From Bacteroidota bacterium (GTDB lineage Bacteria; Bacteroidota; Bacteroidia; Bacteroidales; UBA4417): DNA of 64,000 nucleotides. A program made the position numbers and the translations under genes. Within the stretch, counting starts at the first letter, position 1; each line of letters begins with the position of its first letter. Below are positions 1-64,000 of this stretch, in pieces. The notes beneath the pieces were generated by a model, which worked only from the letters and a program-made list of their open reading frames with translations, had not been told where the DNA came from and made no database searches. The stretch is taken from contig JACAAZ010000007.1 of the NCBI GenBank assembly GCA_013376995.1, positions 1 to 64,000 on the forward strand, written 5' to 3'.

Positions 1-1056
1 CTGGTATTACCTGAGAAGATGGAATAGGTGAGCGTCTGACCAGCATCCGGATCCGAAGCAACTACTGTTCCTACCGAAGTTCCGTTGGCTGAGTTTTCAG
101 CAACAGTAAATGTCTGGTTAGCAATAACCGGAGACTCATTGACATTGGTAAGATTAACACTAATGATAGCTTGGCTGGTAATTGTACCTGGTCCATTATC
201 CTGGACATAAATTACGAGAGTAAAAACAGGATTTGTTTCAAAGTTCAGAATTGTTGAATTGGCGACTGTTAGAGCACCTGTTGCTGAATTGATTGCAAAA
301 GCCCCGCTGCTATTTCCTGAGTAGATTGAATAGGTTAGAGTTTGTCCTGCATCCGGATCAGAAGCCACAATATTTCCGACAGTTGTGCCATTTGCTGAAT
401 TTTCTGCTATTGAAAATGTTTGATTAGCAATTAGAGGAGCTTCATTTACATCTGTTAGATTCACAGTTACATTTCCCTGACTTGACAACGTCCCAGTCCC
501 ATTGTCCTGTACTTTTACTACCAAAGCAAATGGAGGTTGAACCTCATAATTTAAGGTTGATGGATTGGCTACCACAAGAAGCCCCGTTGTAGCTCCAATG
601 GTGAACGTACTTCCCGTATTTCCTGAAAGTATTGAATAACTCAAAGTTTGACCTGCATCAGGATCGGAAGCTACAACTGTTCCAACCGTAGTACCTGCTG
701 CTGAGTTTTCAGGCACAGAAAGTGTTTGGCTGCCTATGATTGGAGCTTCATTTACATTAACAAGATTAATTGTTACAGTTGCCTGATTGCTCATTGGTCC
801 TGCACCGTTATCCTGTACTTTTACTGTTAAAGGGAAGCTTGGAGTTGTTTCGTAATTCACTGCCGTAGAATTGGCGACTGTGATAACTCCGGTAGAGGCA
901 CCAATTGTAAAAGCGCCGTTGGTATTTCCTGAGACTATTGAGTAGGTAAGTGTTTGTCCTGCATTGGGGTCGGAAGCTACCACAGTTCCAACAATTGTTC
1001 CATTGGGACTGTTTTCATTTATTTGAAAGTTTTGAGGAGCGATAACAGGGGCAAGA
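1..1056 (-). repeat. Cadherin-like tandem repeats of the truncated gene
   Basis: About 3.5 in-frame units of roughly 306 bp encode ~102-residue cadherin-like repeats. The most recurrent words are SDPDAGQTLTYSI and VQDNG. The array continues past the window edge, so its full copy number cannot be seen. Confidence 0.85.
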
Positions 1057-2447
1057 TTTCCACTGATATTAACATATTCGAAAGCACCTAAATCGGGAGC
1101 TGAGCCACTATATGAAATTCCAACATCAATTCCTGCATCAATCAAACCTGAACTTGATGCTAAATGCAGGAAGGTCAGAACCGGTAAGCTGCCATCAGCT
1201 TGCCTTGGGCCATCCATGCCGACTGAAGAAACCGATACAAAATCTGAATTGGTAACTGTAATAATCGGACTTCCACTAGCTCCAAATGTATTATGGTCAA
1301 TTATATTACCACTTCCTAAGAATATAGAATTTGACACATCTCCATAGGCTATATTATTCCTAAAAATATGTGCTTTATTCTCAACAATGTCAAAATCAAA
1401 GCCTCTGGCGCCATTACTGTAACTGACATCATTATAGAAATAAGCTATCGCATGGCAAAAATTCTGTGTATACCCCCTCATTCTGTTTTGAAAGGATAGG
1501 CAATTGGTTGTTTTTCGCTTAAGTACATCATAAACACCGGTTTCACCATATTTGTATCCATTTCCATCACCGCCTGTTGTAACTCCGTCTTCCCGGTATC
1601 CATTTTTAAATGACCAGCAATTATCAAATTCCACTAATCCATTACTCATCCAGGTATCATATCCATCGTCAGCATTTGACCATGAACGGCATCCTCTTAT
1701 GACATTGGAGGCTCCTGTGATTGCAGCACCATTTATGGATGATATCTCAAATCCGTCACCATCACCATAAGGTGTGGCACTATAAGGATCATAATTATTA
1801 TGAAAATCACAATTAAGCACTAAGTTGCCTTGGGAATCGTGGGCTATCCCCATGCCATGGCCATTGTGATGACTATGCAGATTCTCAAATATGCAGTAAT
1901 TTACATTATCTGCAAATAAGCCTCTCCAGATAGTTGTGGTACCAGAAGGCTGAGGAAATCCAGTTATTTCTATACCTTTTATATATATGTAGTTAGCTAC
2001 ATTCAAATTTATTCCTGATGGCAACCCGGAATAGCTGTATGTAGCTCCTTTCGTAATTATTGGAATTTCACCAGGGTAGTTCCAGATATTAATATAATGA
2101 CCGGAAGAACCACTTTTGTTGCGCATATCCTGCATCATGGTATACACATAAGTGCCACCGCGCATATAAATCGTATCACCTGCTGAAACAAGTGTCCATG
2201 CCTTATTTAAAGTGAAAAAGGGAGAAGCTAATGATCCAGGATTCGAATCTGATCCCGTTGGCGATAAATAATACTTAGTAGCTGATAATGAGGTGAAAGA
2301 GAATAAAAAGAAAATAATAAAGGCTAGCTTACCGTAAACTATTATCCTAAGACCTGCACATTGATGAACTCTGCTGTAAGTATTTCTATCATAGGATGAT
2401 ATAAATTTCAGCAATTCCCCTTTATTACGAGTAATACAAGTTTTCAT
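1..2447 (-). CDS. Secreted PL9-like beta-helix / cadherin-repeat giant protein (partial, C-terminus outside window)
   Basis: The start codon is inside the window and the reading frame stays open to base 1, so the C-terminus is missing. Reading the minus strand gives a basic N-terminus, a hydrophobic signal segment (about residues 37-55), then SATKYYLSPTG and a right-handed parallel beta-helix region with GDGDGFE, NADDGYD and GNGYKYG. These match the calcium-binding and lysine motifs of polysaccharide lyase family 9. The region ends in DAG...DLGAFEY, followed by at least three and a half cadherin-like repeats (xENSxNGT, ASDPDAGQ, VQDNG, VNExP). It is a clear paralogue of the complete gene at 3107-9805, which suggests a C-terminal T9SS domain beyond the window. 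Calcium binding and pectate lyase activity are inferred from the motifs; the true substrate is unknown. Confidence 0.9.
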   Translation of the reverse strand, partial: MKTCITRNKGELLKFISSYDRNTYSRVHQCAGLRIIVYGKLAFIIFFLFSFTSLSATKYYLSPTGSDSNPGSLASPFFTLNKAWTLVSAGDTIYMRGGTYVYTMMQDMRNKSGSSGHYINIWNYPGEIPIITKGATYSYSGLPSGINLNVANYIYIKGIEITGFPQPSGTTTIWRGLFADNVNYCIFENLHSHHNGHGMGIAHDSQGNLVLNCDFHNNYDPYSATPYGDGDGFEISSINGAAITGASNVIRGCRSWSNADDGYDTWMSNGLVEFDNCWSFKNGYREDGVTTGGDGNGYKYGETGVYDVLKRKTTNCLSFQNRMRGYTQNFCHAIAYFYNDVSYSNGARGFDFDIVENKAHIFRNNIAYGDVSNSIFLGSGNIIDHNTFGASGSPIITVTNSDFVSVSSVGMDGPRQADGSLPVLTFLHLASSSGLIDAGIDVGISYSGSAPDLGAFEYVNISGNLAPVIAPQNFQINENSPNGTIVGTVVASDPNAGQTLTYSIVSGNTNGAFTIGASTGVITVANSTAVNYETTPSFPLTVKVQDNGAGPMSNQATVTINLVNVNEAPIIGSQTLSVPENSAAGTTVGTVVASDPDAGQTLSYSILSGNTGSTFTIGATTGLLVVANPSTLNYEVQPPFALVVKVQDNGTGTLSSQGNVTVNLTDVNEAPLIANQTFSIAENSANGTTVGNIVASDPDAGQTLTYSIYSGNSSGAFAINSATGALTVANSTILNFETNPVFTLVIYVQDNGPGTITSQAIISVNLTNVNESPVIANQTFTVAENSANGTSVGTVVASDPDAGQTLTYSIFSGNT

Positions 2448-3053
2448 GGTAGAAACGGTAGTAAGACGAGTAGTGTAACCTAGGTAAGTAGTTGAAAATG
2501 TTTAATCTAGATAAAGAAAGGCCAAATCCGACTAAAACATTCAATACATTAATCGCTGGATTATGAAAAAGGTTATATCATATTTAACTATTTACATTAA
2601 TTTAGACGAGATTCAAATAAACTGATAGACAATATAGTAAAATGTATTCTATTAAGCAATACCAAATCAGTGAAAATGATACGTTGCTTTCGTGCGATGG
2701 ATTTTTCGTCCGAATGAATAATCAAGTTGGATTCTGGGCAAAGACCTTTATGACAAATTGAATTTCTGAGCCAGTCTAACCGGATAAGTCTTAATTTTTC
2801 TGGAGAGAGGTTAGGTAAGTTGAATTTCAACTTTGACTCAAGGATAACAAACGGCGGATAAACCCGGCAGGACTTAAGATACCTGGATGCTTTTAATGTT
2901 TAAAGTGTTCGGACTTTTAGCAGTTGATGTATAAACCACCTGTAAGAGATTGCGGTCAAGATATTAGCAATGAGCATGAAAGAACAGGATGCAGAGTTCT
3001 GATAAATTATAGCTCCTTGAAATCGAATATTGAAAGCAGCATTATGGCTTTAA
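2448..3053. other. Intergenic region between the two giant paralogues
   Basis: About 600 bp with no convincing gene. A 77-codon open frame on the minus strand (2597-2830) has no recognisable domain and no clear promoter or ribosome site. I see no transposase remnant and no RNA gene. The only clear element is the terminator at the right edge. Confidence 0.6.
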
Positions 3054-3082
3054 CAAAAAACAGGTAGACATTTGTCTACCTG
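3054..3082 (-). terminator. Rho-independent terminator of the complete PL9-cadherin gene
   Basis: On the minus strand, CAGGTAGACA and TGTCTACCTG pair with a very short loop and are followed by TTTTTT. It lies 25 bp beyond the stop codon at 3107, so the giant gene is probably transcribed separately from its paralogue. Confidence 0.85.
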
Positions 3083-3106
3083 CACATACATTAATTGGGA
3101 ATCATC

Positions 3107-6100
3107 CTATTGAAGAGAAAGTTTTTTTACAAACTTATAGTTTGAGTACCGTATCTCCACAAAATAATATCCTTTAGAGAATTTGGATAAATCTAACTGG
3201 AACTTATTTGTAGCATTAATTGCGTTATTTGCTAGCATTTTACCGGATTCATCAAATACTGTAGTAGTTACCCCATCAACCTGTTCAGTGCCTAGTTCAA
3301 CATTAAAGATGCCTGAAGATGGATTAGGGTAAACCAATGGATCATTTATTATTGAATTGATGGATAGGTTTTTGTTTTGTACGCCATCGGCCATAATTTT
3401 ATTAATTCCAACTTCTTTAGTATCAGAAATAAGGCTTTTTTCGCCAACAGATCCAATTATTGTGGATGCCCCATTTCCATCAGTAAGTTCAATAACATCT
3501 TTTAAAGCAACAACGATGTTTGCCTGGCTCCCTAAAGGGGAAAAGTAATTGTCAACAACCCTTATTCCCAAAGTAAAACTGGGAGTTGTCTCATAATCTA
3601 GCGCAAGGACATTGGCTACGGTAAGCGCTCCAGTCGCACCATTAATCGCAAATGCTCCATTGGTATTGCCAGAGAGTATTGAATAGGTCAGTGTTTGACC
3701 CACATCAGGATCTGTAGCTACAACATTTCCAACAGCAGTTCCATTTGGAGAGTTTTCATTGATTGAGAAACTTTGATCACTAATTATAGGTGCTTCATTC
3801 ACATTAATCAGATTCACAATGATAGCACCCTGGTTAGTCAGATTACCTGTTCCATTGTCCTGAACTTTAATAGTAAGCGCAATGGTAAGTATTACCTCGT
3901 AATTCAATGCAGCTGAGTTTGCAACAGAAAGTACTCCAGTTGTTGAGTTGATAGAAAAAGCTCCTCCTGTATTCCCTGCTAAAATGCTGTAAGTCAAAGA
4001 TTGGCCTGCATCCGGATCGCTAGCCAATACTGTGCCTACAATTGTAGAATTAGGAGTGTTTTCATTGATGTTAAAATATTGTGTTGCTATTACCGGCGGT
4101 TCATTGAGATTAATCAGATTAACAGTAATTGTAGCTTGAGAACTTAAACTGCTGGTGGCATTATCCTGAACCTTAACTACCAGCGAAAAGGAAGGCGTAA
4201 CTTCAAAATTCAAAGCTGTTGAATTTGCTACTGTTAGCAATCCGGTTGTTGAATTTAGGGTAAATGTTCCATTCGTATTTCCTGAAAGAATGCTGTAGGT
4301 CAAAGTCTGACCGGCATCAGGATCCGAAGCTAAAACAGTCCCCACATTTGTACCATTAACAGAGTTTTCATTAACCGAGAATGTTTGATTGGCGATTACC
4401 GGGGCATGGTTACTTTGTGTCACATTGATTGTTATTGCTGCACTGGAGAATAGGTTTCCTGTACCATTATCCGTGACTTTCACAGTCAGGTTGAATACAG
4501 GATTGATCAGGTAATTTATTGCTGTTGAGTTATTCACAGTGATAAGCCCGGTTGCAGTGTTTATTGTAAAAGAAGTGCTGACATTCCCTGCTGTTATGGC
4601 ATAAGTTAGTGTTTGTCCGGCATCGGGATCAGAAGCTATGACTGTTCCAACCGGAGCGTTGTTGGCTGATCCGGTTGCAATGCTAAAGGTCTGATTAGCA
4701 ATGATCGGGGGCTCATTTACATTGGATAGCAGTACGCTTACAGTAGCCTGAGTGCTCAGTGGGCTTGTACCATTGTCCTGTGCATTAACAATGAGGGAAA
4801 AGGATGGAGTAGTTTCAAAGTTGAGAGCGGCAGAATTAGCTACTGTCAGTAACCCGGTAGATGAGTTAATGGCAAATGCATTATTGGTGTTTCCTGAGAG
4901 TATTGTAAAAGTAAGAGCCTGGCCTGCATCCGGATCAGTTGCCGCTACAGTACCTAAATTAGTTCCGCTGGCTGTGTTCTCAGCAATTGTGAACGACTGA
5001 TTATTTATAACAGGAGGTTCATTAACATCAGTCAAATTGACCGTAATTGAAGCTTGGTTTGAGAGAGTGCCAGTGCCATTATCCTGTACCTTGATAACAA
5101 GCAAGAAAACGGGTGACACTTCATAGTTTAAAGCGGTAGAATTAATAACTGTAATCAATCCAGAAGTTGCATTTATAGAGAAAGCTCCATTTGTATTTCC
5201 TGAAAGGATGGAATAAGTCAATGATTGTCCGGCATCGGGATCATTAGCGACTACCGTTCCGACCGAAGTACTGTTGGTGGTATTTTCAGCTATGCTGAAA
5301 CTCTGGTTTGCGATTACCGGCGGCTCATTTACGTTGATGAGGTTTACAGTCATATTCGCCTGCGATATTAAACTTGGACTGCCATTATCCAGAACTTTGA
5401 CCGTTAAAGAAAAAGTTGGAATGAATTCAAAATTTAATGCCGCGTAGTTTAAAACTGTTAATGCTCCAGTGACAGAATTAACAGCAAAAGCTCCATTAAT
5501 ATTGCCCGATACCAGCACATAGGTCAATACCGATCCCGCATCAGGATCAGAAGCCACAATAGTACCTACAACTGTGCCATTGCCTGAATTTTCGGCTACT
5601 GAAAAGGATTGATTTGCTAGAATCGGGGCTTCATTAACATTGGTTAAGCCAATGGCAACTGTCGCTTGGTTTGATAGTGCCGTAGTTCCGTTGTCCTGTA
5701 CTTTTATTACTAAGCTGAAACTAGGTGTTGATTCAAAATTTAGTACTGTGCTGTTGCTTACTGTTATGTTGCCGTTAGAGGAGTTTATCGCAAAGGCACC
5801 ATTTGTATTACCGGATAGTATGGAATATGTTAATGCTTGTCCGGCATCGGGGTCTGTAGCTACTACGGTTCCTACAGAAGTTCCGTTGGCAGTGTTTTCA
5901 GCAAGTGTAAATGACTGGTTGGAAATTACAGGAGCTTCATTCACGTTTATCAGGTTCACTACAACTGTTGCCTGGCTGCTCAGTGGACTCGTTCCGTTAT
6001 CTGTAACTTTAATGATCATTGTAAAAACCGGAGTAACTTCAAAGTTCAAGCCATTTGGGTTATTTACAGTTAAAACACCGGTTGCAGGATTCATTATAAA

Positions 6101-9100
6101 TGTTCCGTAAAGATTACCTGAAACAAAGGAGTAAACAAGAGATTGTCCTGCGTCAGGATCACTGGCAATGATGTTTCCAACTACAGTACCATAGATGGAA
6201 TTCTCGTTGATGGAAAATGTTTGATTGGCAATTAAAGGAGCTTCATTGACATTGAGGAGATTAACCGTTATTGTCGCTTGAGAACTCATAGTCATTGGAC
6301 CATTATCCTGCACTTTTACTATCAATGAAAAGGTGGGAAGCACTTCATAATTGATTGCCTGGGTATTTGAAACACTCAGCACTCCGGTAGCAGCATTAAG
6401 ACTAAAGGCATTGTTGGTATTACCTGAAAGAATAGAGTAGCTTAACGACTGACCTGCGTCGGGATCAGTGGCGATTATTGTTCCTACAGTCGTGCCATTT
6501 GGGGAATTCTCATTAATGGCAAAAGTCTGGTTGCTAATAACAGGCGCGTTGTTGCTTTGCAATACATTTATGGTAACAGTAGCATTAGAAAACAGATTAC
6601 CGGTACCATTGTCAGTAACTTTAACTGTAAGGTTAAATATTGGATTTGATTGATAGCTTATTGAGGTGGAAGATGAAATGGTTAATGCACCAGTGGAACT
6701 GTTGATGGCAAATGCTGAACCTGTATTCCCTGTAGTTATGCTATAGGTTAAAGTTTGACCGGCATCAGGATCGGAAGCAACTACAATCCCAACTTGTGTT
6801 CCATTGGCAGCTCCGGAAAGGGCACTGAATGATTGATTTGCAATTACAGGGGTTTCATTAACATCAGTAAGCATTACGCTTATGGTCGCCTGGCTGGATA
6901 AATTACCTGTACCATTATCCTGAGCATTTACAATCAAGGAGAAAATGGGGTTTACTTCAAAATTCAGGACTGAAGTGTTTGCAACCGTTAATGCCCCGGT
7001 TGTGGAGCTTAGGGTAAATGCACCTCCGGTATTACCTGATTGAATTGAATATGTCAGCGTTTGACCGGCGTCAGGGTCGCTTGCAACGACTGTCCCAACC
7101 AAAGTGCCGTTAATACTATTTTCGGCAATCGAAAAACTCTGATTTGCAAGCACTGGTGGTTCATTAAGGTTGATCAAGTTTATTGTTACAATGGCCTGGT
7201 TGTACATAACAGGGTTTCCATTGTCAATAGCTTTGACAGTCAGGCTAAAAGTTGGGAGAAGTTCAAAATTTACAGCAGAAGAATTAAGGACAGTAAGGAC
7301 TCCTGTGGTTGTATTAAGTGAAAAAGCGCCGTTAACATTTCCGGAAACTAAAATGTAACTCAGGGATTGCCCCGCATCAGGATCTGAAGCTACAACAGTT
7401 CCAACTACTGTCCCATTGGAAGAATTCTCATTCAGGGTAAAGGATTGGTTGTTGATAACAGGAGCATGATTGGGACTCTGAGTAATATTCACAGTAATTA
7501 CAGCACTACTTGTCAAATTGCCAGTGCCATTATCGGTTACTTGAACTGTTAAGCCAAATACCGGAGTTGTTAGATAGTTTACAACTGAAGTATTGACTAG
7601 GGTTATCAATCCTGTAATACTATTGATTGAAAAAGCTGTATTTGTATTTCCTGAGGTTATTGCGTAGCTTAGGATTTGTCCTGCATCCGGATCAGTAGCT
7701 ATGACTGTCCCAACCGAAGTTCCATTTGCAGAGCCTGAGATAACGCTGAATGTTTGATTATTGACTACAGGCGGCTCATTAACATTTCCAAGGGATATTG
7801 TCATAGTTGCCTGAGCACTGAGTGGACTGGAGTAATTATCCTGAGCTTTTACTACAAGATTAAATGTAGGCGTTGTTTCAAAATTAAGCGCAGTAGAATT
7901 TGATACCGTTATTAATCCTGATGAAGCATTAATACTGAACGCATTGTTACTGTTCCCCGAAAGAATGGAATACGACAGGGATTGACCTGCATCCGGATCT
8001 GAAGCTACAACTGTTCCTACGGAAGTTCCGTTTGCAGAATTCTCATTTATGCTGAATGACTGGTTAGCTAAAATAGGAACTTCATTTACATTTATCAGGT
8101 TAATTGTAATGGTTGCTTGAGTACTCATGCTTGGACTTCCATTGTCCTGCACATATACTACTAAGGGAAAGGCTGGTATTGCTTCAAAATTTAAAGCTGC
8201 GCTGTTGTTAACTGTAAGTTGACCTGTTGTAGAATTGACCGAGAACGCGTTGTTCACGTTTCCTGAAAATATGCTAAATGTAAGTGATTGCCCAACATTC
8301 GGATCTGAAGCCACAAGTGTTCCAACGATAGTTCCATTTGCACTGTTTTCATTGATTTGAAATAGTTGGTTTCCCATAACTGGTGCCTGGTTGGTGCTTC
8401 CACTTGTTGATGAATACTCAAACGCTCCGAGGTCAGGGGCGGTTCCATTATAAGGAAGTCCCACATTTGTACCAGCATCAATCAAATCCGAATTTGACAC
8501 AAGATGCATGAAATTGAGAACCGGTAGAGATCCATCTGCTTGTCTCATACCGTCCATCCCAATTGATGAAGTTGAGGCAAAATCAGAACTGTTTACAGTA
8601 TAAGCAGTATTAGGACTACCACTAAGGAGGAATGAATTATGATCCACTATTGACTGTGCTGTGAAAATCGGAATATTCGCATCATTAAGAGAAATATTAT
8701 TCCTCATAATGTTAGCTGTTGTCCCTGTAAAGAAATCGAAACCTCGGCCTGTCTTATTGTTGTAACTAACACTATTATATATGGCAATTACACAAAGAGC
8801 TAGATTTTGATTAAAACCCCGGACCCTGTTTTCAAAAGAAAGGCAATTATTTAATGTTCTCTTAATCAAGCTGCTGGCAGCTGTCTCACCAAATTTAAAT
8901 CCATTGCCATCACCACCCGTTGTTATCCCATCTTCTTTATATCCATTCCAAAATGACCAACAATTATCAAAATTTATCGTCCCGTCACTCATCCAGCAGT
9001 CATATCCATCATCAGCATTTGACCATGAACGACAACCTTTAATGAGGTTTGGTGCACCTGTTATTGAAGCACCGTTTAAGCTTGATATTTCAAGCCCGTC

Positions 9101-9805
9101 TCCATCTCCATAAGGTGTAACACTATAAGGGTCATAATTATTATGAAAATCACAATTCAGCAATAAGTTGCCTTGCGAGTCATGAGCAAGGCCCATACCA
9201 TGACTATTGTGGTGACTGTTCAAATTTTCGAAAATGCAGAAATTAACATAATCAGCAAATATTCCTCTCCATAGGTTAGTGTTTCCAACTGGTTGAGTGA
9301 ACCCAGTTATTTCAATTCCTTTAAAATGGATATAATTGACATAATTTAGATAGATTCCAGATGGGACACCAGTATATGAATAAGTTGAGCCTTTGGTTAA
9401 TATTGGAACTTCTCCCGGAAATGCCCAGATTTTTATCAGATTTCCGGCAACCCCACTTTTATTCCGCAAATCTTGCATAACAGTGTATTGGTAGGTTCCT
9501 CCTCTTAAATAAACGGTATCTCCCGCAGAAAGATATGTCCATACTTTATTCAGGGTAAACCATGGAGATTGAATAGTGCCGGAATTGCCATCATTTCCAG
9601 CAGGTACAGCCGTACTGGGCGCCAGGTAATATTTTGTGGCGGAGGCTTCCGTAGTTATAAAGAATAAACTGAATAGCAGAAATACAAAAAATAATAAAGA
9701 AAAATCACCTGTCTTCTTTATTAGCGATTTCAGTAAGTTTATTCGGGATGGAGTAGGACTTGCAACACTACTGTATAGTGATAAATTTGTAATCTTAGTC
9801 TTCAT
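3107..9805 (-). CDS. Secreted PL9-like beta-helix protein with 16 cadherin-like repeats and T9SS sorting domain
   Basis: This 2232-residue exported protein has a long basic N-terminus, a hydrophobic signal core (about 35-53), a right-handed parallel beta-helix domain (about 57-465), 16 cadherin-like repeats of ~102 residues (about 472-2104) and a C-terminal T9SS type A sorting domain (about 2155-2232, starting VYPNPSSGIF). The helix domain carries GDGDG (D234/D236), NADDGYD (D265, D266, D269) and GNGFKFG (K304). The DDxxD spacing and the lysine ~35 residues later agree with the calcium site and catalytic lysine known for polysaccharide lyase family 9 (Dickeya Pel9A). It is therefore probably a cell-surface or released pectate-lyase-like enzyme on a calcium-stiffened stalk. 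Enzyme activity is inferred; an adhesin with a sugar-binding helix is the alternative. Confidence 0.92.
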   Translation of the reverse strand: MKTKITNLSLYSSVASPTPSRINLLKSLIKKTGDFSLLFFVFLLFSLFFITTEASATKYYLAPSTAVPAGNDGNSGTIQSPWFTLNKVWTYLSAGDTVYLRGGTYQYTVMQDLRNKSGVAGNLIKIWAFPGEVPILTKGSTYSYTGVPSGIYLNYVNYIHFKGIEITGFTQPVGNTNLWRGIFADYVNFCIFENLNSHHNSHGMGLAHDSQGNLLLNCDFHNNYDPYSVTPYGDGDGLEISSLNGASITGAPNLIKGCRSWSNADDGYDCWMSDGTINFDNCWSFWNGYKEDGITTGGDGNGFKFGETAASSLIKRTLNNCLSFENRVRGFNQNLALCVIAIYNSVSYNNKTGRGFDFFTGTTANIMRNNISLNDANIPIFTAQSIVDHNSFLLSGSPNTAYTVNSSDFASTSSIGMDGMRQADGSLPVLNFMHLVSNSDLIDAGTNVGLPYNGTAPDLGAFEYSSTSGSTNQAPVMGNQLFQINENSANGTIVGTLVASDPNVGQSLTFSIFSGNVNNAFSVNSTTGQLTVNNSAALNFEAIPAFPLVVYVQDNGSPSMSTQATITINLINVNEVPILANQSFSINENSANGTSVGTVVASDPDAGQSLSYSILSGNSNNAFSINASSGLITVSNSTALNFETTPTFNLVVKAQDNYSSPLSAQATMTISLGNVNEPPVVNNQTFSVISGSANGTSVGTVIATDPDAGQILSYAITSGNTNTAFSINSITGLITLVNTSVVNYLTTPVFGLTVQVTDNGTGNLTSSAVITVNITQSPNHAPVINNQSFTLNENSSNGTVVGTVVASDPDAGQSLSYILVSGNVNGAFSLNTTTGVLTVLNSSAVNFELLPTFSLTVKAIDNGNPVMYNQAIVTINLINLNEPPVLANQSFSIAENSINGTLVGTVVASDPDAGQTLTYSIQSGNTGGAFTLSSTTGALTVANTSVLNFEVNPIFSLIVNAQDNGTGNLSSQATISVMLTDVNETPVIANQSFSALSGAANGTQVGIVVASDPDAGQTLTYSITTGNTGSAFAINSSTGALTISSSTSISYQSNPIFNLTVKVTDNGTGNLFSNATVTINVLQSNNAPVISNQTFAINENSPNGTTVGTIIATDPDAGQSLSYSILSGNTNNAFSLNAATGVLSVSNTQAINYEVLPTFSLIVKVQDNGPMTMSSQATITVNLLNVNEAPLIANQTFSINENSIYGTVVGNIIASDPDAGQSLVYSFVSGNLYGTFIMNPATGVLTVNNPNGLNFEVTPVFTMIIKVTDNGTSPLSSQATVVVNLINVNEAPVISNQSFTLAENTANGTSVGTVVATDPDAGQALTYSILSGNTNGAFAINSSNGNITVSNSTVLNFESTPSFSLVIKVQDNGTTALSNQATVAIGLTNVNEAPILANQSFSVAENSGNGTVVGTIVASDPDAGSVLTYVLVSGNINGAFAVNSVTGALTVLNYAALNFEFIPTFSLTVKVLDNGSPSLISQANMTVNLINVNEPPVIANQSFSIAENTTNSTSVGTVVANDPDAGQSLTYSILSGNTNGAFSINATSGLITVINSTALNYEVSPVFLLVIKVQDNGTGTLSNQASITVNLTDVNEPPVINNQSFTIAENTASGTNLGTVAATDPDAGQALTFTILSGNTNNAFAINSSTGLLTVANSAALNFETTPSFSLIVNAQDNGTSPLSTQATVSVLLSNVNEPPIIANQTFSIATGSANNAPVGTVIASDPDAGQTLTYAITAGNVSTSFTINTATGLITVNNSTAINYLINPVFNLTVKVTDNGTGNLFSSAAITINVTQSNHAPVIANQTFSVNENSVNGTNVGTVLASDPDAGQTLTYSILSGNTNGTFTLNSTTGLLTVANSTALNFEVTPSFSLVVKVQDNATSSLSSQATITVNLINLNEPPVIATQYFNINENTPNSTIVGTVLASDPDAGQSLTYSILAGNTGGAFSINSTTGVLSVANSAALNYEVILTIALTIKVQDNGTGNLTNQGAIIVNLINVNEAPIISDQSFSINENSPNGTAVGNVVATDPDVGQTLTYSILSGNTNGAFAINGATGALTVANVLALDYETTPSFTLGIRVVDNYFSPLGSQANIVVALKDVIELTDGNGASTIIGSVGEKSLISDTKEVGINKIMADGVQNKNLSINSIINDPLVYPNPSSGIFNVELGTEQVDGVTTTVFDESGKMLANNAINATNKFQLDLSKFSKGYYFVEIRYSNYKFVKKLSLQ
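3494..8392 (-). repeat. Array of 16 cadherin-like repeats (~306 bp each)
   Basis: Sixteen in-frame units each carry a form of NQxFxxxENSxNGTxVGTVVASDPDAGQ, a SGNTNxAF turn, LNFExxPxF, VxDNGT and a VNExP linker. Thirteen units have the E-N-S/T form. Units 3, 6 and 13 instead have SGSANGT-like words and NYLxxP or YQSNP in place of NFE, and are followed by N(H/N)APV. The DNA copies have diverged, so this is an old amplification, not recent slippage. Confidence 0.9.
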
Positions 9806-10612
9806 ATGAGTTTCGGGAAGTAGATTTACTGCTGATTATTTGGGTATTTGGGGCTTTAATTGTGAAACTTAAAAGTCTTTTGATGAACATGGGCCCAGGC
9901 AATATCATAAGAACTCCCGGGTGTGCAATGGCTACAAGCTAGTGCACAGTTCTCATCACTTCCAATGAAGTGATCATTAAATACTCATGAATTAGTTGTG
10001 TCTGTCGTTAGGATACTGCCTTGGTGTCTCACCAACAAAAAAAACAGCTTCAAAGTTGCGTTCAATCTACTCAGATATACTAGTGAGAAGGGTTCTCCCG
10101 AATAAACTGAGTATTGTTGGTTTACCCAACAAATTAGCCAAAAATTATAGAGAGGTAGAGTATTAACTGGCTCAATGTGAGCAAGATAAAACCAAAACTT
10201 ATCTTAAGGCTAATAGTATCAGCAGATATAATTTGATTGGTCATCACCATTTATCCTAAGCAGCGCAAAGCTAATTTAAATTTATTCAGGAAAAATGATG
10301 CCCTTTATAAGTATTGTTATAAAGGTTGATCGGAGAACCGAGTTAGAAATAAAAAGCTAAAAGGATACAATCATTGCAAGCCTATTGATTCAAGGCCTTG
10401 AAAGAAATTGTGTTAAAAAGATAACTTCTGAACACGTTAGGTTCAGAAATAAAAAACAAGCCAATTGTTGAAAACTATGTCTGTGAATGTTAATAAAATA
10501 CTTAATAAATCTAATGGAGTTGAAATCAATAGATTCCAAAATCTGGTTTTACTGATATTTCAAACGAAGAAAATATTTATTAAAACGTGTTAGTGATAAA
10601 TTTGTTCAATAA
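9806..10612. other. Long intergenic region with two perfect hairpins
   Basis: About 800 bp without a credible gene. It contains ATCACTTC-CAAT-GAAGTGAT (9955-9974) and TTGTTGG-TTTAC-CCAACAA (10114-10132). Neither is followed by a T-run on either strand, so they are not standard terminators. No TAnnTTTG box was found directly upstream of the giant gene. Confidence 0.5.
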
Positions 10613-12019
10613 TTATTGGCCACTACCCATAAAAACTGTGCGCAAGGTTTTGAATGTTAAGATAAAGTCTTTCTCCAATGACCAGTTATCAATGTATTGC
10701 AAGTCCATTTTCATCCATTCTTCAAAAGAAACGCTGTTCCTTTTAGGTGTGGTCTGCCAGGTACAGGTAATACCAGGACGCATAGAAAGCCTGCGTAGTT
10801 GCCATGGTTTATATTGCTTGACCTCACTCATGATTGGCGGACGAGGACCAACAAGTGACATATCACCTTTTATAACGTTGAAAAATTGAGGGAGCTCATC
10901 CAGGCTTGTCCTGCGAAGAAATTTGCCGACTTTCGTAATCCTGGGATCATTCTTGATCTTGAATACGGGACCGCTCATCTCATTCTGATCCATAATAGTC
11001 ATCTGCATCTTTTCAGCGTCCTTGAGCATTGTCCTGAACTTATAGATGTAGAATTCTCTTCCATGTAATCCAACCCTTTTCTGCTTGAATACAATTGGAC
11101 CTTTAGAAGTAACTTTAATTATGATAGCAATTGCAGCCATTAGTGGCATCCAAAGTACTATAATAGCTGATGAAATGAGAAAATCAGAAATGTATTTCCA
11201 GCTAAGTGCATATTGATTGGAAGGCGTGTTTTTGTATGTGATAAAGGGTATTCCATCGAAATGATTAAGTTCTGCCCCTGAGGTTGCCAGCGTCAATAAT
11301 TCTGACTGCAACCGGAAAGCTACTCCAACTTCTTCACATGCATAAACGATATTCTGAATTTCCTGCTTATCCATAAGGTTTTTGCAATAGAATACCTCAT
11401 CAACAATCTCAGATTTAATGATACAAGGGAGATTGGAAATCTTCTTTAAAACTTTAATACTGCTGCTGAACTTTTCGGCAATATAATCCGACTCAGTGAT
11501 GATAAGCATGATCTTATACCCCCACTCGCGATGATCAACGATATTCTGGATAAAGTTCTCATTGCTTTCATCCGCAATAATAACAATGTTAATGAGGTTG
11601 TAGCCTTTTTTACGCAGCCTCATGTAATATTGATTAACAGCAATATAAGATGTAAAAATGCTGAATTGGTTAAGAGCGGCAAAAATCAATATAAACTCTT
11701 TGGATACGGTCTTAAGGTTAAAAAGGTTTATTAGAATAAAAAGGATGCCGGTTGCCAGTACAATGAACATTATGCTTTGTTTCAATAACTGCAAATAATG
11801 ATTCACCCTGTATATCTTGAAGAGATTGGTTTTAGAAAGTCCAAAAAACCATATGGGAAGCAATAAAAGAAGAAGTGCAAGGTATTCAGATGTATAAATG
11901 ATTCCTGAATCAACAAAGTTTTGGGACAGCCTGATAGATGCTATGAAAGTCAACAATGTCAGGATCATAGTGTAGATCCCAAACATCGATGATTTTATGC
12001 GTTCTTCTTCACGTATCAT
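10613..12019 (-). CDS. Polyprenyl glycosylphosphotransferase (WcaJ/WbaP-type sugar transferase)
   Basis: This 468-residue inner-membrane protein probably transfers a sugar-1-phosphate to undecaprenyl phosphate, the first step of a surface polysaccharide. The N-terminal half has several membrane segments and a nucleotide-fold-like middle region (NLINIVIIADE). The C-terminal bacterial sugar transferase domain has a membrane re-entrant segment, then FKQKRVGLHGREFYIYKFRT, RRTSLDELPQFFNVIKGDMS and LVGPRPP, hallmarks of the phosphoglycosyltransferase family. No other polysaccharide genes lie next to it; the left neighbours are the PL9-cadherin genes. The sugar transferred cannot be told from sequence. 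Confidence 0.9.
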   Translation of the reverse strand: MIREEERIKSSMFGIYTMILTLLTFIASIRLSQNFVDSGIIYTSEYLALLLLLLPIWFFGLSKTNLFKIYRVNHYLQLLKQSIMFIVLATGILFILINLFNLKTVSKEFILIFAALNQFSIFTSYIAVNQYYMRLRKKGYNLINIVIIADESNENFIQNIVDHREWGYKIMLIITESDYIAEKFSSSIKVLKKISNLPCIIKSEIVDEVFYCKNLMDKQEIQNIVYACEEVGVAFRLQSELLTLATSGAELNHFDGIPFITYKNTPSNQYALSWKYISDFLISSAIIVLWMPLMAAIAIIIKVTSKGPIVFKQKRVGLHGREFYIYKFRTMLKDAEKMQMTIMDQNEMSGPVFKIKNDPRITKVGKFLRRTSLDELPQFFNVIKGDMSLVGPRPPIMSEVKQYKPWQLRRLSMRPGITCTWQTTPKRNSVSFEEWMKMDLQYIDNWSLEKDFILTFKTLRTVFMGSGQ

Positions 12020-12482
12020 AATAATTTCAGTATTGTTTCAAATGATTACATTATCATTGACATACAGAAAATAATGCTATTCAGAGTTTTACTTTAAGTT
12101 GAAGATAAAATTTCCCGATAACCGATCGAGTAGTCCTAGCAAGTCGAAATATGCTTTTTACTTCAAGAATACAAGTGCTCAAATTCTATGCCTAATATCA
12201 TAGGCGTCACATAATCAGTAATATACAAATTTTACGCTTACAATCAAATTTGGATTATGTCCCAAAATGAACTTCTTTGTTCCAATAATGCAAAAAATAA
12301 TAAAAAATAACAATTCTACATGCTTCGTTCAATAAAGACACAATTATTGAAAATCAACTATTTAAAATTAATCTTCAGCAATGTATCCTAAACAATCTTC
12401 CGGACAAAGATATAAATAGAAGTAATCACTCCCTTATTCCCGGATTGGGAAAATTTAAGCAAGCAAGAAAACATTTTTAATC
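12020..12482. other. AT-rich intergenic region between sugar transferase and lptB
   Basis: About 460 bp upstream of both divergent genes (the sugar transferase reads left, lptB reads right). It is AT-rich. I see no open frame of interest, and no strong hairpin other than the lptB promoter box at its right edge. Confidence 0.5.
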
Positions 12483-12490
12483 TAAATTTG
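12483..12490 (+). promoter_or_regulatory. Putative -7 box of lptB
   Basis: TAAATTTG fits the Bacteroidota TAnnTTTG element and lies 18 bp before the ATG at 12509. This favours that ATG over the in-frame TTG at 12488, which lies inside the box. No clear TTTG was found at -33. Confidence 0.5.
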
Positions 12491-12508
12491 CGGGGTTATA
12501 TTCGTATT

Positions 12509-13234
12509 ATGCTTTTACGAACTGAAGAAATCGTTAAGAAATACCGCCAGAGAACAGTGGTAAACAATGTTTCCATCCAGGTGGAACAAGGAGAAATAGT
12601 TGGACTTCTGGGTCCGAATGGAGCAGGTAAGACTACTTCCTTTTATATCATCGTTGGTTTAATAAAACCATTAAAGGGGAAAGTTTTTCTTGATAATCAA
12701 GAAATTACATCACTTCCTATCTATCGCAGGGCTCAGTTGGGAATAGGATATCTTGCACAGGAAGCTTCTGTTTTCCGTAAATTAAGTGTGGAGGATAATA
12801 TTCGTGCAGTGCTGGAATTTACTAAGCTTACAAAATCCGATCAAAAGGAGAAACTGGAATCGCTTCTTACAGAATTTGGACTTCAGGGTGTTCGGAAAAG
12901 TCAGGGCATACAACTTTCAGGAGGGGAAAGGCGTAGAACAGAAATTGCCAGGGCTTTGGCCACTGATCCGAAATTCATACTGCTGGATGAGCCTTTTGCT
13001 GGCGTAGACCCAATTGCGGTTGAAGATATTCAAACGATCGTTACAAAGCTCAGGACAAAAAATATAGGGATCTTGATTACCGACCATAATGTGCATGAAA
13101 CCTTAACCATTACTGACCGGGCCTATTTGCTGTTTGAAGGATCAGTGCTTAAATCTGGTAGTTCTTCTGAATTGGCAGAAGATGAGCAGGTTAGAAAGGT
13201 TTATCTTGGAAAGAATTTTGAATTGAGGCGCTAG
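12509..13234 (+). CDS. lptB: LPS export ABC transporter ATP-binding protein LptB
   Basis: A 241-residue ABC ATPase that would drive lipopolysaccharide extraction from the inner membrane with LptF/LptG. Visible motifs are Walker [10 protein letters not shown], the Q-loop region [17 protein letters not shown], signature [15 protein letters not shown], Walker [14 protein letters not shown] and the switch histidine in [23 protein letters not shown] and LSGGERRR are typical of LptB and separate it from amino-acid transporter ATPases. The open frame extends 7 codons further upstream to a TTG, but the ATG is preferred because of the promoter box. It converges with the next gene; the two stop codons are one base apart. 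Confidence 0.93.
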
Positions 13235-13235
13235 C

Positions 13236-13934
13236 TTAGCGTGTTCCATGAATTTTCGATAAGGAATAATTTAATGTAATGCCCAGGGTCAGGGAATGAT
13301 ATGGTATTGGCTTTTGTTTTGATGAAAGGCCAATCAATGAAGACCCGCTTATCTGAAACCCGCTTCGAAGCCTGCCTTTCCCGATTCTTATAAATGCCAT
13401 TGGCTCCAACGAAAGATATTGATTGCTAAAGTAATTGGGGTCAAGCTTTTGGTTCTCATAATAGCCCCTGTCTGTAACATCAATTGAAAACATACCGGTT
13501 TTCAGACCAACTCCATAATCAATATTTCTAGTTCCAAAAGCGGTTTGACCGAAATTAAACTGGCCGAAATATGCTTTGTAATGTCCTTCCATCGAAGGAC
13601 CAGATGTGTTATTGACTGCTTTTCCATTACCCAGGTTGATGCCGCCCAGTACTTCAAAACTTAGGTTCTGTGTGTTCTTCCAGTAGTAACCTGCGGCTCC
13701 CTGGATATTCCTTCCTGTTTCGGGGCCAATTTCGCTATAAACCTGGATTTCAGTATGATTTAATGGTGAATAAGCTATAAAAGCATTCAGTGCTGGAGGG
13801 ACAGATATACCTGCACTTACCTGCAAATCCCCGCTGGATGACAACAATGGAATGGGGACTGGTTGTGGCATATAAATCTTGCAGGACACTAATGTCATCA
13901 TTATGAAAAACCCTGAAATACTAGCTATTTTCAT
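13236..13934 (-). CDS. Predicted outer-membrane lipoprotein of unknown function
   Basis: A 232-residue protein with a type II signal peptide: a hydrophobic stretch ending in the lipobox LVSC (cysteine 18). The mature part is rich in alternating polar/hydrophobic strands with Gly and aromatic residues (AAGYYWKNTQNLSFEVLGGI, LRSGFQISGSSLIGL, LTLGITLNYSL), suggesting a small beta-barrel or beta-sandwich on the outer membrane. I do not recognise a family. It lies 9 bp downstream of pssA on the same strand, so it is probably co-transcribed with it. It meets lptB head-on, sharing a short hairpin over both stops. Confidence 0.8.
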   Translation of the reverse strand: MKIASISGFFIMMTLVSCKIYMPQPVPIPLLSSSGDLQVSAGISVPPALNAFIAYSPLNHTEIQVYSEIGPETGRNIQGAAGYYWKNTQNLSFEVLGGINLGNGKAVNNTSGPSMEGHYKAYFGQFNFGQTAFGTRNIDYGVGLKTGMFSIDVTDRGYYENQKLDPNYFSNQYLSLEPMAFIRIGKGRLRSGFQISGSSLIGLSSKQKPIPYHSLTLGITLNYSLSKIHGTR

Positions 13935-13943
13935 GGTAATTGA

Positions 13944-14684
13944 TCACAATGGACCTGATGCTTCATTTTTTCTGAAAATTAAAGAGATAGCAACATAAAT
14001 CATAATAATTACTGGCAAGGCAGCAAACTTGAGGAGTAGCAGCAGAAAAATGGAAATCAGAAGTAATAAAAATTGAGGCTTGTTGTCTTTCCACTTAAGG
14101 TTCTTGAACTTGAGAGAAAAAAGAGGAAGTTCCGCAACTAATAACCAGCAAATCATAAGGGTAATAGCTGTTAAAATGAAAAAGTTCACAAGAATTAAAT
14201 GAGCGAAATCATTAATTACAGCACTTTTTGCATAAGTCAGGATCAGGGGAAAAGAACCTAGAAATATAGCAGCAGCAGGTGTTGGCAATCCAATGAATGA
14301 TTCTGTTTGCCTGCTGTCAATGTTAAATTTAGCTAATCGCAAAGCTGAAAATACTGGAATAAGGAATGCTACAAAGGGATATGGATTTATAGATACTGAA
14401 CTCCACTGTGGTAAATTCATTGTAGAGGACAGTAATTCAAATACTATCACACCGGGAAGTAAGCCAAAAGAAATAATATCTGCAAGAGAATCAAGTTCTT
14501 TGCCAATTTCTGATTTAACATGCAATAGCCGGGCAGCCATCCCGTCAAAGAAATCAAATGCTGCAGCAACACCGATGAACATTGAGGCCACTGCTAATGA
14601 TCCTTGATAGGCAAGATAGATCCCAACACAACCACTGAATAAATTCAGGCAAGTAATGAAATTGGGAATATGTTTCTTTATCAT
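13944..14684 (-). CDS. pssA: CDP-diacylglycerol--serine O-phosphatidyltransferase
   Basis: A 246-residue membrane enzyme that makes phosphatidylserine, precursor of phosphatidylethanolamine, from CDP-diacylglycerol and serine. The CDP-alcohol phosphotransferase signature is complete: D-G-x2-A-R-x8-G-x3-D-x3-D, visible as FDGMAAR, then G, then ELDSLAD. It begins IPNFITCLNLFSGCVGI, typical of class II PssA, and has about six to seven membrane segments. A TATCTTTG promoter box lies upstream. No psd gene is seen nearby. Confidence 0.92.
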   Translation of the reverse strand: MIKKHIPNFITCLNLFSGCVGIYLAYQGSLAVASMFIGVAAAFDFFDGMAARLLHVKSEIGKELDSLADIISFGLLPGVIVFELLSSTMNLPQWSSVSINPYPFVAFLIPVFSALRLAKFNIDSRQTESFIGLPTPAAAIFLGSFPLILTYAKSAVINDFAHLILVNFFILTAITLMICWLLVAELPLFSLKFKNLKWKDNKPQFLLLLISIFLLLLLKFAALPVIIMIYVAISLIFRKNEASGPL

Positions 14685-14708
14685 TTTTGATAACTCTGTT
14701 TCTTAGGT

Positions 14709-14716
14709 CAAAGATA
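14709..14716 (-). promoter_or_regulatory. Putative -7 box of pssA
   Basis: On the minus strand TATCTTTG fits TAnnTTTG and lies 24 bp before the pssA ATG. Confidence 0.5.
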
Positions 14717-14806
14717 GAAATAAACGTGGATCAGTCGTTCATCCGGGAAATGCTGTTTCCATTGAAAGCAGTTCTGGACTGCCTTTGAAGTAGCTGATTT
14801 ATTCAA

Positions 14807-14814
14807 TATCTTTG
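14807..14814 (+). promoter_or_regulatory. Possible -7 box for the small ORF at 14927
   Basis: TATCTTTG on the plus strand fits the consensus but lies 112 bp before the ATG, so it would give an unusually long leader. Confidence 0.25.
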
Positions 14815-14926
14815 TGATAAGGCAAGAATATTAATCTAAAACCTTCTCTTGCTGTCATTGCGCCTTGTTGAATAAGGAATCGTAATCTATTTGAGTTGTT
14901 TTATGTAACCTGCAGCTATCATCGAA

Positions 14927-15172
14927 ATGACACCGGATCAATTCAGGCACCTGACCAGCCTTCAGCAAATGGAACTTCTCTTTGATCAGGGAAGGGAACT
15001 GATGTGCAGAATATTTGTTTTCTATAATATCCGGCTATATACTATTGGCGACTTCTTTGTGGAGGTGTGGTACAGGCAAACTACCAATAAGATTGACAGA
15101 ATAATTATAATGGGCATTGATTCTGTTCTTGAACTATATGAAAACCAGATAAAACTGAGCGATCTCTTTTGA
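14927..15172 (+). CDS. Small conserved-type hypothetical protein
   Basis: An 81-residue acidic protein that begins MTPDQFRHLTSLQQMELLFD and continues into a short beta-rich part (YNIRLYTIGDFFVEVWY), ending LELYENQIKLSDLF. The pattern (MTPxQFxxL...QxxxL...FYVEVxY) recalls small Bacteroidota proteins of unknown function. It is the only plus-strand gene between lptB and queA. No signal peptide or membrane segment. Real coding sequence is likely from its composition; no function can be given. Confidence 0.65.
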   Translation: MTPDQFRHLTSLQQMELLFDQGRELMCRIFVFYNIRLYTIGDFFVEVWYRQTTNKIDRIIIMGIDSVLELYENQIKLSDLF

Positions 15173-15224
15173 TTTCAGAATCAGCAGCTACTCATGAATT
15201 GTTTAATATTTCAGCGAAATGGGT

Positions 15225-15243
15225 TTGTCCCAAATTGGGACAA
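15225..15243. repeat. Perfect inverted repeat (TTGTCCCA-aat-TGGGACAA)
   Basis: An 8-bp stem with a 3-base loop lies between the small gene at 14927 and the DUF1697 gene. It has no T-run after it, so it may be an operator or a weak RNA hairpin. Confidence 0.45.
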
Positions 15244-15319
15244 GTCGTAAAGCATTCGTTGACAATTTCTTGCAGGGATAATTTACCGATCTAATGCCGT
15301 TCGCAGATTTGACGAATTT

Positions 15320-15862
15320 TCAGGATGCGATTAGTTCTCCAAGTTTTGCCATGGTTTTCCAATTCCTGGTTGTGGCATTAAGTTTCAATTTTTTTTCAAA
15401 AAAAGTGTTTGTAAACTTCGTCCTTCCATAACCATTTGGACATTTCAGGTAGATACACTCATCTATAAAAATGCAGCTATCCATATCATCTTCCAACGGC
15501 ATTAATTTATTGAACAAGTCTGGGGATGGTGCTGCAGAAAGAATGGTCAGGTGCAAAGAGTCAATACTGGTATTGATATCCTTTAAAAATGGATTCTCCT
15601 GAAGGATCTGCTTGAGTTTAGCTTTGGAAATAATCTCCACAGGTACCTGGAATCCAAAGTCATTCAGAATGGCTGAACCGATTCTGGTTTCAAGTTCCAC
15701 ATCGGTCATATTCTCAGATTCAAATAATATGTTTCCGCTCTGTATATAAGTGGAGATATTCCTGAAACCTGATTTTGCCATGCAGGCCCGCAGGTCCTCC
15801 ATCTTAATGATCTTGCTTCCACTTACATTAATCCCTCTCAGCAGTGCTACATACATTTCCAT
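15320..15862 (-). CDS. DUF1697 family protein
   Basis: A 180-residue soluble protein starting MEMYVALLRGINVSGSKIIK, the hallmark opening of DUF1697, followed by LRACMAKSGFRNISTYIQSG and NILFES. The C-terminus KLKLNATTRNWKTMAKL is also typical. The biochemical role of this family is not established to my knowledge. It lies 18 bp downstream of the esterase gene on the same strand and may share its transcript. Confidence 0.88.
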   Translation of the reverse strand: MEMYVALLRGINVSGSKIIKMEDLRACMAKSGFRNISTYIQSGNILFESENMTDVELETRIGSAILNDFGFQVPVEIISKAKLKQILQENPFLKDINTSIDSLHLTILSAAPSPDLFNKLMPLEDDMDSCIFIDECIYLKCPNGYGRTKFTNTFFEKKLKLNATTRNWKTMAKLGELIAS

Positions 15863-15880
15863 GGTTATAATACAATCAAA

Positions 15881-16807
15881 TCAACCGGAATGTTTACGGA
15901 GAAACAAACAAATTTCATTGTGTGCAGCCTTGGCTTCAGGGAAGAGGTTTCCGAATGCTGGGAAACAATGACACATACCTTCACCAATAATCAATGTCAC
16001 ATCAACTCCCGCATCAATTGCTTTACGGGCAAATGAAACAGAATCATCGAGAAGGATTTCCTTGCTGCCAACGCTTATATGAAGAGGAGGAAGCTCTCTC
16101 AATTCACCGAATAAAGGAGAAATAAATGGATTTTTGCGATCATTCAAGCCGCAGTAATATTCACTGGCAGATTGAGCCGAGCCTATTGGTGAAAGACAGC
16201 TTTTCTCATTATTCGAATAGGAATCCCCTGATAGGGTGAGATCTGTCCAAGGTGATAAAACGGCAGCAGCAGCTGGCATTGGAAGCCCTTTATCCCTGAT
16301 TGCCAGCAGTGTTGCAAGGCAAAGCCCGCCACCTGCTGAGTCGCCTGTAAATACTATATTTTCGGGTTTAAAGTTGTTTTCAAGAAGATAGCAGTAAGCA
16401 GACAAAGCATCGTTAAGGCCCTTTGGAAATGGATTTTCAGGAGCAAGGCCATAATTGAAGACAATGGCATTAATAGCTGTCCCCTTTACAAATTTTGCTA
16501 CGTGGATCCGGTGTCCCTGGGCGGAGCCTATCAGGTACATGCCTCCATGAAAGTAAAGGATAACCCTGGTCTCATCATTCCCGGGCATTTTGACCCACTC
16601 AGCATACAAAGGGCCAATTTGGACAGGTTGGATGCTTAGCCCTGCCGGAAGTTTGCCGAATTTCAGACCCGCATCCTCTGTTGTGGCGCGTAACCTGCGA
16701 ATACCTTCAAGCGAGCTGTCAAAAGGCGGTTTATGTAACTTAAGTTTAAACAGCTGCCTGTTCTGGAGCAAGCCAAGAATCAGTTTGCTCTTTAGACTTT
16801 GTTTCAT
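15881..16807 (-). CDS. Alpha/beta hydrolase, hormone-sensitive-lipase-like esterase
   Basis: A 308-residue cytoplasmic hydrolase, probably a carboxylesterase for small acyl esters. It shows the oxyanion-hole motif as HGGMYLIGSAQGHR (usual form HGGG, here HGGM), the nucleophile elbow GDSAGGGL, the acidic region LHISVGSKEILLDDS and the catalytic histidine in GEGMCHCFPAF. These are the order and spacing of the HSL / alpha-beta hydrolase-3 family. No signal peptide. A TACATTTG box lies 40 bp upstream. Confidence 0.85.
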   Translation of the reverse strand: MKQSLKSKLILGLLQNRQLFKLKLHKPPFDSSLEGIRRLRATTEDAGLKFGKLPAGLSIQPVQIGPLYAEWVKMPGNDETRVILYFHGGMYLIGSAQGHRIHVAKFVKGTAINAIVFNYGLAPENPFPKGLNDALSAYCYLLENNFKPENIVFTGDSAGGGLCLATLLAIRDKGLPMPAAAAVLSPWTDLTLSGDSYSNNEKSCLSPIGSAQSASEYYCGLNDRKNPFISPLFGELRELPPLHISVGSKEILLDDSVSFARKAIDAGVDVTLIIGEGMCHCFPAFGNLFPEAKAAHNEICLFLRKHSG

Positions 16808-16847
16808 GAATGCCGGAAATTAGAGATTGCCTAATATTTTGATAGCG

Positions 16848-16855
16848 CAAATGTA
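16848..16855 (-). promoter_or_regulatory. Putative -7 box of the HSL-like esterase gene
   Basis: TACATTTG on the minus strand matches TAnnTTTG and lies 40 bp before the start at 16807, between the MBL stop and the esterase. Confidence 0.45.
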
Positions 16856-16859
16856 GCAA

Positions 16860-17582
16860 TCAGCTCTGGGAATTTAAGGTGATATTTCGTATATTTTTAT
16901 TATAACAGGATTCTATTGCTTTTATGGTTAGAGGTTTTCCATGTGCAGGGAAAAAACTTCCGGCTCCGGTATCAAGTAAGATTTTCCAGCTTTGAATCAT
17001 CAATCCTTTATCCTGGGCATAGGGCGGCATTACAGATGCCGGGAAAACCCCGAAGAGTGCATCGCCGGCTAGCACAATGTCATCATCAATCACAATACTT
17101 ACCGAACCTTGTGAATGCCCCGGTGTTGGCAGTATATACCCTTTAAAGCCGAATTTCGAAAGGTCAAGCCTGGTTTTAAAAGTTTGATTGGCTTCACAAG
17201 GCTCAAATTTCATCAGCGATCCTACCTTGTTGCCAAAGTTTCGGATAAGGAACCTGGTTAGAAGCATAGTTCCACCAGGTACTGGTGTTTGTCCATTTTG
17301 AAGGTAGCCGGCTTCATCGCTGTGTATGAGAACAGGTGTATGAAATCGGTTCTGAATATAATGAGCGTTACCGGCATGATCGAAATGAGAATGTGTAAGA
17401 ATAAGTGCATCCAAATGACTGACCCCAAGCTTGGCAAGGCTCCATAAGAGTTGTCGCCTGTATCGTTTTGTTCCGCTGTCGACCAGCAGATTATTCCTGC
17501 CATTGGTTACAAGAAATGCATTCGATCGAAATCTTAATACCCTGAAAATGGTGTATCCCGATGAGGTTGTCCAGTGTTTCAT
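16860..17582 (-). CDS. MBL-fold metallo-hydrolase
   Basis: A 240-residue metallo-beta-lactamase fold protein with the dinuclear metal motif THSHFDHAGN, the third histidine in PTPGHSQGS, the bridging aspartate in VLAGDALFG and the final histidine in FFPAHGKPL. Such proteins hydrolyse thioesters, lactones or related bonds; the substrate cannot be assigned. It heads the minus-strand run of three hydrolase or unknown genes, but the next gene has its own promoter box. Confidence 0.87.
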   Translation of the reverse strand: MKHWTTSSGYTIFRVLRFRSNAFLVTNGRNNLLVDSGTKRYRRQLLWSLAKLGVSHLDALILTHSHFDHAGNAHYIQNRFHTPVLIHSDEAGYLQNGQTPVPGGTMLLTRFLIRNFGNKVGSLMKFEPCEANQTFKTRLDLSKFGFKGYILPTPGHSQGSVSIVIDDDIVLAGDALFGVFPASVMPPYAQDKGLMIQSWKILLDTGAGSFFPAHGKPLTIKAIESCYNKNIRNITLNSQS

Positions 17583-17740
17583 AACAGCTATTCTGCATGA
17601 AAGGTAGAAGTTTTTTCGAAATCTGCTCCGTTGGTTTTGTATTAAATCACTTTGATCCTAAAATTGTCATAAGACCTGAATTTGAAATTTAAGGACCTGA
17701 TTGTAAAATCCGCTTGCTGTTCTGATGCAGGGAAATCAAT

Positions 17741-17748
17741 TAACTTTG
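17741..17748 (+). promoter_or_regulatory. Putative -7 box of queA
   Basis: TAACTTTG matches the consensus. It lies 100 bp before the preferred ATG at 17849, so the leader would be long; a longer N-terminus starting near 17771 is possible but matches the family less well. Confidence 0.35.
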
Positions 17749-17848
17749 CCAGTGAACCAGGCATGCTGGTTTGGTGTTGCTTTGTCAGAGAAAATGGTTG
17801 ATAATCAATTTAAGACAGAATTACTTGGAAGAGATCGGCAATATTTCC

Positions 17849-19054
17849 ATGAAAGAATATGATTATCCGCTCCCCGAGGGACGGATAGCAAAATATCCCC
17901 TTACAGAGCGCGAGAACTCAAGTTTATTGATTTATAAGGATGGGAATATTGATAAAGATGTTTTCTCAAACCTTTCAACTCATCTTCCTCCTGATTCACT
18001 AATTCTTTTCAATGAAACCAGGGTAATTCATGCCCGACTGGTTTTTCATAAACCTTCAGGCAGCAGGATTGAAATATTCTGCCTTGAACCGGTTGTGCCG
18101 GCCGAAATTCAAATAGCATTTCAAAAAACATCAGGATGTACCTGGAAGTGCCTTATTGGCAATGCAAAGCGATGGAAGTCCGGAGCCTTGAAAATGGAGG
18201 TTGAAATCCAGGGTGAAATGGTGGAACTAAGCGTTGAAAAAGGAGAGCATCTTGATGAAGCCTTTCTCGTGCATTTCAGCTGGACACCTGCAAAGTTGTC
18301 ATTCGCCCTGGTGCTTGAAGAACTTGGTAAAATCCCGCTTCCTCCATATATTGACAGGGATACTGAAGAAATTGATGCCAGCCGGTATCAGACAACTTAT
18401 GCCAAACACGATGGCTCTGTCGCTGCTCCCACTGCTGGCCTTCATTTTACGCCTAAAGTGATTGAATCACTTGAAGCCATTGGGATTGAAACCGGGAAGG
18501 TAACCTTGCATGTTGGTGCAGGTACATTCAAACCTGTCAATTCGGAAACCCTTGCTGATCACTCGATGCATACTGAACAGGTTTCAATTTCGCTGGGAGT
18601 AATTGAGCAACTTCTTAGCCATCTTGAAAAACCAATTATCCTTGTCGGGACTACCACTGTTAGAGCTATTGAAAGCCTTTACTGGCAAGGAGTTAAATGG
18701 TTATGTAAAGAACCTTCAGAAGCAAAATTGGAAGTTCTTCAATGGGATCCTTACAAGCCTGAGTTTAATGCCGGTATCAGCCTGGAAGAAGCGCTCTATT
18801 GTGTTTACCAGGTCATGCTAAGGCTTCGTTGTACCGAACTTCGCGGAGGCACCTCACTGCTTATAGCTCCGGGATACAGGTATAAAGTGCCGTCAGCAAT
18901 AATCACCAATTTTCATCAGCCCAGGAGTACATTGCTACTGCTGGTATCGGCATTTATCGGGGATGATTGGAAAAAAGCCTACGATTATGCTTTATCAAAT
19001 GGATTTAGGTTTCTGAGCTATGGCGATAGCTGCCTTTTCTTCAGGAAAGACTAA
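17849..19054 (+). CDS. queA: S-adenosylmethionine:tRNA ribosyltransferase-isomerase
   Basis: A 401-residue enzyme that transfers and isomerises the ribosyl group of S-adenosylmethionine to preQ1 in tRNA, giving epoxyqueuosine. The family words YPLPEGRIAKYPLTERENSS, LFNETRVIHAR, GKIPLPPYI, AAPTAGLHFT, VTLHVGAGTFKPV and TNFHQPRSTLLLLVSAF are present. The open frame runs 26 codons further upstream, but MKEYDYPLPEGRIA is the usual start of the family. It lies alone between the MBL and Crp-like genes; no other queuosine gene is in the window. Confidence 0.95.
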   Translation: MKEYDYPLPEGRIAKYPLTERENSSLLIYKDGNIDKDVFSNLSTHLPPDSLILFNETRVIHARLVFHKPSGSRIEIFCLEPVVPAEIQIAFQKTSGCTWKCLIGNAKRWKSGALKMEVEIQGEMVELSVEKGEHLDEAFLVHFSWTPAKLSFALVLEELGKIPLPPYIDRDTEEIDASRYQTTYAKHDGSVAAPTAGLHFTPKVIESLEAIGIETGKVTLHVGAGTFKPVNSETLADHSMHTEQVSISLGVIEQLLSHLEKPIILVGTTTVRAIESLYWQGVKWLCKEPSEAKLEVLQWDPYKPEFNAGISLEEALYCVYQVMLRLRCTELRGGTSLLIAPGYRYKVPSAIITNFHQPRSTLLLLVSAFIGDDWKKAYDYALSNGFRFLSYGDSCLFFRKD

Positions 19055-19081
19055 GCATACAACTCAATGCTTTTTGAATTT

Positions 19082-19774
19082 CTAACCGAATTTTTCCAGG
19101 GTCTGGAGTAGAGATTTATTAAGGATCCGGATAGTCTTTCCTTTTATCTCAATAATCCCATCCCGCCTGAACTCTGAGAAGACACGTATCACATTTTCGG
19201 TTGTCATCCCTATCAGTTCGCCTATTTCCTTGCGTGAAACCGGTAGATCAAATTCATCCTTCTTGTAGATATCTTCCGAAAATTCATGCAGTATAAAGGC
19301 GATCCTTCCTCGAATGTTTTTCCTGCTGATATCAAAGGCATTGTTGATGATAGTATCAGCAGCACGGCTTATCCTTCCGAGAAGGCGAATGCCAAAATTC
19401 CCGTTTTTCCTGAGAATATGATGTACGGCAGTCAGTTCGATATAGTAAATGAGTGAGTCTTCCAGCGCGGCTATTGAATACTGGTGTTGATGATTGGAAA
19501 AGACGCTGAGCAGGCCAACACAATCATTGGGTTTGGCTATGCTGATGATCTGGCCCCTGGATTCATGATCTTGTTTGAAAACCTTCAGCAAACCTTTCTT
19601 CAGGAAAGATATATAGCGTATCTCGTCTCCCTGGAGGAAAACGATTTCACCTTTTCTGAATGATCTGTAGGAAGTATAATTGACAAGAAATTCAAGCTCC
19701 TCTTCCGAGAGGCCCTCGAATAGCTCAGAGCTGTATACGCAGCTTCTGCAGGATTCTAAAACGTCAGTTACCAC
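19082..19774 (-). CDS. Crp/Fnr family transcriptional regulator next to the sulfur operon
   Basis: A 230-residue regulator with a cyclic-nucleotide-binding fold (about 20-140; GEIVFLQGDEIRYISFLKKG) and a C-terminal winged helix with the recognition helix in SRKEIGELIGMTTENVIRVF. The N-terminus has CRSC (cysteines 9 and 12), which could sense redox or metal, but the four-cysteine pattern of E. coli FNR is not seen. It is divergent from the SQR operon. The shared 141-bp region contains a perfect TGTGA-N6-TCACA palindrome, which suggests that it controls that operon and perhaps itself. The ligand is unknown. Confidence 0.9.
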   Translation of the reverse strand: MVTDVLESCRSCVYSSELFEGLSEEELEFLVNYTSYRSFRKGEIVFLQGDEIRYISFLKKGLLKVFKQDHESRGQIISIAKPNDCVGLLSVFSNHQHQYSIAALEDSLIYYIELTAVHHILRKNGNFGIRLLGRISRAADTIINNAFDISRKNIRGRIAFILHEFSEDIYKKDEFDLPVSRKEIGELIGMTTENVIRVFSEFRRDGIIEIKGKTIRILNKSLLQTLEKFG

Positions 19775-19827
19775 GGGGGATTAGAATTGGCTGCTAAAGT
19801 AGAGGAAAATATCAAAACATGATAAAT

Positions 19828-19845
19828 ATCATATTTAAATATGAT
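19828..19845. promoter_or_regulatory. 18-bp perfect AT-rich palindrome in the sulfur-operon control region
   Basis: ATCATATTTAAATATGAT is its own reverse complement. It lies 26 bp upstream of the Crp-type palindrome and closer to the regulator gene, so it could be a second operator, possibly for autoregulation. Confidence 0.45.
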
Positions 19846-19865
19846 TGGAATCAGCTATTCAGGAA

Positions 19866-19873
19866 TACATTTG
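19866..19873 (+). promoter_or_regulatory. Possible -7 box of the SQR operon
   Basis: TACATTTG fits TAnnTTTG and lies 42 bp before the ATG at 19916. Its last three bases overlap the Crp-type palindrome, so binding there could block or modulate this promoter. Confidence 0.4.
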
Positions 19874-19888
19874 TGAATCGATTCACAA
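19871..19888. promoter_or_regulatory. Perfect Crp-type operator (TTGTGAATCGATTCACAA)
   Basis: The 18-bp palindrome contains TGTGA-N6-TCACA, the known consensus for Crp-family dimers. It lies 27 bp before the SQR start and 96 bp from the start of the divergent Crp/Fnr gene. Binding by that regulator is inferred from position and fit. Confidence 0.65.
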
Positions 19889-19915
19889 TAAATTCATGAA
19901 TCTAAATAAGTGTAG

Positions 19916-21148
19916 ATGAAAAAGCTTTTAATTCTTGGAGCAGGAACCGGTGGCACCATCATGGCAAACAAACTCAGTAAGGATCTTTCACGTGATGAGT
20001 GGGATATTACCATAATCGATCAGTTCAAGACCCATTATTACCAGCCGGGTTTTCTCTTCATTCCCTTCGGATTTTACTCAGAAGCGGATGTGGTCAAACC
20101 AAAAAATAATTTTATTCCTGTTGGAGTCAACTTCAAAATTGCTGAGATCGATCGTATTGATGGGGCAGCAAACAAAGTCTATCTCACAGACGGAGAGGTA
20201 CTTGATTATCATATCCTGATCATTGCAACCGGAACTAAAATCCTGCCTGAAGAAACCCCGGGAATGAAGGGTGAGTTGTGGCACAAAAAGGTTTTCGACT
20301 TCTACACTATTGATGGGGCAAAGGCGCTTGCCAAGTTCTTCAAGACCTGGGAAGGAGGCAACCTCGTGCTGAATATTGCTGAAATGCCCATCAAGTGCCC
20401 GGTTGCTCCATTAGAGTTTGTGTTTTATGCTGATTCCTTCTTCATGGAAAGAGGAATGAGGAATAAAGTGAATATAACCTATGCCACCCCCCTGTCAGGA
20501 GCCTTTACCAAACCCCGGGCTTCGAAGGTGCTTGGGAATATGCTCCTTGAAAAAAACATCAACATAGTACCTGACTTTGCGCTTATGGAAGTGGATAATG
20601 AACAGCAGCTGATTCGCGATTACAGCGGGAAAGAGGTTCCCTTTGACCTTCTCGTTACTATCCCTTTGCATGGTGGTGACCCGATGATAGGCAGGAGTGG
20701 ATTGGGTGATGACCTGAATTTTGTTCCTGTAAACAAGCACACCTTGCAGAGCAACCAGTTTGAAAATGTCTTCGTGATAGGAGATGCCGGTAGTTTCCCA
20801 ACTTCTAAAGCCGGTTCAGTAGTTCATTTCCAATCTGATGTCCTCTTCGAAAACCTGATGTGCTATATTGAAGGCAGGCCTTTCACAGCCAGTTTCGACG
20901 GTCACTCGAATTGTTATATCGAAACCGGCCATGGTAAAGGAGCCCTGATTGATTTTAACTATGATACTGAGCCTCTTCCAGGCCATTTCCCTTTTCCAGG
21001 CCTCGGCCCGTTTAACCTTCTGAAGGAATCCCGCATGAATCATTATGGAAAACTGATTTTCCGCTGGATTTACTGGCATATCCTGCTTAAAGGGAAGGAA
21101 ATGCCAATCGATGCAAAAATGACTATGGCAGGCAAAAAGCTGGAATAG
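19916..21148 (+). CDS. sqr: Sulfide:quinone oxidoreductase-like FAD protein
   Basis: A 410-residue flavoprotein that probably oxidises sulfide or another sulfur species and passes electrons to quinone. It has an N-terminal FAD motif (ILGAGTGGT, 7-14), LIIATGTKILPEE, the second FAD site VFVIGDAGSFPTSKAG and a C-terminal amphipathic/aromatic tail likely to touch the membrane (FRWIYWHILLKG). Cysteine 161 in MPIKCPVAPLE and cysteine 333 in HSNCYIETGHGKGALIDF align by context with the two essential redox cysteines of SQR (human Cys201 and Cys379). A third cysteine near residue 128, found in some bacterial SQRs, is absent. It is first of four closely spaced genes. Confidence 0.85.
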   Translation: MKKLLILGAGTGGTIMANKLSKDLSRDEWDITIIDQFKTHYYQPGFLFIPFGFYSEADVVKPKNNFIPVGVNFKIAEIDRIDGAANKVYLTDGEVLDYHILIIATGTKILPEETPGMKGELWHKKVFDFYTIDGAKALAKFFKTWEGGNLVLNIAEMPIKCPVAPLEFVFYADSFFMERGMRNKVNITYATPLSGAFTKPRASKVLGNMLLEKNINIVPDFALMEVDNEQQLIRDYSGKEVPFDLLVTIPLHGGDPMIGRSGLGDDLNFVPVNKHTLQSNQFENVFVIGDAGSFPTSKAGSVVHFQSDVLFENLMCYIEGRPFTASFDGHSNCYIETGHGKGALIDFNYDTEPLPGHFPFPGLGPFNLLKESRMNHYGKLIFRWIYWHILLKGKEMPIDAKMTMAGKKLE

Positions 21149-21184
21149 CATATTCAAACCTGAGTAAAGACATACACAATTGAA

Positions 21185-21871
21185 ATGGAAGATATTAGTA
21201 TTCAAAGCCAGATTGATGCCATTAACCGCAAACTCGATTTCATCCTGGAAGAGATCATGGCCCAGAAACAATCGAGGGAAAGCCGTGAGGACCTGATCTC
21301 TGACCTTTCTGTAATCGGCAAGGATGCATTCAGCCATACAGTGAGCCAGCTTGATAAAGCTGGAGTTGAGTTTGATGGCGAAGTGCTTGCAGGATTGCTA
21401 GTTAAACTTATCCGTAACCTTGGTAACATAAATGAACTGATGGATACTTTCGAGAGTGTTCATGACCTGATTAAGAATGTCACACCCATTGCTCACCAGG
21501 TCGGACTCGACGCCATCAATAAAATGGCTGAATTTGAAAGGAAAGGCTACCTCGATTTTATAAGGGAACTGGGCAGGGTAGGGGAAAACATCACAACGCA
21601 TTTTTCACCAGCTGACGCAAGAGACCTGGCTGATAACATCGTCAATATACTTGAGACAGTCAAGCGGGTTACTAAGCCTGATATGCTGGTAGCCGTTAAC
21701 AATGCCATTGCAGTATATGGAAGCCTGGACATGCAAAATATTGAGGAATTTTCATTGTGGAAAGCTTTCCGTGAAATGCGTTCTCCCGAAATGCGCAAGG
21801 GCATGGGATTTATGGTTAATTTCCTGAAGAATCTTGTAAAACAACAGGAACTAAGACAAAAACGACAATAA
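21185..21871 (+). CDS. DUF1641 family protein
   Basis: A 228-residue mostly helical protein with a coiled-coil-like N-terminus (IQSQIDAINRKLDFILEEI). The DUF1641 core lies near the C-terminus, where FREMRSPEMRKGMGFMVNFL is typical. The family often sits beside SQR-like or formate dehydrogenase genes and has no settled biochemical role. Here it starts 36 bp after sqr and is followed at 28 bp by the DsrC/TusE-like gene, so it is probably an accessory part of the sulfur enzyme unit. No signal peptide or membrane span. Confidence 0.82.
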   Translation: MEDISIQSQIDAINRKLDFILEEIMAQKQSRESREDLISDLSVIGKDAFSHTVSQLDKAGVEFDGEVLAGLLVKLIRNLGNINELMDTFESVHDLIKNVTPIAHQVGLDAINKMAEFERKGYLDFIRELGRVGENITTHFSPADARDLADNIVNILETVKRVTKPDMLVAVNNAIAVYGSLDMQNIEEFSLWKAFREMRSPEMRKGMGFMVNFLKNLVKQQELRQKRQ

Positions 21872-21899
21872 ATATTCATTCATCTTAACAGTACAAATT

Positions 21900-22211
21900 A
21901 TGGCACAGAAAACCTATGCAGGCGTGACCGTCGATGTAAATGAAGAAGGTTACTTTACTAATCCTGCTCAATGGACAAAAGAAATAGCGGCTGAAATAGC
22001 CAAAGAGGAAGGTGTGGTGCTTACCGACAAACACATGGCCATGCTTGATTACCTGCGTGATCGCGTATCCAAGGGAGAGGTTCTCACCATCAGGGGTGTT
22101 GGTAAATCAGGGATAGTAGATATAAAAGGATTTTATGAGATGTTCCCGGGGGCTCCCATGAAAAAAGCCACAAAGATTGCAGGCATCCCCAAGCCAGCCA
22201 GCTGCATTTAA
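21900..22211 (+). CDS. DsrC/TusE family sulfur-carrier protein with only the terminal cysteine
   Basis: A 103-residue protein of the DsrC/TusE/DsvC family. VTVDVNEEGYFTNPAQWTKE matches the usual N-terminus and KIAGIPKPASCI the flexible C-terminal arm. The penultimate cysteine (102, CysA) that carries persulfide sulfur is present. The residue eleven positions before it, where true DsrC proteins have CysB, is threonine 91, so this is a one-cysteine, TusE-like form. It lies between DUF1641 and a DsrE-type gene. A role in passing sulfane sulfur from the SQR-like enzyme or the DsrE protein is inferred. No dsrAB or tusBCD genes are visible. Confidence 0.88.
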   Translation: MAQKTYAGVTVDVNEEGYFTNPAQWTKEIAAEIAKEEGVVLTDKHMAMLDYLRDRVSKGEVLTIRGVGKSGIVDIKGFYEMFPGAPMKKATKIAGIPKPASCI

Positions 22212-22235
22212 TTCCAACCTTTGAAAAATACTAAT

Positions 22236-22736
22236 ATGAGCGAAGAAAAATATCCTTTGAAAAAAGTATGTATCATCTGTGCCAAAGGCACGATAGAAGA
22301 TGTTTACGCAACCCTTGTCATGGGTAATGGAGCCGTTATGGAAGGCATAGAGACCAAAATCTTCTTTACCTTTTTCGGGCTGGATGCCATAACCAAAAAG
22401 CAGATGATGAAGCTGCATACCGGCACAGTCGGGAATCCTGCCATGCGCATGCCTGGCGGACTGCCTTTCCCTTCCATCCTCGGAATGTTGCCGGGAGTGG
22501 AATTGGGTGTTTCAGCAATGATGAAAGGCCAGATGGAGGCACTTGACATCCCGAAAGTGGATGAATTCCTCGAAATGATCACAGCAGGGGGAGGGGAGAT
22601 CTATGCTTGTAAACTTGCCATGGATATGTTCAAGCTGAAAAAGGAAGATCTCTGGGAAGGCGTCCTCGGTGTTCTCACTGTCGGTGAATTCTATGAAAAG
22701 TGCGACGGCCAGCAGACCCAGATCATTTTTACATGA
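22236..22736 (+). CDS. DsrE/DsrF/DrsH-like family protein (DsrE2 type)
   Basis: A 166-residue protein of the DsrE2-type sulfurtransferase family. It begins KVCIICAKGTIEDVYATLVM and has KIFFTFFGLDAI, a Met/Gly-rich middle and the conserved cysteine in EIYACKLAMDMFKL (Cys125), the expected persulfide site. Other cysteines are 12, 15 and 156. An in-frame TTG lies 5 codons upstream, but the ATG fits better. It is the last gene of the sulfur unit and converges with the tolC-like gene, 13 bp apart. Role inferred: acceptor or donor of sulfane sulfur with the DsrC-like protein. Confidence 0.87.
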   Translation: MSEEKYPLKKVCIICAKGTIEDVYATLVMGNGAVMEGIETKIFFTFFGLDAITKKQMMKLHTGTVGNPAMRMPGGLPFPSILGMLPGVELGVSAMMKGQMEALDIPKVDEFLEMITAGGGEIYACKLAMDMFKLKKEDLWEGVLGVLTVGEFYEKCDGQQTQIIFT

Positions 22737-22749
22737 TCCTTGTTATTTT

Positions 22750-24072
22750 TTAATACCCGGGTTTGCCGATTGAAATCTCAAGCCTAGCTGTGTTGATCAT
22801 ATAATCGATCTTAGCTCTCATCAGGCTGAGCCGGCTTTCAGCTTCTAGCGATTCTGAATCCAGCAGGTCGAGGTTGGTCAGCGTTCCTGCCTTGAAACTG
22901 AGGTCAGCCAACCTGCGTGCTTCTTCTGATTGCTCAAGCTGGAGTTCTGACTGTTCGATCTTCCGCATAGATGATTCAAGAGTTGCAGCATTCTGATATA
23001 CCTCTGTGGAAATTTCCCTTCGGCTCTGTTCAATATCCTGTTTAATGGAATTGATATCCGAAGATGCCATCATTAACAGGTTTCTATGCCGGGTAGCAGT
23101 GTATAAGGGAACCTTAATTCCAAGTCCAGCAGCATAATTTGCTTTTGGCTTATTCAGATCCGGGAAATAGCCATTTTTTATACCACCTGAAGCAAATGCG
23201 GAGATAACAGGGTTATTCTCAATTTTCAACGATTGAAGCTTTATCTCAGCTTGTTTTTCACGAAATCCTGCAAGGATCATTTCATTCCTGTGACTTACGG
23301 CATAATCAATCAATGAGTCGTAGCGGGTGTTCACAGGCATCAGCACCAGGTTGTTTCGTACTTTGATTTTAGTGCTTTCCGGGAACCCAAGCAGGGAGTT
23401 CAGCGCTGCCAGCTGGTTATCCAGGGCTGTTTCCAGGTCCATTTTCTGATTTTTGGCAGCAGAGATCCTGACTTTGGTTGACAATATCTCATAATCCGTC
23501 GCTGAACCGGTTTCTTTCTTCCGGTTGATGAAATCCAGGTGCTGTTCAAGAATTCCAAGCTGTTTCTCCTTGATCCCAATAGCTTCCTGCAGGTAGGCAA
23601 GATTGTAGTAAGTTATGATAGCAATCGTAGTAAGTTTCTGTTTTACCAGGTTAATATTTGTTTCAGCTATATCCTTTCCGGAAGCTGCCAGCTCGATATT
23701 TTTATCGGTTTTTTTAAAATCATAAACCGTTTCATGAATATCGACCGAAGTATTATAATTGTTTTCCGGGGCCATCTGGAAACTTCCCAGGTTCGGAATG
23801 GTAATTTTTGGCACCGGCCCTATCCTCGTATATCCTGCTCCCAGGTCGATATTGGGGTACCAGGCAGCCTTTGCCAGCCCAACCGAAGCCTCAACTGTAT
23901 GAATCGCTTCCTGGGCCTTTAAGACAGAAGGATGAGTTTCGATAATCGTTGTTACAACTTTTTGAAGGTCCACAGAATCAGACGTGAACTGCTGGATAAT
24001 ATTCTGTCCTGCTACGTTTGCACTTATAAAAACAGGCATGGCCAGGCACAGAAGTAATCGTATTTTGTTCAT
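22750..24072 (-). CDS. TolC-family outer-membrane efflux protein
   Basis: A 440-residue outer-membrane channel protein with a signal peptide (LLCLAMPVFISANVAGQ) and two repeats of the outer-membrane efflux protein domain with long coiled coils (ESSMRKIEQSELQLEQSEEA). The segment FKAGTLTNLDLLDSESLEAE is characteristic. It is the last gene of the tetR-emrA-emrB-tolC operon, 73 bp after emrB, and should complete the tripartite pump across the envelope. Confidence 0.92.
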   Translation of the reverse strand: MNKIRLLLCLAMPVFISANVAGQNIIQQFTSDSVDLQKVVTTIIETHPSVLKAQEAIHTVEASVGLAKAAWYPNIDLGAGYTRIGPVPKITIPNLGSFQMAPENNYNTSVDIHETVYDFKKTDKNIELAASGKDIAETNINLVKQKLTTIAIITYYNLAYLQEAIGIKEKQLGILEQHLDFINRKKETGSATDYEILSTKVRISAAKNQKMDLETALDNQLAALNSLLGFPESTKIKVRNNLVLMPVNTRYDSLIDYAVSHRNEMILAGFREKQAEIKLQSLKIENNPVISAFASGGIKNGYFPDLNKPKANYAAGLGIKVPLYTATRHRNLLMMASSDINSIKQDIEQSRREISTEVYQNAATLESSMRKIEQSELQLEQSEEARRLADLSFKAGTLTNLDLLDSESLEAESRLSLMRAKIDYMINTARLEISIGKPGY

Positions 24073-24145
24073 ATTATCGGTTTATATTTTATTATCTGCA
24101 TAACCCCGTAACTGCGAAAAGGGATGCAGTTGCAATTTTTTCAAT

Positions 24146-25792
24146 TTAATTTTTTGCTGCCTGAGGGATTGGTTGTGCCTGCGATTCCTGGAGTTTCAGT
24201 TTCTTTTTGCTTCCCTTGAGGAAAAACACTGGTATTGCACTTACAAGGGTAATGATCGCTGCAAGCAGGAAATCATCATCAATGCTTTCAATAAAGGCTT
24301 GCTTGCTCAAATTTGACTGGAGGATATATTGAGCCTGCCTTGCAGCAGTGGGCCCGACATTGCCTGTTACACTCGTTACATAACTCCCGAGATGGCTGAC
24401 AACGGAATGATATACAGGCGAATAAGATTGAAGTGATTCCCCAAACAGTTGTGAGTGATAGGCCATCCGGGTTGTGAAGATGGAAGTTAAAAGTGCAACC
24501 CCAAAACTTCCTCCAACCTGCCGGATCACATTACTGATCCCCGAAGCCTGGGCCATCTTATGCCTTGGAACTGAAAGCAGTGAAATGGTTGTAAGCGGTC
24601 CGAACATCATTCCCATAGCCAATCCCCTGAGGTATAGGGTCATCTTTATATAGCTCAGTTCTGTAAGGTACGACATGGAGCTATTCAGGTAGAAGCTAAA
24701 TGCCAGAAGCAGTGCTCCTATGACAATAGGTACTTTAGGATTGATCTTGTCAGAAAAGATACCGGCAAAGGGTGCGACTATTCCCTGGATCAGCCCCAGA
24801 GGCAGAAACACGGCTCCTGCCTGGATTGCCGTATAACCCATGGAGTTTTGAAGATAAAGTGGAATAAGGAAGGTGCTGCCAAACATTCCCACTCCAAAAA
24901 TGAATACTATCAAGGCACTCATTCCAAAGTTGTAGTTTCCCAGCATCCGCAGGTCAATCAGGGGCTCTTTGACTGTAAATTCCGTTACCAGGAAGACGGC
25001 AAAGGCCAGTGCAGCTAACCCAAAGCAAATGATTATTGTCGGTGAATGCCACCCGCCTGCATTTGTTGCCGCATTGCCTTCTGTAAGGGCATACAGGAGT
25101 ACTGGCAGAAATATACTGACAGAAATAAAGCCTATAACATCGAAGTTCCGTATGCTCTTGCTCCTGAATTCCTTTTGGATGATTGCAGTTGCAAGCATAC
25201 CGGCCAATCCGATCGGGACATTGACATCAAAAATGAGTGGCCAGCTGAAGTTATCTACCAGGTAGCCGCCGATAAGCGGACCAAATGAAACAGATGCAGC
25301 CGAGGCAATAGACCAGAATCCAAGGGCTATGCCTCGTTTTTCAGGTGGAAATTCCCTGGTAACAATGGCCATCCCCACAGGCATAATACAACCAGCTCCC
25401 AATCCCTGGATGACACGGGAAAGTATGAGCATGTTTTCATCAGGGGAGATCCCACAAAGAAACGACCCGAACGTGAAAAGGCCCAGTCCCATGAAATAAA
25501 CCCGCTTGTACCCGAATTTGTCTGCCAGCCAGCCAGAAGTCGGAAGCATCACAGCCAGAGAAAGCATATAAGCTGTTAGTACCCACTCAATCTTATCAAG
25601 TCCAACCCCAAAAGAAGCCATGATCTTTGGTAATCCAACATTCACAATGGTGGCATCAAGCACCGCCATGAACGTACCGATCATAACATTCCCAAGTAAC
25701 CACCAGCGATAGGTGGGGCTTGTAGTGTCGAACGTTGAATTCTGCTGTTTGACAAAAGCTAAAAAATGTTTTATACCCGGAAGCCTTCGCAT
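24146..25792 (-). CDS. emrB: DHA2-family multidrug transporter, EmrB-like
   Basis: A 548-residue, 14-span major facilitator of the DHA2 (EmrB/QacA) family. The motif MAVLDATIVNVGLPKI in the first span, GWLADKFGYKRVY after span two, and RVIQGLGAGCIMPVGMAIV are typical proton-antiport motifs. It probably exports lipophilic drugs or toxic metabolites with the EmrA-like adaptor, whose gene ends 2 bp upstream. The lysine-rich C-terminal tail faces the cytoplasm. Confidence 0.94.
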   Translation of the reverse strand: MRRLPGIKHFLAFVKQQNSTFDTTSPTYRWWLLGNVMIGTFMAVLDATIVNVGLPKIMASFGVGLDKIEWVLTAYMLSLAVMLPTSGWLADKFGYKRVYFMGLGLFTFGSFLCGISPDENMLILSRVIQGLGAGCIMPVGMAIVTREFPPEKRGIALGFWSIASAASVSFGPLIGGYLVDNFSWPLIFDVNVPIGLAGMLATAIIQKEFRSKSIRNFDVIGFISVSIFLPVLLYALTEGNAATNAGGWHSPTIIICFGLAALAFAVFLVTEFTVKEPLIDLRMLGNYNFGMSALIVFIFGVGMFGSTFLIPLYLQNSMGYTAIQAGAVFLPLGLIQGIVAPFAGIFSDKINPKVPIVIGALLLAFSFYLNSSMSYLTELSYIKMTLYLRGLAMGMMFGPLTTISLLSVPRHKMAQASGISNVIRQVGGSFGVALLTSIFTTRMAYHSQLFGESLQSYSPVYHSVVSHLGSYVTSVTGNVGPTAARQAQYILQSNLSKQAFIESIDDDFLLAAIITLVSAIPVFFLKGSKKKLKLQESQAQPIPQAAKN

Positions 25793-25794
25793 GA

Positions 25795-26814
25795 TCAGTC
25801 TTTACGGATTTTTAGAAATGCTGACATCCCTGCTACCAGCTTAAGATGGGGATATTTGTCTTTCTTATCCCAGTCAAGGATGGATATCCTTATTGGAATA
25901 CGCTGTGTGACCTTCGTAAAATTTCCGGATGCATTGTTTGGCGGAATAAGGGAGAACTGGGAAGCCGTATTTGAAGCTATATAAGAGACTTCACCGGTGA
26001 AAGTCACTCCTGGAAATGCATCAACCGCAAATTCTACTTTCTTCCCGATGTGGAGATATGCGATCTTGGTTTCTTCGAAGAATGAAGTAATATAGAGTGC
26101 AGAATCCTTGGTAATTGTGAAAACTGGTTGGCCAGGCTGTGCTACATCGCCTGGAAGCTGCCATCGTTTAGCTATACGGCCTGAAGATGGAGCGTAAATC
26201 CGTGTATTCCTGAGTTGGGTTTGAACGGTATTTACCTGGGCTCCTGCAGTTCGAATAGTGCTTTCTGCACTCTCAATCATTGATTTGCTGACATTCACCT
26301 GCGCCTTTGCAGCATCAAGTTGAGCCTGGGAAGACTCATAGGTTTTCTTTGCATGATCGTACTGTTCTTTTGTCAGGACTTTGTTGTCAAATTGCAGTTT
26401 TGCCCTGTCCAGGTCTTCCTTTGCCTTTTCCAGTGCAACTTCCTGTACCTTGATACTCGCAAGGTCGAAATTATACTTGGCAACTGCCTGGCTCGAAGCT
26501 GCGCTCGCCTGGTTCCTGGCTGCAACTGATTGCTGCTTTTGAGCTACAAGATCTGTGCTGTCAAGTTCCACTAAAAGTTCACCCTTAGTGACGGAATCAC
26601 CTTCGGCAGCATAGATGGCGGCAATCCTGCCCAGTACTTTCGGGCTGACCGCTACTTTATCAGCATCTACATAAGCATCATCAGTTGTAATGAATGTGGT
26701 GTAGCTTTTATACCACTGCCATCCAAATATTACCAATGCGACTACTACCAGGCTTAAAGCAACATAAGCCCTGATCCGTCTTCCTTTGTTCTTGTTTTCT
26801 TCCGTTGTTTCCAT
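25795..26814 (-). CDS. emrA: HlyD/EmrA-type membrane-fusion protein
   Basis: A 339-residue periplasmic adaptor with one N-terminal membrane span (about 14-32), a biotinyl-lipoyl-like half (VSPKVLGRIAAIYAAEGDSV), a long coiled coil (about 80-200, rich in Ala/Gln/Lys) and the second lipoyl half (NTRIYAPSSGRIAKRWQLPG). This is the EmrA/HlyD layout. The gene lies 23 bp after tetR and 2 bp before emrB, so the three are surely one transcript. Confidence 0.93.
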   Translation of the reverse strand: METTEENKNKGRRIRAYVALSLVVVALVIFGWQWYKSYTTFITTDDAYVDADKVAVSPKVLGRIAAIYAAEGDSVTKGELLVELDSTDLVAQKQQSVAARNQASAASSQAVAKYNFDLASIKVQEVALEKAKEDLDRAKLQFDNKVLTKEQYDHAKKTYESSQAQLDAAKAQVNVSKSMIESAESTIRTAGAQVNTVQTQLRNTRIYAPSSGRIAKRWQLPGDVAQPGQPVFTITKDSALYITSFFEETKIAYLHIGKKVEFAVDAFPGVTFTGEVSYIASNTASQFSLIPPNNASGNFTKVTQRIPIRISILDWDKKDKYPHLKLVAGMSAFLKIRKD

Positions 26815-26837
26815 ATGATTGTTAAAGTGTATTGATC

Positions 26838-27482
26838 TTATTTTTTGATATTGTGTAATGCATTGTATTTTAAACCATTAATGAAGATTTTTGTCGTTGA
26901 TTGAATAGCCACTTTCATATTATGGGTTTCTTCAGTTGACATTTCAGTTAAATGCAGCCGTTTCATCGATACGATTCTTATACCTTGTAGCATATCGCTA
27001 AACAATATTGCAGTTTCCCCGGCAGTGTCAAAACCGAATATGCCATCATCTTTGCCTTGCTGGAATATCTTTGTCAGTATGCTGATTTCTTTTTCTCTCA
27101 GGTTCTTGTATAATTCTTTGAGTAAGGGTTTCATCTTATGATTGTCAGCAACTCTGAACTTCCCCAGGTTCAGAAATCTTTGAAACAGAATCTGTCTTTG
27201 ATCTACAAGGTTGGTTATCATTTTCTCGGCATCTTTCAATCCTTCAAGCCGTTGGTCGATCAACCGGAAGTATTCATTTTGCTCATTCTCTAAAACTGCT
27301 TTGAACAGGCTCTCTTTATCAGGAAAATAATAATATAGTGCTGCCTTTGACATTGCAATGTCATCAGCTATTTCCTGCATAGTCGTCTTCTCGTATCCAA
27401 ATAGTCCAAGTCGCTTTTGTGCTGCAGTTAAAATAATGTCAATCTTGCTTTCAGGCTCTGTACCAACCTCAGTATAATTCAT
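26838..27482 (-). CDS. TetR-family repressor of the efflux operon
   Basis: A 214-residue regulator. Its N-terminal helix-turn-helix (about 12-58) has YEKTTMQEIADDIAMSKAAL and YYYFPDKESLFKAV, the TetR signature. The C-terminal helical part is the ligand pocket and varies between family members. It is the first gene of the emrAB-tolC operon, so it probably represses its own operon until a substrate binds. A TGAC...GTCA half-site pair overlaps the expected transcription start. Confidence 0.92.
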   Translation of the reverse strand: MNYTEVGTEPESKIDIILTAAQKRLGLFGYEKTTMQEIADDIAMSKAALYYYFPDKESLFKAVLENEQNEYFRLIDQRLEGLKDAEKMITNLVDQRQILFQRFLNLGKFRVADNHKMKPLLKELYKNLREKEISILTKIFQQGKDDGIFGFDTAGETAILFSDMLQGIRIVSMKRLHLTEMSTEETHNMKVAIQSTTKIFINGLKYNALHNIKK

Positions 27483-27518
27483 AACTCCTGTGAATTAAAT
27501 GGCAAATAAACAACTATC

Positions 27519-27541
27519 TGACCATTTTGTTTAAAAAGTCA
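27519..27541. promoter_or_regulatory. Candidate TetR operator
   Basis: TGACCATTTTG and AAAAAGTCA form an imperfect inverted repeat with TGAC/GTCA ends. It lies directly at and downstream of the putative -7 box, where a bound repressor would block initiation of the tetR-emrAB-tolC transcript. Confidence 0.4.
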
Positions 27542-27547
27542 AAAGTA
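27540..27547 (-). promoter_or_regulatory. Putative -7 box of the tetR-emrAB-tolC operon
   Basis: TACTTTTG on the minus strand fits TAnnTTTG and lies 57 bp before the tetR start. Confidence 0.4.
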
Positions 27548-27666
27548 GAAACTATACATATACCTTTGGAAAAAATCGAGAAAAAGGGCTTAATTTAGAA
27601 TATGGCAATTCATGCAAGCCTGAAATTAATAAAGATTAACCAGATATACAATTGAATTTGCATGTG

Positions 27667-28497
27667 TTACAGCGAGCTGATCCCTGAATCGGAAAGTGAA
27701 ATCAGGTGAGATTTATAGAGCGATCCGATAGCCTTCTTGAATACTTTCTTACTGATTCCAAAGATATTGTATATTTCCTCAGCAGGACTTTTATCAGATA
27801 TGTCGATTGATCCACCGTATTCTTCCAGAATTGACATGATAGACATCTTTACCTGATCAACCGTTTCATAACCGTCCTTCTGAAGGCGCAGGTCAATTTT
27901 CCCATCTTCCCTTACTTTTCGAACATATCCTTTGATCTTCTGACCGGGTTTAAGTTTTTTGAAAACCTCATTTTCATAAAGTATTCCTTCGTGCCTGTTA
28001 TTGATCACTGCTTTATAACCCAGTTCACTCTGGGAGATGATCATGAGATCAACTTCGTCTCCTGGAATATAATTAATTGGGTCATGGTTAAGGAATTGCT
28101 TTAGTTTGGCGGATGCGGCAATCCGGTTGGTTTCAGCATCAATATAAATGAATACTATATAGCGCTTGCCCTCTTCCATGGTAAGTTTCTGTTCGCGAAA
28201 AGGGACCAGCACATCTTTTGAAAGTCCCCAATCAAGGAAAGCACCAACAGCATTAACTGAAACAACTTTCAGATAAGCAAATTCTCCAACAATGGCATAG
28301 GGTATTTCAGTGGTTGCAATGATCCGGTCTTCAGAATCAAAATAGATAAAAACCTCTACAGTACTTCCAACCTTGCAGGATTCAGGTACATAACGTAAAG
28401 GAAGAAGAATGTCTCCTTCGTCGCCACCATCAAGAAACAGGCCTATTTCTGTTTTGCGGAGGACTTTAAGCGAATTGAATTTACCGACATTTACCAT
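27667..28497 (-). CDS. CvfB-like S1-domain RNA-binding protein
   Basis: A 276-residue cytoplasmic protein with tandem S1-like folds: FNSLKVLRKTEIGLFLDGG..ILLPLRYVP, then LKVVSVNAVGAFLDWGLSKD and VRKVREDGKIDLRLQ. A C-terminal winged-helix-like part (EIYNIFGISKKVFKKAIGSL) follows. This is the CvfB/YitL architecture, known to bind RNA in Staphylococcus. It lies 17 bp after the SDR gene, yet a TATATTTG box stands just before its ATG, which suggests a second, almost leaderless transcript. Confidence 0.88.
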   Translation of the reverse strand: MVNVGKFNSLKVLRKTEIGLFLDGGDEGDILLPLRYVPESCKVGSTVEVFIYFDSEDRIIATTEIPYAIVGEFAYLKVVSVNAVGAFLDWGLSKDVLVPFREQKLTMEEGKRYIVFIYIDAETNRIAASAKLKQFLNHDPINYIPGDEVDLMIISQSELGYKAVINNRHEGILYENEVFKKLKPGQKIKGYVRKVREDGKIDLRLQKDGYETVDQVKMSIMSILEEYGGSIDISDKSPAEEIYNIFGISKKVFKKAIGSLYKSHLISLSDSGISSL

Positions 28498-28502
28498 CAG
28501 GG

Positions 28503-28510
28503 CAAATATA
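28503..28510 (-). promoter_or_regulatory. Putative -7 box of the cvfB-like gene, adjoining the start codon
   Basis: TATATTTG on the minus strand ends 5 bases before the ATG at 28497. If used, transcription would start at or within a few bases of the start codon. Confidence 0.45.
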
Positions 28511-28514
28511 GGAA

Positions 28515-29294
28515 TTATGCGTTCTCCGACATGTAACGAACAGCGGATGTGAGGATATTCCTGGGGGTGAGGCGGGTCATAAATACCTGCATCTTGTTCA
28601 TCAAACCGGGTATTGCAACTCTTTTTCCATTCATCAGTGCCTTATATCCAAATTCAGCAACTTCCTTCGAGGTTGGAAGTTTTTTCCCTTTAACCAATTT
28701 AGAATCCTCTATTCCGGCCATCGACTGGAATCCGGAAGCTGTTGGGCCGGGACATAAAGCAGTTACTGATATTCCTTTATCCTTAAGTTCGTTGCCCAGG
28801 GCTTCAGTCAACGAAAGTACGTAGGCCTTGGTTGCATAATAAACAGCCATAAGAGGACCGGGGAAAAATGCTGCAGTTGAAGCAACATTCATGATCCTCC
28901 CTTTCTTCCTGACAGCCATTAAGGTCGCAAATTCCTTCGTCAGGTAAGTCAACGCCCTGATATTCAGATCAAGCATTTGTGATTCTTTTTCCCAGTTCGT
29001 TTCAATAAAGAATCCTGAGTCTCCGAAACCGGCATTATTGACGAGGATATCAACATCAATACCGGATTTCTTAATTTGTGAAACCAGGCCCTTTACTTCC
29101 TCAAAGACTGACAGGTCACAGGCAATTACACTAACCCTGGCTTTGTATTGTTTTTCAAGTAGTGATTTGATTTCATTAAGCTTTTGTTCGCTTCGTGCTA
29201 CAAGTACTAAATTATATCCTTCCCTGGCAAAAATAAATGCAAGTTCATACCCTATTCCGCTTGAGGCACCTGTTATTAAGGCAGTCTGATCCAT
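28515..29294 (-). CDS. Short-chain dehydrogenase/reductase
   Basis: A 259-residue NAD(P)-dependent oxidoreductase of the classical SDR family (YqjQ/DltE-like group). It has the cofactor motif TGASSGIGYELA at the N-terminus, NNAGFG, the catalytic serine in MNVASTAAFFPG, and the YxxxK motif in YYATKAYVLS. The substrate cannot be assigned. It precedes the cvfB-like gene on the same strand, 17 bp away. Confidence 0.9.
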   Translation of the reverse strand: MDQTALITGASSGIGYELAFIFAREGYNLVLVARSEQKLNEIKSLLEKQYKARVSVIACDLSVFEEVKGLVSQIKKSGIDVDILVNNAGFGDSGFFIETNWEKESQMLDLNIRALTYLTKEFATLMAVRKKGRIMNVASTAAFFPGPLMAVYYATKAYVLSLTEALGNELKDKGISVTALCPGPTASGFQSMAGIEDSKLVKGKKLPTSKEVAEFGYKALMNGKRVAIPGLMNKMQVFMTRLTPRNILTSAVRYMSENA

Positions 29295-29378
29295 TCAATA
29301 TCGTTATTTGAAAATGTTTATTATAACACCTATACATTCAACAGGTGCAGGAGGGATTTGTTTTGAATAATATGGATC

Positions 29379-31352
29379 TTACCTTTTAATGATCAGGCAG
29401 GTTGAATTGGAAAAACCTGATCTAATACGACAAATATATGTACCTCCCGGAAGTGCGGATCCCGAGCCGTCACAACCATTCCAGACAATTGATTTTGCAC
29501 CAGCCTGTTGTTTTTCGTTTAGCAAAGATCGAATGCGTATTCCGGTAAAAGTCAGAATATCAATGGCCACTTCACTAACTTCTGGAACTACATAGGAAAT
29601 TGTTGTTTCCTGATCCATAGGATTGGGATAAATGCTTGTTTCATTTAATTTACCAGCTGTTAATTCAGGTTGGGAAAGAGTCCCGGTTTGCCTGACAATT
29701 GCTGTATCAAGGTTCGTGATGGTAATGTTGTCAAACCAAAGCTCGTCTGTGAGGTTAACTGCTGATTCGGTTGAAAATTCCAGCTTATCAATGGCTTTCC
29801 AGTCAAATTTACCCTCTGGTTCGTACCAGTTGCCCTCATCCCAGGAGCCGGTCTCAACAAAAGAGGTTAGAGGGATGTGTACATGATGCCATCGCTTATC
29901 CCAGTTTGCAAAAGATGAATTGACCGTAATTCCTTTCCGCCAGGGATGATCTTCAGGATCGGTGGTTTTGGAATCGACAAATCGGGCTTCGAATTCCAAT
30001 CCATCTCCATTTCCCCTTACCATGAAATCCAGGGCGTAGTTAGCATTTACAAGCCCTGAGAAGTCATGATCCGGGGCAAAATCAAACCCAATCGCACTGT
30101 ACTGTGTAAAATCCTTCCACTGTATACAGAAACGATCATTATCAGGCAGGTTGGTGGAATAGTAACTTAAACTTCCTCCATAGCTTGCATCCAGTATAAG
30201 GTGCTCCAGGTAATCTGTATAAACCTTCAAACCTCCAATGTCAGGTCCGGGAGAATATGGTGTCTGTGCCGGGATATTGAGTCCAAGTGCTTCAAGAAGA
30301 GGAATATTCAGGTCATGATCAAATAATTCATTTGAGCCTTTTTTGAACAGGCCAAAACCATCCTGGTAATCCCAGGTGGTCCATGGAATTCCTTTTTCTT
30401 CAAGGTATTGCCTGACCAATTTATACCAGCGCACCCTGTCAGCGGTGTCAGCATTCGGAATGAAGACTCCGAATTCGCCGCAGTATACAGGTACATGCCT
30501 GTTATTTGAAAATTCAACGGCTATATCTATCAGGGATTTTACATACTCTGATGTTCCCTCGATCAGGTAGTTGTTCAATGATTCTTCCACCCAGGTTCCA
30601 ACCAGATCCGCAGGGCAAGGAGGCATTTTACCAGGATCGTACGGGAATGGGACTCCTGAAAGGCTGGCCATTGAAGGCTCAAACCAATCGGCACCCTGGT
30701 GGGTGAACATGAACGGATCGTAGAAATGAAAAGTGTAAATCAGGTTTGTATCAGAATAGTAGGGGAGGTTAGCCAATTCTGTATAAGTGTTAAAGTCGGA
30801 TCCGCCTACTATTATCGTATGTTTTTGATCAACTGCGCGGATTGCATTAATGATGTTTTGTTGAATACTACCCCATTGAAGGGTTGAGATACCATGTGGT
30901 TCGTTAAGAATCTCATAATAAAGGAAATTTCCATAATTCTTATAATGGTTCGCAATTTGAGGCCAAACTTTTCCAAGTATGGTTTCGACATCCGGTGTAG
31001 TATTCACATTCGGATCAAAGGAGTGGTTGTCAATGATGATCTTAAGACCCAGTTGTTCTGACCAATTTACTACCGAATCCATAAGCCCAAAGAATGTTGG
31101 GTCTACAATATAATCCGGACTTCCGGAACTCATTTCATGCAGGTTAACAGGCAGTCGAAATACATCACAACCCAGAAACTTTAAGTTATTCAGGTCATCT
31201 TTTGTGTATTTGGTAAATGGAATAACCTGTGAGTTATCACATTGAAACCATCCGGTAAGGTTAACTCCTTTATTGAAAAGGGTTTGTGCATGAATGTTCG
31301 CGAAAAGAAAGCAAGCAAGCACGAGGTTACCAATCTTCAGGAATTTAATCAT
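29379..31352 (-). CDS. Secreted GH5 glycoside hydrolase with carbohydrate-binding-like domain and T9SS-type tail
   Basis: A 657-residue exported endoglucanase-like enzyme. It has a signal peptide (MIKFLKIGNLVLACFLFANIHAQ split near HAQ), a GH5 barrel (about 25-385) with acid/base Glu151 in ILNEPHG and nucleophile Glu293 in YCGEFGVF, and a beta-sandwich domain (about 390-565; WHHVHIPLTSF, ELWFDNITITN) resembling a CBM. A T9SS sorting/FlgD-like domain (about 585-657; SIYPNPMDQET) closes it. The frame extends 18 codons further upstream, but the signal peptide and a promoter box fix the start at 31352. Cellulose, mannan or beta-glucan could be the substrate. Confidence 0.92.
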   Translation of the reverse strand: MIKFLKIGNLVLACFLFANIHAQTLFNKGVNLTGWFQCDNSQVIPFTKYTKDDLNNLKFLGCDVFRLPVNLHEMSSGSPDYIVDPTFFGLMDSVVNWSEQLGLKIIIDNHSFDPNVNTTPDVETILGKVWPQIANHYKNYGNFLYYEILNEPHGISTLQWGSIQQNIINAIRAVDQKHTIIVGGSDFNTYTELANLPYYSDTNLIYTFHFYDPFMFTHQGADWFEPSMASLSGVPFPYDPGKMPPCPADLVGTWVEESLNNYLIEGTSEYVKSLIDIAVEFSNNRHVPVYCGEFGVFIPNADTADRVRWYKLVRQYLEEKGIPWTTWDYQDGFGLFKKGSNELFDHDLNIPLLEALGLNIPAQTPYSPGPDIGGLKVYTDYLEHLILDASYGGSLSYYSTNLPDNDRFCIQWKDFTQYSAIGFDFAPDHDFSGLVNANYALDFMVRGNGDGLEFEARFVDSKTTDPEDHPWRKGITVNSSFANWDKRWHHVHIPLTSFVETGSWDEGNWYEPEGKFDWKAIDKLEFSTESAVNLTDELWFDNITITNLDTAIVRQTGTLSQPELTAGKLNETSIYPNPMDQETTISYVVPEVSEVAIDILTFTGIRIRSLLNEKQQAGAKSIVWNGCDGSGSALPGGTYICRIRSGFSNSTCLIIKR

Positions 31353-31375
31353 TGTGCGTGATGTTATGCTGATGT

Positions 31376-31383
31376 CAAATATA
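31376..31383 (-). promoter_or_regulatory. Putative -7 box of the GH5 gene
   Basis: TATATTTG on the minus strand matches the consensus and lies 23 bp before the ATG at 31352, excluding the longer open frame as the true start. Confidence 0.5.
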
Positions 31384-31530
31384 CTACTGGAAAGGGATGC
31401 AGCCATAGATCCTTCATCAGTAAAATGTTATTGCAAATATGCAGATGCCGATAATACATCATTGATAGTGTTTTGACCCATCATTCAAACCGTTTGCTCA
31501 TTGTAATCGAATTCGCCTCTCTTTCTCATT

Positions 31531-31745
31531 TACCTTTGATTAGGCAACCACTCCTCTGCATTTTCGTCTTCTCCGATTTCCTCAATCTTCTTTACTGGTT
31601 CTTTCGTTTAAAACTGGAAAATGAAAAATTATTGTACATATTTATATTTTTCACAATTGATTGCATATCAACTTTACATACTCCGAAGTATTATTATCCT
31701 ATTTTTAAGCTCACCACCAGAGCAGTAAATAGAGCTTTTTTTTGC
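31531..31745 (+). ncRNA. Candidate unannotated small transcript
   Basis: A TAnnTTTG match (TACCTTTG, 31531-31538) is followed about 170 bases later by two strong plus-strand terminators, with no protein gene between. This is the layout of a small RNA. I cannot match it to a known RNA family and the body is AT-rich with little obvious structure. Confidence 0.25.
31707..31743 (+). terminator. Terminator-like hairpin 1 (orphan)
   Basis: AAGCTC (31707-31712) pairs with GAGCTT (31732-31737) and is followed by a T-run. No annotated plus-strand gene lies upstream. Confidence 0.5.
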
Positions 31746-31750
31746 ATATT

Positions 31751-31793
31751 ACAGCTACCCTTATTTAGCTAAGAAGGGTAGCTGTTTTGTTTT
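31751..31793 (+). terminator. Strong Rho-independent terminator 2 (orphan)
   Basis: ACAGCTACCC (31751-31760) pairs perfectly with GGGTAGCTGT (31776-31785), followed by TTTGTTTTAT. The loop contains the palindrome TTAGCTAA. It faces the plus strand, but no plus-strand gene ends upstream of it. Confidence 0.75.
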
Positions 31794-31833
31794 ATCTAAA
31801 CCCGGATCTGCCTGAGTTGATTTGAATAATCTC

Positions 31834-31841
31834 TATTTTTG
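31834..31841 (+). promoter_or_regulatory. Putative -7 box of meaB
   Basis: TATTTTTG fits TAnnTTTG and lies 26 bp before the ATG at 31868. The GTG at 31847 would be almost at the transcription start. Confidence 0.45.
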
Positions 31842-31867
31842 CGTGAGTGGCAAAAAATTCCCGGGAT

Positions 31868-32965
31868 ATGAAACCGAAAGATCGTCAGCAAACTGATTCA
31901 GCATTGCATGTTATGGGGGGAGTGGAACAACCGCCATCTATTAATCTGAAGGCCGCACATCAGTTCATGAATACCAGGAGGAATGTGCTCACTGCCGAAA
32001 ATTATGTGGAAGGTATCCTGCGGGGTGACAGAACAATACTTTCGAAAGCAATTACCCTGATTGAAAGTGCTCTCCCAGCACACCAATCTTTAGCTCAGGA
32101 AATTATCGGGCAGAGTCTCCCGTTTTCCGGAAACTCAATTCGTATTGGAATTACAGGTGTTCCTGGTGTAGGCAAAAGCTCATTCATTGAATCATTCGGC
32201 CGGTTTCTTACTCAATCCGGTCATAGGATTGCTGTTTTAGCTATTGATCCAAGCAGTTCGCGTTCGAAAGGAAGTATACTTGGGGATAAGACGCGTATGG
32301 AGGAGCTGGCGACAGATCCAAATGCATTTATCCGTCCTTCACCTTCTTCTGGTTCTTTGGGAGGGGTTGCCCGGAAAACCCGTGAAACTATTATTCTCTG
32401 TGAAGCAGCAGGGTTTAATGTAATCGTAGTTGAAACGGTTGGAGTTGGCCAAAGTGAAATTGCCGTTCATTCAATGGTTGACTTTTTTCTACTTTTAATG
32501 ATTGCTGGAGCAGGTGATGAATTGCAGGGAATAAAAAGAGGGATTATGGAAATGGCTGATGCCATACTTATCAATAAAGCTGACGGGGATAATCTTCCTA
32601 AGATCAACATAACACTAGCCGAACTTAGAAACGCACTTCATTTTTTCCATCCTTCTGAGTCAGGTTGGATACCTGTTGCTGGTTCCTGTTCGGCAAGAAC
32701 CAGGAATGGAATTCCGGAAGCCTGGCAAACTATTTCTGAATATGTAGAGTTTGCCAAAGGGAATGGCTATTTCAACAAGCGAAGGCTGGAACAGGCCAGG
32801 AATACTATGCATATCTCAATAGAAGAATCATTGTCAAATCATTTCTTTCAAACTGCAGAGATTAAAAAGCAGTTGAAGAAACTAAACGAAAGCCTGACAA
32901 AAATGGAGATTAGCGAGTATGCAGCTGCCCAGATGCTTTTAAATATTTATTTTAAAAGGAAATAG
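31868..32965 (+). CDS. meaB: MeaB/ArgK-family G3E GTPase
   Basis: A 365-residue P-loop GTPase of the MeaB family, chaperone of adenosylcobalamin-dependent methylmalonyl-CoA mutase. Motifs are Walker A GITGVPGVGKSS (about 94-105), AIDPSSSRSKGSILGDKTRM, VETVGVGQSE and the base-recognition NKAD in AILINKADGDN. A C-terminal helical dimerisation arm follows. The frame can also start at a GTG 7 codons upstream. No mutase genes (mutA/mutB) are in the window, so the partner must lie elsewhere; the older name LAO/AO transport ATPase is misleading. Confidence 0.93.
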   Translation: MKPKDRQQTDSALHVMGGVEQPPSINLKAAHQFMNTRRNVLTAENYVEGILRGDRTILSKAITLIESALPAHQSLAQEIIGQSLPFSGNSIRIGITGVPGVGKSSFIESFGRFLTQSGHRIAVLAIDPSSSRSKGSILGDKTRMEELATDPNAFIRPSPSSGSLGGVARKTRETIILCEAAGFNVIVVETVGVGQSEIAVHSMVDFFLLLMIAGAGDELQGIKRGIMEMADAILINKADGDNLPKINITLAELRNALHFFHPSESGWIPVAGSCSARTRNGIPEAWQTISEYVEFAKGNGYFNKRRLEQARNTMHISIEESLSNHFFQTAEIKKQLKKLNESLTKMEISEYAAAQMLLNIYFKRK

Positions 32966-33065
32966 TACCTGATCGATTTTCAGGCACTTAACTTCATTTG
33001 TGGAGGGCCTTTTAGCCTAGCAATTTCTTCCTGTCTGTTAATTGCTGAACAAATGGAAAACTTTC

Positions 33066-33073
33066 TAATTTTG
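33066..33073 (+). promoter_or_regulatory. Putative -7 box of the glutamine synthetase gene
   Basis: TAATTTTG lies 19 bp before the ATG at 33093; ATTG at 33041-33044 is a partial -33 candidate at a spacing of 21. Confidence 0.5.
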
Positions 33074-33092
33074 CCGCGTATACCGTAGTATT

Positions 33093-34610
33093 ATGAAGAA
33101 TCCATTTGCCAACAGCCTGACCGAAATGAATCCAAATTCACTGGTTCAATACCTGAATAAACCCAGTGAAGATTTTACCAAAGCCGATCTCATACGATAC
33201 ATCGACGATCACAATATATCGATGATTAATTTTCGGTATACAGGTGGTGATGGAAGGCTCAAAACGTTGAATTTCGTAATCAATAGCAAGGAGCACCTTG
33301 ATAACATTCTTTCCACCGGTGAGCGGGTTGATGGATCCAGTTTATTTCCTTTCGTCCAGGCCAGCAGCAGCGATTTATATGTAATTCCGAGGTACAGGAC
33401 TGCTTTTGTAAATCCTTTTTCTACAATTCCTTCGCTTGATATTCTTTGTTCCTATTATGACAAGGATGGAAATCCTCTTGAAAGTTCTCCGGAATACATA
33501 TTACATAAAGCACACAACGTTCTGAAAGAGAGAACCGGTCATTCATTTGAAGTAATGGGGGAGTTGGAATATTATGTGATCAGCCCCTCTAACACTTTAT
33601 TCCAGGCAGCCGACCAGAAAGGTTACCACGAAGCGTTTCCTTTTGCAAAATGGGAGCACCTGCGCACAGAAGCTATGGTTGCCATTGCTCAAACCGGTGG
33701 AAAAATTAAGTATGGGCATTCAGAGGTTGGTAATTTTTCACAGGAAGGGAAGGAGTTTGAACAAAATGAAATTGAGTTCTTGCCCGTTAACCTTGAGGAC
33801 GCTGCAGATCAGCTGGTTATCGCCAAGTGGATACTTAGAACACTGGCATTCAAATATGGAGTTTCGGTTACTTTTGCACCAAAGATCACTGTCGGGAAAG
33901 CCGGAAGCGGAATGCATATTCATACCCGCCTGATCCAGGATGGAAGAAATGCTATGGTGGAGAATGGTTCGCTAAGTGATACCGCCAAAAAGGCGATTGC
34001 CGGGTACCTGGATCTTGCGCCTTCTTTGACGTCGTTCGGTAATACCAATCCTACTTCTTATTTCAGGCTGGTCCCGCACCAGGAAGCACCGACCAACATT
34101 TGCTGGGGTGACAGAAATCGCTCTGTACTGGTTAGAGTTCCTTTGGGATGGTCTGGCAAAAATTCAATGATTTACCAGGCTAATCCTGGTGAACTGGTCG
34201 AAGAGAAGGATTATAGCAATAAGCAAACTGTTGAATTCAGATGCCCGGATGGCTCAGCAGATGTCTACCTTCTTCTTGCAGGACTCACAGTTGCAGCAAG
34301 GCATGGGTTGGAAATGAAGGGTGCTCTTGAATATGCACAAAGGACATATGTTGATGTGAATATCTTTGATGATAAGAATAAAGCAAGAGTCGCCCAACTG
34401 AGCCAGCTACCCGTTTCATGCTGGGATTCTGCAGAAAAGTTGCTGGAGCAGGCTGATATCTACAGGATGTATGATGTATTCCCACAATCTGTAATTGAGG
34501 GTACTGCAAGGAAACTTAAGTCCTATGATGATAAAGGCCTTCGTGAAAAGCTTGAAAATGACAAAACGCAATTGCAGTACATCGTGAACAAATATTTTCA
34601 TTGCGGATAG
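33093..34610 (+). CDS. glnA: Glutamine synthetase, type I-like
   Basis: A 505-residue ammonia-assimilating enzyme (glutamate + NH3 + ATP to glutamine). The beta-grasp N-terminal part (MINFRYTGGDGRLKTLNFVI, FDGSS-like VDGSSLFPF) is followed by the catalytic barrel with the metal-site words MGELEYYVIS, NEIEFLPVN and GSGMHIHTRL, then NRSVLVRVP and VEFRCPDGSAD. Length is a little above typical GSI because of an N-terminal extension. The NLYxLPP adenylylation loop of enterobacterial GSI is not recognisable, so control by adenylylation is unlikely. The gene stands alone with its own promoter and hairpin. Confidence 0.92.
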   Translation: MKNPFANSLTEMNPNSLVQYLNKPSEDFTKADLIRYIDDHNISMINFRYTGGDGRLKTLNFVINSKEHLDNILSTGERVDGSSLFPFVQASSSDLYVIPRYRTAFVNPFSTIPSLDILCSYYDKDGNPLESSPEYILHKAHNVLKERTGHSFEVMGELEYYVISPSNTLFQAADQKGYHEAFPFAKWEHLRTEAMVAIAQTGGKIKYGHSEVGNFSQEGKEFEQNEIEFLPVNLEDAADQLVIAKWILRTLAFKYGVSVTFAPKITVGKAGSGMHIHTRLIQDGRNAMVENGSLSDTAKKAIAGYLDLAPSLTSFGNTNPTSYFRLVPHQEAPTNICWGDRNRSVLVRVPLGWSGKNSMIYQANPGELVEEKDYSNKQTVEFRCPDGSADVYLLLAGLTVAARHGLEMKGALEYAQRTYVDVNIFDDKNKARVAQLSQLPVSCWDSAEKLLEQADIYRMYDVFPQSVIEGTARKLKSYDDKGLREKLENDKTQLQYIVNKYFHCG

Positions 34611-34671
34611 TCTTCATATTCCTTCCTAAACAGAAATTCAGACTCTATTCTGCAGTTTTCAATAGCCAAAT

Positions 34672-34691
34672 CTGCCAGTATGGCAGTTTTA
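34672..34691 (+). terminator. Hairpin after glutamine synthetase (terminator and/or hsp20 operator)
   Basis: CTGCCA-gta-TGGCAG is followed by TTTTATTC, so it can terminate glnA transcription. The same inverted repeat recurs 31 bp downstream, so it may also be an operator for hsp20. Confidence 0.5.
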
Positions 34692-34703
34692 TTCTTTAAT
34701 TAA

Positions 34704-34716
34704 TGCCAATATGGCT
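34704..34716. promoter_or_regulatory. Second TGCCA-n3-TGGC inverted repeat upstream of hsp20
   Basis: TGCCA-ata-TGGC repeats the core of the 34672-34686 hairpin, 31 bp centre to centre, about three turns of DNA. It stands just before a weak -7-like TACCCTTG (34723-34730). A heat-shock operator pair is inferred. Confidence 0.4.
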
Positions 34717-34835
34717 TAATTTTACCCTTGTTTTTAGTTGTTTTTTCAATGGCACATATCTTGAGCCTGGGAGTGGACTGGATAAATGATCCTGATGTTC
34801 ACAAAAAAAAATAATTAATAATAGGAGATAATAAG

Positions 34836-35261
34836 ATGAATACGATTGTTAAATGTGGCTACAGGCCTATGTTCCCGACGTTCTTCAATGAAGTTTTTGA
34901 AAGTGCAGCTGCTGAACTAAAGGATAGTTACTACAAACCAGCAGCTAATATTAAAGAAAGCGAAACTGGTTATGGAATCGAGCTGGCGTTGCCTGGTTTT
35001 GAAAAGGAGGAGATCAACATGAAAGTTGAAAAGAATATTCTTGAGATCACAGCCGGACACGAAAGGAAAGAGAATGAAAATGAAGAAACTTATTCACGGA
35101 TCGAGTTTAACAGGTCCGGGAAGTATTCACGCTCTTTCATACTGCCTGATACTGTCAACCTGGATGCTATCCAGGCTGAATACAAGAATGGCGTACTCAA
35201 GGTTAACTTGCCTAAAAAGGAAGTTCAACCTGTAACCAAGAAAGATATTACGATTGCGTAA
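34836..35261 (+). CDS. Hsp20/alpha-crystallin small heat-shock protein
   Basis: A 141-residue ATP-independent chaperone that holds unfolding proteins. The alpha-crystallin domain runs from about 37 to 130 (YKPAANIKESETGYGIELAL, LPGFEKEEINMKVEKNILEI, EYKNGVLKVNLPKK). The C-terminal tail lacks a clear IxI/V motif (PVTKKDITIA). It has a good ribosome site (AGGAGAT, ending 8 bases before the ATG) and a leader of about 100 bases. It is monocistronic, closed by a strong terminator. Confidence 0.93.
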   Translation: MNTIVKCGYRPMFPTFFNEVFESAAAELKDSYYKPAANIKESETGYGIELALPGFEKEEINMKVEKNILEITAGHERKENENEETYSRIEFNRSGKYSRSFILPDTVNLDAIQAEYKNGVLKVNLPKKEVQPVTKKDITIA

Positions 35262-35281
35262 GGGTTTTGGTTTGATGAAGA

Positions 35282-35310
35282 AAGCGGCCTGGCGCCGCTT
35301 TTTTTGTTTT
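35282..35310 (+). terminator. Rho-independent terminator of hsp20
   Basis: AAGCGGC (35282-35288) pairs with GCCGCTT (35294-35300) around CTGGC and is followed by TTTTTGTTTT, 20 bp after the hsp20 stop. Confidence 0.9.
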
Positions 35311-35386
35311 GATCCTTGAATAATTGGTACTTTAGTTTCGTCATTCTGCAAAAAATAAAATTCCTATCAGGCATCTAACCACACCC

Positions 35387-36271
35387 TTGGCACATTTATC
35401 GATGGCAGGAGCCACGCTTCTGTTTGGGCTAAACTATTGGGTTGCTAAAGGAATGATGCCGGATCACCTGATGCCATTGCAGATTGTCTTCCTTCGGGTA
35501 TTTGGCGCTCTTGTCCTTATCTGGATGTTAGAATGGATAACTGGTAAATCAAAAGGGCAGCGGATTGAGAAAAAAGATCATTATCGGCTCGCTTTTGCAG
35601 CGCTCACGGGTATTACTTTGAACCAGGCCTTGTTTTTCACCGGGTTAAGCATTACCACCCCTATCGATACAGCAATTATCAATTCTACGAATCCAATGAT
35701 AGTATTGCTGTTGTCCGTGATTTTCCTGCATCAGCCAGCCAAAAAATTGAAAATATTGGGAGTGTTGCTTGGCTTTTCCGGAACCCTGATCCTCATATTA
35801 GCCGGTGGGGAAAGCTATCCCCTGCATATGGGGGGTATAAAGGGTAATATTCTGATCGTTCTAAATACGCTCTGTTGGAGTATATACCTGATCATTATTA
35901 AGCCCCTTACCGGGAAATATCACCCTTACGTTTTGATGCGCTGGATTTTCCTTTATGGGTTCATCCTGTTAATTCCTATTGCTGCAACTTCAGTAACAAG
36001 CATCCACTTTGACTCCTTTACCTTAACCACATGGGGAAGCCTGATCTATATTATAGTGGGGACTACTTTTCTAGCTTACCTGTTCATTACTTTCGGATTG
36101 AGCAGGCTAACACCATCAGTAGTTGCGTTCTATACCTATCTGCAGCCGGTTATAGTTGCAGTTGTTGGAATTCTGATCTTCAGTGAAGGTATTTCAATGT
36201 ATAAAATAGTGGCTACTCTTCTGATATTCACAGGTATATACCTGGTAAACAAGAATACTTCCAATACCTGA
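35387..36271 (+). CDS. EamA/DMT-family transporter
   Basis: A 294-residue inner-membrane protein with about ten membrane spans in two EamA repeats (about 5-130 and 150-290). ALTGITLNQALFFTGLS, STNPMIVLLLSVIFL and TPSVVAFYTYLQPVIVAVVG are typical of drug/metabolite transporters. The substrate is unknown. The frame has no ATG before the first span: it opens at 35336, and the first good start is TTG 35387. An ATG at 35402 would cut into the first helix. Start therefore uncertain. Confidence 0.85.
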   Translation: MAHLSMAGATLLFGLNYWVAKGMMPDHLMPLQIVFLRVFGALVLIWMLEWITGKSKGQRIEKKDHYRLAFAALTGITLNQALFFTGLSITTPIDTAIINSTNPMIVLLLSVIFLHQPAKKLKILGVLLGFSGTLILILAGGESYPLHMGGIKGNILIVLNTLCWSIYLIIIKPLTGKYHPYVLMRWIFLYGFILLIPIAATSVTSIHFDSFTLTTWGSLIYIIVGTTFLAYLFITFGLSRLTPSVVAFYTYLQPVIVAVVGILIFSEGISMYKIVATLLIFTGIYLVNKNTSNT

Positions 36272-36471
36272 TCTAATCCCAGGACTCAGAAAAACAATAA
36301 ATCAAAAACCCAGCATCTATTCTCGACTTCATATAGTGATTCCGGTTAACCTCCGTTTTCAGGATTCGTTTTCTGCCCATATTAATTCGGCATTCAATTG
36401 AAAACATCGTTGTTTTCCCTGCAGCATAGCAATAAATGAGGTTTGATAATCACTCACCTTTTTCTGGTAAG

Positions 36472-36510
36472 AAAAAGAATATGCCTGCTCACAATGTGAA
36501 CAGGCATATT
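36472..36510 (-). terminator. Rho-independent terminator of the ferredoxin gene
   Basis: On the minus strand AATATGCCTG pairs with CAGGCATATT (plus positions 36478-36487 and 36501-36510) and is followed by CTTTTTC. It lies 28 bp after the ferredoxin stop. Confidence 0.85.
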
Positions 36511-36537
36511 AACTCTCTGCTAAATCCTGTGAGCTAC

Positions 36538-36705
36538 TTATGCAGGACTAATAGCTTCTACAGGGCAGACATCGGCGCATGAACCGCAATCGGTGCACAC
36601 ATCAGCGTCGATTTTATAGATGTCGCCTTCGGAGATAGCTTCCACGGGGCATTCGTCAATGCAAGTGCCACAAGCGGTGCAGTCGTCAGAAATTACGTAA
36701 GCCAT
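36538..36705 (-). CDS. 2[4Fe-4S] bacterial-type ferredoxin
   Basis: A 55-residue protein too short for the usual length cut-off. It begins MAYVISDDCTACGTCIDECP and repeats the motif as CTDCGSCADVCPVEAI: two CxxCxxCxxxCP blocks with all eight cysteines (9, 12, 15, 19, 37, 40, 43, 47). This is the clostridial-type low-potential electron carrier. It is divergent from korAB, whose product reduces ferredoxin, so it is a likely acceptor. It has its own promoter box and terminator. Confidence 0.96.
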   Translation of the reverse strand: MAYVISDDCTACGTCIDECPVEAISEGDIYKIDADVCTDCGSCADVCPVEAISPA

Positions 36706-36731
36706 TGTTTCTAATTTTAGGTTTGGTGCTG

Positions 36732-36739
36732 CAAATATA
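36732..36739 (-). promoter_or_regulatory. Putative -7 box of the ferredoxin gene
   Basis: TATATTTG on the minus strand lies 26 bp before the ATG at 36705. Confidence 0.5.
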
Positions 36740-36999
36740 GTTAGTATTTAATTTCACTCCGGACGGGAGTTGTATTTAGATACAATCTAAATTATTGCAT
36801 CCTTTCAGAAGTAAGACAAATGAAGATTTGAATATGTTCAATGAAGCCTTTACTGGAGTAATAAAAAATATTATAATGAAAAATTTACATATGTGTTTGT
36901 CGAATATTTTTTAATAACTTATATAGCAGGTAATTAGACCATCTGCACAGATCGAATCTAAACTGAATGTTTTTACTTCTTCACCATTTAGAAAACCTA

Positions 37000-37007
37000 T
37001 AACTTTG
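37000..37007 (+). promoter_or_regulatory. Putative -7 box of korAB
   Basis: TAACTTTG lies 26 bp before the korA ATG. Its final G starts a 5-bp inverted repeat (GTAAC/GTTAC) covering the expected transcription start. Confidence 0.5.
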
Positions 37008-37033
37008 TAACCCTGTTACCAAAAAGGCTAAGC

Positions 37034-38872
37034 ATGAGCAATAAACTTAACTTCATCGAAAAAGAAGATGTCGTTGTAAAATTCGTTGGCGATTCGGGCG
37101 ACGGAATGCAACTTGCCGGTACACTTTTCAGTGATGCCGCCGCACTACTGGGTCTCGACCTGGCTACTTTTCCCGATTATCCTGCTGAGATCCGTGCCCC
37201 TCACAACACTATTGCAGGCGTATCAGGTTTCCAGGTTCGTATTGGAAAGAAAAAGATTGAAACTATTGGAGACGAGGTTGGTATCCTGGTGGCAATGAAC
37301 CCTGCTTCCCTCAAATCGAACCTCAAATGGACCTGTAAGGGTGCCACCCTGATTGTTGATGCTGACTCTTTTGATGAGGCTGCAATTAAAAAGGCAGGAT
37401 ATGCAACTAATCCTTTGGATGATGGAAGTCTGGCAGGATATAACCTTGTTAAGGCCCCCATTAGTTCAATGACCCGTGAAGCTGTTAAACCTCTTGGTTT
37501 TGACATTAAAACAGCCGATAAGACCAGGAATGTATTCGCCCTGGGCATCGTATATTATATTTTGGATTGGAAACCAGATTCTACCCTGGAATACTTCAAA
37601 CTAAAATTCAAAAAGAAACCGGATCTGATCGATGCAAATAAGGCTGTGCTTGAAGGCGGGCTGAATTATGCTGATAATGTGGAAGCCTTGAAGTCGCAAA
37701 TTCATATTTCAAAGGCAAAAATGGCTCCGGGCCGCTACAGGAACATCACCGGTAATGTGGCAACAGCATGGGGATTCCTTGCTGCTGCTGAACGCTCCGG
37801 AAGGCCACTTTTCCTCGGTTCCTATCCAATTACTCCTGCAACGGAAATCCTGATGGAACTTGCTAAGTACAAATCGTTGGGAGCTAAGGTATTCCAGGCT
37901 GAAGACGAAATCGCAGGGATTTGTTCTGCCATTGGAGCCAGTTATACAGGTTCCCTTGCACTCACAACTACCTCCGGTCCAGGGCTGTCATTGAAAAGTG
38001 AAGCTATTGGCCTTGCAGTTATGACAGAACTTCCTTTAGTTATAGTGGATGTTCAGCGTGGAGGCCCTTCTACCGGTTTACCAACCAAAAGCGAACAATC
38101 CGACCTTATGCAAGCCTTATTTGGGAGAAACGGAGAAGCACCTGTTGTTGTGATTGCTGCTTCAACCCCAGCCGATTGTTTCAATTATGCTTACATCTCA
38201 TCGAAGATCGCATTGGAGCATATGACACCGGTCATGCTTATGACTGATGGATCCTTAGGTAATGGTTCCCAACTTTTCCGTATTCCCAAGGTATCTTCAC
38301 TTCCCGATATAAAACCACCTATGGCAGTTGCAAATGATAAGGACTATAAACCTTATAAGCGTGATCCCGAAACACTGGTCAGGAAATGGGCAGTTCCAGG
38401 TACGGTAGGGCTTAGACACAGGATTGGCGGACTAGAAAAAGAGAACGTAAGCGGTAATGTCAGCACTGATCCTGCCAATCACCAGTTAATGACTGACCTT
38501 CGCGAAGCCAAGATCCAGAAAGTAGCTGATTTTATTCCTGAACAGGAAATTCTTGGTGATAAAGAAGGTGACCTTCTTGTTGTAAGCTGGGGCGGTACAA
38601 GGGGTACAACCCAGGCTGCTGTCGAGGAGCTTCAGGCACAGGGTAAGAAGATCAGCCTGGCACACTTCCATTATATTATGCCTCTTCCCAGGAATACCCA
38701 TGAGGTATTGGCCGGGTTTAAAAAGAACATTGTATGCGAACTCAACAGCGGCCAGTTTGTTAATTACTTAAGAATGAAGGAGCCGGATTATAAGTACCTT
38801 CAATACAATAAAGTACAGGGGTTGCCATTTACTGTAAACGAGCTCGTTTCAAAGTTCAACGAATTACTTTAG
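37034..38872 (+). CDS. korA: 2-oxoacid:ferredoxin oxidoreductase, fused gamma-alpha subunit
   Basis: A 612-residue subunit of 2-oxoglutarate (or related 2-oxoacid):ferredoxin oxidoreductase, which makes acyl-CoA and CO2 while reducing ferredoxin. The N-terminal gamma domain (about 10-200) starts VVVKFVGDSGDGMQLAGTLF. The alpha domain follows, with LGSYPITPATEILMELAKY, QAEDEIAGICSAIGASYTG and TTTSGPGLSLKSEAIGLAV. The gamma-alpha fusion and the partner korB 11 bp downstream are the usual two-subunit KorAB form. 2-oxoglutarate is the best guess. Confidence 0.95.
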   Translation: MSNKLNFIEKEDVVVKFVGDSGDGMQLAGTLFSDAAALLGLDLATFPDYPAEIRAPHNTIAGVSGFQVRIGKKKIETIGDEVGILVAMNPASLKSNLKWTCKGATLIVDADSFDEAAIKKAGYATNPLDDGSLAGYNLVKAPISSMTREAVKPLGFDIKTADKTRNVFALGIVYYILDWKPDSTLEYFKLKFKKKPDLIDANKAVLEGGLNYADNVEALKSQIHISKAKMAPGRYRNITGNVATAWGFLAAAERSGRPLFLGSYPITPATEILMELAKYKSLGAKVFQAEDEIAGICSAIGASYTGSLALTTTSGPGLSLKSEAIGLAVMTELPLVIVDVQRGGPSTGLPTKSEQSDLMQALFGRNGEAPVVVIAASTPADCFNYAYISSKIALEHMTPVMLMTDGSLGNGSQLFRIPKVSSLPDIKPPMAVANDKDYKPYKRDPETLVRKWAVPGTVGLRHRIGGLEKENVSGNVSTDPANHQLMTDLREAKIQKVADFIPEQEILGDKEGDLLVVSWGGTRGTTQAAVEELQAQGKKISLAHFHYIMPLPRNTHEVLAGFKKNIVCELNSGQFVNYLRMKEPDYKYLQYNKVQGLPFTVNELVSKFNELL

Positions 38873-38883
38873 GAGGATACAAG

Positions 38884-39927
38884 ATGATTGATTTCCCAAA
38901 TAAAACAATTGAACGTTCCTCGGTTGAACTCACCAAGGAAGATTTTGTAAGTGATCAGTTGGTAAAATGGTGCCCGGGTTGCGGGGACCATGCAATTCTT
39001 GCAGCTGTTGCCAACGTTTTTCCAAAAATCGGTTACCGGAAGGAGAACTTCATGATGGTGTCCGGAATCGGGTGTTCTTCCCGTTTCCCTTACTATGTGA
39101 ACACTTATGGTTTCCATGGTATTCACGGGCGAGCTCATGCAATCGCATCCGGTATGAAAATTGCCAATCCTCAGCTCAGTGTCTGGATTACCACTGGTGA
39201 CGGTGATTCCATGGCTATTGGTGGTAACCATTTTATCCATATCATCAGGAGAAACATCGATGTGAATATCATCCTTTTCAACAACCAGATCTATGGATTG
39301 ACAAAAGGACAATATTCTCCCACTACACCAATGGGTAGCGTTACCAAAACTTCCCCCCAGGGAACAATAGAACATCCTTTCAATCCGGGAGAACTTGTTC
39401 TCGGTGCGCAAGGAACTTTCTTTGCCCGTGCGGTTGATAGCAATGTAAAGCTGATGACTGAAGTTATGTTTGAAGCAGCTCGACATGATGGAACTTCTAT
39501 TGTGGAGGTCCTACAGAATTGCGTGATCTTTGCGGACAAAACGCATGCTGCCATTACTGATAAAGAAGTCAGGGATGATGCCCAGATTCACCTTAAGAAT
39601 GGTGAACCGATGATATTTGGAAAAGCCAAGGATAAAGGGATCAGGCTTAAAGGTACCCAGCTCGAAGTTGTTAAGCTTGGAGAAAATGGTATTACAGAAG
39701 ATGATTTACTCGTCCATGACCAATACCAGCAAGATCCGGGAGTCCACCTGATGCTTGCCAAGATGGCTCCACCTCACTACCCTGTAGCAGTTGGAGTGAT
39801 CCGTTCAGCAATGTATCCTACATATGATGACCTTGTCGTAGACCAGATTGACCATGCCAAGGCAACCAGTAAAATAAAGAATGTTGACGACCTGCTAAAC
39901 AGTGGCGATACCTGGGAAATAAAATAA
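38884..39927 (+). CDS. korB: 2-oxoacid:ferredoxin oxidoreductase, beta subunit
   Basis: A 347-residue thiamine-diphosphate subunit. WCPGCGDHAILAAV (about 29-42) and GIGCSSRFPYY contain cluster- and substrate-site cysteines, and TTGDGDSMAIGGNHFIHIIR (about 103-122) with the following NNQIYGLTKGQYSPT is the Mg-ThDP site. It has a very strong ribosome site (AGGAGG, ending 7 bases before the ATG), which is rare among its neighbours and points to high expression. It ends 20 bp before a terminator. Confidence 0.95.
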   Translation: MIDFPNKTIERSSVELTKEDFVSDQLVKWCPGCGDHAILAAVANVFPKIGYRKENFMMVSGIGCSSRFPYYVNTYGFHGIHGRAHAIASGMKIANPQLSVWITTGDGDSMAIGGNHFIHIIRRNIDVNIILFNNQIYGLTKGQYSPTTPMGSVTKTSPQGTIEHPFNPGELVLGAQGTFFARAVDSNVKLMTEVMFEAARHDGTSIVEVLQNCVIFADKTHAAITDKEVRDDAQIHLKNGEPMIFGKAKDKGIRLKGTQLEVVKLGENGITEDDLLVHDQYQQDPGVHLMLAKMAPPHYPVAVGVIRSAMYPTYDDLVVDQIDHAKATSKIKNVDDLLNSGDTWEIK

Positions 39928-39946
39928 TTTCCTGTTCATGATTCCT

Positions 39947-39981
39947 AAAGCCCTTCCTCTTTATACTGGAAGGGCTTTTTG
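39947..39981 (+). terminator. Rho-independent terminator of korAB
   Basis: AAAGCCCTTCC (39947-39957) pairs perfectly with GGAAGGGCTTT (39968-39978), followed by a short T-run. Confidence 0.93.
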
Positions 39982-40045
39982 TATAAATAGGATTCTATCC
40001 ACAGACTGGAATGCATTCTACGGAGTATTAGGTTTCACAATCATT

Positions 40046-40085
40046 CTATCAATCATCCACTTGAATGGGACTAATGATTGGATAG
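40046..40085. repeat. Imperfect inverted repeat upstream of the methyltransferase
   Basis: CTATC-AATCAT (40046-40056) pairs with ATGATTGGATAG (40074-40085) with one bulged base and a 17-base loop. There is no T-run, so it may be an operator or leader structure for the next operon. Confidence 0.4.
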
Positions 40086-40147
40086 CTTGCCGAAATTGAG
40101 TTTCTTTGCAATAGCACAGCAATGTTAATGAGTATTAGACAGGATAA

Positions 40148-40879
40148 TTGAAAAGTAAAGCAACATATACGCACTCATGGACTGACAAGGAAGTTGAAGC
40201 GCATTGGGACAATGTTGCTCACCTTTATATTTCGGAGAACGATAAGGTGAAAAATGTTCATGACCAACGTTTTCTTTTCAGCCTCCCACAGCTTGATCTC
40301 TATTGTGGTGCCAAAGTGTTGAATATTACCAGCAGGGACGGTGAAGCTGCAGAATATATGGCAAAATTAGAACCTTCAGTACTGGTAACCAATGCCGAAA
40401 TCTCTTCAAAACTGATCGAAGTCGCACATAATGAGCGGCCTTATCTTAACCAGTTGAAGATTGACAGCTATTCGGAACTGCCTTTTGAAAATGCGCAGTT
40501 TGACCGCATTCTGACCCTTGAAACGCTGGAACATGTCAGCGAACCTGTCAGGTTCCTGGAAGAACTTCACAGGATATCCATTCCCGATGCAAGGATGGTA
40601 TTAAGTTGTCCACCTGCCACCAGTGAAATCCCTTACCAGGTTTATACGTTCTTATTCGGAGGACATGGAGAAGGTCCTCATAAATTTCCTCCTTCACGAC
40701 AGGTAAAGAAGTGGCTCAAAGAAACAGGCTGGGAGCTAATTCTTCATAAAGGGACTGTTTTATTCCCTGTCGGGCCTAAATGGTTTAAAAAATTTGGAGA
40801 ATCTATACTTGAAAAGGCACAGGGTAGTTTTATTTCTGAATTAGGAATCCGTCAATTTTATGTCTGCAAAAAGTATTGA
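40148..40879 (+). CDS. Class I SAM-dependent methyltransferase-like protein (degenerate motif I)
   Basis: A 243-residue cytoplasmic protein with a type 11 methyltransferase fold: AKVLNITSRDGEAAEYMAKL (motif I region), LVTNAEISSKLIEVA, LPFENAQFDRILTLETLEHV and a post-motif strand ending RMVLSCPPA. The usual D/E-x-G-x-G-x-G of motif I is replaced by NITSRDG, so SAM binding may be altered or lost. It starts with TTG; no in-frame ATG lies upstream. Its last 20 bases overlap the FrhB-like gene, so the two are translationally coupled and probably act together, perhaps on a polysaccharide. No substrate can be given. Confidence 0.82.
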   Translation: MKSKATYTHSWTDKEVEAHWDNVAHLYISENDKVKNVHDQRFLFSLPQLDLYCGAKVLNITSRDGEAAEYMAKLEPSVLVTNAEISSKLIEVAHNERPYLNQLKIDSYSELPFENAQFDRILTLETLEHVSEPVRFLEELHRISIPDARMVLSCPPATSEIPYQVYTFLFGGHGEGPHKFPPSRQVKKWLKETGWELILHKGTVLFPVGPKWFKKFGESILEKAQGSFISELGIRQFYVCKKY

Positions 40880-42188
40880 TCAGCTTCGGTCCGTAATTGG
40901 CCACAACCTCTGCAACCGATGCGGAAGTTGTGTTGGCCTTTCTGCGGGTTCCATAGTTTTTGGTGATAAAACAGCTAGTTATTTGCCTGAGATTGTCAGG
41001 GAGCCGGATACCCTCCTGGCAGATTCGATCTGGGAAGCTTGCCCGGGAAAGAATTTCGATTTTCAGCTTTACCGGCGGAAATATTACCCGCAAGACACTC
41101 CATTTCATGTTTATACTGGCCCTTACAAAAAGATCTTCATTGGTTATAGCCGGCAGGAGGATATCAGGCGGGCAGCAGCAAGCGGTGGCGTTCTCTCATC
41201 CATATTAATCTGGTTGCTTGAAAAAAAGCTGATCGATGGTGCCGTTGTTACTGGTATGTCGGAAGCAGAGCCATGGTTATGTAAGTCTTTCATTGCAACA
41301 ACTCCAGATCAGGTACTTTCAGCTTCCCAAAGCAAATACATCATTACTTCTGTAAATGAAATTCTTCCGGATATAGAGGCTTTTAAGGGCAAATTAGCAT
41401 ATGTTGGTTTGCCAGGGCAAATTCAATCCATACGTAAACTTCAGGCTATAAACCATCCGTCTGTCCAGAATATAAAATATATCCTGGGCCCATTTTACGG
41501 GAATACTCTTCATTTTTCTTCCATTGAGAGTTTCCTCAGATCCTATGGAGAGAAAAATTACAGGAAGATTAAAAAACTCTATTTTCGATATGGCGAGTGG
41601 CCCGGAAATATGAGAATAGAAATGGAAAATGAAAGGGTCATTGAGCTGCCAAAATTCCATGCTAATTACCTGATACCATTCCATATACTCAAGAATAGCC
41701 TTCTTTGCACAGATTTAAGCAATGAATTTACCGATATCTCTGGTGGTGATGCCTGGGCTCCGGTTTATGAAGAGAGGGGAAAAGGGTTTTCAATGGTCAT
41801 AGCCAGATCAGCCCAGGGGCTGGAAATCCTTGAAGCCCTCCAAAAGGAAGGCCGGATGCAACTTGATGAGATAGGGTTACAGGAAGCAATCGATATGCAT
41901 TCACATGGTTATGATCTGAAAAAGCGCGGAAGCTTTATCAGGATACGTTTCAGGGAGTTATTAGGTTTGCCAGTGCCTGATTTTGGATATAAGCTTAAAG
42001 GATTCCCGCTGAGCAGATACCTGATGGAGATCGTCATTCTTTCTTTATTTTTAATACTGGGAAGCAGGCCTGCAAGGTTTATTTCCGAAATGGTTCCACC
42101 ATCCTTGATTGGAAAGCTATTTGAAAATGCCAGAATATCCTGGAAAAAGTCTACCCATAATATCAAACGAAATAACCTTGGAGAGTGA
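40860..42188 (+). CDS. FrhB-like (coenzyme F420 hydrogenase/dehydrogenase beta-subunit family) iron-sulfur protein
   Basis: A 442-residue protein with the FrhB N-terminal cluster motif (C18, C21, C24, then CP at 61) and the family hallmark AAASGGVLSSILIWLLE. The C-terminal domain has LLCTDLSNEFTDISGGDAW (C283). Two cysteines usual in the family appear replaced: VGLPCQ reads VGLPGQ, and the first cysteine of the CxxC before TD is serine. The C-terminus adds a hydrophobic segment (about 380-400) that may bind the membrane. Members in capsule or polysaccharide loci are thought to be reductases or modifiers using flavin, not F420. It overlaps the methyltransferase and the next gene, so it belongs to one operon. 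Confidence 0.85.
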   Translation: MSAKSIDQLRSVIGHNLCNRCGSCVGLSAGSIVFGDKTASYLPEIVREPDTLLADSIWEACPGKNFDFQLYRRKYYPQDTPFHVYTGPYKKIFIGYSRQEDIRRAAASGGVLSSILIWLLEKKLIDGAVVTGMSEAEPWLCKSFIATTPDQVLSASQSKYIITSVNEILPDIEAFKGKLAYVGLPGQIQSIRKLQAINHPSVQNIKYILGPFYGNTLHFSSIESFLRSYGEKNYRKIKKLYFRYGEWPGNMRIEMENERVIELPKFHANYLIPFHILKNSLLCTDLSNEFTDISGGDAWAPVYEERGKGFSMVIARSAQGLEILEALQKEGRMQLDEIGLQEAIDMHSHGYDLKKRGSFIRIRFRELLGLPVPDFGYKLKGFPLSRYLMEIVILSLFLILGSRPARFISEMVPPSLIGKLFENARISWKKSTHNIKRNNLGE

Positions 42189-43192
42189 TGAAAAAATCCT
42201 TTTCCCTTCTTGTGAAAATATTGGTGACCGTTGCGATCCTGGTATTTCTATTCTTTAAGGTTAATTTCAATACAACAGGCTTCTGGGATACCTTAATGGG
42301 TATTGACCTGCCAATCTACCTGTTGTCCTTGTTCGGAGTAGTCTTTGTTCTCGGTATCAAGAGTTACCGCTGGAAAATTTTAATCTCGAACGAAGGTTAT
42401 AATTATAAAGCATACAGAGCTTTTGGAGCCTATATGTCAAGTGATGCCATTGGGATCGTAACCCCGGGAAGAATAGGGGAAATTTCGCGTTTGTACTATG
42501 TTAGACAGGAAACGGATATTCCCTTTTTCCAGGCTTTCAAAACCATAGTCTCAGACCGGATTTTTGATTTTACCATGTTGGGTTGGTTTGGAGTATCCGG
42601 CGTTACTTATTACCTTAAAACATTCGGGGATCTGCCAGGCACTCTTTATGTTTTGATTGTGCTGGGATGCATAGTAGTAGGTTATATTGTCGGGATGAAA
42701 CTATTGGGGTTCTTTGTCAGGAAAAAGTGGCTTGCACGTTGGCAGATACCGCTATTTATTTATGACTGTTTCAGGGCAGTTGTCAGCAAGCGGTTTGTTG
42801 CAATGTGGCTTATCACTATTGTAGCCTACATTGCATACTTTTTCTTCTCCTGGCTGATAATGCTATCGCTCAGGGTAAAGCCTGAAATGACAGATGTAGC
42901 TTTTATAATGAGTTTGATGAGCCTGTCCACTATTTTGCCTATTTCAATCGCAGGCTTCGGAACGCGTGAAGCTACCCTGGTATTCCTTTTTGCACGATAT
43001 GGATTTTCCTCTGAAATAGCAGTCTCATTCTCCCTGCTGCATTTTACTGCTTTCTTCCTTTGGGGTGGTTTGATCGGACTGTTCTATTGGCTCACAATGC
43101 CAATTTCGTTGCAACAGGTAAAGGATGATTCCTTGTTGATTTTCAAGCTTTTTAAGCTGCAACCTAAAGAATCAGGAGATAAAGCTTCTTGA
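42188..43192 (+). CDS. YbhN/UPF0104 family membrane protein (LPG-synthase TM-region-like)
   Basis: A 334-residue polytopic inner-membrane protein with about eight spans. KSYRWKILISNEGYNYKAYRAF, PGRIGEISRLYYVRQETDIPFFQAF and SIAGFGTREATLVFLFARYG match the UPF0104/AglD-type lysylphosphatidylglycerol-synthase transmembrane domain. It lacks the cytoplasmic transferase domain of MprF. Stand-alone members are often found in glycan loci and may flip or help transfer lipid-linked sugars. Its ATG shares one base with the TGA of the FrhB-like gene, showing tight coupling. Confidence 0.88.
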   Translation: MKKSFSLLVKILVTVAILVFLFFKVNFNTTGFWDTLMGIDLPIYLLSLFGVVFVLGIKSYRWKILISNEGYNYKAYRAFGAYMSSDAIGIVTPGRIGEISRLYYVRQETDIPFFQAFKTIVSDRIFDFTMLGWFGVSGVTYYLKTFGDLPGTLYVLIVLGCIVVGYIVGMKLLGFFVRKKWLARWQIPLFIYDCFRAVVSKRFVAMWLITIVAYIAYFFFSWLIMLSLRVKPEMTDVAFIMSLMSLSTILPISIAGFGTREATLVFLFARYGFSSEIAVSFSLLHFTAFFLWGGLIGLFYWLTMPISLQQVKDDSLLIFKLFKLQPKESGDKAS

Positions 43193-43211
43193 TCAGGTTA
43201 TGATCAGGTTT

Positions 43212-43601
43212 TCATAGACTGGATATTTTTTGTGCAAAGGCAATAACGTGGCCATCCGGATCACATAGATATCCAACTTTATAATCCCAATCCCTGTTTG
43301 AAACAGGGCTAACGATTACAGCCCCTGTCTTCATAGCTCTTTCAAAGGCGAGGATAACATCCTCAACCTCAAGGTAGAGTTCACATCGAGGGATACCATC
43401 TCCTGATGAAGGGTGAGGCAACTTGTCGCCAAGTATTTTGGAGATACTGGAAACCGGCATCAGCCCTAGTTTGCAGTTGTCATTCAGGTCAAATTCTGTC
43501 ATTCCGGGCACATCCATTGATGGTTCCAAAGAAAGGCTTTCGCAATAGAAGTCTCTGCTTCTAGCCTGATCTTTAACGTATAAGATTATTTCCACTTTCA
43601 T
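43212..43601 (-). CDS. VOC/glyoxalase-family protein
   Basis: A 129-residue single-domain protein of the vicinal oxygen chelate fold: EIILYVKDQARSRDFYCESL at the start, FDLNDNCKLGLMP, CELYLEVEDVILAFERAMKTGA and GYLCDPDGHVIAFAQK at the end. Metal ligands are less regular than in glyoxalase I, so a resistance or unknown function is possible. It lies alone, opposite to the operons on both sides. Confidence 0.87.
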   Translation of the reverse strand: MKVEIILYVKDQARSRDFYCESLSLEPSMDVPGMTEFDLNDNCKLGLMPVSSISKILGDKLPHPSSGDGIPRCELYLEVEDVILAFERAMKTGAVIVSPVSNRDWDYKVGYLCDPDGHVIAFAQKISSL

Positions 43602-43780
43602 ACTTGAAATCGATGCCTTGAATTACTTTATCCTGTTATTGCCTCAAAGTGCCAATGCTTGTTTTTGGAATGAGATTTAAACCGGGAGAAAGCTAGCAGC
43701 GTTGTAATTTTAGAATTACCAAAGTTAATGTACACCCTGTTTATATTCAAGTTTTCATAATCAGTTGTAAACTTCACGAA

Positions 43781-43811
43781 CTTGAATTAAATCTAACTTT
43801 TTATACCTTTG
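43781..43811 (+). promoter_or_regulatory. Putative promoter of the MBOAT-AlgJ operon
   Basis: CTTG (43781-43784) and TACCTTTG (43804-43811) are 19 bases apart and agree with the Bacteroidota -33/-7 layout. The ATG is 34 bp downstream. Confidence 0.55.
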
Positions 43812-43845
43812 CCCCTCAACGCTTTCTTCAACCTGAACTACTGGC

Positions 43846-45270
43846 ATGATCTTTAGCAGCAGCATTTTTATCCTGTTTTTTCTACCAGCTTTTTTAATTA
43901 TATACTACCTGTTGCCAGGTAAATTCAAAAACTATTTTGCACTCCTGGCCAGTATTATTTTTTATTCCTGGGGAGCCCCAAGGTTCATCTTTGTGATCTT
44001 AGGCACAACCTTCCTTGATTTTCACCTGGTTCAGTGGATGGCTGCGACAAAAACCACGCTTTACCGCAGATTGATGTTGACCTTGTCAGTCTCAATCAAC
44101 ATGGGATTGTTGTTTTATTTCAAGTACTCCAACTTCTTTGTCGAAAATGTCAATTCCATGTTATCAATGTTTGGAATGACAGGAGTTCACTGGACAAAAT
44201 TGGTCCTTCCAATCGGGATATCATTCTATACCTTTGAAACAATCACTTATGTAGTTGATGTTTATCGAAAGATTCACAAACCCCTAAAGAATTTTTGGGA
44301 TTACCAGCTCTATATCATACTGTTCCCCAAGCTAATTGCCGGCCCGATAATTCGTTACCATCAACTGGCAGACCAGATCACTGACCGCTCTGCAAACGAA
44401 ACCATTGATGATAAATTGATTGGATTTTACCGGTTTATCCTCGGCCTGGCAAAGAAAGTAATAATTGCCAACCACCTGGGACAGCAAGCAGACGCTATTT
44501 TTTCACTCGATTATATTCATCTGAGTACCAGCACTGCCTGGATTGGAATTCTTGCCTATACCTTCCAGATCTATTTTGATTTTTCAGGATATTCTGACAT
44601 GGCGATAGGTATAGCAAGAATGATTGGATTCCGTTTTCCTGAAAACTTCAACAATCCCTATATATCACAGAGTATATCAGAATTCTGGCGCCGCTGGCAT
44701 ATGAGCCTCGGGGCTTGGATGCGCAATTATCTCTATATCCCGCTGGGTGGTAACCGTGTAAATTCCAAATGGAGATTATACTTTAATCTTTGGATAGTCT
44801 TTCTGGCTTCAGGATTGTGGCATGGGGCTTCCTGGAGTTTCGTTCTGTGGGGTGCTTATCATGGCTTTTTCCTAGTAATTGAGAGAGTTTTTCTGTCAAA
44901 AGTCCTGGCTTCGGTTGGAAAGATGATTAGCACCTTGTTTACTTTCCTTGTTGTAATAATCGGGTGGGTGTTTTTTAGGATTGAAAAGCTTAGTGATGCT
45001 TTCGTTTACCTCAAAAGGATGTTCGTATTTGAGAATGGAACTGGCGTTAGTTTGTATAAAGGAGTGTACCTCTATTTTGGAATAGCCTTTCTTTTTGCCT
45101 TTTTTGTGTATACCAAATGGGGACAAATCATTCAGGATAAAATCTATTTCAATCCGTATACAACCAAAAGACATTTTAGCCTCACGTTAATTTCAGTGCT
45201 TCTTCTAATTATTTGTGTGAGCTCAATAACAGCATTTGGATTTAATCCATTCATTTATTTCAGGTTTTAA
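43846..45270 (+). CDS. MBOAT-family membrane O-acyltransferase (AlgI/DltB-like)
   Basis: A 474-residue membrane enzyme with about eleven spans, transferring acyl (probably acetyl) groups to an exported glycan. The family core is intact: FPKLIAGPIIR, QIYFDFSGYSDMAIGIARM, EFWRRWHMSLGAWMRNYLYI (His285) and ASGLWHGASWSFVLWGAYHG with the catalytic histidine 326. This is the PatA/AlgI type. The next gene, 2 bp away, encodes an AlgJ/AlgX-like partner, as in alginate and other O-acetylation systems. The acceptor polysaccharide is not known. Confidence 0.94.
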   Translation: MIFSSSIFILFFLPAFLIIYYLLPGKFKNYFALLASIIFYSWGAPRFIFVILGTTFLDFHLVQWMAATKTTLYRRLMLTLSVSINMGLLFYFKYSNFFVENVNSMLSMFGMTGVHWTKLVLPIGISFYTFETITYVVDVYRKIHKPLKNFWDYQLYIILFPKLIAGPIIRYHQLADQITDRSANETIDDKLIGFYRFILGLAKKVIIANHLGQQADAIFSLDYIHLSTSTAWIGILAYTFQIYFDFSGYSDMAIGIARMIGFRFPENFNNPYISQSISEFWRRWHMSLGAWMRNYLYIPLGGNRVNSKWRLYFNLWIVFLASGLWHGASWSFVLWGAYHGFFLVIERVFLSKVLASVGKMISTLFTFLVVIIGWVFFRIEKLSDAFVYLKRMFVFENGTGVSLYKGVYLYFGIAFLFAFFVYTKWGQIIQDKIYFNPYTTKRHFSLTLISVLLLIICVSSITAFGFNPFIYFRF

Positions 45271-45272
45271 GG

Positions 45273-46586
45273 ATGAAAATTGTAAGGTACATATTGTTTG
45301 GTTGCATAATGATCATGCTGGTTTTACCTGCTTTTCAGCTATATACCGGCATTTTTCCTGAAAAGCCCTTACATGGTGCCATTACTGTACCTGAAAAGCC
45401 AATATTCTCAGCAAAAACCTGGTTCGATGCTTCTTACCAAAAGAGTTATGATGATTACCTTGAACAAGGAATAGGATTCAGGTCTACACTGATCAGGATA
45501 AATAACCAAATCGCTTTTTCTGTTTTTGATACAGCTCTTGCCAATGGCGTAATCATTGGGAAAAAGAATTGCCTTTATGAATATAACTATATCAAAGCCT
45601 ATGAGGGAATTGATTTTTCGGGTTTTGATAAAATTAACCAGGAAATAGAAAAGGCAAAATATATTCAGAATAAGTTGAAAGAGAGCGGGAAGCAATTTCT
45701 TATTGTATTTGTTCCGGGCAAGGCAAGCTACTTCCCTGAATTCATACCTGATAAATACCAAGTTAAGGACAGGAGCTTTACAAATTATGATACGTATACG
45801 AAACGGTGCCGGGAAGAAGGGATCAATTACCTGGACTTGAATAAATGGTTCATGCAGATGAAAGATACCAGTCGATATCCTCTGTATACCAAGGCCGGTA
45901 TACATTGGAGTCTTTACGGCGTTGCACTTTCGGTTGATACCCTTGTTAAAGTGATGCAAAGGATGGCTGGGATCAAAATGGTAGGCTATGGCTGGGATGG
46001 TATTGAATTATCTTCGAAGCCGAGGGAAACCGACGATGATATTGCCCAGGGAATGAATGTGCTTTTTCCTGTGAAAACCGGGGTGCTTGCTTATCCAAAG
46101 ATCAGGTTTGATGAAGGGCCTGACAGGGTAAAGCCAAATGTTCTTGTCGTAGGGGATAGTTATTATTGGAATATCATGGGTTCAGGAACTGCAGCACGGT
46201 TATTCGGTGATAATAATTTCTGGTATTATAACCGTGAAGCGCACAACCCGGCTTGGCCTGAGCCGAAAAAGGTAAGCGACCTGAACCTGGTAGATGTGAT
46301 AAAGAAACAGCAATTCATCATGCTCATGTTTACAGAGGCTAACCTTAGCAGGTTTGGTTTTGGATTTATTGATGATGCCTATAATGCCCTTCAACATCCT
46401 GAGAAATCTAGTATAATATCACCTGCCGAAAAGGAAAAGAGAGTTCAGGAAATTATTGCCGATATTCGACGTAAACCTGATATGGTTAAACTAATTCGCG
46501 ACAAGTCTGTCAAGAATAAGGTCAGTTTTGAAAAAATGCTGCATGGGGACGCTACCTGGATTTTTGAACAAAGCAGGTCTAAATAA
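45273..46586 (+). CDS. AlgJ/AlgX-like SGNH-family protein, MBOAT partner
   Basis: A 437-residue protein anchored by an N-terminal span (about 5-25), the rest in the periplasm. FLIVFVPGKASYFPEFIPDKY, TKAGIHWSLYG (His211) and VLVVGDSYYWN (Ser296) match the AlgX/AlgJ (DHHW) fold that moves acetyl groups to sugars. The aspartate two residues before the histidine in AlgX (DxHW) is glycine 209 here, so the triad differs; this may be a subfamily trait. The gene is tightly coupled to the MBOAT gene, so the pair would O-acetylate a glycan outside the inner membrane. Confidence 0.85.
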   Translation: MKIVRYILFGCIMIMLVLPAFQLYTGIFPEKPLHGAITVPEKPIFSAKTWFDASYQKSYDDYLEQGIGFRSTLIRINNQIAFSVFDTALANGVIIGKKNCLYEYNYIKAYEGIDFSGFDKINQEIEKAKYIQNKLKESGKQFLIVFVPGKASYFPEFIPDKYQVKDRSFTNYDTYTKRCREEGINYLDLNKWFMQMKDTSRYPLYTKAGIHWSLYGVALSVDTLVKVMQRMAGIKMVGYGWDGIELSSKPRETDDDIAQGMNVLFPVKTGVLAYPKIRFDEGPDRVKPNVLVVGDSYYWNIMGSGTAARLFGDNNFWYYNREAHNPAWPEPKKVSDLNLVDVIKKQQFIMLMFTEANLSRFGFGFIDDAYNALQHPEKSSIISPAEKEKRVQEIIADIRRKPDMVKLIRDKSVKNKVSFEKMLHGDATWIFEQSRSK

Positions 46587-46618
46587 TTTTCGAATTTTTG
46601 TTGGGAAAATCTATTAAA

Positions 46619-48214
46619 ATGATCCGTAAGGTTTTAATTTTCATTACGTTGGCCTTACTTCCCCTGGCATTCCTGGTTATAGGGATAAGCTTTAACCGAA
46701 CCTGGTTTAGTGGAGATCCTGAATATGCCTATTTATTGAACGGAATCAACATCCTTTCTTTTCATCCTGTTGGACATGCTGATAATCCCGGGACACCGGT
46801 TCAATCCTATAGCGCCGTAGTACTAGGAATCTCGCATTTATTCAGGATGGATAAAGCAAGTAGCCTGCAGGTTGATGTTTTAACTCATCCGGAGGTATAT
46901 GTTGAGATTGAAAGAAAGGTTTCTGTGATCATCAATGCCTTGATGATGATTGTACTAGGTATTTGGTCCTTTTACATTCTGAAATCGCTCTGGTTCAGTC
47001 TGATACTGCAAATTATTCCTTTTATTTCGACCACAGTTCTGGAAACGGCTTTCACTAAAGTATCCCCCGAACCGGTGCTGGTATTTACAACTTCGCTTTT
47101 TATTATTTTGCTTCTTAAGTTCTACTTGAATCAGGGTAAAGAAGAAGCAAAGTATTCGAAGCTTTTCGGTTGGATTAGCGGTTTTGGAATTGCAACAAAA
47201 GCAACATTTCTGCCCATAGCACTCATCCCACTATGGATATTAAAAGGAAGACAAAACTGGAAGACATTCATCCTTCAAATCTGCATATCGTTTGTTTTTT
47301 TTACTATTCCGGCTATTCCTCAATATCCTCATATTGCCAAGTGGTTTGCAATGCTTTTTGTCCATACCGGTACATATGGTGAGGGAGGATTAGGTATTGT
47401 TAACCTTCCGGATTATTTCAGGAACCTTACGTTGATTCTTGCCAACAATCCTGGTATGTCCATTTCTCTTGTCTGCACTCTGTTATTTATTGGGGTTTCG
47501 TATGCCAGCAAGCAGCTTCAAGCTTCAACCAAATCTGTTCACTTCAGGTTCATGAGTGGGATCGCCTTTTCGCAACTAATGGGAATCCTGATGGTAGCCA
47601 AGCATTACCATGCAAATCATTACATGGTTCCGGAAATTTGCCTTACCGGGGTTATATGGATATTTGCGATTTTGCAACTGAGTAGTACTTTGCGTAAGCA
47701 GAATTCTATTAGGAAATTTATTGCTCCCGCCTGTTTCGTGCTGTTTGTTTTCATCAGCATCCTGAATTACTCCTATATTAACAGGGCATTCAAGGGTTAT
47801 ATTATTTCAAACGAGGAATATTGTAAGGTGTCGGATGCACTGGAAAAAGAATACCCTCAGTATGCAAAAGCCTACTATTACCCGGTTTCAATCAACCCTT
47901 ACTGTGCCTTAAGATGGGGAAGTGTATACTCAAACCAGGTTCATTTGAATAAACTTCGGTCCTTATACCCGGAAGGATTGTTTTACGATTGCAGGAATCA
48001 TTCATTCCAATCCTGGGAAACTGGTCTGAATGCCAAAAGTATTCTGGCTATTTCGAAAGGTAAATTGCTTTTGGTCGGAGGCCCTATGACGAATAGTGAA
48101 TTAAGTGAGGCTGAAAGGGGAGGCCTTGCTTTAAAGCAGCTTTATAAAGGAAGGCTGCAGGCATTTTACGAAGTTGACCTGGTAAACTCACCGATGTTCA
48201 AACAAAAAGATTAA
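46619..48214 (+). CDS. Polytopic membrane protein, GT-C-glycosyltransferase-like
   Basis: A 531-residue membrane protein with around ten spans and a C-terminal soluble part. FNRTWFSGDPEYAYLLNGIN after the first span resembles the acidic loop of GT-C (lipid-phosphate-sugar dependent) transferases, but no exact family is recognised. ATKATFLPIALIPLWIL and AKHYHANHYMVPEICLTGVI are other hydrophobic/His-rich parts seen in dolichyl-phosphate-mannose-type enzymes. An in-frame TTG 7 codons upstream exists; the ATG at 46619 is preferred. It lies 32 bp after the AlgJ-like gene and before a GT2 gene that could make its lipid-linked sugar donor. Confidence 0.75.
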   Translation: MIRKVLIFITLALLPLAFLVIGISFNRTWFSGDPEYAYLLNGINILSFHPVGHADNPGTPVQSYSAVVLGISHLFRMDKASSLQVDVLTHPEVYVEIERKVSVIINALMMIVLGIWSFYILKSLWFSLILQIIPFISTTVLETAFTKVSPEPVLVFTTSLFIILLLKFYLNQGKEEAKYSKLFGWISGFGIATKATFLPIALIPLWILKGRQNWKTFILQICISFVFFTIPAIPQYPHIAKWFAMLFVHTGTYGEGGLGIVNLPDYFRNLTLILANNPGMSISLVCTLLFIGVSYASKQLQASTKSVHFRFMSGIAFSQLMGILMVAKHYHANHYMVPEICLTGVIWIFAILQLSSTLRKQNSIRKFIAPACFVLFVFISILNYSYINRAFKGYIISNEEYCKVSDALEKEYPQYAKAYYYPVSINPYCALRWGSVYSNQVHLNKLRSLYPEGLFYDCRNHSFQSWETGLNAKSILAISKGKLLLVGGPMTNSELSEAERGGLALKQLYKGRLQAFYEVDLVNSPMFKQKD

Positions 48215-48249
48215 TATTGTCACATCAATAATAAACAATTGATCCTTAC

Positions 48250-49020
48250 ATGATTAATAATAAAAAGCTAATAATTGTACTTCCGGCATATAATGCTGAA
48301 CAAACCCTTGAACAGACATATGCCGAGATTCCCTTTGATATTGTGGATGAGGTAGTATTAGTAGATGACCGGAGCCGGGATAATACGGTAGAAAAGGCAC
48401 ATAAACTCGGTATCCGGAATATTGTAATCCACGAGAAAAATAAGGGTTATGGGGGGAACCAGAAGAGCTGTTATAATAAAGCACTTGAATTAGGGGCAGA
48501 TATAGTCATTATGCTTCATCCGGACTATCAATATACCCCAAAACTGATACACAGCATGGCTTATCTTATTGCCAATGGTGTTTATCCGGTTGTCTTGGGC
48601 TCAAGGATTCTGGGGAATGGCGCTCTTAAAGGTGGCATGCCTTTGATTAAGTATATCTCCAACCGTGGTCTTACGTTTGTTCAAAACATACTAATTAATC
48701 AGAAACTCTCTGAATATCATACGGGTTACAGGGCGTTTTCAAAAGAAGTTCTGACTGCAATAGATTACAATCTCAATAGTGATGACTTTGTTTTCGACAA
48801 CCAGATGATGTCGCAAATTATTTATGCTGGATTCCCGGTTGCTGAAATAACTTGCCCTACAAAATACTTTGAAGAGGCTTCTTCAATCAACCTCAGCCGC
48901 AGCACGGTTTACGCGTTTGGAGTTCTGCATACTTCGATGGTTCATTTTCTCAACAAGATGGGAATAATGAAAACACCACGTTATCAAACGATAACTGTTA
49001 AGAAAGAAAATAAAAACTAA
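48250..49020 (+). CDS. Family 2 glycosyltransferase (DPM1/polyprenyl-phosphate sugar synthase-like)
   Basis: A 256-residue GT-A fold enzyme: IIVLPAYNAEQTLEQTYAEI, VVLVDDRSRDNTVEKA, EKNKGYGGNQKSCYNKALEL and the metal-site region IVIMLHPDYQYTPKL, followed by EYHTGYRAFSKEVL. This pattern is that of dolichyl-phosphate-sugar-synthase-like GT2 proteins, here with HPD in place of DAD/DxD. No C-terminal membrane spans. It probably supplies a polyprenyl-linked sugar for the upstream GT-C-like protein. Confidence 0.9.
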   Translation: MINNKKLIIVLPAYNAEQTLEQTYAEIPFDIVDEVVLVDDRSRDNTVEKAHKLGIRNIVIHEKNKGYGGNQKSCYNKALELGADIVIMLHPDYQYTPKLIHSMAYLIANGVYPVVLGSRILGNGALKGGMPLIKYISNRGLTFVQNILINQKLSEYHTGYRAFSKEVLTAIDYNLNSDDFVFDNQMMSQIIYAGFPVAEITCPTKYFEEASSINLSRSTVYAFGVLHTSMVHFLNKMGIMKTPRYQTITVKKENKN

Positions 49021-49037
49021 AGAAAAACACCTTTGGT

Positions 49038-49730
49038 TTGTTAAATATTGTTTTTGTTTTAGTTAAACCGGCAGTTCCGGCTAATGTAGGAGCTGCAGCA
49101 CGTGCAATGAAGACCATGGGATTTACCGAGATGAGACTGGTAAATCCATGTGATCACCTTTCACCCGAAGCCAGGATGCTGGCTCATGCTTCCAATGATA
49201 TACTTGAAAATGCTACCGTCTTCATCAGCCTGGAAGAGGCTTTGGAACAAATGGATTTTGTGATAGGAACCACTTCAAGGCGGAGGACAGTGCGCAATAA
49301 GTTCCTGGGGGCAGAGGAACTTCCGGAAATAATTTTAAACAAAGGAGAGTTTATTAAAAATGTTGCCATTGTTTTTGGTAATGAAGAAAGTGGTTTGAGT
49401 AACAGTGATGCGGATCTTTGTCATGTGCTGGCAACAGTTTCCATGGCGACCCGCTACCCTTCCCTGAACCTAGCCCAGGCTGTTATGATATTCGCCTATG
49501 AGCTTTCAGTCCTTTCGGGCAAAAAAAATAAAAAAAGTGTTGCTAAACTGAATCATGAAAGTTGGCTGGTATTGCGAAGGAGGACAGAGTTACTCCTCGA
49601 TAATTTGAATTTGAGAGAAGATAGACTCATCCGGGTAAAATTACTCGAAAGGATGGCATTGCTTGAAGAACAGGATATTTTTCTTTTACATGCACTAGTA
49701 ATTAAGTTGCTTTCAGAATCCAATCGGTAA
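49038..49730 (+). CDS. SpoU/TrmJ-type RNA 2'-O-methyltransferase
   Basis: A 230-residue SPOUT-fold enzyme for ribose methylation of RNA. VLVKPAVPANVGAAARAMKTMG (motif 1, listed in part), VIGTTSRRRTVRN, IVFGNEESGLSNSDADLCH (motif 2) and YPSLNLAQAVMIFAYEL (motif 3) match TrmJ/LasT. The C-terminal helical extension may bind tRNA. It starts with TTG, 17 bp after the GT2 stop; no ATG is available before the conserved start. Confidence 0.88.
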   Translation: MLNIVFVLVKPAVPANVGAAARAMKTMGFTEMRLVNPCDHLSPEARMLAHASNDILENATVFISLEEALEQMDFVIGTTSRRRTVRNKFLGAEELPEIILNKGEFIKNVAIVFGNEESGLSNSDADLCHVLATVSMATRYPSLNLAQAVMIFAYELSVLSGKKNKKSVAKLNHESWLVLRRRTELLLDNLNLREDRLIRVKLLERMALLEEQDIFLLHALVIKLLSESNR

Positions 49731-49819
49731 ATTATTGATTTCAAGGAGGCTTTGAAACGCCATTGCGTTGGTGCAAAGAAAGCCTTCGACCTTTCAAATC
49801 TTTGCAGAAGTATTATTGC

Positions 49820-49827
49820 TAACTTTG
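49820..49827 (+). promoter_or_regulatory. Putative -7 box of nadB
   Basis: TAACTTTG lies 20 bp before the ATG at 49848, ruling out the upstream part of the open frame from 49752. Confidence 0.5.
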
Positions 49828-49847
49828 TATCCATAATCCGTCAGGAA

Positions 49848-51446
49848 ATGAGAAAATACGTTGACTTCCTTGTAATTGGAAGTGGGATTGCAGGATTAAG
49901 CTATGCACTGAAAGCTGCAAAATTTGGTAAGGTTTGCATAGTTACCAAAGGTAAAGCCGAAGAATCAGCTACCAAGTATGCCCAGGGTGGCATAGCTGCT
50001 GTTACTTACACTCCGGATTCATACGAAAAGCACATTAAGGATACCCTTATTGCCGGGGATGACCTGAACGATGAAAATATTGTCAAGATAACAATCACCG
50101 AAGCTCCTGAAAGAATTAAGGAACTGATAGAGCTTGGTGTTGAGTTCGACAAAAATGAAAGTGGGAAATATGATCTCGCAAAAGAGGGCGGGCATTCAGA
50201 ATTCAGGGTCTTGCATCACAAAGATCAAACAGGGCTTGAAATTGAGCGGATTTTGCTGACCAGGGCCAGGGAGAATGAAAATATAGAAATTCTTGAAAAT
50301 CATTTTACGGTCGACCTGATCACACAACACCATCTTGGAGTTGAAGTAAACAGGCGATCGCCTTATATTACCTGCTATGGAGCCTATGTTCTGAATAATG
50401 AAAACAGGCAGATCGACACGATCCTGGCTAAGACAACACTAATGGCCACAGGTGGTGCAGGTAATGTTTATGCAACAACAACAAATCCTGCTATTGCCAC
50501 CGGGGATGGAATCGCAATGGTCCACAGGGCAAAGGGGATACTCGAAAAGATGGAATTTATTCAATTCCATCCAACCTCTCTGTATCATCCTTCTGAAAAA
50601 CCCTCCTTTTTAATAACAGAGGCTTTAAGAGGGTTTGGCGCAGTCCTTAAAGATATACATGGTAATGAATTCATGCATAAGTATGATACCCGTTTATCAC
50701 TTGCTCCGCGCGATATTGTTGCCAGGGCCATAGATAATGAACTAAAAATAAGTGGTGAGGATCATCTTTACCTGGATGCCAGGCATTTACCTAAAGATGA
50801 ATTGATTCATCATTTCCCGGGAGTATATGCAAAATGCCTTAGCATAGGTATTGATATTACTCATGAAATGATACCAGTTGTTCCTGCAGCTCACTATATC
50901 TGCGGAGGTATCAAAGTTAATGAGTGGGGGGAAAGCACTATACAAAACCTCTATGCATCTGGTGAATGCGCATCTACCGGCTTACATGGCGCAAACCGGC
51001 TTGCTTCCAATTCGTTGCTGGAATCACTGGTTTTTTCGCACAGGGCTGTTATTCATGCATCCGAAAGAATTAATGAAATTGAATATTGTCATGAAATTCC
51101 TGATTGGAATGCTGAAGGGACCGTAATGAATGAGGAGATGGTACTCATAACTCAGTCACTTAAAGAGTTGCAGGGTATAATGACCAATTATGTTGGTATA
51201 GTCCGATCAAACCTTCGTTTACAGCGAGCATCCGACAGGCTGGATATTCTGAACCGCGAAACGGAACTGCTTTATAAAAGATCTATTCTGATCGAGAAGA
51301 TTTGTGAAGTCAGGAACCTTATCAAAGTTGCCGACCTTATTATACGGATGGCTAAAGAACGAAAAGAAAGCCGGGGGTTGCATTTTTCGATAGATTATCC
51401 CAAAGCCAATGAAATTGGTACTATATATTTTAACCCTGAGGATTAG
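49848..51446 (+). CDS. nadB: L-aspartate oxidase
   Basis: A 533-residue FAD enzyme that oxidises L-aspartate to iminoaspartate, first step of de novo NAD synthesis. It begins with the FAD motif VDFLVIGSGIAGLSYAL and has ESATKYAQGGIAAV, GGHSEFRVLHHKDQTG, the active-site EFIQFHPTSLY and AAHYICGGIKVN, plus GASGECASTGLHGANRLASN-like words near 395-415. The open frame extends 32 codons upstream, but the family start and promoter box favour 49848. nadA and nadC are not in the window. Confidence 0.95.
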   Translation: MRKYVDFLVIGSGIAGLSYALKAAKFGKVCIVTKGKAEESATKYAQGGIAAVTYTPDSYEKHIKDTLIAGDDLNDENIVKITITEAPERIKELIELGVEFDKNESGKYDLAKEGGHSEFRVLHHKDQTGLEIERILLTRARENENIEILENHFTVDLITQHHLGVEVNRRSPYITCYGAYVLNNENRQIDTILAKTTLMATGGAGNVYATTTNPAIATGDGIAMVHRAKGILEKMEFIQFHPTSLYHPSEKPSFLITEALRGFGAVLKDIHGNEFMHKYDTRLSLAPRDIVARAIDNELKISGEDHLYLDARHLPKDELIHHFPGVYAKCLSIGIDITHEMIPVVPAAHYICGGIKVNEWGESTIQNLYASGECASTGLHGANRLASNSLLESLVFSHRAVIHASERINEIEYCHEIPDWNAEGTVMNEEMVLITQSLKELQGIMTNYVGIVRSNLRLQRASDRLDILNRETELLYKRSILIEKICEVRNLIKVADLIIRMAKERKESRGLHFSIDYPKANEIGTIYFNPED

Positions 51447-51504
51447 AACATTTTCTTATATTGATCGTTAAGTAATTTCCTCTGTAAAACAAAACCTACC
51501 CAGT

Positions 51505-52044
51505 ATGCCGCTAATCCGACCTGTTAAAGGGATATCCCCAAAATTTGGCAAGAATTGTTTTATTGCTGAAAACGCTACAATCGTTGGAGAAGTCGTAATG
51601 GGTGATAATTGCAGTGTTTGGTTCAATGCCGTAATAAGGGGAGATGTTCATTTCATACACATTGGGGATAATGTAAATATCCAGGATGGAGCTATTGTTC
51701 ATTGCACTTATAAAAAAGCCCCAGTTACCATTGGGAACAATGTATCAATCGCTCATTCTGCCATCATCCATGGTTGTACTATCCAGGACAATGTCCTGGT
51801 TGGTATGGGGGCAATCCTGATGGATGGTGTTGTAGTTGAGAGTAATTCAATTATTGCGGCCGGTGCGGTTGTTTCGCAGGGAACGGTAATTGAATCAGGT
51901 TCTGTTTACGGCGGGATCCCGGCTCGTAAAATTAAGTCTGTTGATAAGGCATTACTTGAGGGCCAAGTCAATAGGATAGCCAGGAGTTATACTACATATG
52001 CCTCATGGCATGATCCTTCCATCACCCCGATCGAAGAAATCTGA
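51505..52044 (+). CDS. Gamma-carbonic-anhydrase-like hexapeptide-repeat protein
   Basis: A 179-residue left-handed beta-helix protein of the YrdA/PaaY/gamma-CA group. Hexapeptide repeats run from about 10 to 140 (VMGDNCSVWFNAVIRGDVHF, VNIQDGAIVHC, VSIAHSAIIHGC, VLVGMGAILMDGV). The histidines of AIVHC and IAHSAIIHG are the expected zinc ligands. Bacterial members may be carbonic anhydrases or acyl-CoA hydrolases; activity is not proven by sequence. A hairpin lies downstream. Confidence 0.9.
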   Translation: MPLIRPVKGISPKFGKNCFIAENATIVGEVVMGDNCSVWFNAVIRGDVHFIHIGDNVNIQDGAIVHCTYKKAPVTIGNNVSIAHSAIIHGCTIQDNVLVGMGAILMDGVVVESNSIIAAGAVVSQGTVIESGSVYGGIPARKIKSVDKALLEGQVNRIARSYTTYASWHDPSITPIEEI

Positions 52045-52062
52045 TCTTGATATTCAAAGTAA

Positions 52063-52087
52063 AAGGCTGCCTTTTAGGGGCAGCCTT
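52063..52087. terminator. Hairpin between the gamma-CA gene and ompH (possibly bidirectional terminator)
   Basis: AAGGCTGCC pairs with GGCAGCCTT. On the minus strand it is followed by TTTAC and lies after the last ompH stop; on the plus strand it follows the gamma-CA stop without a long T-run. Confidence 0.7.
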
Positions 52088-52116
52088 CACTCGTTTCCAA
52101 TTTTTTAATACAATAA

Positions 52117-52635
52117 TTACTGAATACCCAGTTTCTTTTTTACAAGTGGCATAATATCCTCACCACCTTCAGTAAAGAGTAAAAGACCTTCTACACTGTT
52201 AAAAACATAGGAGAATCCATTTTCTTTGGCGACATCCTGGATAGCTTTCTTTGCTTTTTCAATAAAAGGAGCACTTAATTTACTTTCCTGATCACTCATA
52301 TCCTGTTGAGCAGATTGTTGAAATGCTTCCATTCTTGACTGGAGGTCGGCAATTTCTTTCTCCTTCGTTTGTTTAATTAGTGCGGAAAAGGTTTCCTTAT
52401 TCTTTGTGTAATCATCAATCTTTGACTGAAGCTCAGATTGCATGGATTGGTATTGATCCTGCAAGGACTGTGCGTATTTTGCCATAGAAGTTTTTACTGT
52501 ATCCTGACCGGGGAGTTGTTCAATCAACTTTCCGAAGTCAATATGTCCAAGTTTGGTTTTATTCTGTGCATTAATGGTGGTGACACCTGTTACAAATACA
52601 ACAAGGGCAATAATTTTTACGAGGTTTCTCATCAT
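52117..52635 (-). CDS. OmpH/Skp-family periplasmic chaperone (second copy)
   Basis: A 172-residue Skp-like protein with a signal peptide (RNLVKIIALVVFVTGVTTIN, ending AQ), the core strand KLGHIDFGKLIEQLPGQDTV, a long coiled-coil arm (about 45-120, Gln/Lys/Glu rich) and the closing strand FSYVFNSVEGLLLF. It would carry unfolded outer-membrane proteins to BamA. The open frame starts with TTG 8 codons upstream; the ATG is preferred. A promoter box upstream suggests it can be expressed apart from bamA. Confidence 0.92.
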   Translation of the reverse strand: MMRNLVKIIALVVFVTGVTTINAQNKTKLGHIDFGKLIEQLPGQDTVKTSMAKYAQSLQDQYQSMQSELQSKIDDYTKNKETFSALIKQTKEKEIADLQSRMEAFQQSAQQDMSDQESKLSAPFIEKAKKAIQDVAKENGFSYVFNSVEGLLLFTEGGEDIMPLVKKKLGIQ

Positions 52636-52670
52636 GTTGTTAATAAAATGGGTTATCAAAAATTAAGTCG

Positions 52671-52678
52671 CAAAGGTA
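52671..52678 (-). promoter_or_regulatory. Putative -7 box of the second ompH
   Basis: TACCTTTG on the minus strand lies 35 bp before the ATG at 52635 and inside the 61-bp gap between the two ompH frames. Confidence 0.45.
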
Positions 52679-52719
52679 AACAATTTCATCAGATTTGAAA
52701 ATCGGCTTCCTTGCAGGGG

Positions 52720-53289
52720 TTATTTTTTTCCTTTGGAGTCGTCATTCCCTTTTCCTTTAGGGCTTTCTTTTTGTTTGTATGTATATCCCATCTTATCCAA
52801 CACCAATTCAGAAATATCAAATTTTGGATTTGAATAGATTAAAGTAGCACTGTTTGCTTTATCGAATACAACTGCATAATTATCGTCGGAGGCAATCCCT
52901 TCGATAGTAGTATATATTTTATCCTGGATTGGTTTTATGAGTTCCTGGCGTTTTTTGAACAAGTCTCCATCCTTGCCAAATCTTTTCTTTTGCAAATCCT
53001 TGGCGTCTTTCTCCTTCTGAACTATTTCTTCCTCTCTCTTCTTTTTCATGTCTTCAGGCAATAATACTGATTCATTCTGAAACGCCTTGTATAGTTTATC
53101 GATCTCGGTAAATTTTGCCTCAATCTCCTTTTGCCATTGGGCTGACAGGTCATCAAGCTGGGTTTGGGCATCAGAATATTCAGGTATATTGTCAAGGATA
53201 TAATCGGTGTCAACAAAAGCGTACTTCTGGGCAAAGGATATAAACCCTGTGAAGATAATTAATAGGGCTGTGATTGCGATCTTTTTCAT
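52720..53289 (-). CDS. OmpH/Skp-family periplasmic chaperone (first copy)
   Basis: A 189-residue Skp-like protein with a signal peptide (KKIAITALLIIFTGFISFAQ), the core strand KYAFVDTDYILDNIPEYSD, a lysine/glutamate-rich coiled-coil arm (about 45-125) and NYAVVFDKANSATLIYSNPK. The highly charged C-terminal tail (KESPKGKGNDDSKGKK) is longer than in the second copy. It lies 25 bp after bamA and has a strong AGGAGGGAT ribosome site, so it is expected to be abundant. Confidence 0.93.
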   Translation of the reverse strand: MKKIAITALLIIFTGFISFAQKYAFVDTDYILDNIPEYSDAQTQLDDLSAQWQKEIEAKFTEIDKLYKAFQNESVLLPEDMKKKREEEIVQKEKDAKDLQKKRFGKDGDLFKKRQELIKPIQDKIYTTIEGIASDDNYAVVFDKANSATLIYSNPKFDISELVLDKMGYTYKQKESPKGKGNDDSKGKK

Positions 53290-53314
53290 TTTGATCCCTC
53301 CTGTTTTATGGTTA

Positions 53315-55936
53315 TTAATCTATGGAAGAGTTTATAGAGAAATGGAATTGACCCTTATTTGCGCTTGGCATACCGGGAATGTTATCAAATCCATAACCCC
53401 AGTCAAGACCTAACAAACCAAACATGGGAAGGAACACCCTTACTCCAACCCCAGCAGAGCGCTTCAGATCAAATGGATTGTAATTCTTGAACTTGAGCCA
53501 TTCATTGCCTGCTTCAACAAAAGCCAAGCCGTAAATAGTTGAATTAGGATTCAGAGATAACGGATAACGAAGTTCGAGTGTTTGCTTACTGAAAATTATA
53601 CCTCCTGTAGGTGAATTGGTATATGCATCCGGTGTCATGCTTTCATTTGAATATCCTCGGAATCCTATCAACTGTCGTCCGTCTATTGCTGAATAACCAG
53701 ACATACCGTCCCCACCCATGAAATAGCGGTTGAAAGGTGTAACCTCCAGGTCCTTGTTATACTTGCCTAAGAAGCCTTGCTTGGTACGGGCCATTAATAC
53801 CAGGTCACCAACAAGTTGTTTGTAGAATGTACCCATTATCTTCCATTGATGGTATTCAACCAGGCGGTACTTGTCCTCATTACTCATGGTGCTGTATTTC
53901 TGTTTTGCAATGAGTGAATATGGAGGGGTGAGTTCTAATGATATTGATACCTCCGATCCGGAACGGGCATAGATTGTTGCATCCGTAGAATATCGGCCCA
54001 ATGCGATGGAGTAGGAATAATTCTGATAATTACCATTCCCGCTTATAGTAGTGCCTAGCGATGTATAATTTTTCAACTTATATCGTTGGAAACTAATCGT
54101 ATGGGAGAGGTTGAAATAGTTGTCCGGCCAATTCAACCTGCGGCTGAATACGAATGAGAGGCCAGCTATATTGTAAGATGAGCTTGTTGTGGATGAGTAT
54201 GAATACTGCGAAACGTATGCCGAAACGCTGAATTGTTGTGGGCGCTTCCCTCCAAGCCAGGGTTCAGTAAATGATGTACTGAAACTCAGGTAGCCTTTGC
54301 CATAGGACTGCATTCTGAGGGATAGCTTCTGGCCGTCACCTGAAGGTACAGGTTGCCATGCATTCTTTTTAAAGAAGTTGCGAGCAGAAAAGTTATTGAA
54401 TGATACTCCCAGCGTACCGATCAAGCGGCCGTAACCCCATCCTCCCGACAATTCCAACTGATCAGAGGATGTTTCCTCTACACCATAAAGAACATCCACA
54501 GTTCCATCTGCAGCATTTACATTTGGGGTCTGGATATCAATTTTCTCAGGGTCGAAATATTTCATCTGAGCCAGGGAGGTCCTGGTGCGGATAATATCCG
54601 AACGGCTGAAGAGATGGCCCGGAACTGAATACAGTTCACGGATAATAACGTGATCATTGGTTCTTGTATTCCCTTTCACAATTACCTGGTTGATGGTCAT
54701 CTGCCTTCCTTCGCGGATCCTTATTTCAAGGTCGATGGAGTCATTTTCAACATTCACCTCAACCGGTTCGATCTGGCAAGTGAGATAACCATCATCAACA
54801 AAAAGGCTTGAAATATCAACTCCGTTGGGGTTGAACTGCAATGCCGCGTCAAGTTGATCCTGCCGGAATATATCACCTTTTCGTATGCCCAGGATCAGTG
54901 CCAATTCTTCAGCAGTGTATTTGGTGTTGCCGACAAAGGCAATGTTGCGGTAATAATATTTATGGCCTTCAGTAACCTTGAGGTCAATGTTGATGAGTCC
55001 GGGACCTGATTTGTAAACACTGTCCTTAAGCAGCTGCGCGTCGCGATAACCGTTATCATTAAACTTTTTTACAAGGTTTAATTTGTCCTCAGCATAATCC
55101 TCCTGGATGAATTTGGATGATTTGAATACTCTGAACCTGAAATTTTCGTCAAATGTGTTCACCACAAAATCAGGGTATTTCTTCAGTTTCCCGGTTAAAA
55201 CATGTTCAAACAGGCCAAAAAAGGACTCCTGTGCTAACGTCATAATCTTGTATGCACCCTTCTCTTTAGTTTTTTTCATAGAGGATTTAAGCGCAGTCAC
55301 TGAGATTTGATCATTACCTGTAATATTGATATTAGCAATTCTTACTTTTCCATTCTTCTTTATATCAAATTTAAGAATCACATAATTAGCCCGGGATGTG
55401 TCAGGTACCTGGATGATTTTGACATCGGATTCAAAGTAGCCTTTACCGATATAGTGCTTTTTGATAATATTTTTTGAACGGACCAGTAAGTTTTCAGTAA
55501 CTACATCACCAGATACAAGTTTTATCTTGTCGCGCAAATCATCAGCCTCGCCTTTCCGGATTCCGGAAAAACTGAATTTTGACATTCGCGGCCTTTCTTT
55601 AAGTATGATATTCAGGAATACCTGGTTACCCTGCACTCCATCTACCATTATTTTAACGTCATCAAACAACCCCTGTTCCCATAGTTTTTGAATAGCACTG
55701 TGAATTTTATCACCAGGTATTTCAATGTTGTCACCAACCCTTAATCCTGTTAGTGAAACCAAAACTGAATTGTCGAGATACTGTACACCTGTTACAACAA
55801 TTCCGCCAATGATGTATTTATGCGGCATCCCATAATCCAAATCGGGGATATCATCACCGATCGCAATCTGGGCAAAGGATGCAGAGGAAAGTAATAAAAA
55901 GACCAGAACTGAAAATATACTATGCCTGAGTGTCAT
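53315..55936 (-). CDS. bamA: Outer-membrane protein assembly factor BamA
   Basis: An 873-residue outer-membrane insertase with a signal peptide (about 1-22), about five POTRA domains (about 35-430; IVVTGVQYLDNSVLVSLTGL, RNIAFVGNTKYTAEELALIL, IVKGNTRTNDHVIIRELYSV) and a C-terminal 16-strand barrel containing FMGGDGMSGYSAID and RGYSNESM, the RGF-type loop-6 motif. It ends with a strand typical of Omp85 proteins. Its start overlaps the uppS stop by 4 bases, and two skp-like genes follow. Confidence 0.95.
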   Translation of the reverse strand: MTLRHSIFSVLVFLLLSSASFAQIAIGDDIPDLDYGMPHKYIIGGIVVTGVQYLDNSVLVSLTGLRVGDNIEIPGDKIHSAIQKLWEQGLFDDVKIMVDGVQGNQVFLNIILKERPRMSKFSFSGIRKGEADDLRDKIKLVSGDVVTENLLVRSKNIIKKHYIGKGYFESDVKIIQVPDTSRANYVILKFDIKKNGKVRIANINITGNDQISVTALKSSMKKTKEKGAYKIMTLAQESFFGLFEHVLTGKLKKYPDFVVNTFDENFRFRVFKSSKFIQEDYAEDKLNLVKKFNDNGYRDAQLLKDSVYKSGPGLINIDLKVTEGHKYYYRNIAFVGNTKYTAEELALILGIRKGDIFRQDQLDAALQFNPNGVDISSLFVDDGYLTCQIEPVEVNVENDSIDLEIRIREGRQMTINQVIVKGNTRTNDHVIIRELYSVPGHLFSRSDIIRTRTSLAQMKYFDPEKIDIQTPNVNAADGTVDVLYGVEETSSDQLELSGGWGYGRLIGTLGVSFNNFSARNFFKKNAWQPVPSGDGQKLSLRMQSYGKGYLSFSTSFTEPWLGGKRPQQFSVSAYVSQYSYSSTTSSSYNIAGLSFVFSRRLNWPDNYFNLSHTISFQRYKLKNYTSLGTTISGNGNYQNYSYSIALGRYSTDATIYARSGSEVSISLELTPPYSLIAKQKYSTMSNEDKYRLVEYHQWKIMGTFYKQLVGDLVLMARTKQGFLGKYNKDLEVTPFNRYFMGGDGMSGYSAIDGRQLIGFRGYSNESMTPDAYTNSPTGGIIFSKQTLELRYPLSLNPNSTIYGLAFVEAGNEWLKFKNYNPFDLKRSAGVGVRVFLPMFGLLGLDWGYGFDNIPGMPSANKGQFHFSINSSID

Positions 55937-56697
55937 CCTTTGAATTGTATTATTTGTTCACTTGTTTTACCAAAGCGCCTTTCTCTTTGCTGGTAATCAA
56001 CAATTGCTTCGTAAAGATCATTTTTTCTGAAATCAGGCCAAAGCTTGGGAGTAAAATATAGTTCCGTATAAGCAGTTTGCCACATTAAAAAATTGCTGAT
56101 CCTGTATTCGCCACTTGTCCTGATCAAGAGCTCAGGATCGGGAATTTCAGGCAAATTCAGGTATGAAGCGAATAGTTTTTCATTGATTTTTTCTTCCTTC
56201 AATTTTCCATCTTTGACAAGTGCAGCAATGGATTTTGCAGCTTCAACTATCTCCCATCTGCCTGAGTAGCTCAGGGCAAGAATCAGGTCCATCCTGGTAT
56301 TCTGCGATGTCTTATCCAGGGCTTCATTCAGTTCTTCTTTCACCTTCTTGTCAAGGCAATGAAGGTTACCCATTGCACGCAACCGGATATTATTTTCATT
56401 CAAGGTTTTAATCTCATTATTAATGGTAATAACCAGCAAATGCATGAGAGCATTTACCTCTTCTTTAGGCCGGTTCCAATTCTCTGTTGAAAAGGCGTAA
56501 AGTGTCAGATAACGAATCCCCAGCTCAGCCGCAGCTTCAGCAGTTTCGCGAACAGAATCCACTCCGTTTTGATGCCCGAAGACTCTGTGTTCCCCGCGCA
56601 TCTGTGCCCACCGCCCATTACCATCCATAATAATGGCAACATGCGCGGGAAGCTTGGTAGTGTCAACCTGAGCGAGTAAATCCTTGTTTTCTTCCAT
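55933..56697 (-). CDS. uppS: Isoprenyl transferase (undecaprenyl diphosphate synthase)
   Basis: A 254-residue cis-prenyltransferase making the C55 carrier for peptidoglycan and glycans. HVAIIMDGNGRWAQMRG carries the catalytic aspartate; YLTLYAFSTENWNRPKEEV, LALSYSGRWEIVEAAK, LLIRTSGEYRISNFLMWQTA and TELYFTPKLWPDF are diagnostic. The open frame starts at a TTG 3 codons upstream that lies within a TATATTTG box, so the ATG at 56697 is preferred. Translationally coupled to bamA. Confidence 0.95.
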   Translation of the reverse strand: MEENKDLLAQVDTTKLPAHVAIIMDGNGRWAQMRGEHRVFGHQNGVDSVRETAEAAAELGIRYLTLYAFSTENWNRPKEEVNALMHLLVITINNEIKTLNENNIRLRAMGNLHCLDKKVKEELNEALDKTSQNTRMDLILALSYSGRWEIVEAAKSIAALVKDGKLKEEKINEKLFASYLNLPEIPDPELLIRTSGEYRISNFLMWQTAYTELYFTPKLWPDFRKNDLYEAIVDYQQRERRFGKTSEQIIQFKG

Positions 56698-56703
56698 TAT
56701 TGA

Positions 56704-56711
56704 CAAATATA
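56704..56711 (-). promoter_or_regulatory. Putative -7 box of uppS, adjoining the start codon
   Basis: TATATTTG on the minus strand ends 6 bases before the uppS ATG, so an mRNA starting here would be nearly leaderless. It would uncouple uppS-bamA-ompH from the upstream genes. Confidence 0.45.
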
Positions 56712-56802
56712 GGAGTTTGGTAAGTTTAACTCCTTTTGCTAGTTGTTAATTATTCTTAATGCCTTTCCGGGTGGAATTTCTTACCCCCATCCGTCATCTC
56801 TT

Positions 56803-57630
56803 TCAATATCCTTCCCTTTGATGGTCAAGGCATCTTTCTTTGCTTAGCATCCTGATCTTAACTACCAAAGTTATCCCTGCAAACGAATACCAATCAGTAT
56901 TTTTTGAATTTCCCCGCTGCATCCCTGTGTTGTGCGATAATGTGGGATCAGAAGCCAATGTTTCAACAGTTGGTTGTGGTGGAGTTGAACTGGCTAAGTC
57001 CAGGTAATAGGTCTTGCTTACATCATCAAGATAATCCGTGCTGGTTTTTCTCATTCCCCATTCAGCCCCGATTCCAAAAAGCTTATTAAGGCTTACTTTT
57101 ACTCCAATGCCAAAAGGCATACTGAAGGCATATAGTTTATACGGTACACGGCCAGGATATACTGTGGATCCCTGGCCTTCTGTATGTAAGGGCTGAAGTG
57201 CAACCTTTGATCCGTTTACCTGTCCGTAAGGCTGAAAAAAGAACATGTTTGCTCCTCCAAAAATATAAGGTGTCCACCAATGCATCCGACTTCCAAGGAA
57301 GTACTCAAAAAAATTCACTTCAAACTGAACTCCGGCTTCATCAATGGGAGAGCTGAAATTAAGATTCCTGGTGGGATCTGCCTTGCTTTTTGAATCACTT
57401 GCCTCGACCTTTCCATGCAAATAATGCGCCTGGATGGACAACCTGTGATTGATATTATAGCGATACATCAAACCGTAGGCTGGTTTTGGCAACAAAAAAG
57501 GCCTGCCCGGATTTAAATCTCCGATATAATAAGAGACACCTCCAAATACCCCTAATTCTCCCGTCCGCTGAGCGAAAGCAAGAACAGAACAACAAAGCAA
57601 AAACAATAATGGAATAAAGGATTTTCGCAT
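56803..57630 (-). CDS. DUF6089 outer-membrane protein, PorG-like (T9SS-associated)
   Basis: A 275-residue protein with a signal peptide (FIPLLFLLCCSVLAFAQ) and a small beta-barrel pattern: GELGVFGGVSYYIGDLNPGR, YGLMYRYNINHRLSIQAHYL, GVQFEVNFFEYFLGS, FGIGAEWGMRKTSTDYLDD. This is the DUF6089 family, to which PorG of Porphyromonas gingivalis belongs, a component of type IX secretion found next to uppS and bamA. A direct role in T9SS here is inferred from family and location. The C-terminal tail is short and basic. Confidence 0.82.
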   Translation of the reverse strand: MRKSFIPLLFLLCCSVLAFAQRTGELGVFGGVSYYIGDLNPGRPFLLPKPAYGLMYRYNINHRLSIQAHYLHGKVEASDSKSKADPTRNLNFSSPIDEAGVQFEVNFFEYFLGSRMHWWTPYIFGGANMFFFQPYGQVNGSKVALQPLHTEGQGSTVYPGRVPYKLYAFSMPFGIGVKVSLNKLFGIGAEWGMRKTSTDYLDDVSKTYYLDLASSTPPQPTVETLASDPTLSHNTGMQRGNSKNTDWYSFAGITLVVKIRMLSKERCLDHQREGY

Positions 57631-57646
57631 AAAGTTCCAGGGGCTG

Positions 57647-57654
57647 CAAAGGTA
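57647..57654 (-). promoter_or_regulatory. Putative -7 box of the PorG-like gene
   Basis: TACCTTTG on the minus strand lies 16 bp before the ATG at 57630. Confidence 0.5.
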
Positions 57655-57819
57655 TGATTTTTATTGAAATGGTTTCACCTCTATACACGACAAGGTTAAG
57701 GGCAAAATGCCCGTTTAATAAACTAAAACTTATACCTTTTATTGTAGTGCCACTAGCTTTGCTATGCCGGGCAATGAAAGATGGAGTGCTGAGGCAGATC
57801 GCCTGTGGCAACCTGGCTG

Positions 57820-58698
57820 TCAGTTACGGATATCCATTCCCCAATTCAATTTGCCTCTTAAGGTCGAGAAGAAATTTTCAGTATTGCGCTGCAGCAAGTT
57901 GACTTCAAAGTCAGCTTTTCGAATCACGATCTCCGTCTCCCTTTCAAATACACAAACCCTGGAATCAAGCCTGATAAGTGCATGTTTATCCCTGCCATCA
58001 ATTTTGATCCTGATCCTGCTGCTATCCGGGATCACAATGGGCCTTACCGTCAGATTATGCGGGGCAATGGGAGTGATAACAAAATTCTGAGATTCAGGAG
58101 CTATTATTGGCCCGTTACAACTCATGGAGTAAGCTGTGGAACCGGTTGGTGTTGCAACAATGAGTCCATCTGACCAGTAAGAATTCAGAAACTGTTCATT
58201 GATCCATACCTGAACTACAACCATCGAAGACATTTCTTTTTTATTGATGGAGAGTTCATTGAGTGCAAAACTCATATCACCGAACAAATCAGAGGGCGAT
58301 TCTATGGAAATAAGAGACCTCTTTTCGATCCGTAATCTTCCTTCGAGAATGTCAGAAATAGCGGGGATAATTTCATTTCTGGAAATGCTTGAAAGAAATC
58401 CCATTCTTCCAAGATTGATGCCTGCGATCGGAATTCCTGAATCTCTAACCAACTGGATAGCGTCAAGCATAGTTCCATCTCCCCCGATCGAAAGCAGGTA
58501 ATCGGCTTTTCCAGGTAGTTGTTCATGATGGCTGAAGACTTCAGCTTTTGGATGAAATGTGATCTTATCGTGGATAAAATCATAGAATGGTTTCCAAATC
58601 AATAATTTACAACCAGATTCTTCCAGCCTGCCGATGAGCAGTTTGAAAAATTCCAGGTGGTCGGGGTTGAAAGCCTTTCCGTATAAAGCTATCTTCAC
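57820..58698 (-). CDS. nadK: NAD kinase
   Basis: A 292-residue enzyme phosphorylating NAD to NADP. YLLSIGGDGTMLDAIQLVRD holds the GGDGT motif, followed by IAGINLGRMGFLSSI, FALNELSINKK (the NE/D motif), and WSDGLIVATPTGSTAYSMSC with the GSTAYS loop. A length near 290 is usual. It lies between the POTRA-barrel gene (17 bp upstream) and the PorG-like gene. Confidence 0.95.
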   Translation of the reverse strand: MKIALYGKAFNPDHLEFFKLLIGRLEESGCKLLIWKPFYDFIHDKITFHPKAEVFSHHEQLPGKADYLLSIGGDGTMLDAIQLVRDSGIPIAGINLGRMGFLSSISRNEIIPAISDILEGRLRIEKRSLISIESPSDLFGDMSFALNELSINKKEMSSMVVVQVWINEQFLNSYWSDGLIVATPTGSTAYSMSCNGPIIAPESQNFVITPIAPHNLTVRPIVIPDSSRIRIKIDGRDKHALIRLDSRVCVFERETEIVIRKADFEVNLLQRNTENFFSTLRGKLNWGMDIRN

Positions 58699-58715
58699 AG
58701 GATGATTCTTTAATT

Positions 58716-60155
58716 TCAGATACCCGCAATAAAGTGGATAAAGATACCACTTTTGCCTGATTTATTCGTGGAGTACTCTATTCGCATCACCTTGTCATAA
58801 TAGGTCACAACATCCAACCCAATGCCGGCTCCAATGAGCAGAGTTTCAGGGAGAATACTCGAATCAGAAATTACAGTGTTTCCTCTCCATGTGTATCCTG
58901 CATCCAGGAAAAAGTTTAAGTAGGAAGCATAATGGATTCGGCTGAATTTTGGAGATGGAATGAAACCAATGTTCGATTTCTTTTCATGAATCAGGTTGAA
59001 TTTAATGTTGTTACGAGTCAATAGATAATGTGCTCCATCCGCTACATCATACTCGTACCCTCTAACGAAATCCCTGTCATACCCCAGGCCTTGCATAAAA
59101 AAGTATGGTTGATAAGCATCAGATGATATTTTTCCAACGATACTGCTTCCAAAAAACCACCTGTTTGACAATGGGACAAATATACGGGAAGTCGACCGGG
59201 CCCATAAAACATTTACCGGATTCTCAAATTTCAAGCCCAGCCCGGCTTTATAGATTTCAAAATCCACATACCAACCGTCAAGTGGATAGAACTTGGCATC
59301 CCGGTGATCAATTTTGAGTTTGTAATAGCCACTGAGATAATTCCTTATCCGTACTCCGGGGTAATAAAAATCTTTATTTCGTGAAAGAAGTGAATCAGCG
59401 AATTCTACATGCTGAAACCTGATTTCTGCGAGGTGAAATGTATGGATATTCCTCCTGTAATTGAATTTTAATGCAAGATACTGTTGAAGAAGCAGGAAAT
59501 TCCGGTCAAAATGAAATACCAGTTTATCTTCATTTGTAATATAGCCAACTTCCCTCTTTCGTAAATGCCCGATCTCTATCCCGGCACCAAATCGTTTTGT
59601 TTTTTCAATGTACGGAATATCATACAATAAACTGTATTGATGGTTCTTGCCTGATCGCAGAAACAGGTCAAGGTTTTCCATGCGGCCCCTGAAGTTTGAC
59701 CATTTAACCCTTACTCCATAATTGATTCGTCTGAAGTCATGGGAATCCCACCATGCATTCAGGTTTCGGTCAGTGATTTCAAGTATGGGCGTAGGCCAGA
59801 TATACCATCTTTCAACCATTTCAATTTTTACATTCAACCCTTCAGGTTTCTGTTCCCATGAAATTGTGACAAAATTGAACAATGACGTATTTAACAGGTT
59901 TTGTCGTGACTTTTCAATTGACTCCGCCAGATCAGCGACTATTATGCTGTCACCTTCCTGAAATAGAAGTTCTCTAAGAATTATATTAGATTTAGTGATG
60001 CTATTTCCTTCCAGGAGGATAGAGTGGACGGGAATTTTTTCCCCTAGCGGGCCAGGAAACTTCGAAAAAGCAATTTGGGGAGAAGCCAGAAACAGGAAAA
60101 CTGATGTGCAAAACAACACAATCTGCCTCATCTTGATTGATAAGCTGTTTCGCAT
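58716..60155 (-). CDS. POTRA/outer-membrane beta-barrel protein of the Omp85 superfamily
   Basis: A 479-residue exported protein with a signal peptide (MRQIVLFCTSVFLFLASPQI from the second Met, residue 9; either Met may start). One POTRA-like domain (about 40-115: IPVHSILLEGNSITKSNIIL, LLNTSLFNFVTISWE) precedes a barrel of about 360 residues (RKREVGYITNEDKLVFHFDR, FFMQGLGYDRDFVRGYEYDV, YLNFFLDAGYTWRGN). RGYEYDVADG resembles the loop-6 motif of Omp85 barrels. It is shorter than BamA or TamA, so probably a specialised family member of unknown cargo. Confidence 0.83.
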   Translation of the reverse strand: MRNSLSIKMRQIVLFCTSVFLFLASPQIAFSKFPGPLGEKIPVHSILLEGNSITKSNIILRELLFQEGDSIIVADLAESIEKSRQNLLNTSLFNFVTISWEQKPEGLNVKIEMVERWYIWPTPILEITDRNLNAWWDSHDFRRINYGVRVKWSNFRGRMENLDLFLRSGKNHQYSLLYDIPYIEKTKRFGAGIEIGHLRKREVGYITNEDKLVFHFDRNFLLLQQYLALKFNYRRNIHTFHLAEIRFQHVEFADSLLSRNKDFYYPGVRIRNYLSGYYKLKIDHRDAKFYPLDGWYVDFEIYKAGLGLKFENPVNVLWARSTSRIFVPLSNRWFFGSSIVGKISSDAYQPYFFMQGLGYDRDFVRGYEYDVADGAHYLLTRNNIKFNLIHEKKSNIGFIPSPKFSRIHYASYLNFFLDAGYTWRGNTVISDSSILPETLLIGAGIGLDVVTYYDKVMRIEYSTNKSGKSGIFIHFIAGI

Positions 60156-60162
60156 CAGGATC

Positions 60163-60825
60163 TTAGATATTCAGATAGTTCATCAGGAGATTGTACCTGT
60201 CACGCAGGTTATCTGTATAATCCGACTCAAAAAATGATGCCTTGATGACATAATTGTATCTCAGGAATGTTTGAAGTATAGGCTGGATATCCATTTTATC
60301 CAGTTTTAAAGTAAGTTCTGTCCGAAGTGAATCCGGTTGTGATTTCATATATAAACTTAGCAACCTGGCATCATTCGATTCAATGATCTGGGCAATCTCT
60401 GACAAGGAAAAATCATTTACATTCAGCTCCAGGATAATGATTCCGCCAGGATTATCAACAGCTGCTATGGCTGAAAGATTCTCAACAAGGCCTGGTAATG
60501 TAATTACACCGAGGTAGGAATTATTCTCGTCGAGTACAGGTAACAAACTTAGTTTGTACTCGGCAAACAGCCTGATTACAGTATAGACGTGCTGGGATTG
60601 TGTAACTGAAATATTTTGTAATGGGATGATCTGCTTGTCTAAGGTTTCCTCAAAGCTGTTGGCGGAGTATATTTCATTTTCAGAAATCAGGCCGATAAAT
60701 TCATTTCCATCAACAATTGGCAAGTGGGATACCTTAAATTCCTCAAACCAGTGTATAGCAGTCATGCCCGTATCTGAAGGAGAAAGTGGCAGTATATCAC
60801 GAGTGAAAATATCTCTGGCAATCAT
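60163..60825 (-). CDS. CBS-domain protein
   Basis: A 220-residue cytoplasmic protein with a CBS pair (about 1-130): PLSPSDTGMTAIHWFEEFKV, LPIVDGNEFIGLISENEI, then VTQSQHVYTVIRLFAEYKLS and LPVLDENNSYLGVITLPGLV. An ACT-like C-terminal part (about 135-215: GGIIILELNVNDFSLSEIAQ) follows. It probably senses adenine nucleotides. The position before the POTRA-barrel gene and nadK, divergent from pdxJ, is a conserved feature of this chromosomal block in Bacteroidota. Target unknown. Confidence 0.9.
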   Translation of the reverse strand: MIARDIFTRDILPLSPSDTGMTAIHWFEEFKVSHLPIVDGNEFIGLISENEIYSANSFEETLDKQIIPLQNISVTQSQHVYTVIRLFAEYKLSLLPVLDENNSYLGVITLPGLVENLSAIAAVDNPGGIIILELNVNDFSLSEIAQIIESNDARLLSLYMKSQPDSLRTELTLKLDKMDIQPILQTFLRYNYVIKASFFESDYTDNLRDRYNLLMNYLNI

Positions 60826-60906
60826 GGTCGAATGTTTAACATCTGTTCATACTTCGAATGCAACTTAATGGTTCCTTTTACACGAGGGAGCTATTATTCT
60901 GTTTTG

Positions 60907-60914
60907 TAGCTTTG
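60907..60914 (+). promoter_or_regulatory. Putative -7 box of pdxJ
   Basis: TAGCTTTG lies 18 bp before the pdxJ ATG at 60933. Confidence 0.5.
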
Positions 60915-60932
60915 CATTAGATAAACGATGCG

Positions 60933-61646
60933 ATGACAAAGTTAAGTGTAAATATCAATAAAATTGCGACAATTCGCAATGCAAGGGGTGGCAATATGCC
61001 GGATGTGCTGAAAGCAGCCATTGATTGTGAGCTTTTTGGAGCTGAAGGAATCACTGTCCATCCGCGTCCTGATGAACGTCATATCCGGTACAGGGATGTA
61101 TTTGAAATAAGGCCCTTGATCCGAACTGAATTCAATATTGAAGGCAATCCTATTCCGCAGTTCATTGACATGGTTCTGGAAATAAAGCCCCACCAGGTAA
61201 CACTTGTCCCTGATTCACATGACGTGCTTACATCCAATGCAGGGTGGGATACTTTAAAGCATAAAGATTTTCTGAAAGAAGTAATCTCAGTTTTTAAACA
61301 GCATAATATCCGCACATCCATATTTGTTGATCCTGATAATGAGATGGTTAAGCATGCCGCTGATACAGGGACTGACAGGGTAGAACTATATACTGAAGCT
61401 TACGCCAGCAATTACCCCCTGAACCGTGAGCAAGCTATAGAACCTTACTACAATGCAGCGAAAGCTGCTCAGGAAGTAGGTCTTGGGTTGAATGCCGGGC
61501 ATGACCTGGATCTCAATAATCTTTGGTATTTCTCACGCACAATACCTGCTTTGTTGGAAGTATCCATTGGACATGCTTTGGTAAGTGACGCCCTTTATAT
61601 GGGGCTCGAGAAGACTATAAATTGTTATCTGCAACAACTCAAATAA
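60933..61646 (+). CDS. pdxJ: Pyridoxine 5'-phosphate synthase
   Basis: A 237-residue TIM-barrel enzyme that condenses 1-deoxyxylulose 5-phosphate with 3-amino-2-oxopropyl phosphate to give vitamin B6 phosphate. [62 protein letters not shown] and [12 protein letters not shown] are diagnostic active-site segments. The stop is one base from the next ATG. Confidence 0.96.
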
Positions 61647-61647
61647 G

Positions 61648-62223
61648 ATGAAGTCCTTACTACTGTTATTTTCTCTTTTACTGGTATTCGGATTCGGCAT
61701 GAATGCACAGGAAGTTTATGATGCTGCCAATGTCAAAGAAAAGGAAGGTATTGTGTATTATAACAATGATATTAAACCCTTTACAGGTACTGCAGTTCAC
61801 TGGTTTAAGCCTGGCCAGAAGCAGATAGAGTCAACCTATGTTAATGGTAAACTGAATGGCACTGAAATAACGTACAATGGAAATGGAGGGAAATTTCTTG
61901 AGGTTACATACGTAGATGGGGAATTTAACGGCTCATACAAACAATGGTATTCAAATGGCCAGCTGGAGATGGAGAAAGTATATGTTGGCGGAATGATGAA
62001 TGGCCCTTCAGTGCATTGGTACGAGAATGGTAAGAAAGAGAATGAAGGCAGCTACCTTAACTGTCGGGAAACCGGTAAATGGATATTTTGGTACCAGAGT
62101 GGTCAGAAAATGAAGGAAGGGGAATATCTGCAGGGTTTTGAAGATGGAAAGTGGACTTTTTGGGAAGAAGATGGAACTATTTCCCGAGTTGTTGTTTACA
62201 AAGATGGTGAGCCTGTTAACTGA
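61648..62223 (+). CDS. MORN-repeat (YwqK-type) secreted protein
   Basis: A 191-residue protein with a signal peptide (KSLLLLFSLLLVFGFGMNAQ) and about six MORN/YwqK repeats of 20-25 residues with the G-x-x-x-x-W/Y-x-x-G-x-x-x-x-E pattern (YKQWYSNGQLEMEKVYVGG, SVHWYENGKKENEGSY, WIFWYQSGQKMKEGEY, WTFWEEDGTISR). Often labelled toxin-antitoxin system YwqK family antitoxin, but nothing supports that here: it is exported and has no toxin gene next to it. It is coupled to pdxJ and the hydrolase. Function unknown. Confidence 0.85.
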   Translation: MKSLLLLFSLLLVFGFGMNAQEVYDAANVKEKEGIVYYNNDIKPFTGTAVHWFKPGQKQIESTYVNGKLNGTEITYNGNGGKFLEVTYVDGEFNGSYKQWYSNGQLEMEKVYVGGMMNGPSVHWYENGKKENEGSYLNCRETGKWIFWYQSGQKMKEGEYLQGFEDGKWTFWEEDGTISRVVVYKDGEPVN

Positions 62224-62228
62224 TAATA

Positions 62229-62993
62229 ATGAGGTTAAATTTCAGACATTTTGGACAGGGAGAACCATTGATTATTCTGCATGGTCTCTTTGGACAGAGC
62301 GATAACTGGGTTACCGTTGGTAAGCGATTAGCAGAGCATTTCTCTGTATTTATTCCTGATCAGCGTAATCACGGAATGTCCCCGCATTCAACTGTTCACA
62401 CTTACCCGGCACTTTCGGACGACCTTGCTGATTTTATGGATCAACATGATATTTCAAAGGCAAGGGTAATTGGCCATTCGATGGGAGGCAAGGTAGCAAT
62501 GACATTTGCTCTGGAACTTCCCGACAGGGTTGAGAAACTGGTTATCGTAGATATCAGTCCAAGAAAATACCCTGAAAGAAATGTTCATACTCAAGTAATT
62601 ACCCAAATGCTTTCCCTTAACCTTGATTCCTTGGGGTCCCGCACAGAAGCGGAAAAAATCCTGGAAGATCGGGTGCCGGATCCAAGAATAAAGATGTTCA
62701 TCCTCAAAAACTTGTATTATCAACTACCTGGTAAACTGGCGTGGCGACTTAATTTGGAAGCTATTAATCACAGCCTGCCCGAATTGTTTGATGGAATCTC
62801 GGCTGAAACTCAATATAGAGGGCCTGTTCTCTTTATTCGTGGAGCAGCGTCAGACTATATTTTAGATGAAGACCGGCCTCTAATTCAAAAATTATTTCCG
62901 CATTTCTCCCTGGAAACAATAACCGGGGCATCGCATTGGGTTCATGCAGATGCCCCGGATGAACTGTTTCATCAACTGGCACTCTTTCTATAG
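62229..62993 (+). CDS. Alpha/beta-hydrolase-fold esterase (YbfF-like)
   Basis: A 254-residue serine hydrolase. LIILHGLFGQSDNW is the oxyanion region, VIGHSMGGKVAMTFAL the nucleophile elbow (Ser about 100), VDISPRKYP the conserved strand after it, and ITGASHWVHADAPDEL the catalytic histidine. This fits the YbfF/ABHD11 group acting on short acyl or thioester substrates. No signal peptide. Third gene of the pdxJ operon, 5 bp after the MORN gene. Confidence 0.9.
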   Translation: MRLNFRHFGQGEPLIILHGLFGQSDNWVTVGKRLAEHFSVFIPDQRNHGMSPHSTVHTYPALSDDLADFMDQHDISKARVIGHSMGGKVAMTFALELPDRVEKLVIVDISPRKYPERNVHTQVITQMLSLNLDSLGSRTEAEKILEDRVPDPRIKMFILKNLYYQLPGKLAWRLNLEAINHSLPELFDGISAETQYRGPVLFIRGAASDYILDEDRPLIQKLFPHFSLETITGASHWVHADAPDELFHQLALFL

Positions 62994-63019
62994 ATTGAAT
63001 GCCAGGCCTTTATTCATAA

Positions 63020-63928
63020 TCAATATCGCTCTACATTAATACTGGCCATGCCGGCTTCCATATTGATGTGTATCTTGTTTTTGGCGTTTACATAATTATC
63101 TGTTTGATAATGGTGGTTGGAAGTTTTCTGGAAACCATTAAAACTTTTGCTTGCCAGGAAAGTATTGTTAGTGATCTCAGCACCGGCATCCTTTGGGATT
63201 CTTACAGTAATTGAGGCTGCACCTGCTTCTATGTTTACATTCGATTCAGGATAAAGATCGCCTAGTTTTACCTCAATATCGGATGCTCCTCCCTGTAAAT
63301 TGATTTTCCTGGTTTTGAATTTGCTAAGGTCAAAATTCACTTCAGCAGCTCCGACATTTAATTCGAGATCCCAAACTGGTACAGTATTCAGTTTCATTTT
63401 TACTGTATTCCTGACTTCACCTTTGAATTCAGCTTTATCCAACGAAAGCTTAATAACCCTCATACTGTCATTGTCATGTGATGTCATGGAATACTTTCCT
63501 TCAGACCCAGTGCGGTCAAGGTCGATCAGCTTGTCAGTTGTGTCTTTAATGCTGAAATCACCTACACCAATGTTCAAATCCAGGGTGGCATACCTTACTA
63601 TTGAATCCATGTCTTCTGACAGATTTTGGGATATAGGCTCTTCCATCTTATCATTGTTCCGGTCGTTGTAATTGAAGTGCCAGTTCCAGGAATCATTTTT
63701 TCCGAATTGCTGCACTACTACAAAGGCAATTACAATGGTTGCCAAAGATATGACTGCTTTAATCCAATCCTTTACAGGGATCAGCGAAACGCCCCAAAGT
63801 ATAAGTATAACTGGCCACAGGTTCCAGAATGTATGCCAGCTAAAGAATAGAATGCCAGTATTTTTCAGGATGAACAGGATGCCGATCAAAACTAGAAGGA
63901 CTCCCCAGAATATTTTGCGATAGCTCAT
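63020..63928 (-). CDS. LiaI/LiaF-like membrane protein (DUF5668-type)
   Basis: A 302-residue protein with an N-terminal LiaI/LiaF-like membrane region of four short spans (about 5-75: IFWGVLLVLIGILFILKNTG, LWPVILILWGVSLIP). A long extracytoplasmic or cytoplasmic beta-rich part follows, resembling the adhesin-like DUF4097/LiaF C-terminal fold (KINLQGGASDIEVKLGDLYP, NVNIEAGAASITVRIPKDAG, HINMEAGMASINVER). In Gram-positives LiaF restrains an envelope-stress kinase; such a role here is only a possibility. It converges with the hydrolase gene. Confidence 0.85.
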   Translation of the reverse strand: MSYRKIFWGVLLVLIGILFILKNTGILFFSWHTFWNLWPVILILWGVSLIPVKDWIKAVISLATIVIAFVVVQQFGKNDSWNWHFNYNDRNNDKMEEPISQNLSEDMDSIVRYATLDLNIGVGDFSIKDTTDKLIDLDRTGSEGKYSMTSHDNDSMRVIKLSLDKAEFKGEVRNTVKMKLNTVPVWDLELNVGAAEVNFDLSKFKTRKINLQGGASDIEVKLGDLYPESNVNIEAGAASITVRIPKDAGAEITNNTFLASKSFNGFQKTSNHHYQTDNYVNAKNKIHINMEAGMASINVERY

Positions 63929-64000
63929 GTCGAATTTATTTAAAGTTTAACGGCTTTTAATTTATTGAAGGCTAAAAGATCAGAATTTATCCTTGTCCTT

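Follow-up and report, generated by a model that had tools for sequence, protein, structure and literature searches.

A conserved four-gene cassette of Bacteroidota, predicted to oxidise sulfide, combines a type III sulfide:quinone reductase with DUF1641, a one-cysteine DsrC and DsrE2

A stretch of 64,000 nucleotides from a Bacteroidota bacterium of the order Bacteroidales (assembly GCA_013376995.1, contig JACAAZ010000007.1, positions 1 to 64,000; hereafter the window) carries an operon with the order sulfide:quinone reductase (SQR), DUF1641, one-cysteine DsrC and DsrE2, with a divergent Crp/Fnr gene ahead. The families are known ones, in a combination that we did not find described in the open-licence literature searched, and they form a real, conserved cassette with a predicted function in sulfide oxidation. 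The mechanism that we favour, with modest confidence, is an Fnr-controlled sulfide oxidation in which SQR would reduce menaquinone by way of a DUF1641 adaptor, while the sulfane sulfur would move to DsrE2 and from there to DsrC. What we infer here, namely all reactions, the direction of transfer and the role of DUF1641, builds on the gene content, the cysteine conservation, the co-inheritance, the homology of DUF1641 to ForE1 and a conserved FNR-type box. The five genes are all open frames with the boundaries given in Table 1, as in the preliminary description of the locus, and the spacing of 24–36 bp reported there for the four co-directed genes agrees with the gaps of 36 (SQR/DUF1641), 28 (DUF1641/DsrC) and 24 bp (DsrC/DsrE2).

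Table 1. Features of the cassette and its upstream region (positions in the window)
Feature	Position	Strand	Basis and remarks
Crp/Fnr-family regulator, divergent	19082..19774	-	cNMP_binding and HTH_Crp_2 matches; Cys9, Cys12, Cys85; Tyr110
FNR-type palindrome TGATAAATATCA	19820..19831		kept in relatives
Likely Bacteroidota promoter TTG-N18-TACATTTG	19845..19873	+	sequence; Bacteroidota consensus
Perfect palindrome TTGTGAATCGATTCACAA, overlaps promoter	19871..19888		not kept in relatives
Predicted type III sulfide:quinone reductase (SQR)	19916..21148	+	NF049943; Cys161, Cys333
DUF1641, all-helical, no Cys	21185..21871	+	PF07849; C-terminal half homologous to ForE1
One-cysteine DsrC/TusE-family protein	21900..22211	+	TIGR03342, PF04358; Cys102 penultimate
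DsrE2-type protein	22236..22736	+	PF13686; invariant Cys125 (Cys130 from TTG start); Cys15

An SQR-only scan of 84,980 species genomes gave 80 loci, to which searches of relatives added more. The co-occurrence of the genes was checked in the 67 informative loci, that is, those with at least 1.8 kb of sequence downstream of SQR. DsrC and DsrE2 follow SQR in all 67, and DUF1641 lies between SQR and DsrC in 56 and is absent from 11. The four-gene co-conservation supposed in the preliminary description thus holds, and the gene order, kept in all informative loci, is far beyond chance. Among Bacteroidales, DsrC occurs in all 26 genomes with the window-type SQR versus 14 of 123 without it (Fisher p=3e-19; 149 relatives), counts that are not independent events since some of these genomes are close kin. 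Over-cut-off SQR was found in 96 of 396 sampled Bacteroidota genomes, Chlorobium-like ones included, and this share of nearly a quarter is the reason why the cassette matters. In the Chlorobium-like genomes only SQR is present within the 1.5 kb read; outside that group, the over-cut-off SQR is almost always accompanied by DsrC and DsrE2. Neither SQR nor DsrC was found in any of 15 congeners, which implies a gain of the unit in this species or its loss in the congeners. As a separate observation, the actinobacterium Raineyella antarctica has a three-gene form, SQR-DsrC-DsrE2, which was probably acquired by transfer. Among cultured carriers, Draconibacterium has the four-gene and Gramella/Christiangramia the three-gene form.

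We now turn to the individual proteins. The flavoprotein scores 641 bits against NCBIfam NF049943 (cut-off 525), and its closest solved match is human SQOR, to whose catalytic cysteines Cys201 and Cys379 the window residues Cys161 and Cys333 align. Both are kept in all relatives that cover the respective position (100/100 for Cys161 and 97/97 for Cys333). Family score and invariant cysteines together bear out the earlier label of an SQR-like flavoenzyme, and the protein is predicted to be a type III SQR with both redox cysteines. NF049943 is listed as 'type III sulfide quinone reductase, selenoprotein subtype', with the motif HxxU (2026 review, PMC13188914). In the window, HSNC333 stands at the HxxU (Sec) position and there is no in-frame TGA, so that the protein is the cysteine form of the type III family; at this position, some family members rely on selenium to carry out the same step. 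Selenocysteine in the Bacteroidota members was considered and rejected, since none of the over-cut-off matches among the genomes searched has an in-frame stop. The C-terminal membrane-type region of SQR is kept both with and without DUF1641, which speaks against the adaptor role proposed below for DUF1641.

The DsrC protein matches TIGR03342 with 69.3 bits (cut-off 53.5) and PF04358 with 83 bits (cut-off 24.9). Its description as a one-cysteine form was correct: Cys102, the penultimate residue, is its single cysteine and is kept in 90/90 relatives. At the place of the second C-terminal cysteine of DsrAB-type DsrC the window protein has a threonine, and the family alignment has a single cysteine column. 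It is this second cysteine that is needed for the trisulfide used by DsrAB. The DsrE2 protein belongs to the broader family PF13686 (96.2 bits, cut-off 25) and lies below the cut-off of the DsrE2 equivalog NF047629 (96 bits, cut-off 210). Its Cys125 is kept in 83/83 relatives and Cys15 in most of them, and the ATG at 22236 suits the relatives better as start than the TTG at 22221 of the longer frame. In A. vinosum, DsrEFH hands sulfur to the penultimate DsrC cysteine only, and the one-cysteine form of DsrC is typically found where a genome lacks DsrAB (PMC3397948). All 15 DsrC copies read that are not tied to SQR are of the two-cysteine kind. A side observation is a two-cysteine, DsrAB-type DsrC in 13 Bacteroidales genomes without the window-type SQR (L162–L176; second copy in G113 and G143), which suggests a dissimilatory sulfur metabolism there.

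The DUF1641 protein matches PF07849 with 34.4 bits (gathering cut-off 21). A 50-member profile of it, compared with the PDB, finds ForE1 of B. subtilis (8rqz, E=2.5e-6), the match spanning the C-terminal half of the window protein only. ForE1 serves to link the formate dehydrogenase of B. subtilis with menaquinone; both the formate:menadione activity and menaquinone binding need it (PMC8808070). DUF1641 therefore most likely links SQR to menaquinone, as we infer, in the manner of an adaptor; its part in the pathway, called still unknown in the preliminary description, has now a lead in this homology to a menaquinone-coupling subunit. In Bacillus, the gene of YjlC, a protein annotated as DUF1641, lies next to that of the NDH-2 YjlD, itself a sequence relative of the window SQR; the PDB includes what is by its title a YjlC-YjlD model, to which the fold match is weak and non-significant (Foldseek). 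DUF1641 is also found in a Huc-type hydrogenase operon (PMC12976888) and paired with an FAD oxidoreductase in Ignicoccus (PMC3149612). The AlphaFold model of the window protein shows two helices of 56 residues each and a helical domain at the C-terminus; its pTM is 0.36 and its N-terminal helices are poorly predicted, and a Foldseek search with this low-pTM model gave no match at E<=0.001, ForE1 included. A HucM-like stalk was another option considered, and this assignment was not reached: the DUF1641 profile does not match HucM (PMC10017518) at E<=10, and the Foldseek matches are non-significant.

On the SQR tree (midpoint root), DUF1641 appears ancestral in the group, is absent from 28 of the 118 cassette members and was lost at least twice. 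It is present in 18 of 55 SQR-bearing genomes, beside SQR in all 18 and nowhere else in them. Its loss in some clades means that SQR can do without it, and DUF1641 is an add-on that is not obligatory for the sulfur relay. The same losses would also fit a role of DUF1641 as merely an assembly or stability factor for SQR, an explanation that competes with the adaptor step alone and agrees with the ca 50-fold fall in benzyl-viologen activity of ForC1 without ForE1. However, the loss of ForE1 also abolishes menaquinone and menadione activity (both PMC8808070), and DUF1641 is repeatedly found with enzymes that are quinone-linked or use flavin (formate dehydrogenase, NDH-2, the Huc-type hydrogenase operon, archaeal flavoproteins), so that we consider the stability role possible and on balance doubtful. 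About equally tentative is a wider proposal, in which DUF1641 would be a general menaquinone adaptor of bacteria and archaea (for SQR, NDH-2, formate dehydrogenase and Huc-type hydrogenase) and would in Bacteroidota join SQR to a dedicated relay of one-cysteine DsrC and DsrE2, giving a sulfide respiration from which sulfur leaves as protein persulfide and never via DsrAB, TusA or free polysulfide. The cassette allows a direct test of DUF1641 as a shared device that gives soluble or monotopic redox enzymes the use of menaquinone.

In the mechanism that we favour, the cassette would be under Fnr-type control. SQR would oxidise sulfide at the FAD using Cys161 and Cys333 and reduce menaquinone, and DUF1641 would bind to SQR and, as an adaptor of the ForE/YjlC kind, help it to find menaquinone at the membrane or to retain it. 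The sulfane sulfur would remain on SQR, most likely at Cys333, from where Cys125 of DsrE2 would take it and then give it to Cys102 of DsrC. The sulfur would thus stay on proteins of the cytoplasm and not be set free as polysulfide. It is important to point out that SQR may face the periplasm, a view found in PMC13293266, which would block a direct transfer to the cytoplasmic DsrE2. From DsrC the sulfur would pass to an acceptor other than DsrAB, since both the DsrAB enzyme and the second DsrC cysteine are absent; genome-wide searches with the DsrA, TusA and PF02635 profiles gave no acceptor. Regarding the short path from sulfide to protein-bound sulfane sulfur suggested earlier, its relay parts (DsrE2, and DsrC without DsrAB) are present, while its endpoint may lie further on, as DsrC has no second cysteine and the acceptor would come beyond it.

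The link to Crp made previously stands as far as the family of the regulator is concerned. Its type is Fnr and not Crp, because the conserved DNA site, TGATAnnTATCA, is FNR-type. Of the 72 loci with the regulator, 49 have TGATnnnnATCA sites ahead of SQR, versus 0.9 expected from a simple shuffle, and the window has its own copy of the box (Table 1). The signal sensed by the regulator may be oxygen, NO or sulfane sulfur. All relatives keep its Cys9 and Cys12. The four cysteines for the [4Fe-4S] cluster of FNR are not all present: the window protein has these two and no further N-terminal cysteine, and carries Tyr110 where 66 of 67 relatives have a cysteine (the FNR Cys122 position). A cluster ligand may have been lost in this way, with the FNR-type site retained. 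The perfect palindrome TTGTGAATCGATTCACAA was considered as a site of Crp-type control and rejected as a conserved one, the consensus scan having matched the window alone; this palindrome covers the likely promoter. The predicted promoter itself presumably fits the Bacteroidota consensus.

Several known systems resemble the cassette in part. Haloarchaeal plasmids carry TusA-SQR-DUF1641, in which SQR has 34% identity and the same two cysteines and DUF1641 follows directly, and Haloarcula hispanica adds DsrE2-TusA, a rhodanese-MBL protein and YeeE genes, its DsrE2 (31% identity) adjoining SQR-DUF1641. Unlike in the window, the carrier there is TusA instead of DsrC, and the rhodanese-MBL protein of H. 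hispanica is weakly related to the Blh sulfur dioxygenase. The pathway of cable bacteria, type III SQR - YeeE - TusA - DsrEFH type II - DsrC - DsrAB (PMC13293266), shares the type III SQR, a DsrE-family transferase and DsrC as the last carrier, whereas the window has one operon with DUF1641 and a one-cysteine DsrC, in a genome without TusA, the DsrEFH trimer and DsrA. ForCE of Bacillus subtilis (ForE being DUF1641) is likewise an operon of a redox enzyme and a homologous DUF1641 partner; its catalytic subunit is, however, a molybdoenzyme, and its partner matches the C-terminal half only. YjlC-YjlD pairs DUF1641 with an SQR-related flavoenzyme that uses NADH in place of sulfide. In A. vinosum, a DsrE-type cysteine gives sulfur to the penultimate DsrC cysteine, as we propose here, but from a DsrEFH heterohexamer and to a two-cysteine DsrC that feeds DsrAB (PMC3397948).

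The source genome, with a completeness of 97%, encodes one over-cut-off SQR, one DUF1641 and one DsrC. Whole-genome searches gave no TusA, PF02635 (TusBCD/DsrEFH family) or DsrA, which excludes the classical Dsr and Tus routes; the rDsr pathway was rejected on the absence of DsrA and of the second DsrC cysteine. The preliminary description, which saw no dsrAB, tusBCD, TusA or rhodanese genes beside the unit, is right for the window. For rhodaneses it does not extend to the genome, which has five, all on other contigs than the cassette. Contig C13 (about 63.2–69.5 kb; L161:7203–13505) carries PsrABC, two YeeE/YedE and two rhodaneses with a hydrophobic N-terminal stretch and a GGC end; its PsrA matches the T. 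thermophilus enzyme 2vpw with E=1.8e-202. Of 80 loci, 24 have genes of this island next to the SQR unit, and the reading of the unit as 'compact' is thus incomplete. PsrA was found in 5 of 18 DUF1641-positive genomes tested. An obligatory PsrABC partnership was rejected on such counts, and the island often accompanies the unit without being required, because most sampled SQR genomes are without PsrA.

This island speaks for a scheme running in the opposite direction, in which YeeE and the rhodaneses import sulfane sulfur, DsrE2 and DsrC bring it to the flavoprotein and, with the periplasmic PsrABC, sulfur or polysulfide serves as electron acceptor, the flavoprotein being mainly a reductase or redox-switched. 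The FNR-type box upstream of SQR is also consistent with it. However, the low PsrA count shows that the unit does not need PsrA, and running SQR backwards from menaquinol is energetically unfavourable under standard conditions, which makes the scheme distinctly improbable. Somewhat less improbable, and still unlikely, is that the cassette serves detoxification or buffering: SQR would lower sulfide, DsrE2 and DsrC would store or report excess sulfane sulfur, the exit would be as polysulfide, and there would be no energy pathway past SQR. The genome has no downstream sulfur-oxidising enzyme among DsrA, TusA and PF02635, and the unit is patchy, as seen in the 15 congeners. On the other hand, many bacteria detoxify sulfide with SQR alone or with an added persulfide dioxygenase, and two carriers strictly kept beside SQR are more than a simple SQR needs.

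We have also considered tRNA 2-thiouridylation, with DsrE2 and DsrC acting like TusBCD-TusE and feeding MnmA with sulfur from SQR. DsrC is a one-cysteine protein, as is TusE, but it scores only 53.3 bits against the TusE equivalog NF008562 (cut-off 191), and the genome has no TusA. Moreover, 109 of the 123 relatives without the window-type SQR have no DsrC, so that DsrC goes with SQR rather than with a core function. Thiolation as the main role was rejected on the family score and the DsrC distribution, and we regard it as very improbable indeed. The cassette allows a direct test of what a one-cysteine DsrC does outside tRNA thiolation and DsrAB.

Finally, some observations were made beside the main subject. 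The MBL protein at 16860–17582 was considered as a persulfide dioxygenase and rejected, NCBIfam giving no support. The minus strand of the window has a 2232-aa open frame at 3107–9805. Near the Psr island lie genes for a fusion of cytochrome b with a multihaem (ExtM-like) part (L161:362–3061) and for a Rieske protein (L161:6336–6764), and L023 and Draconibacterium loci likewise have cytochrome b-multihaem and Rieske genes close to the SQR unit.
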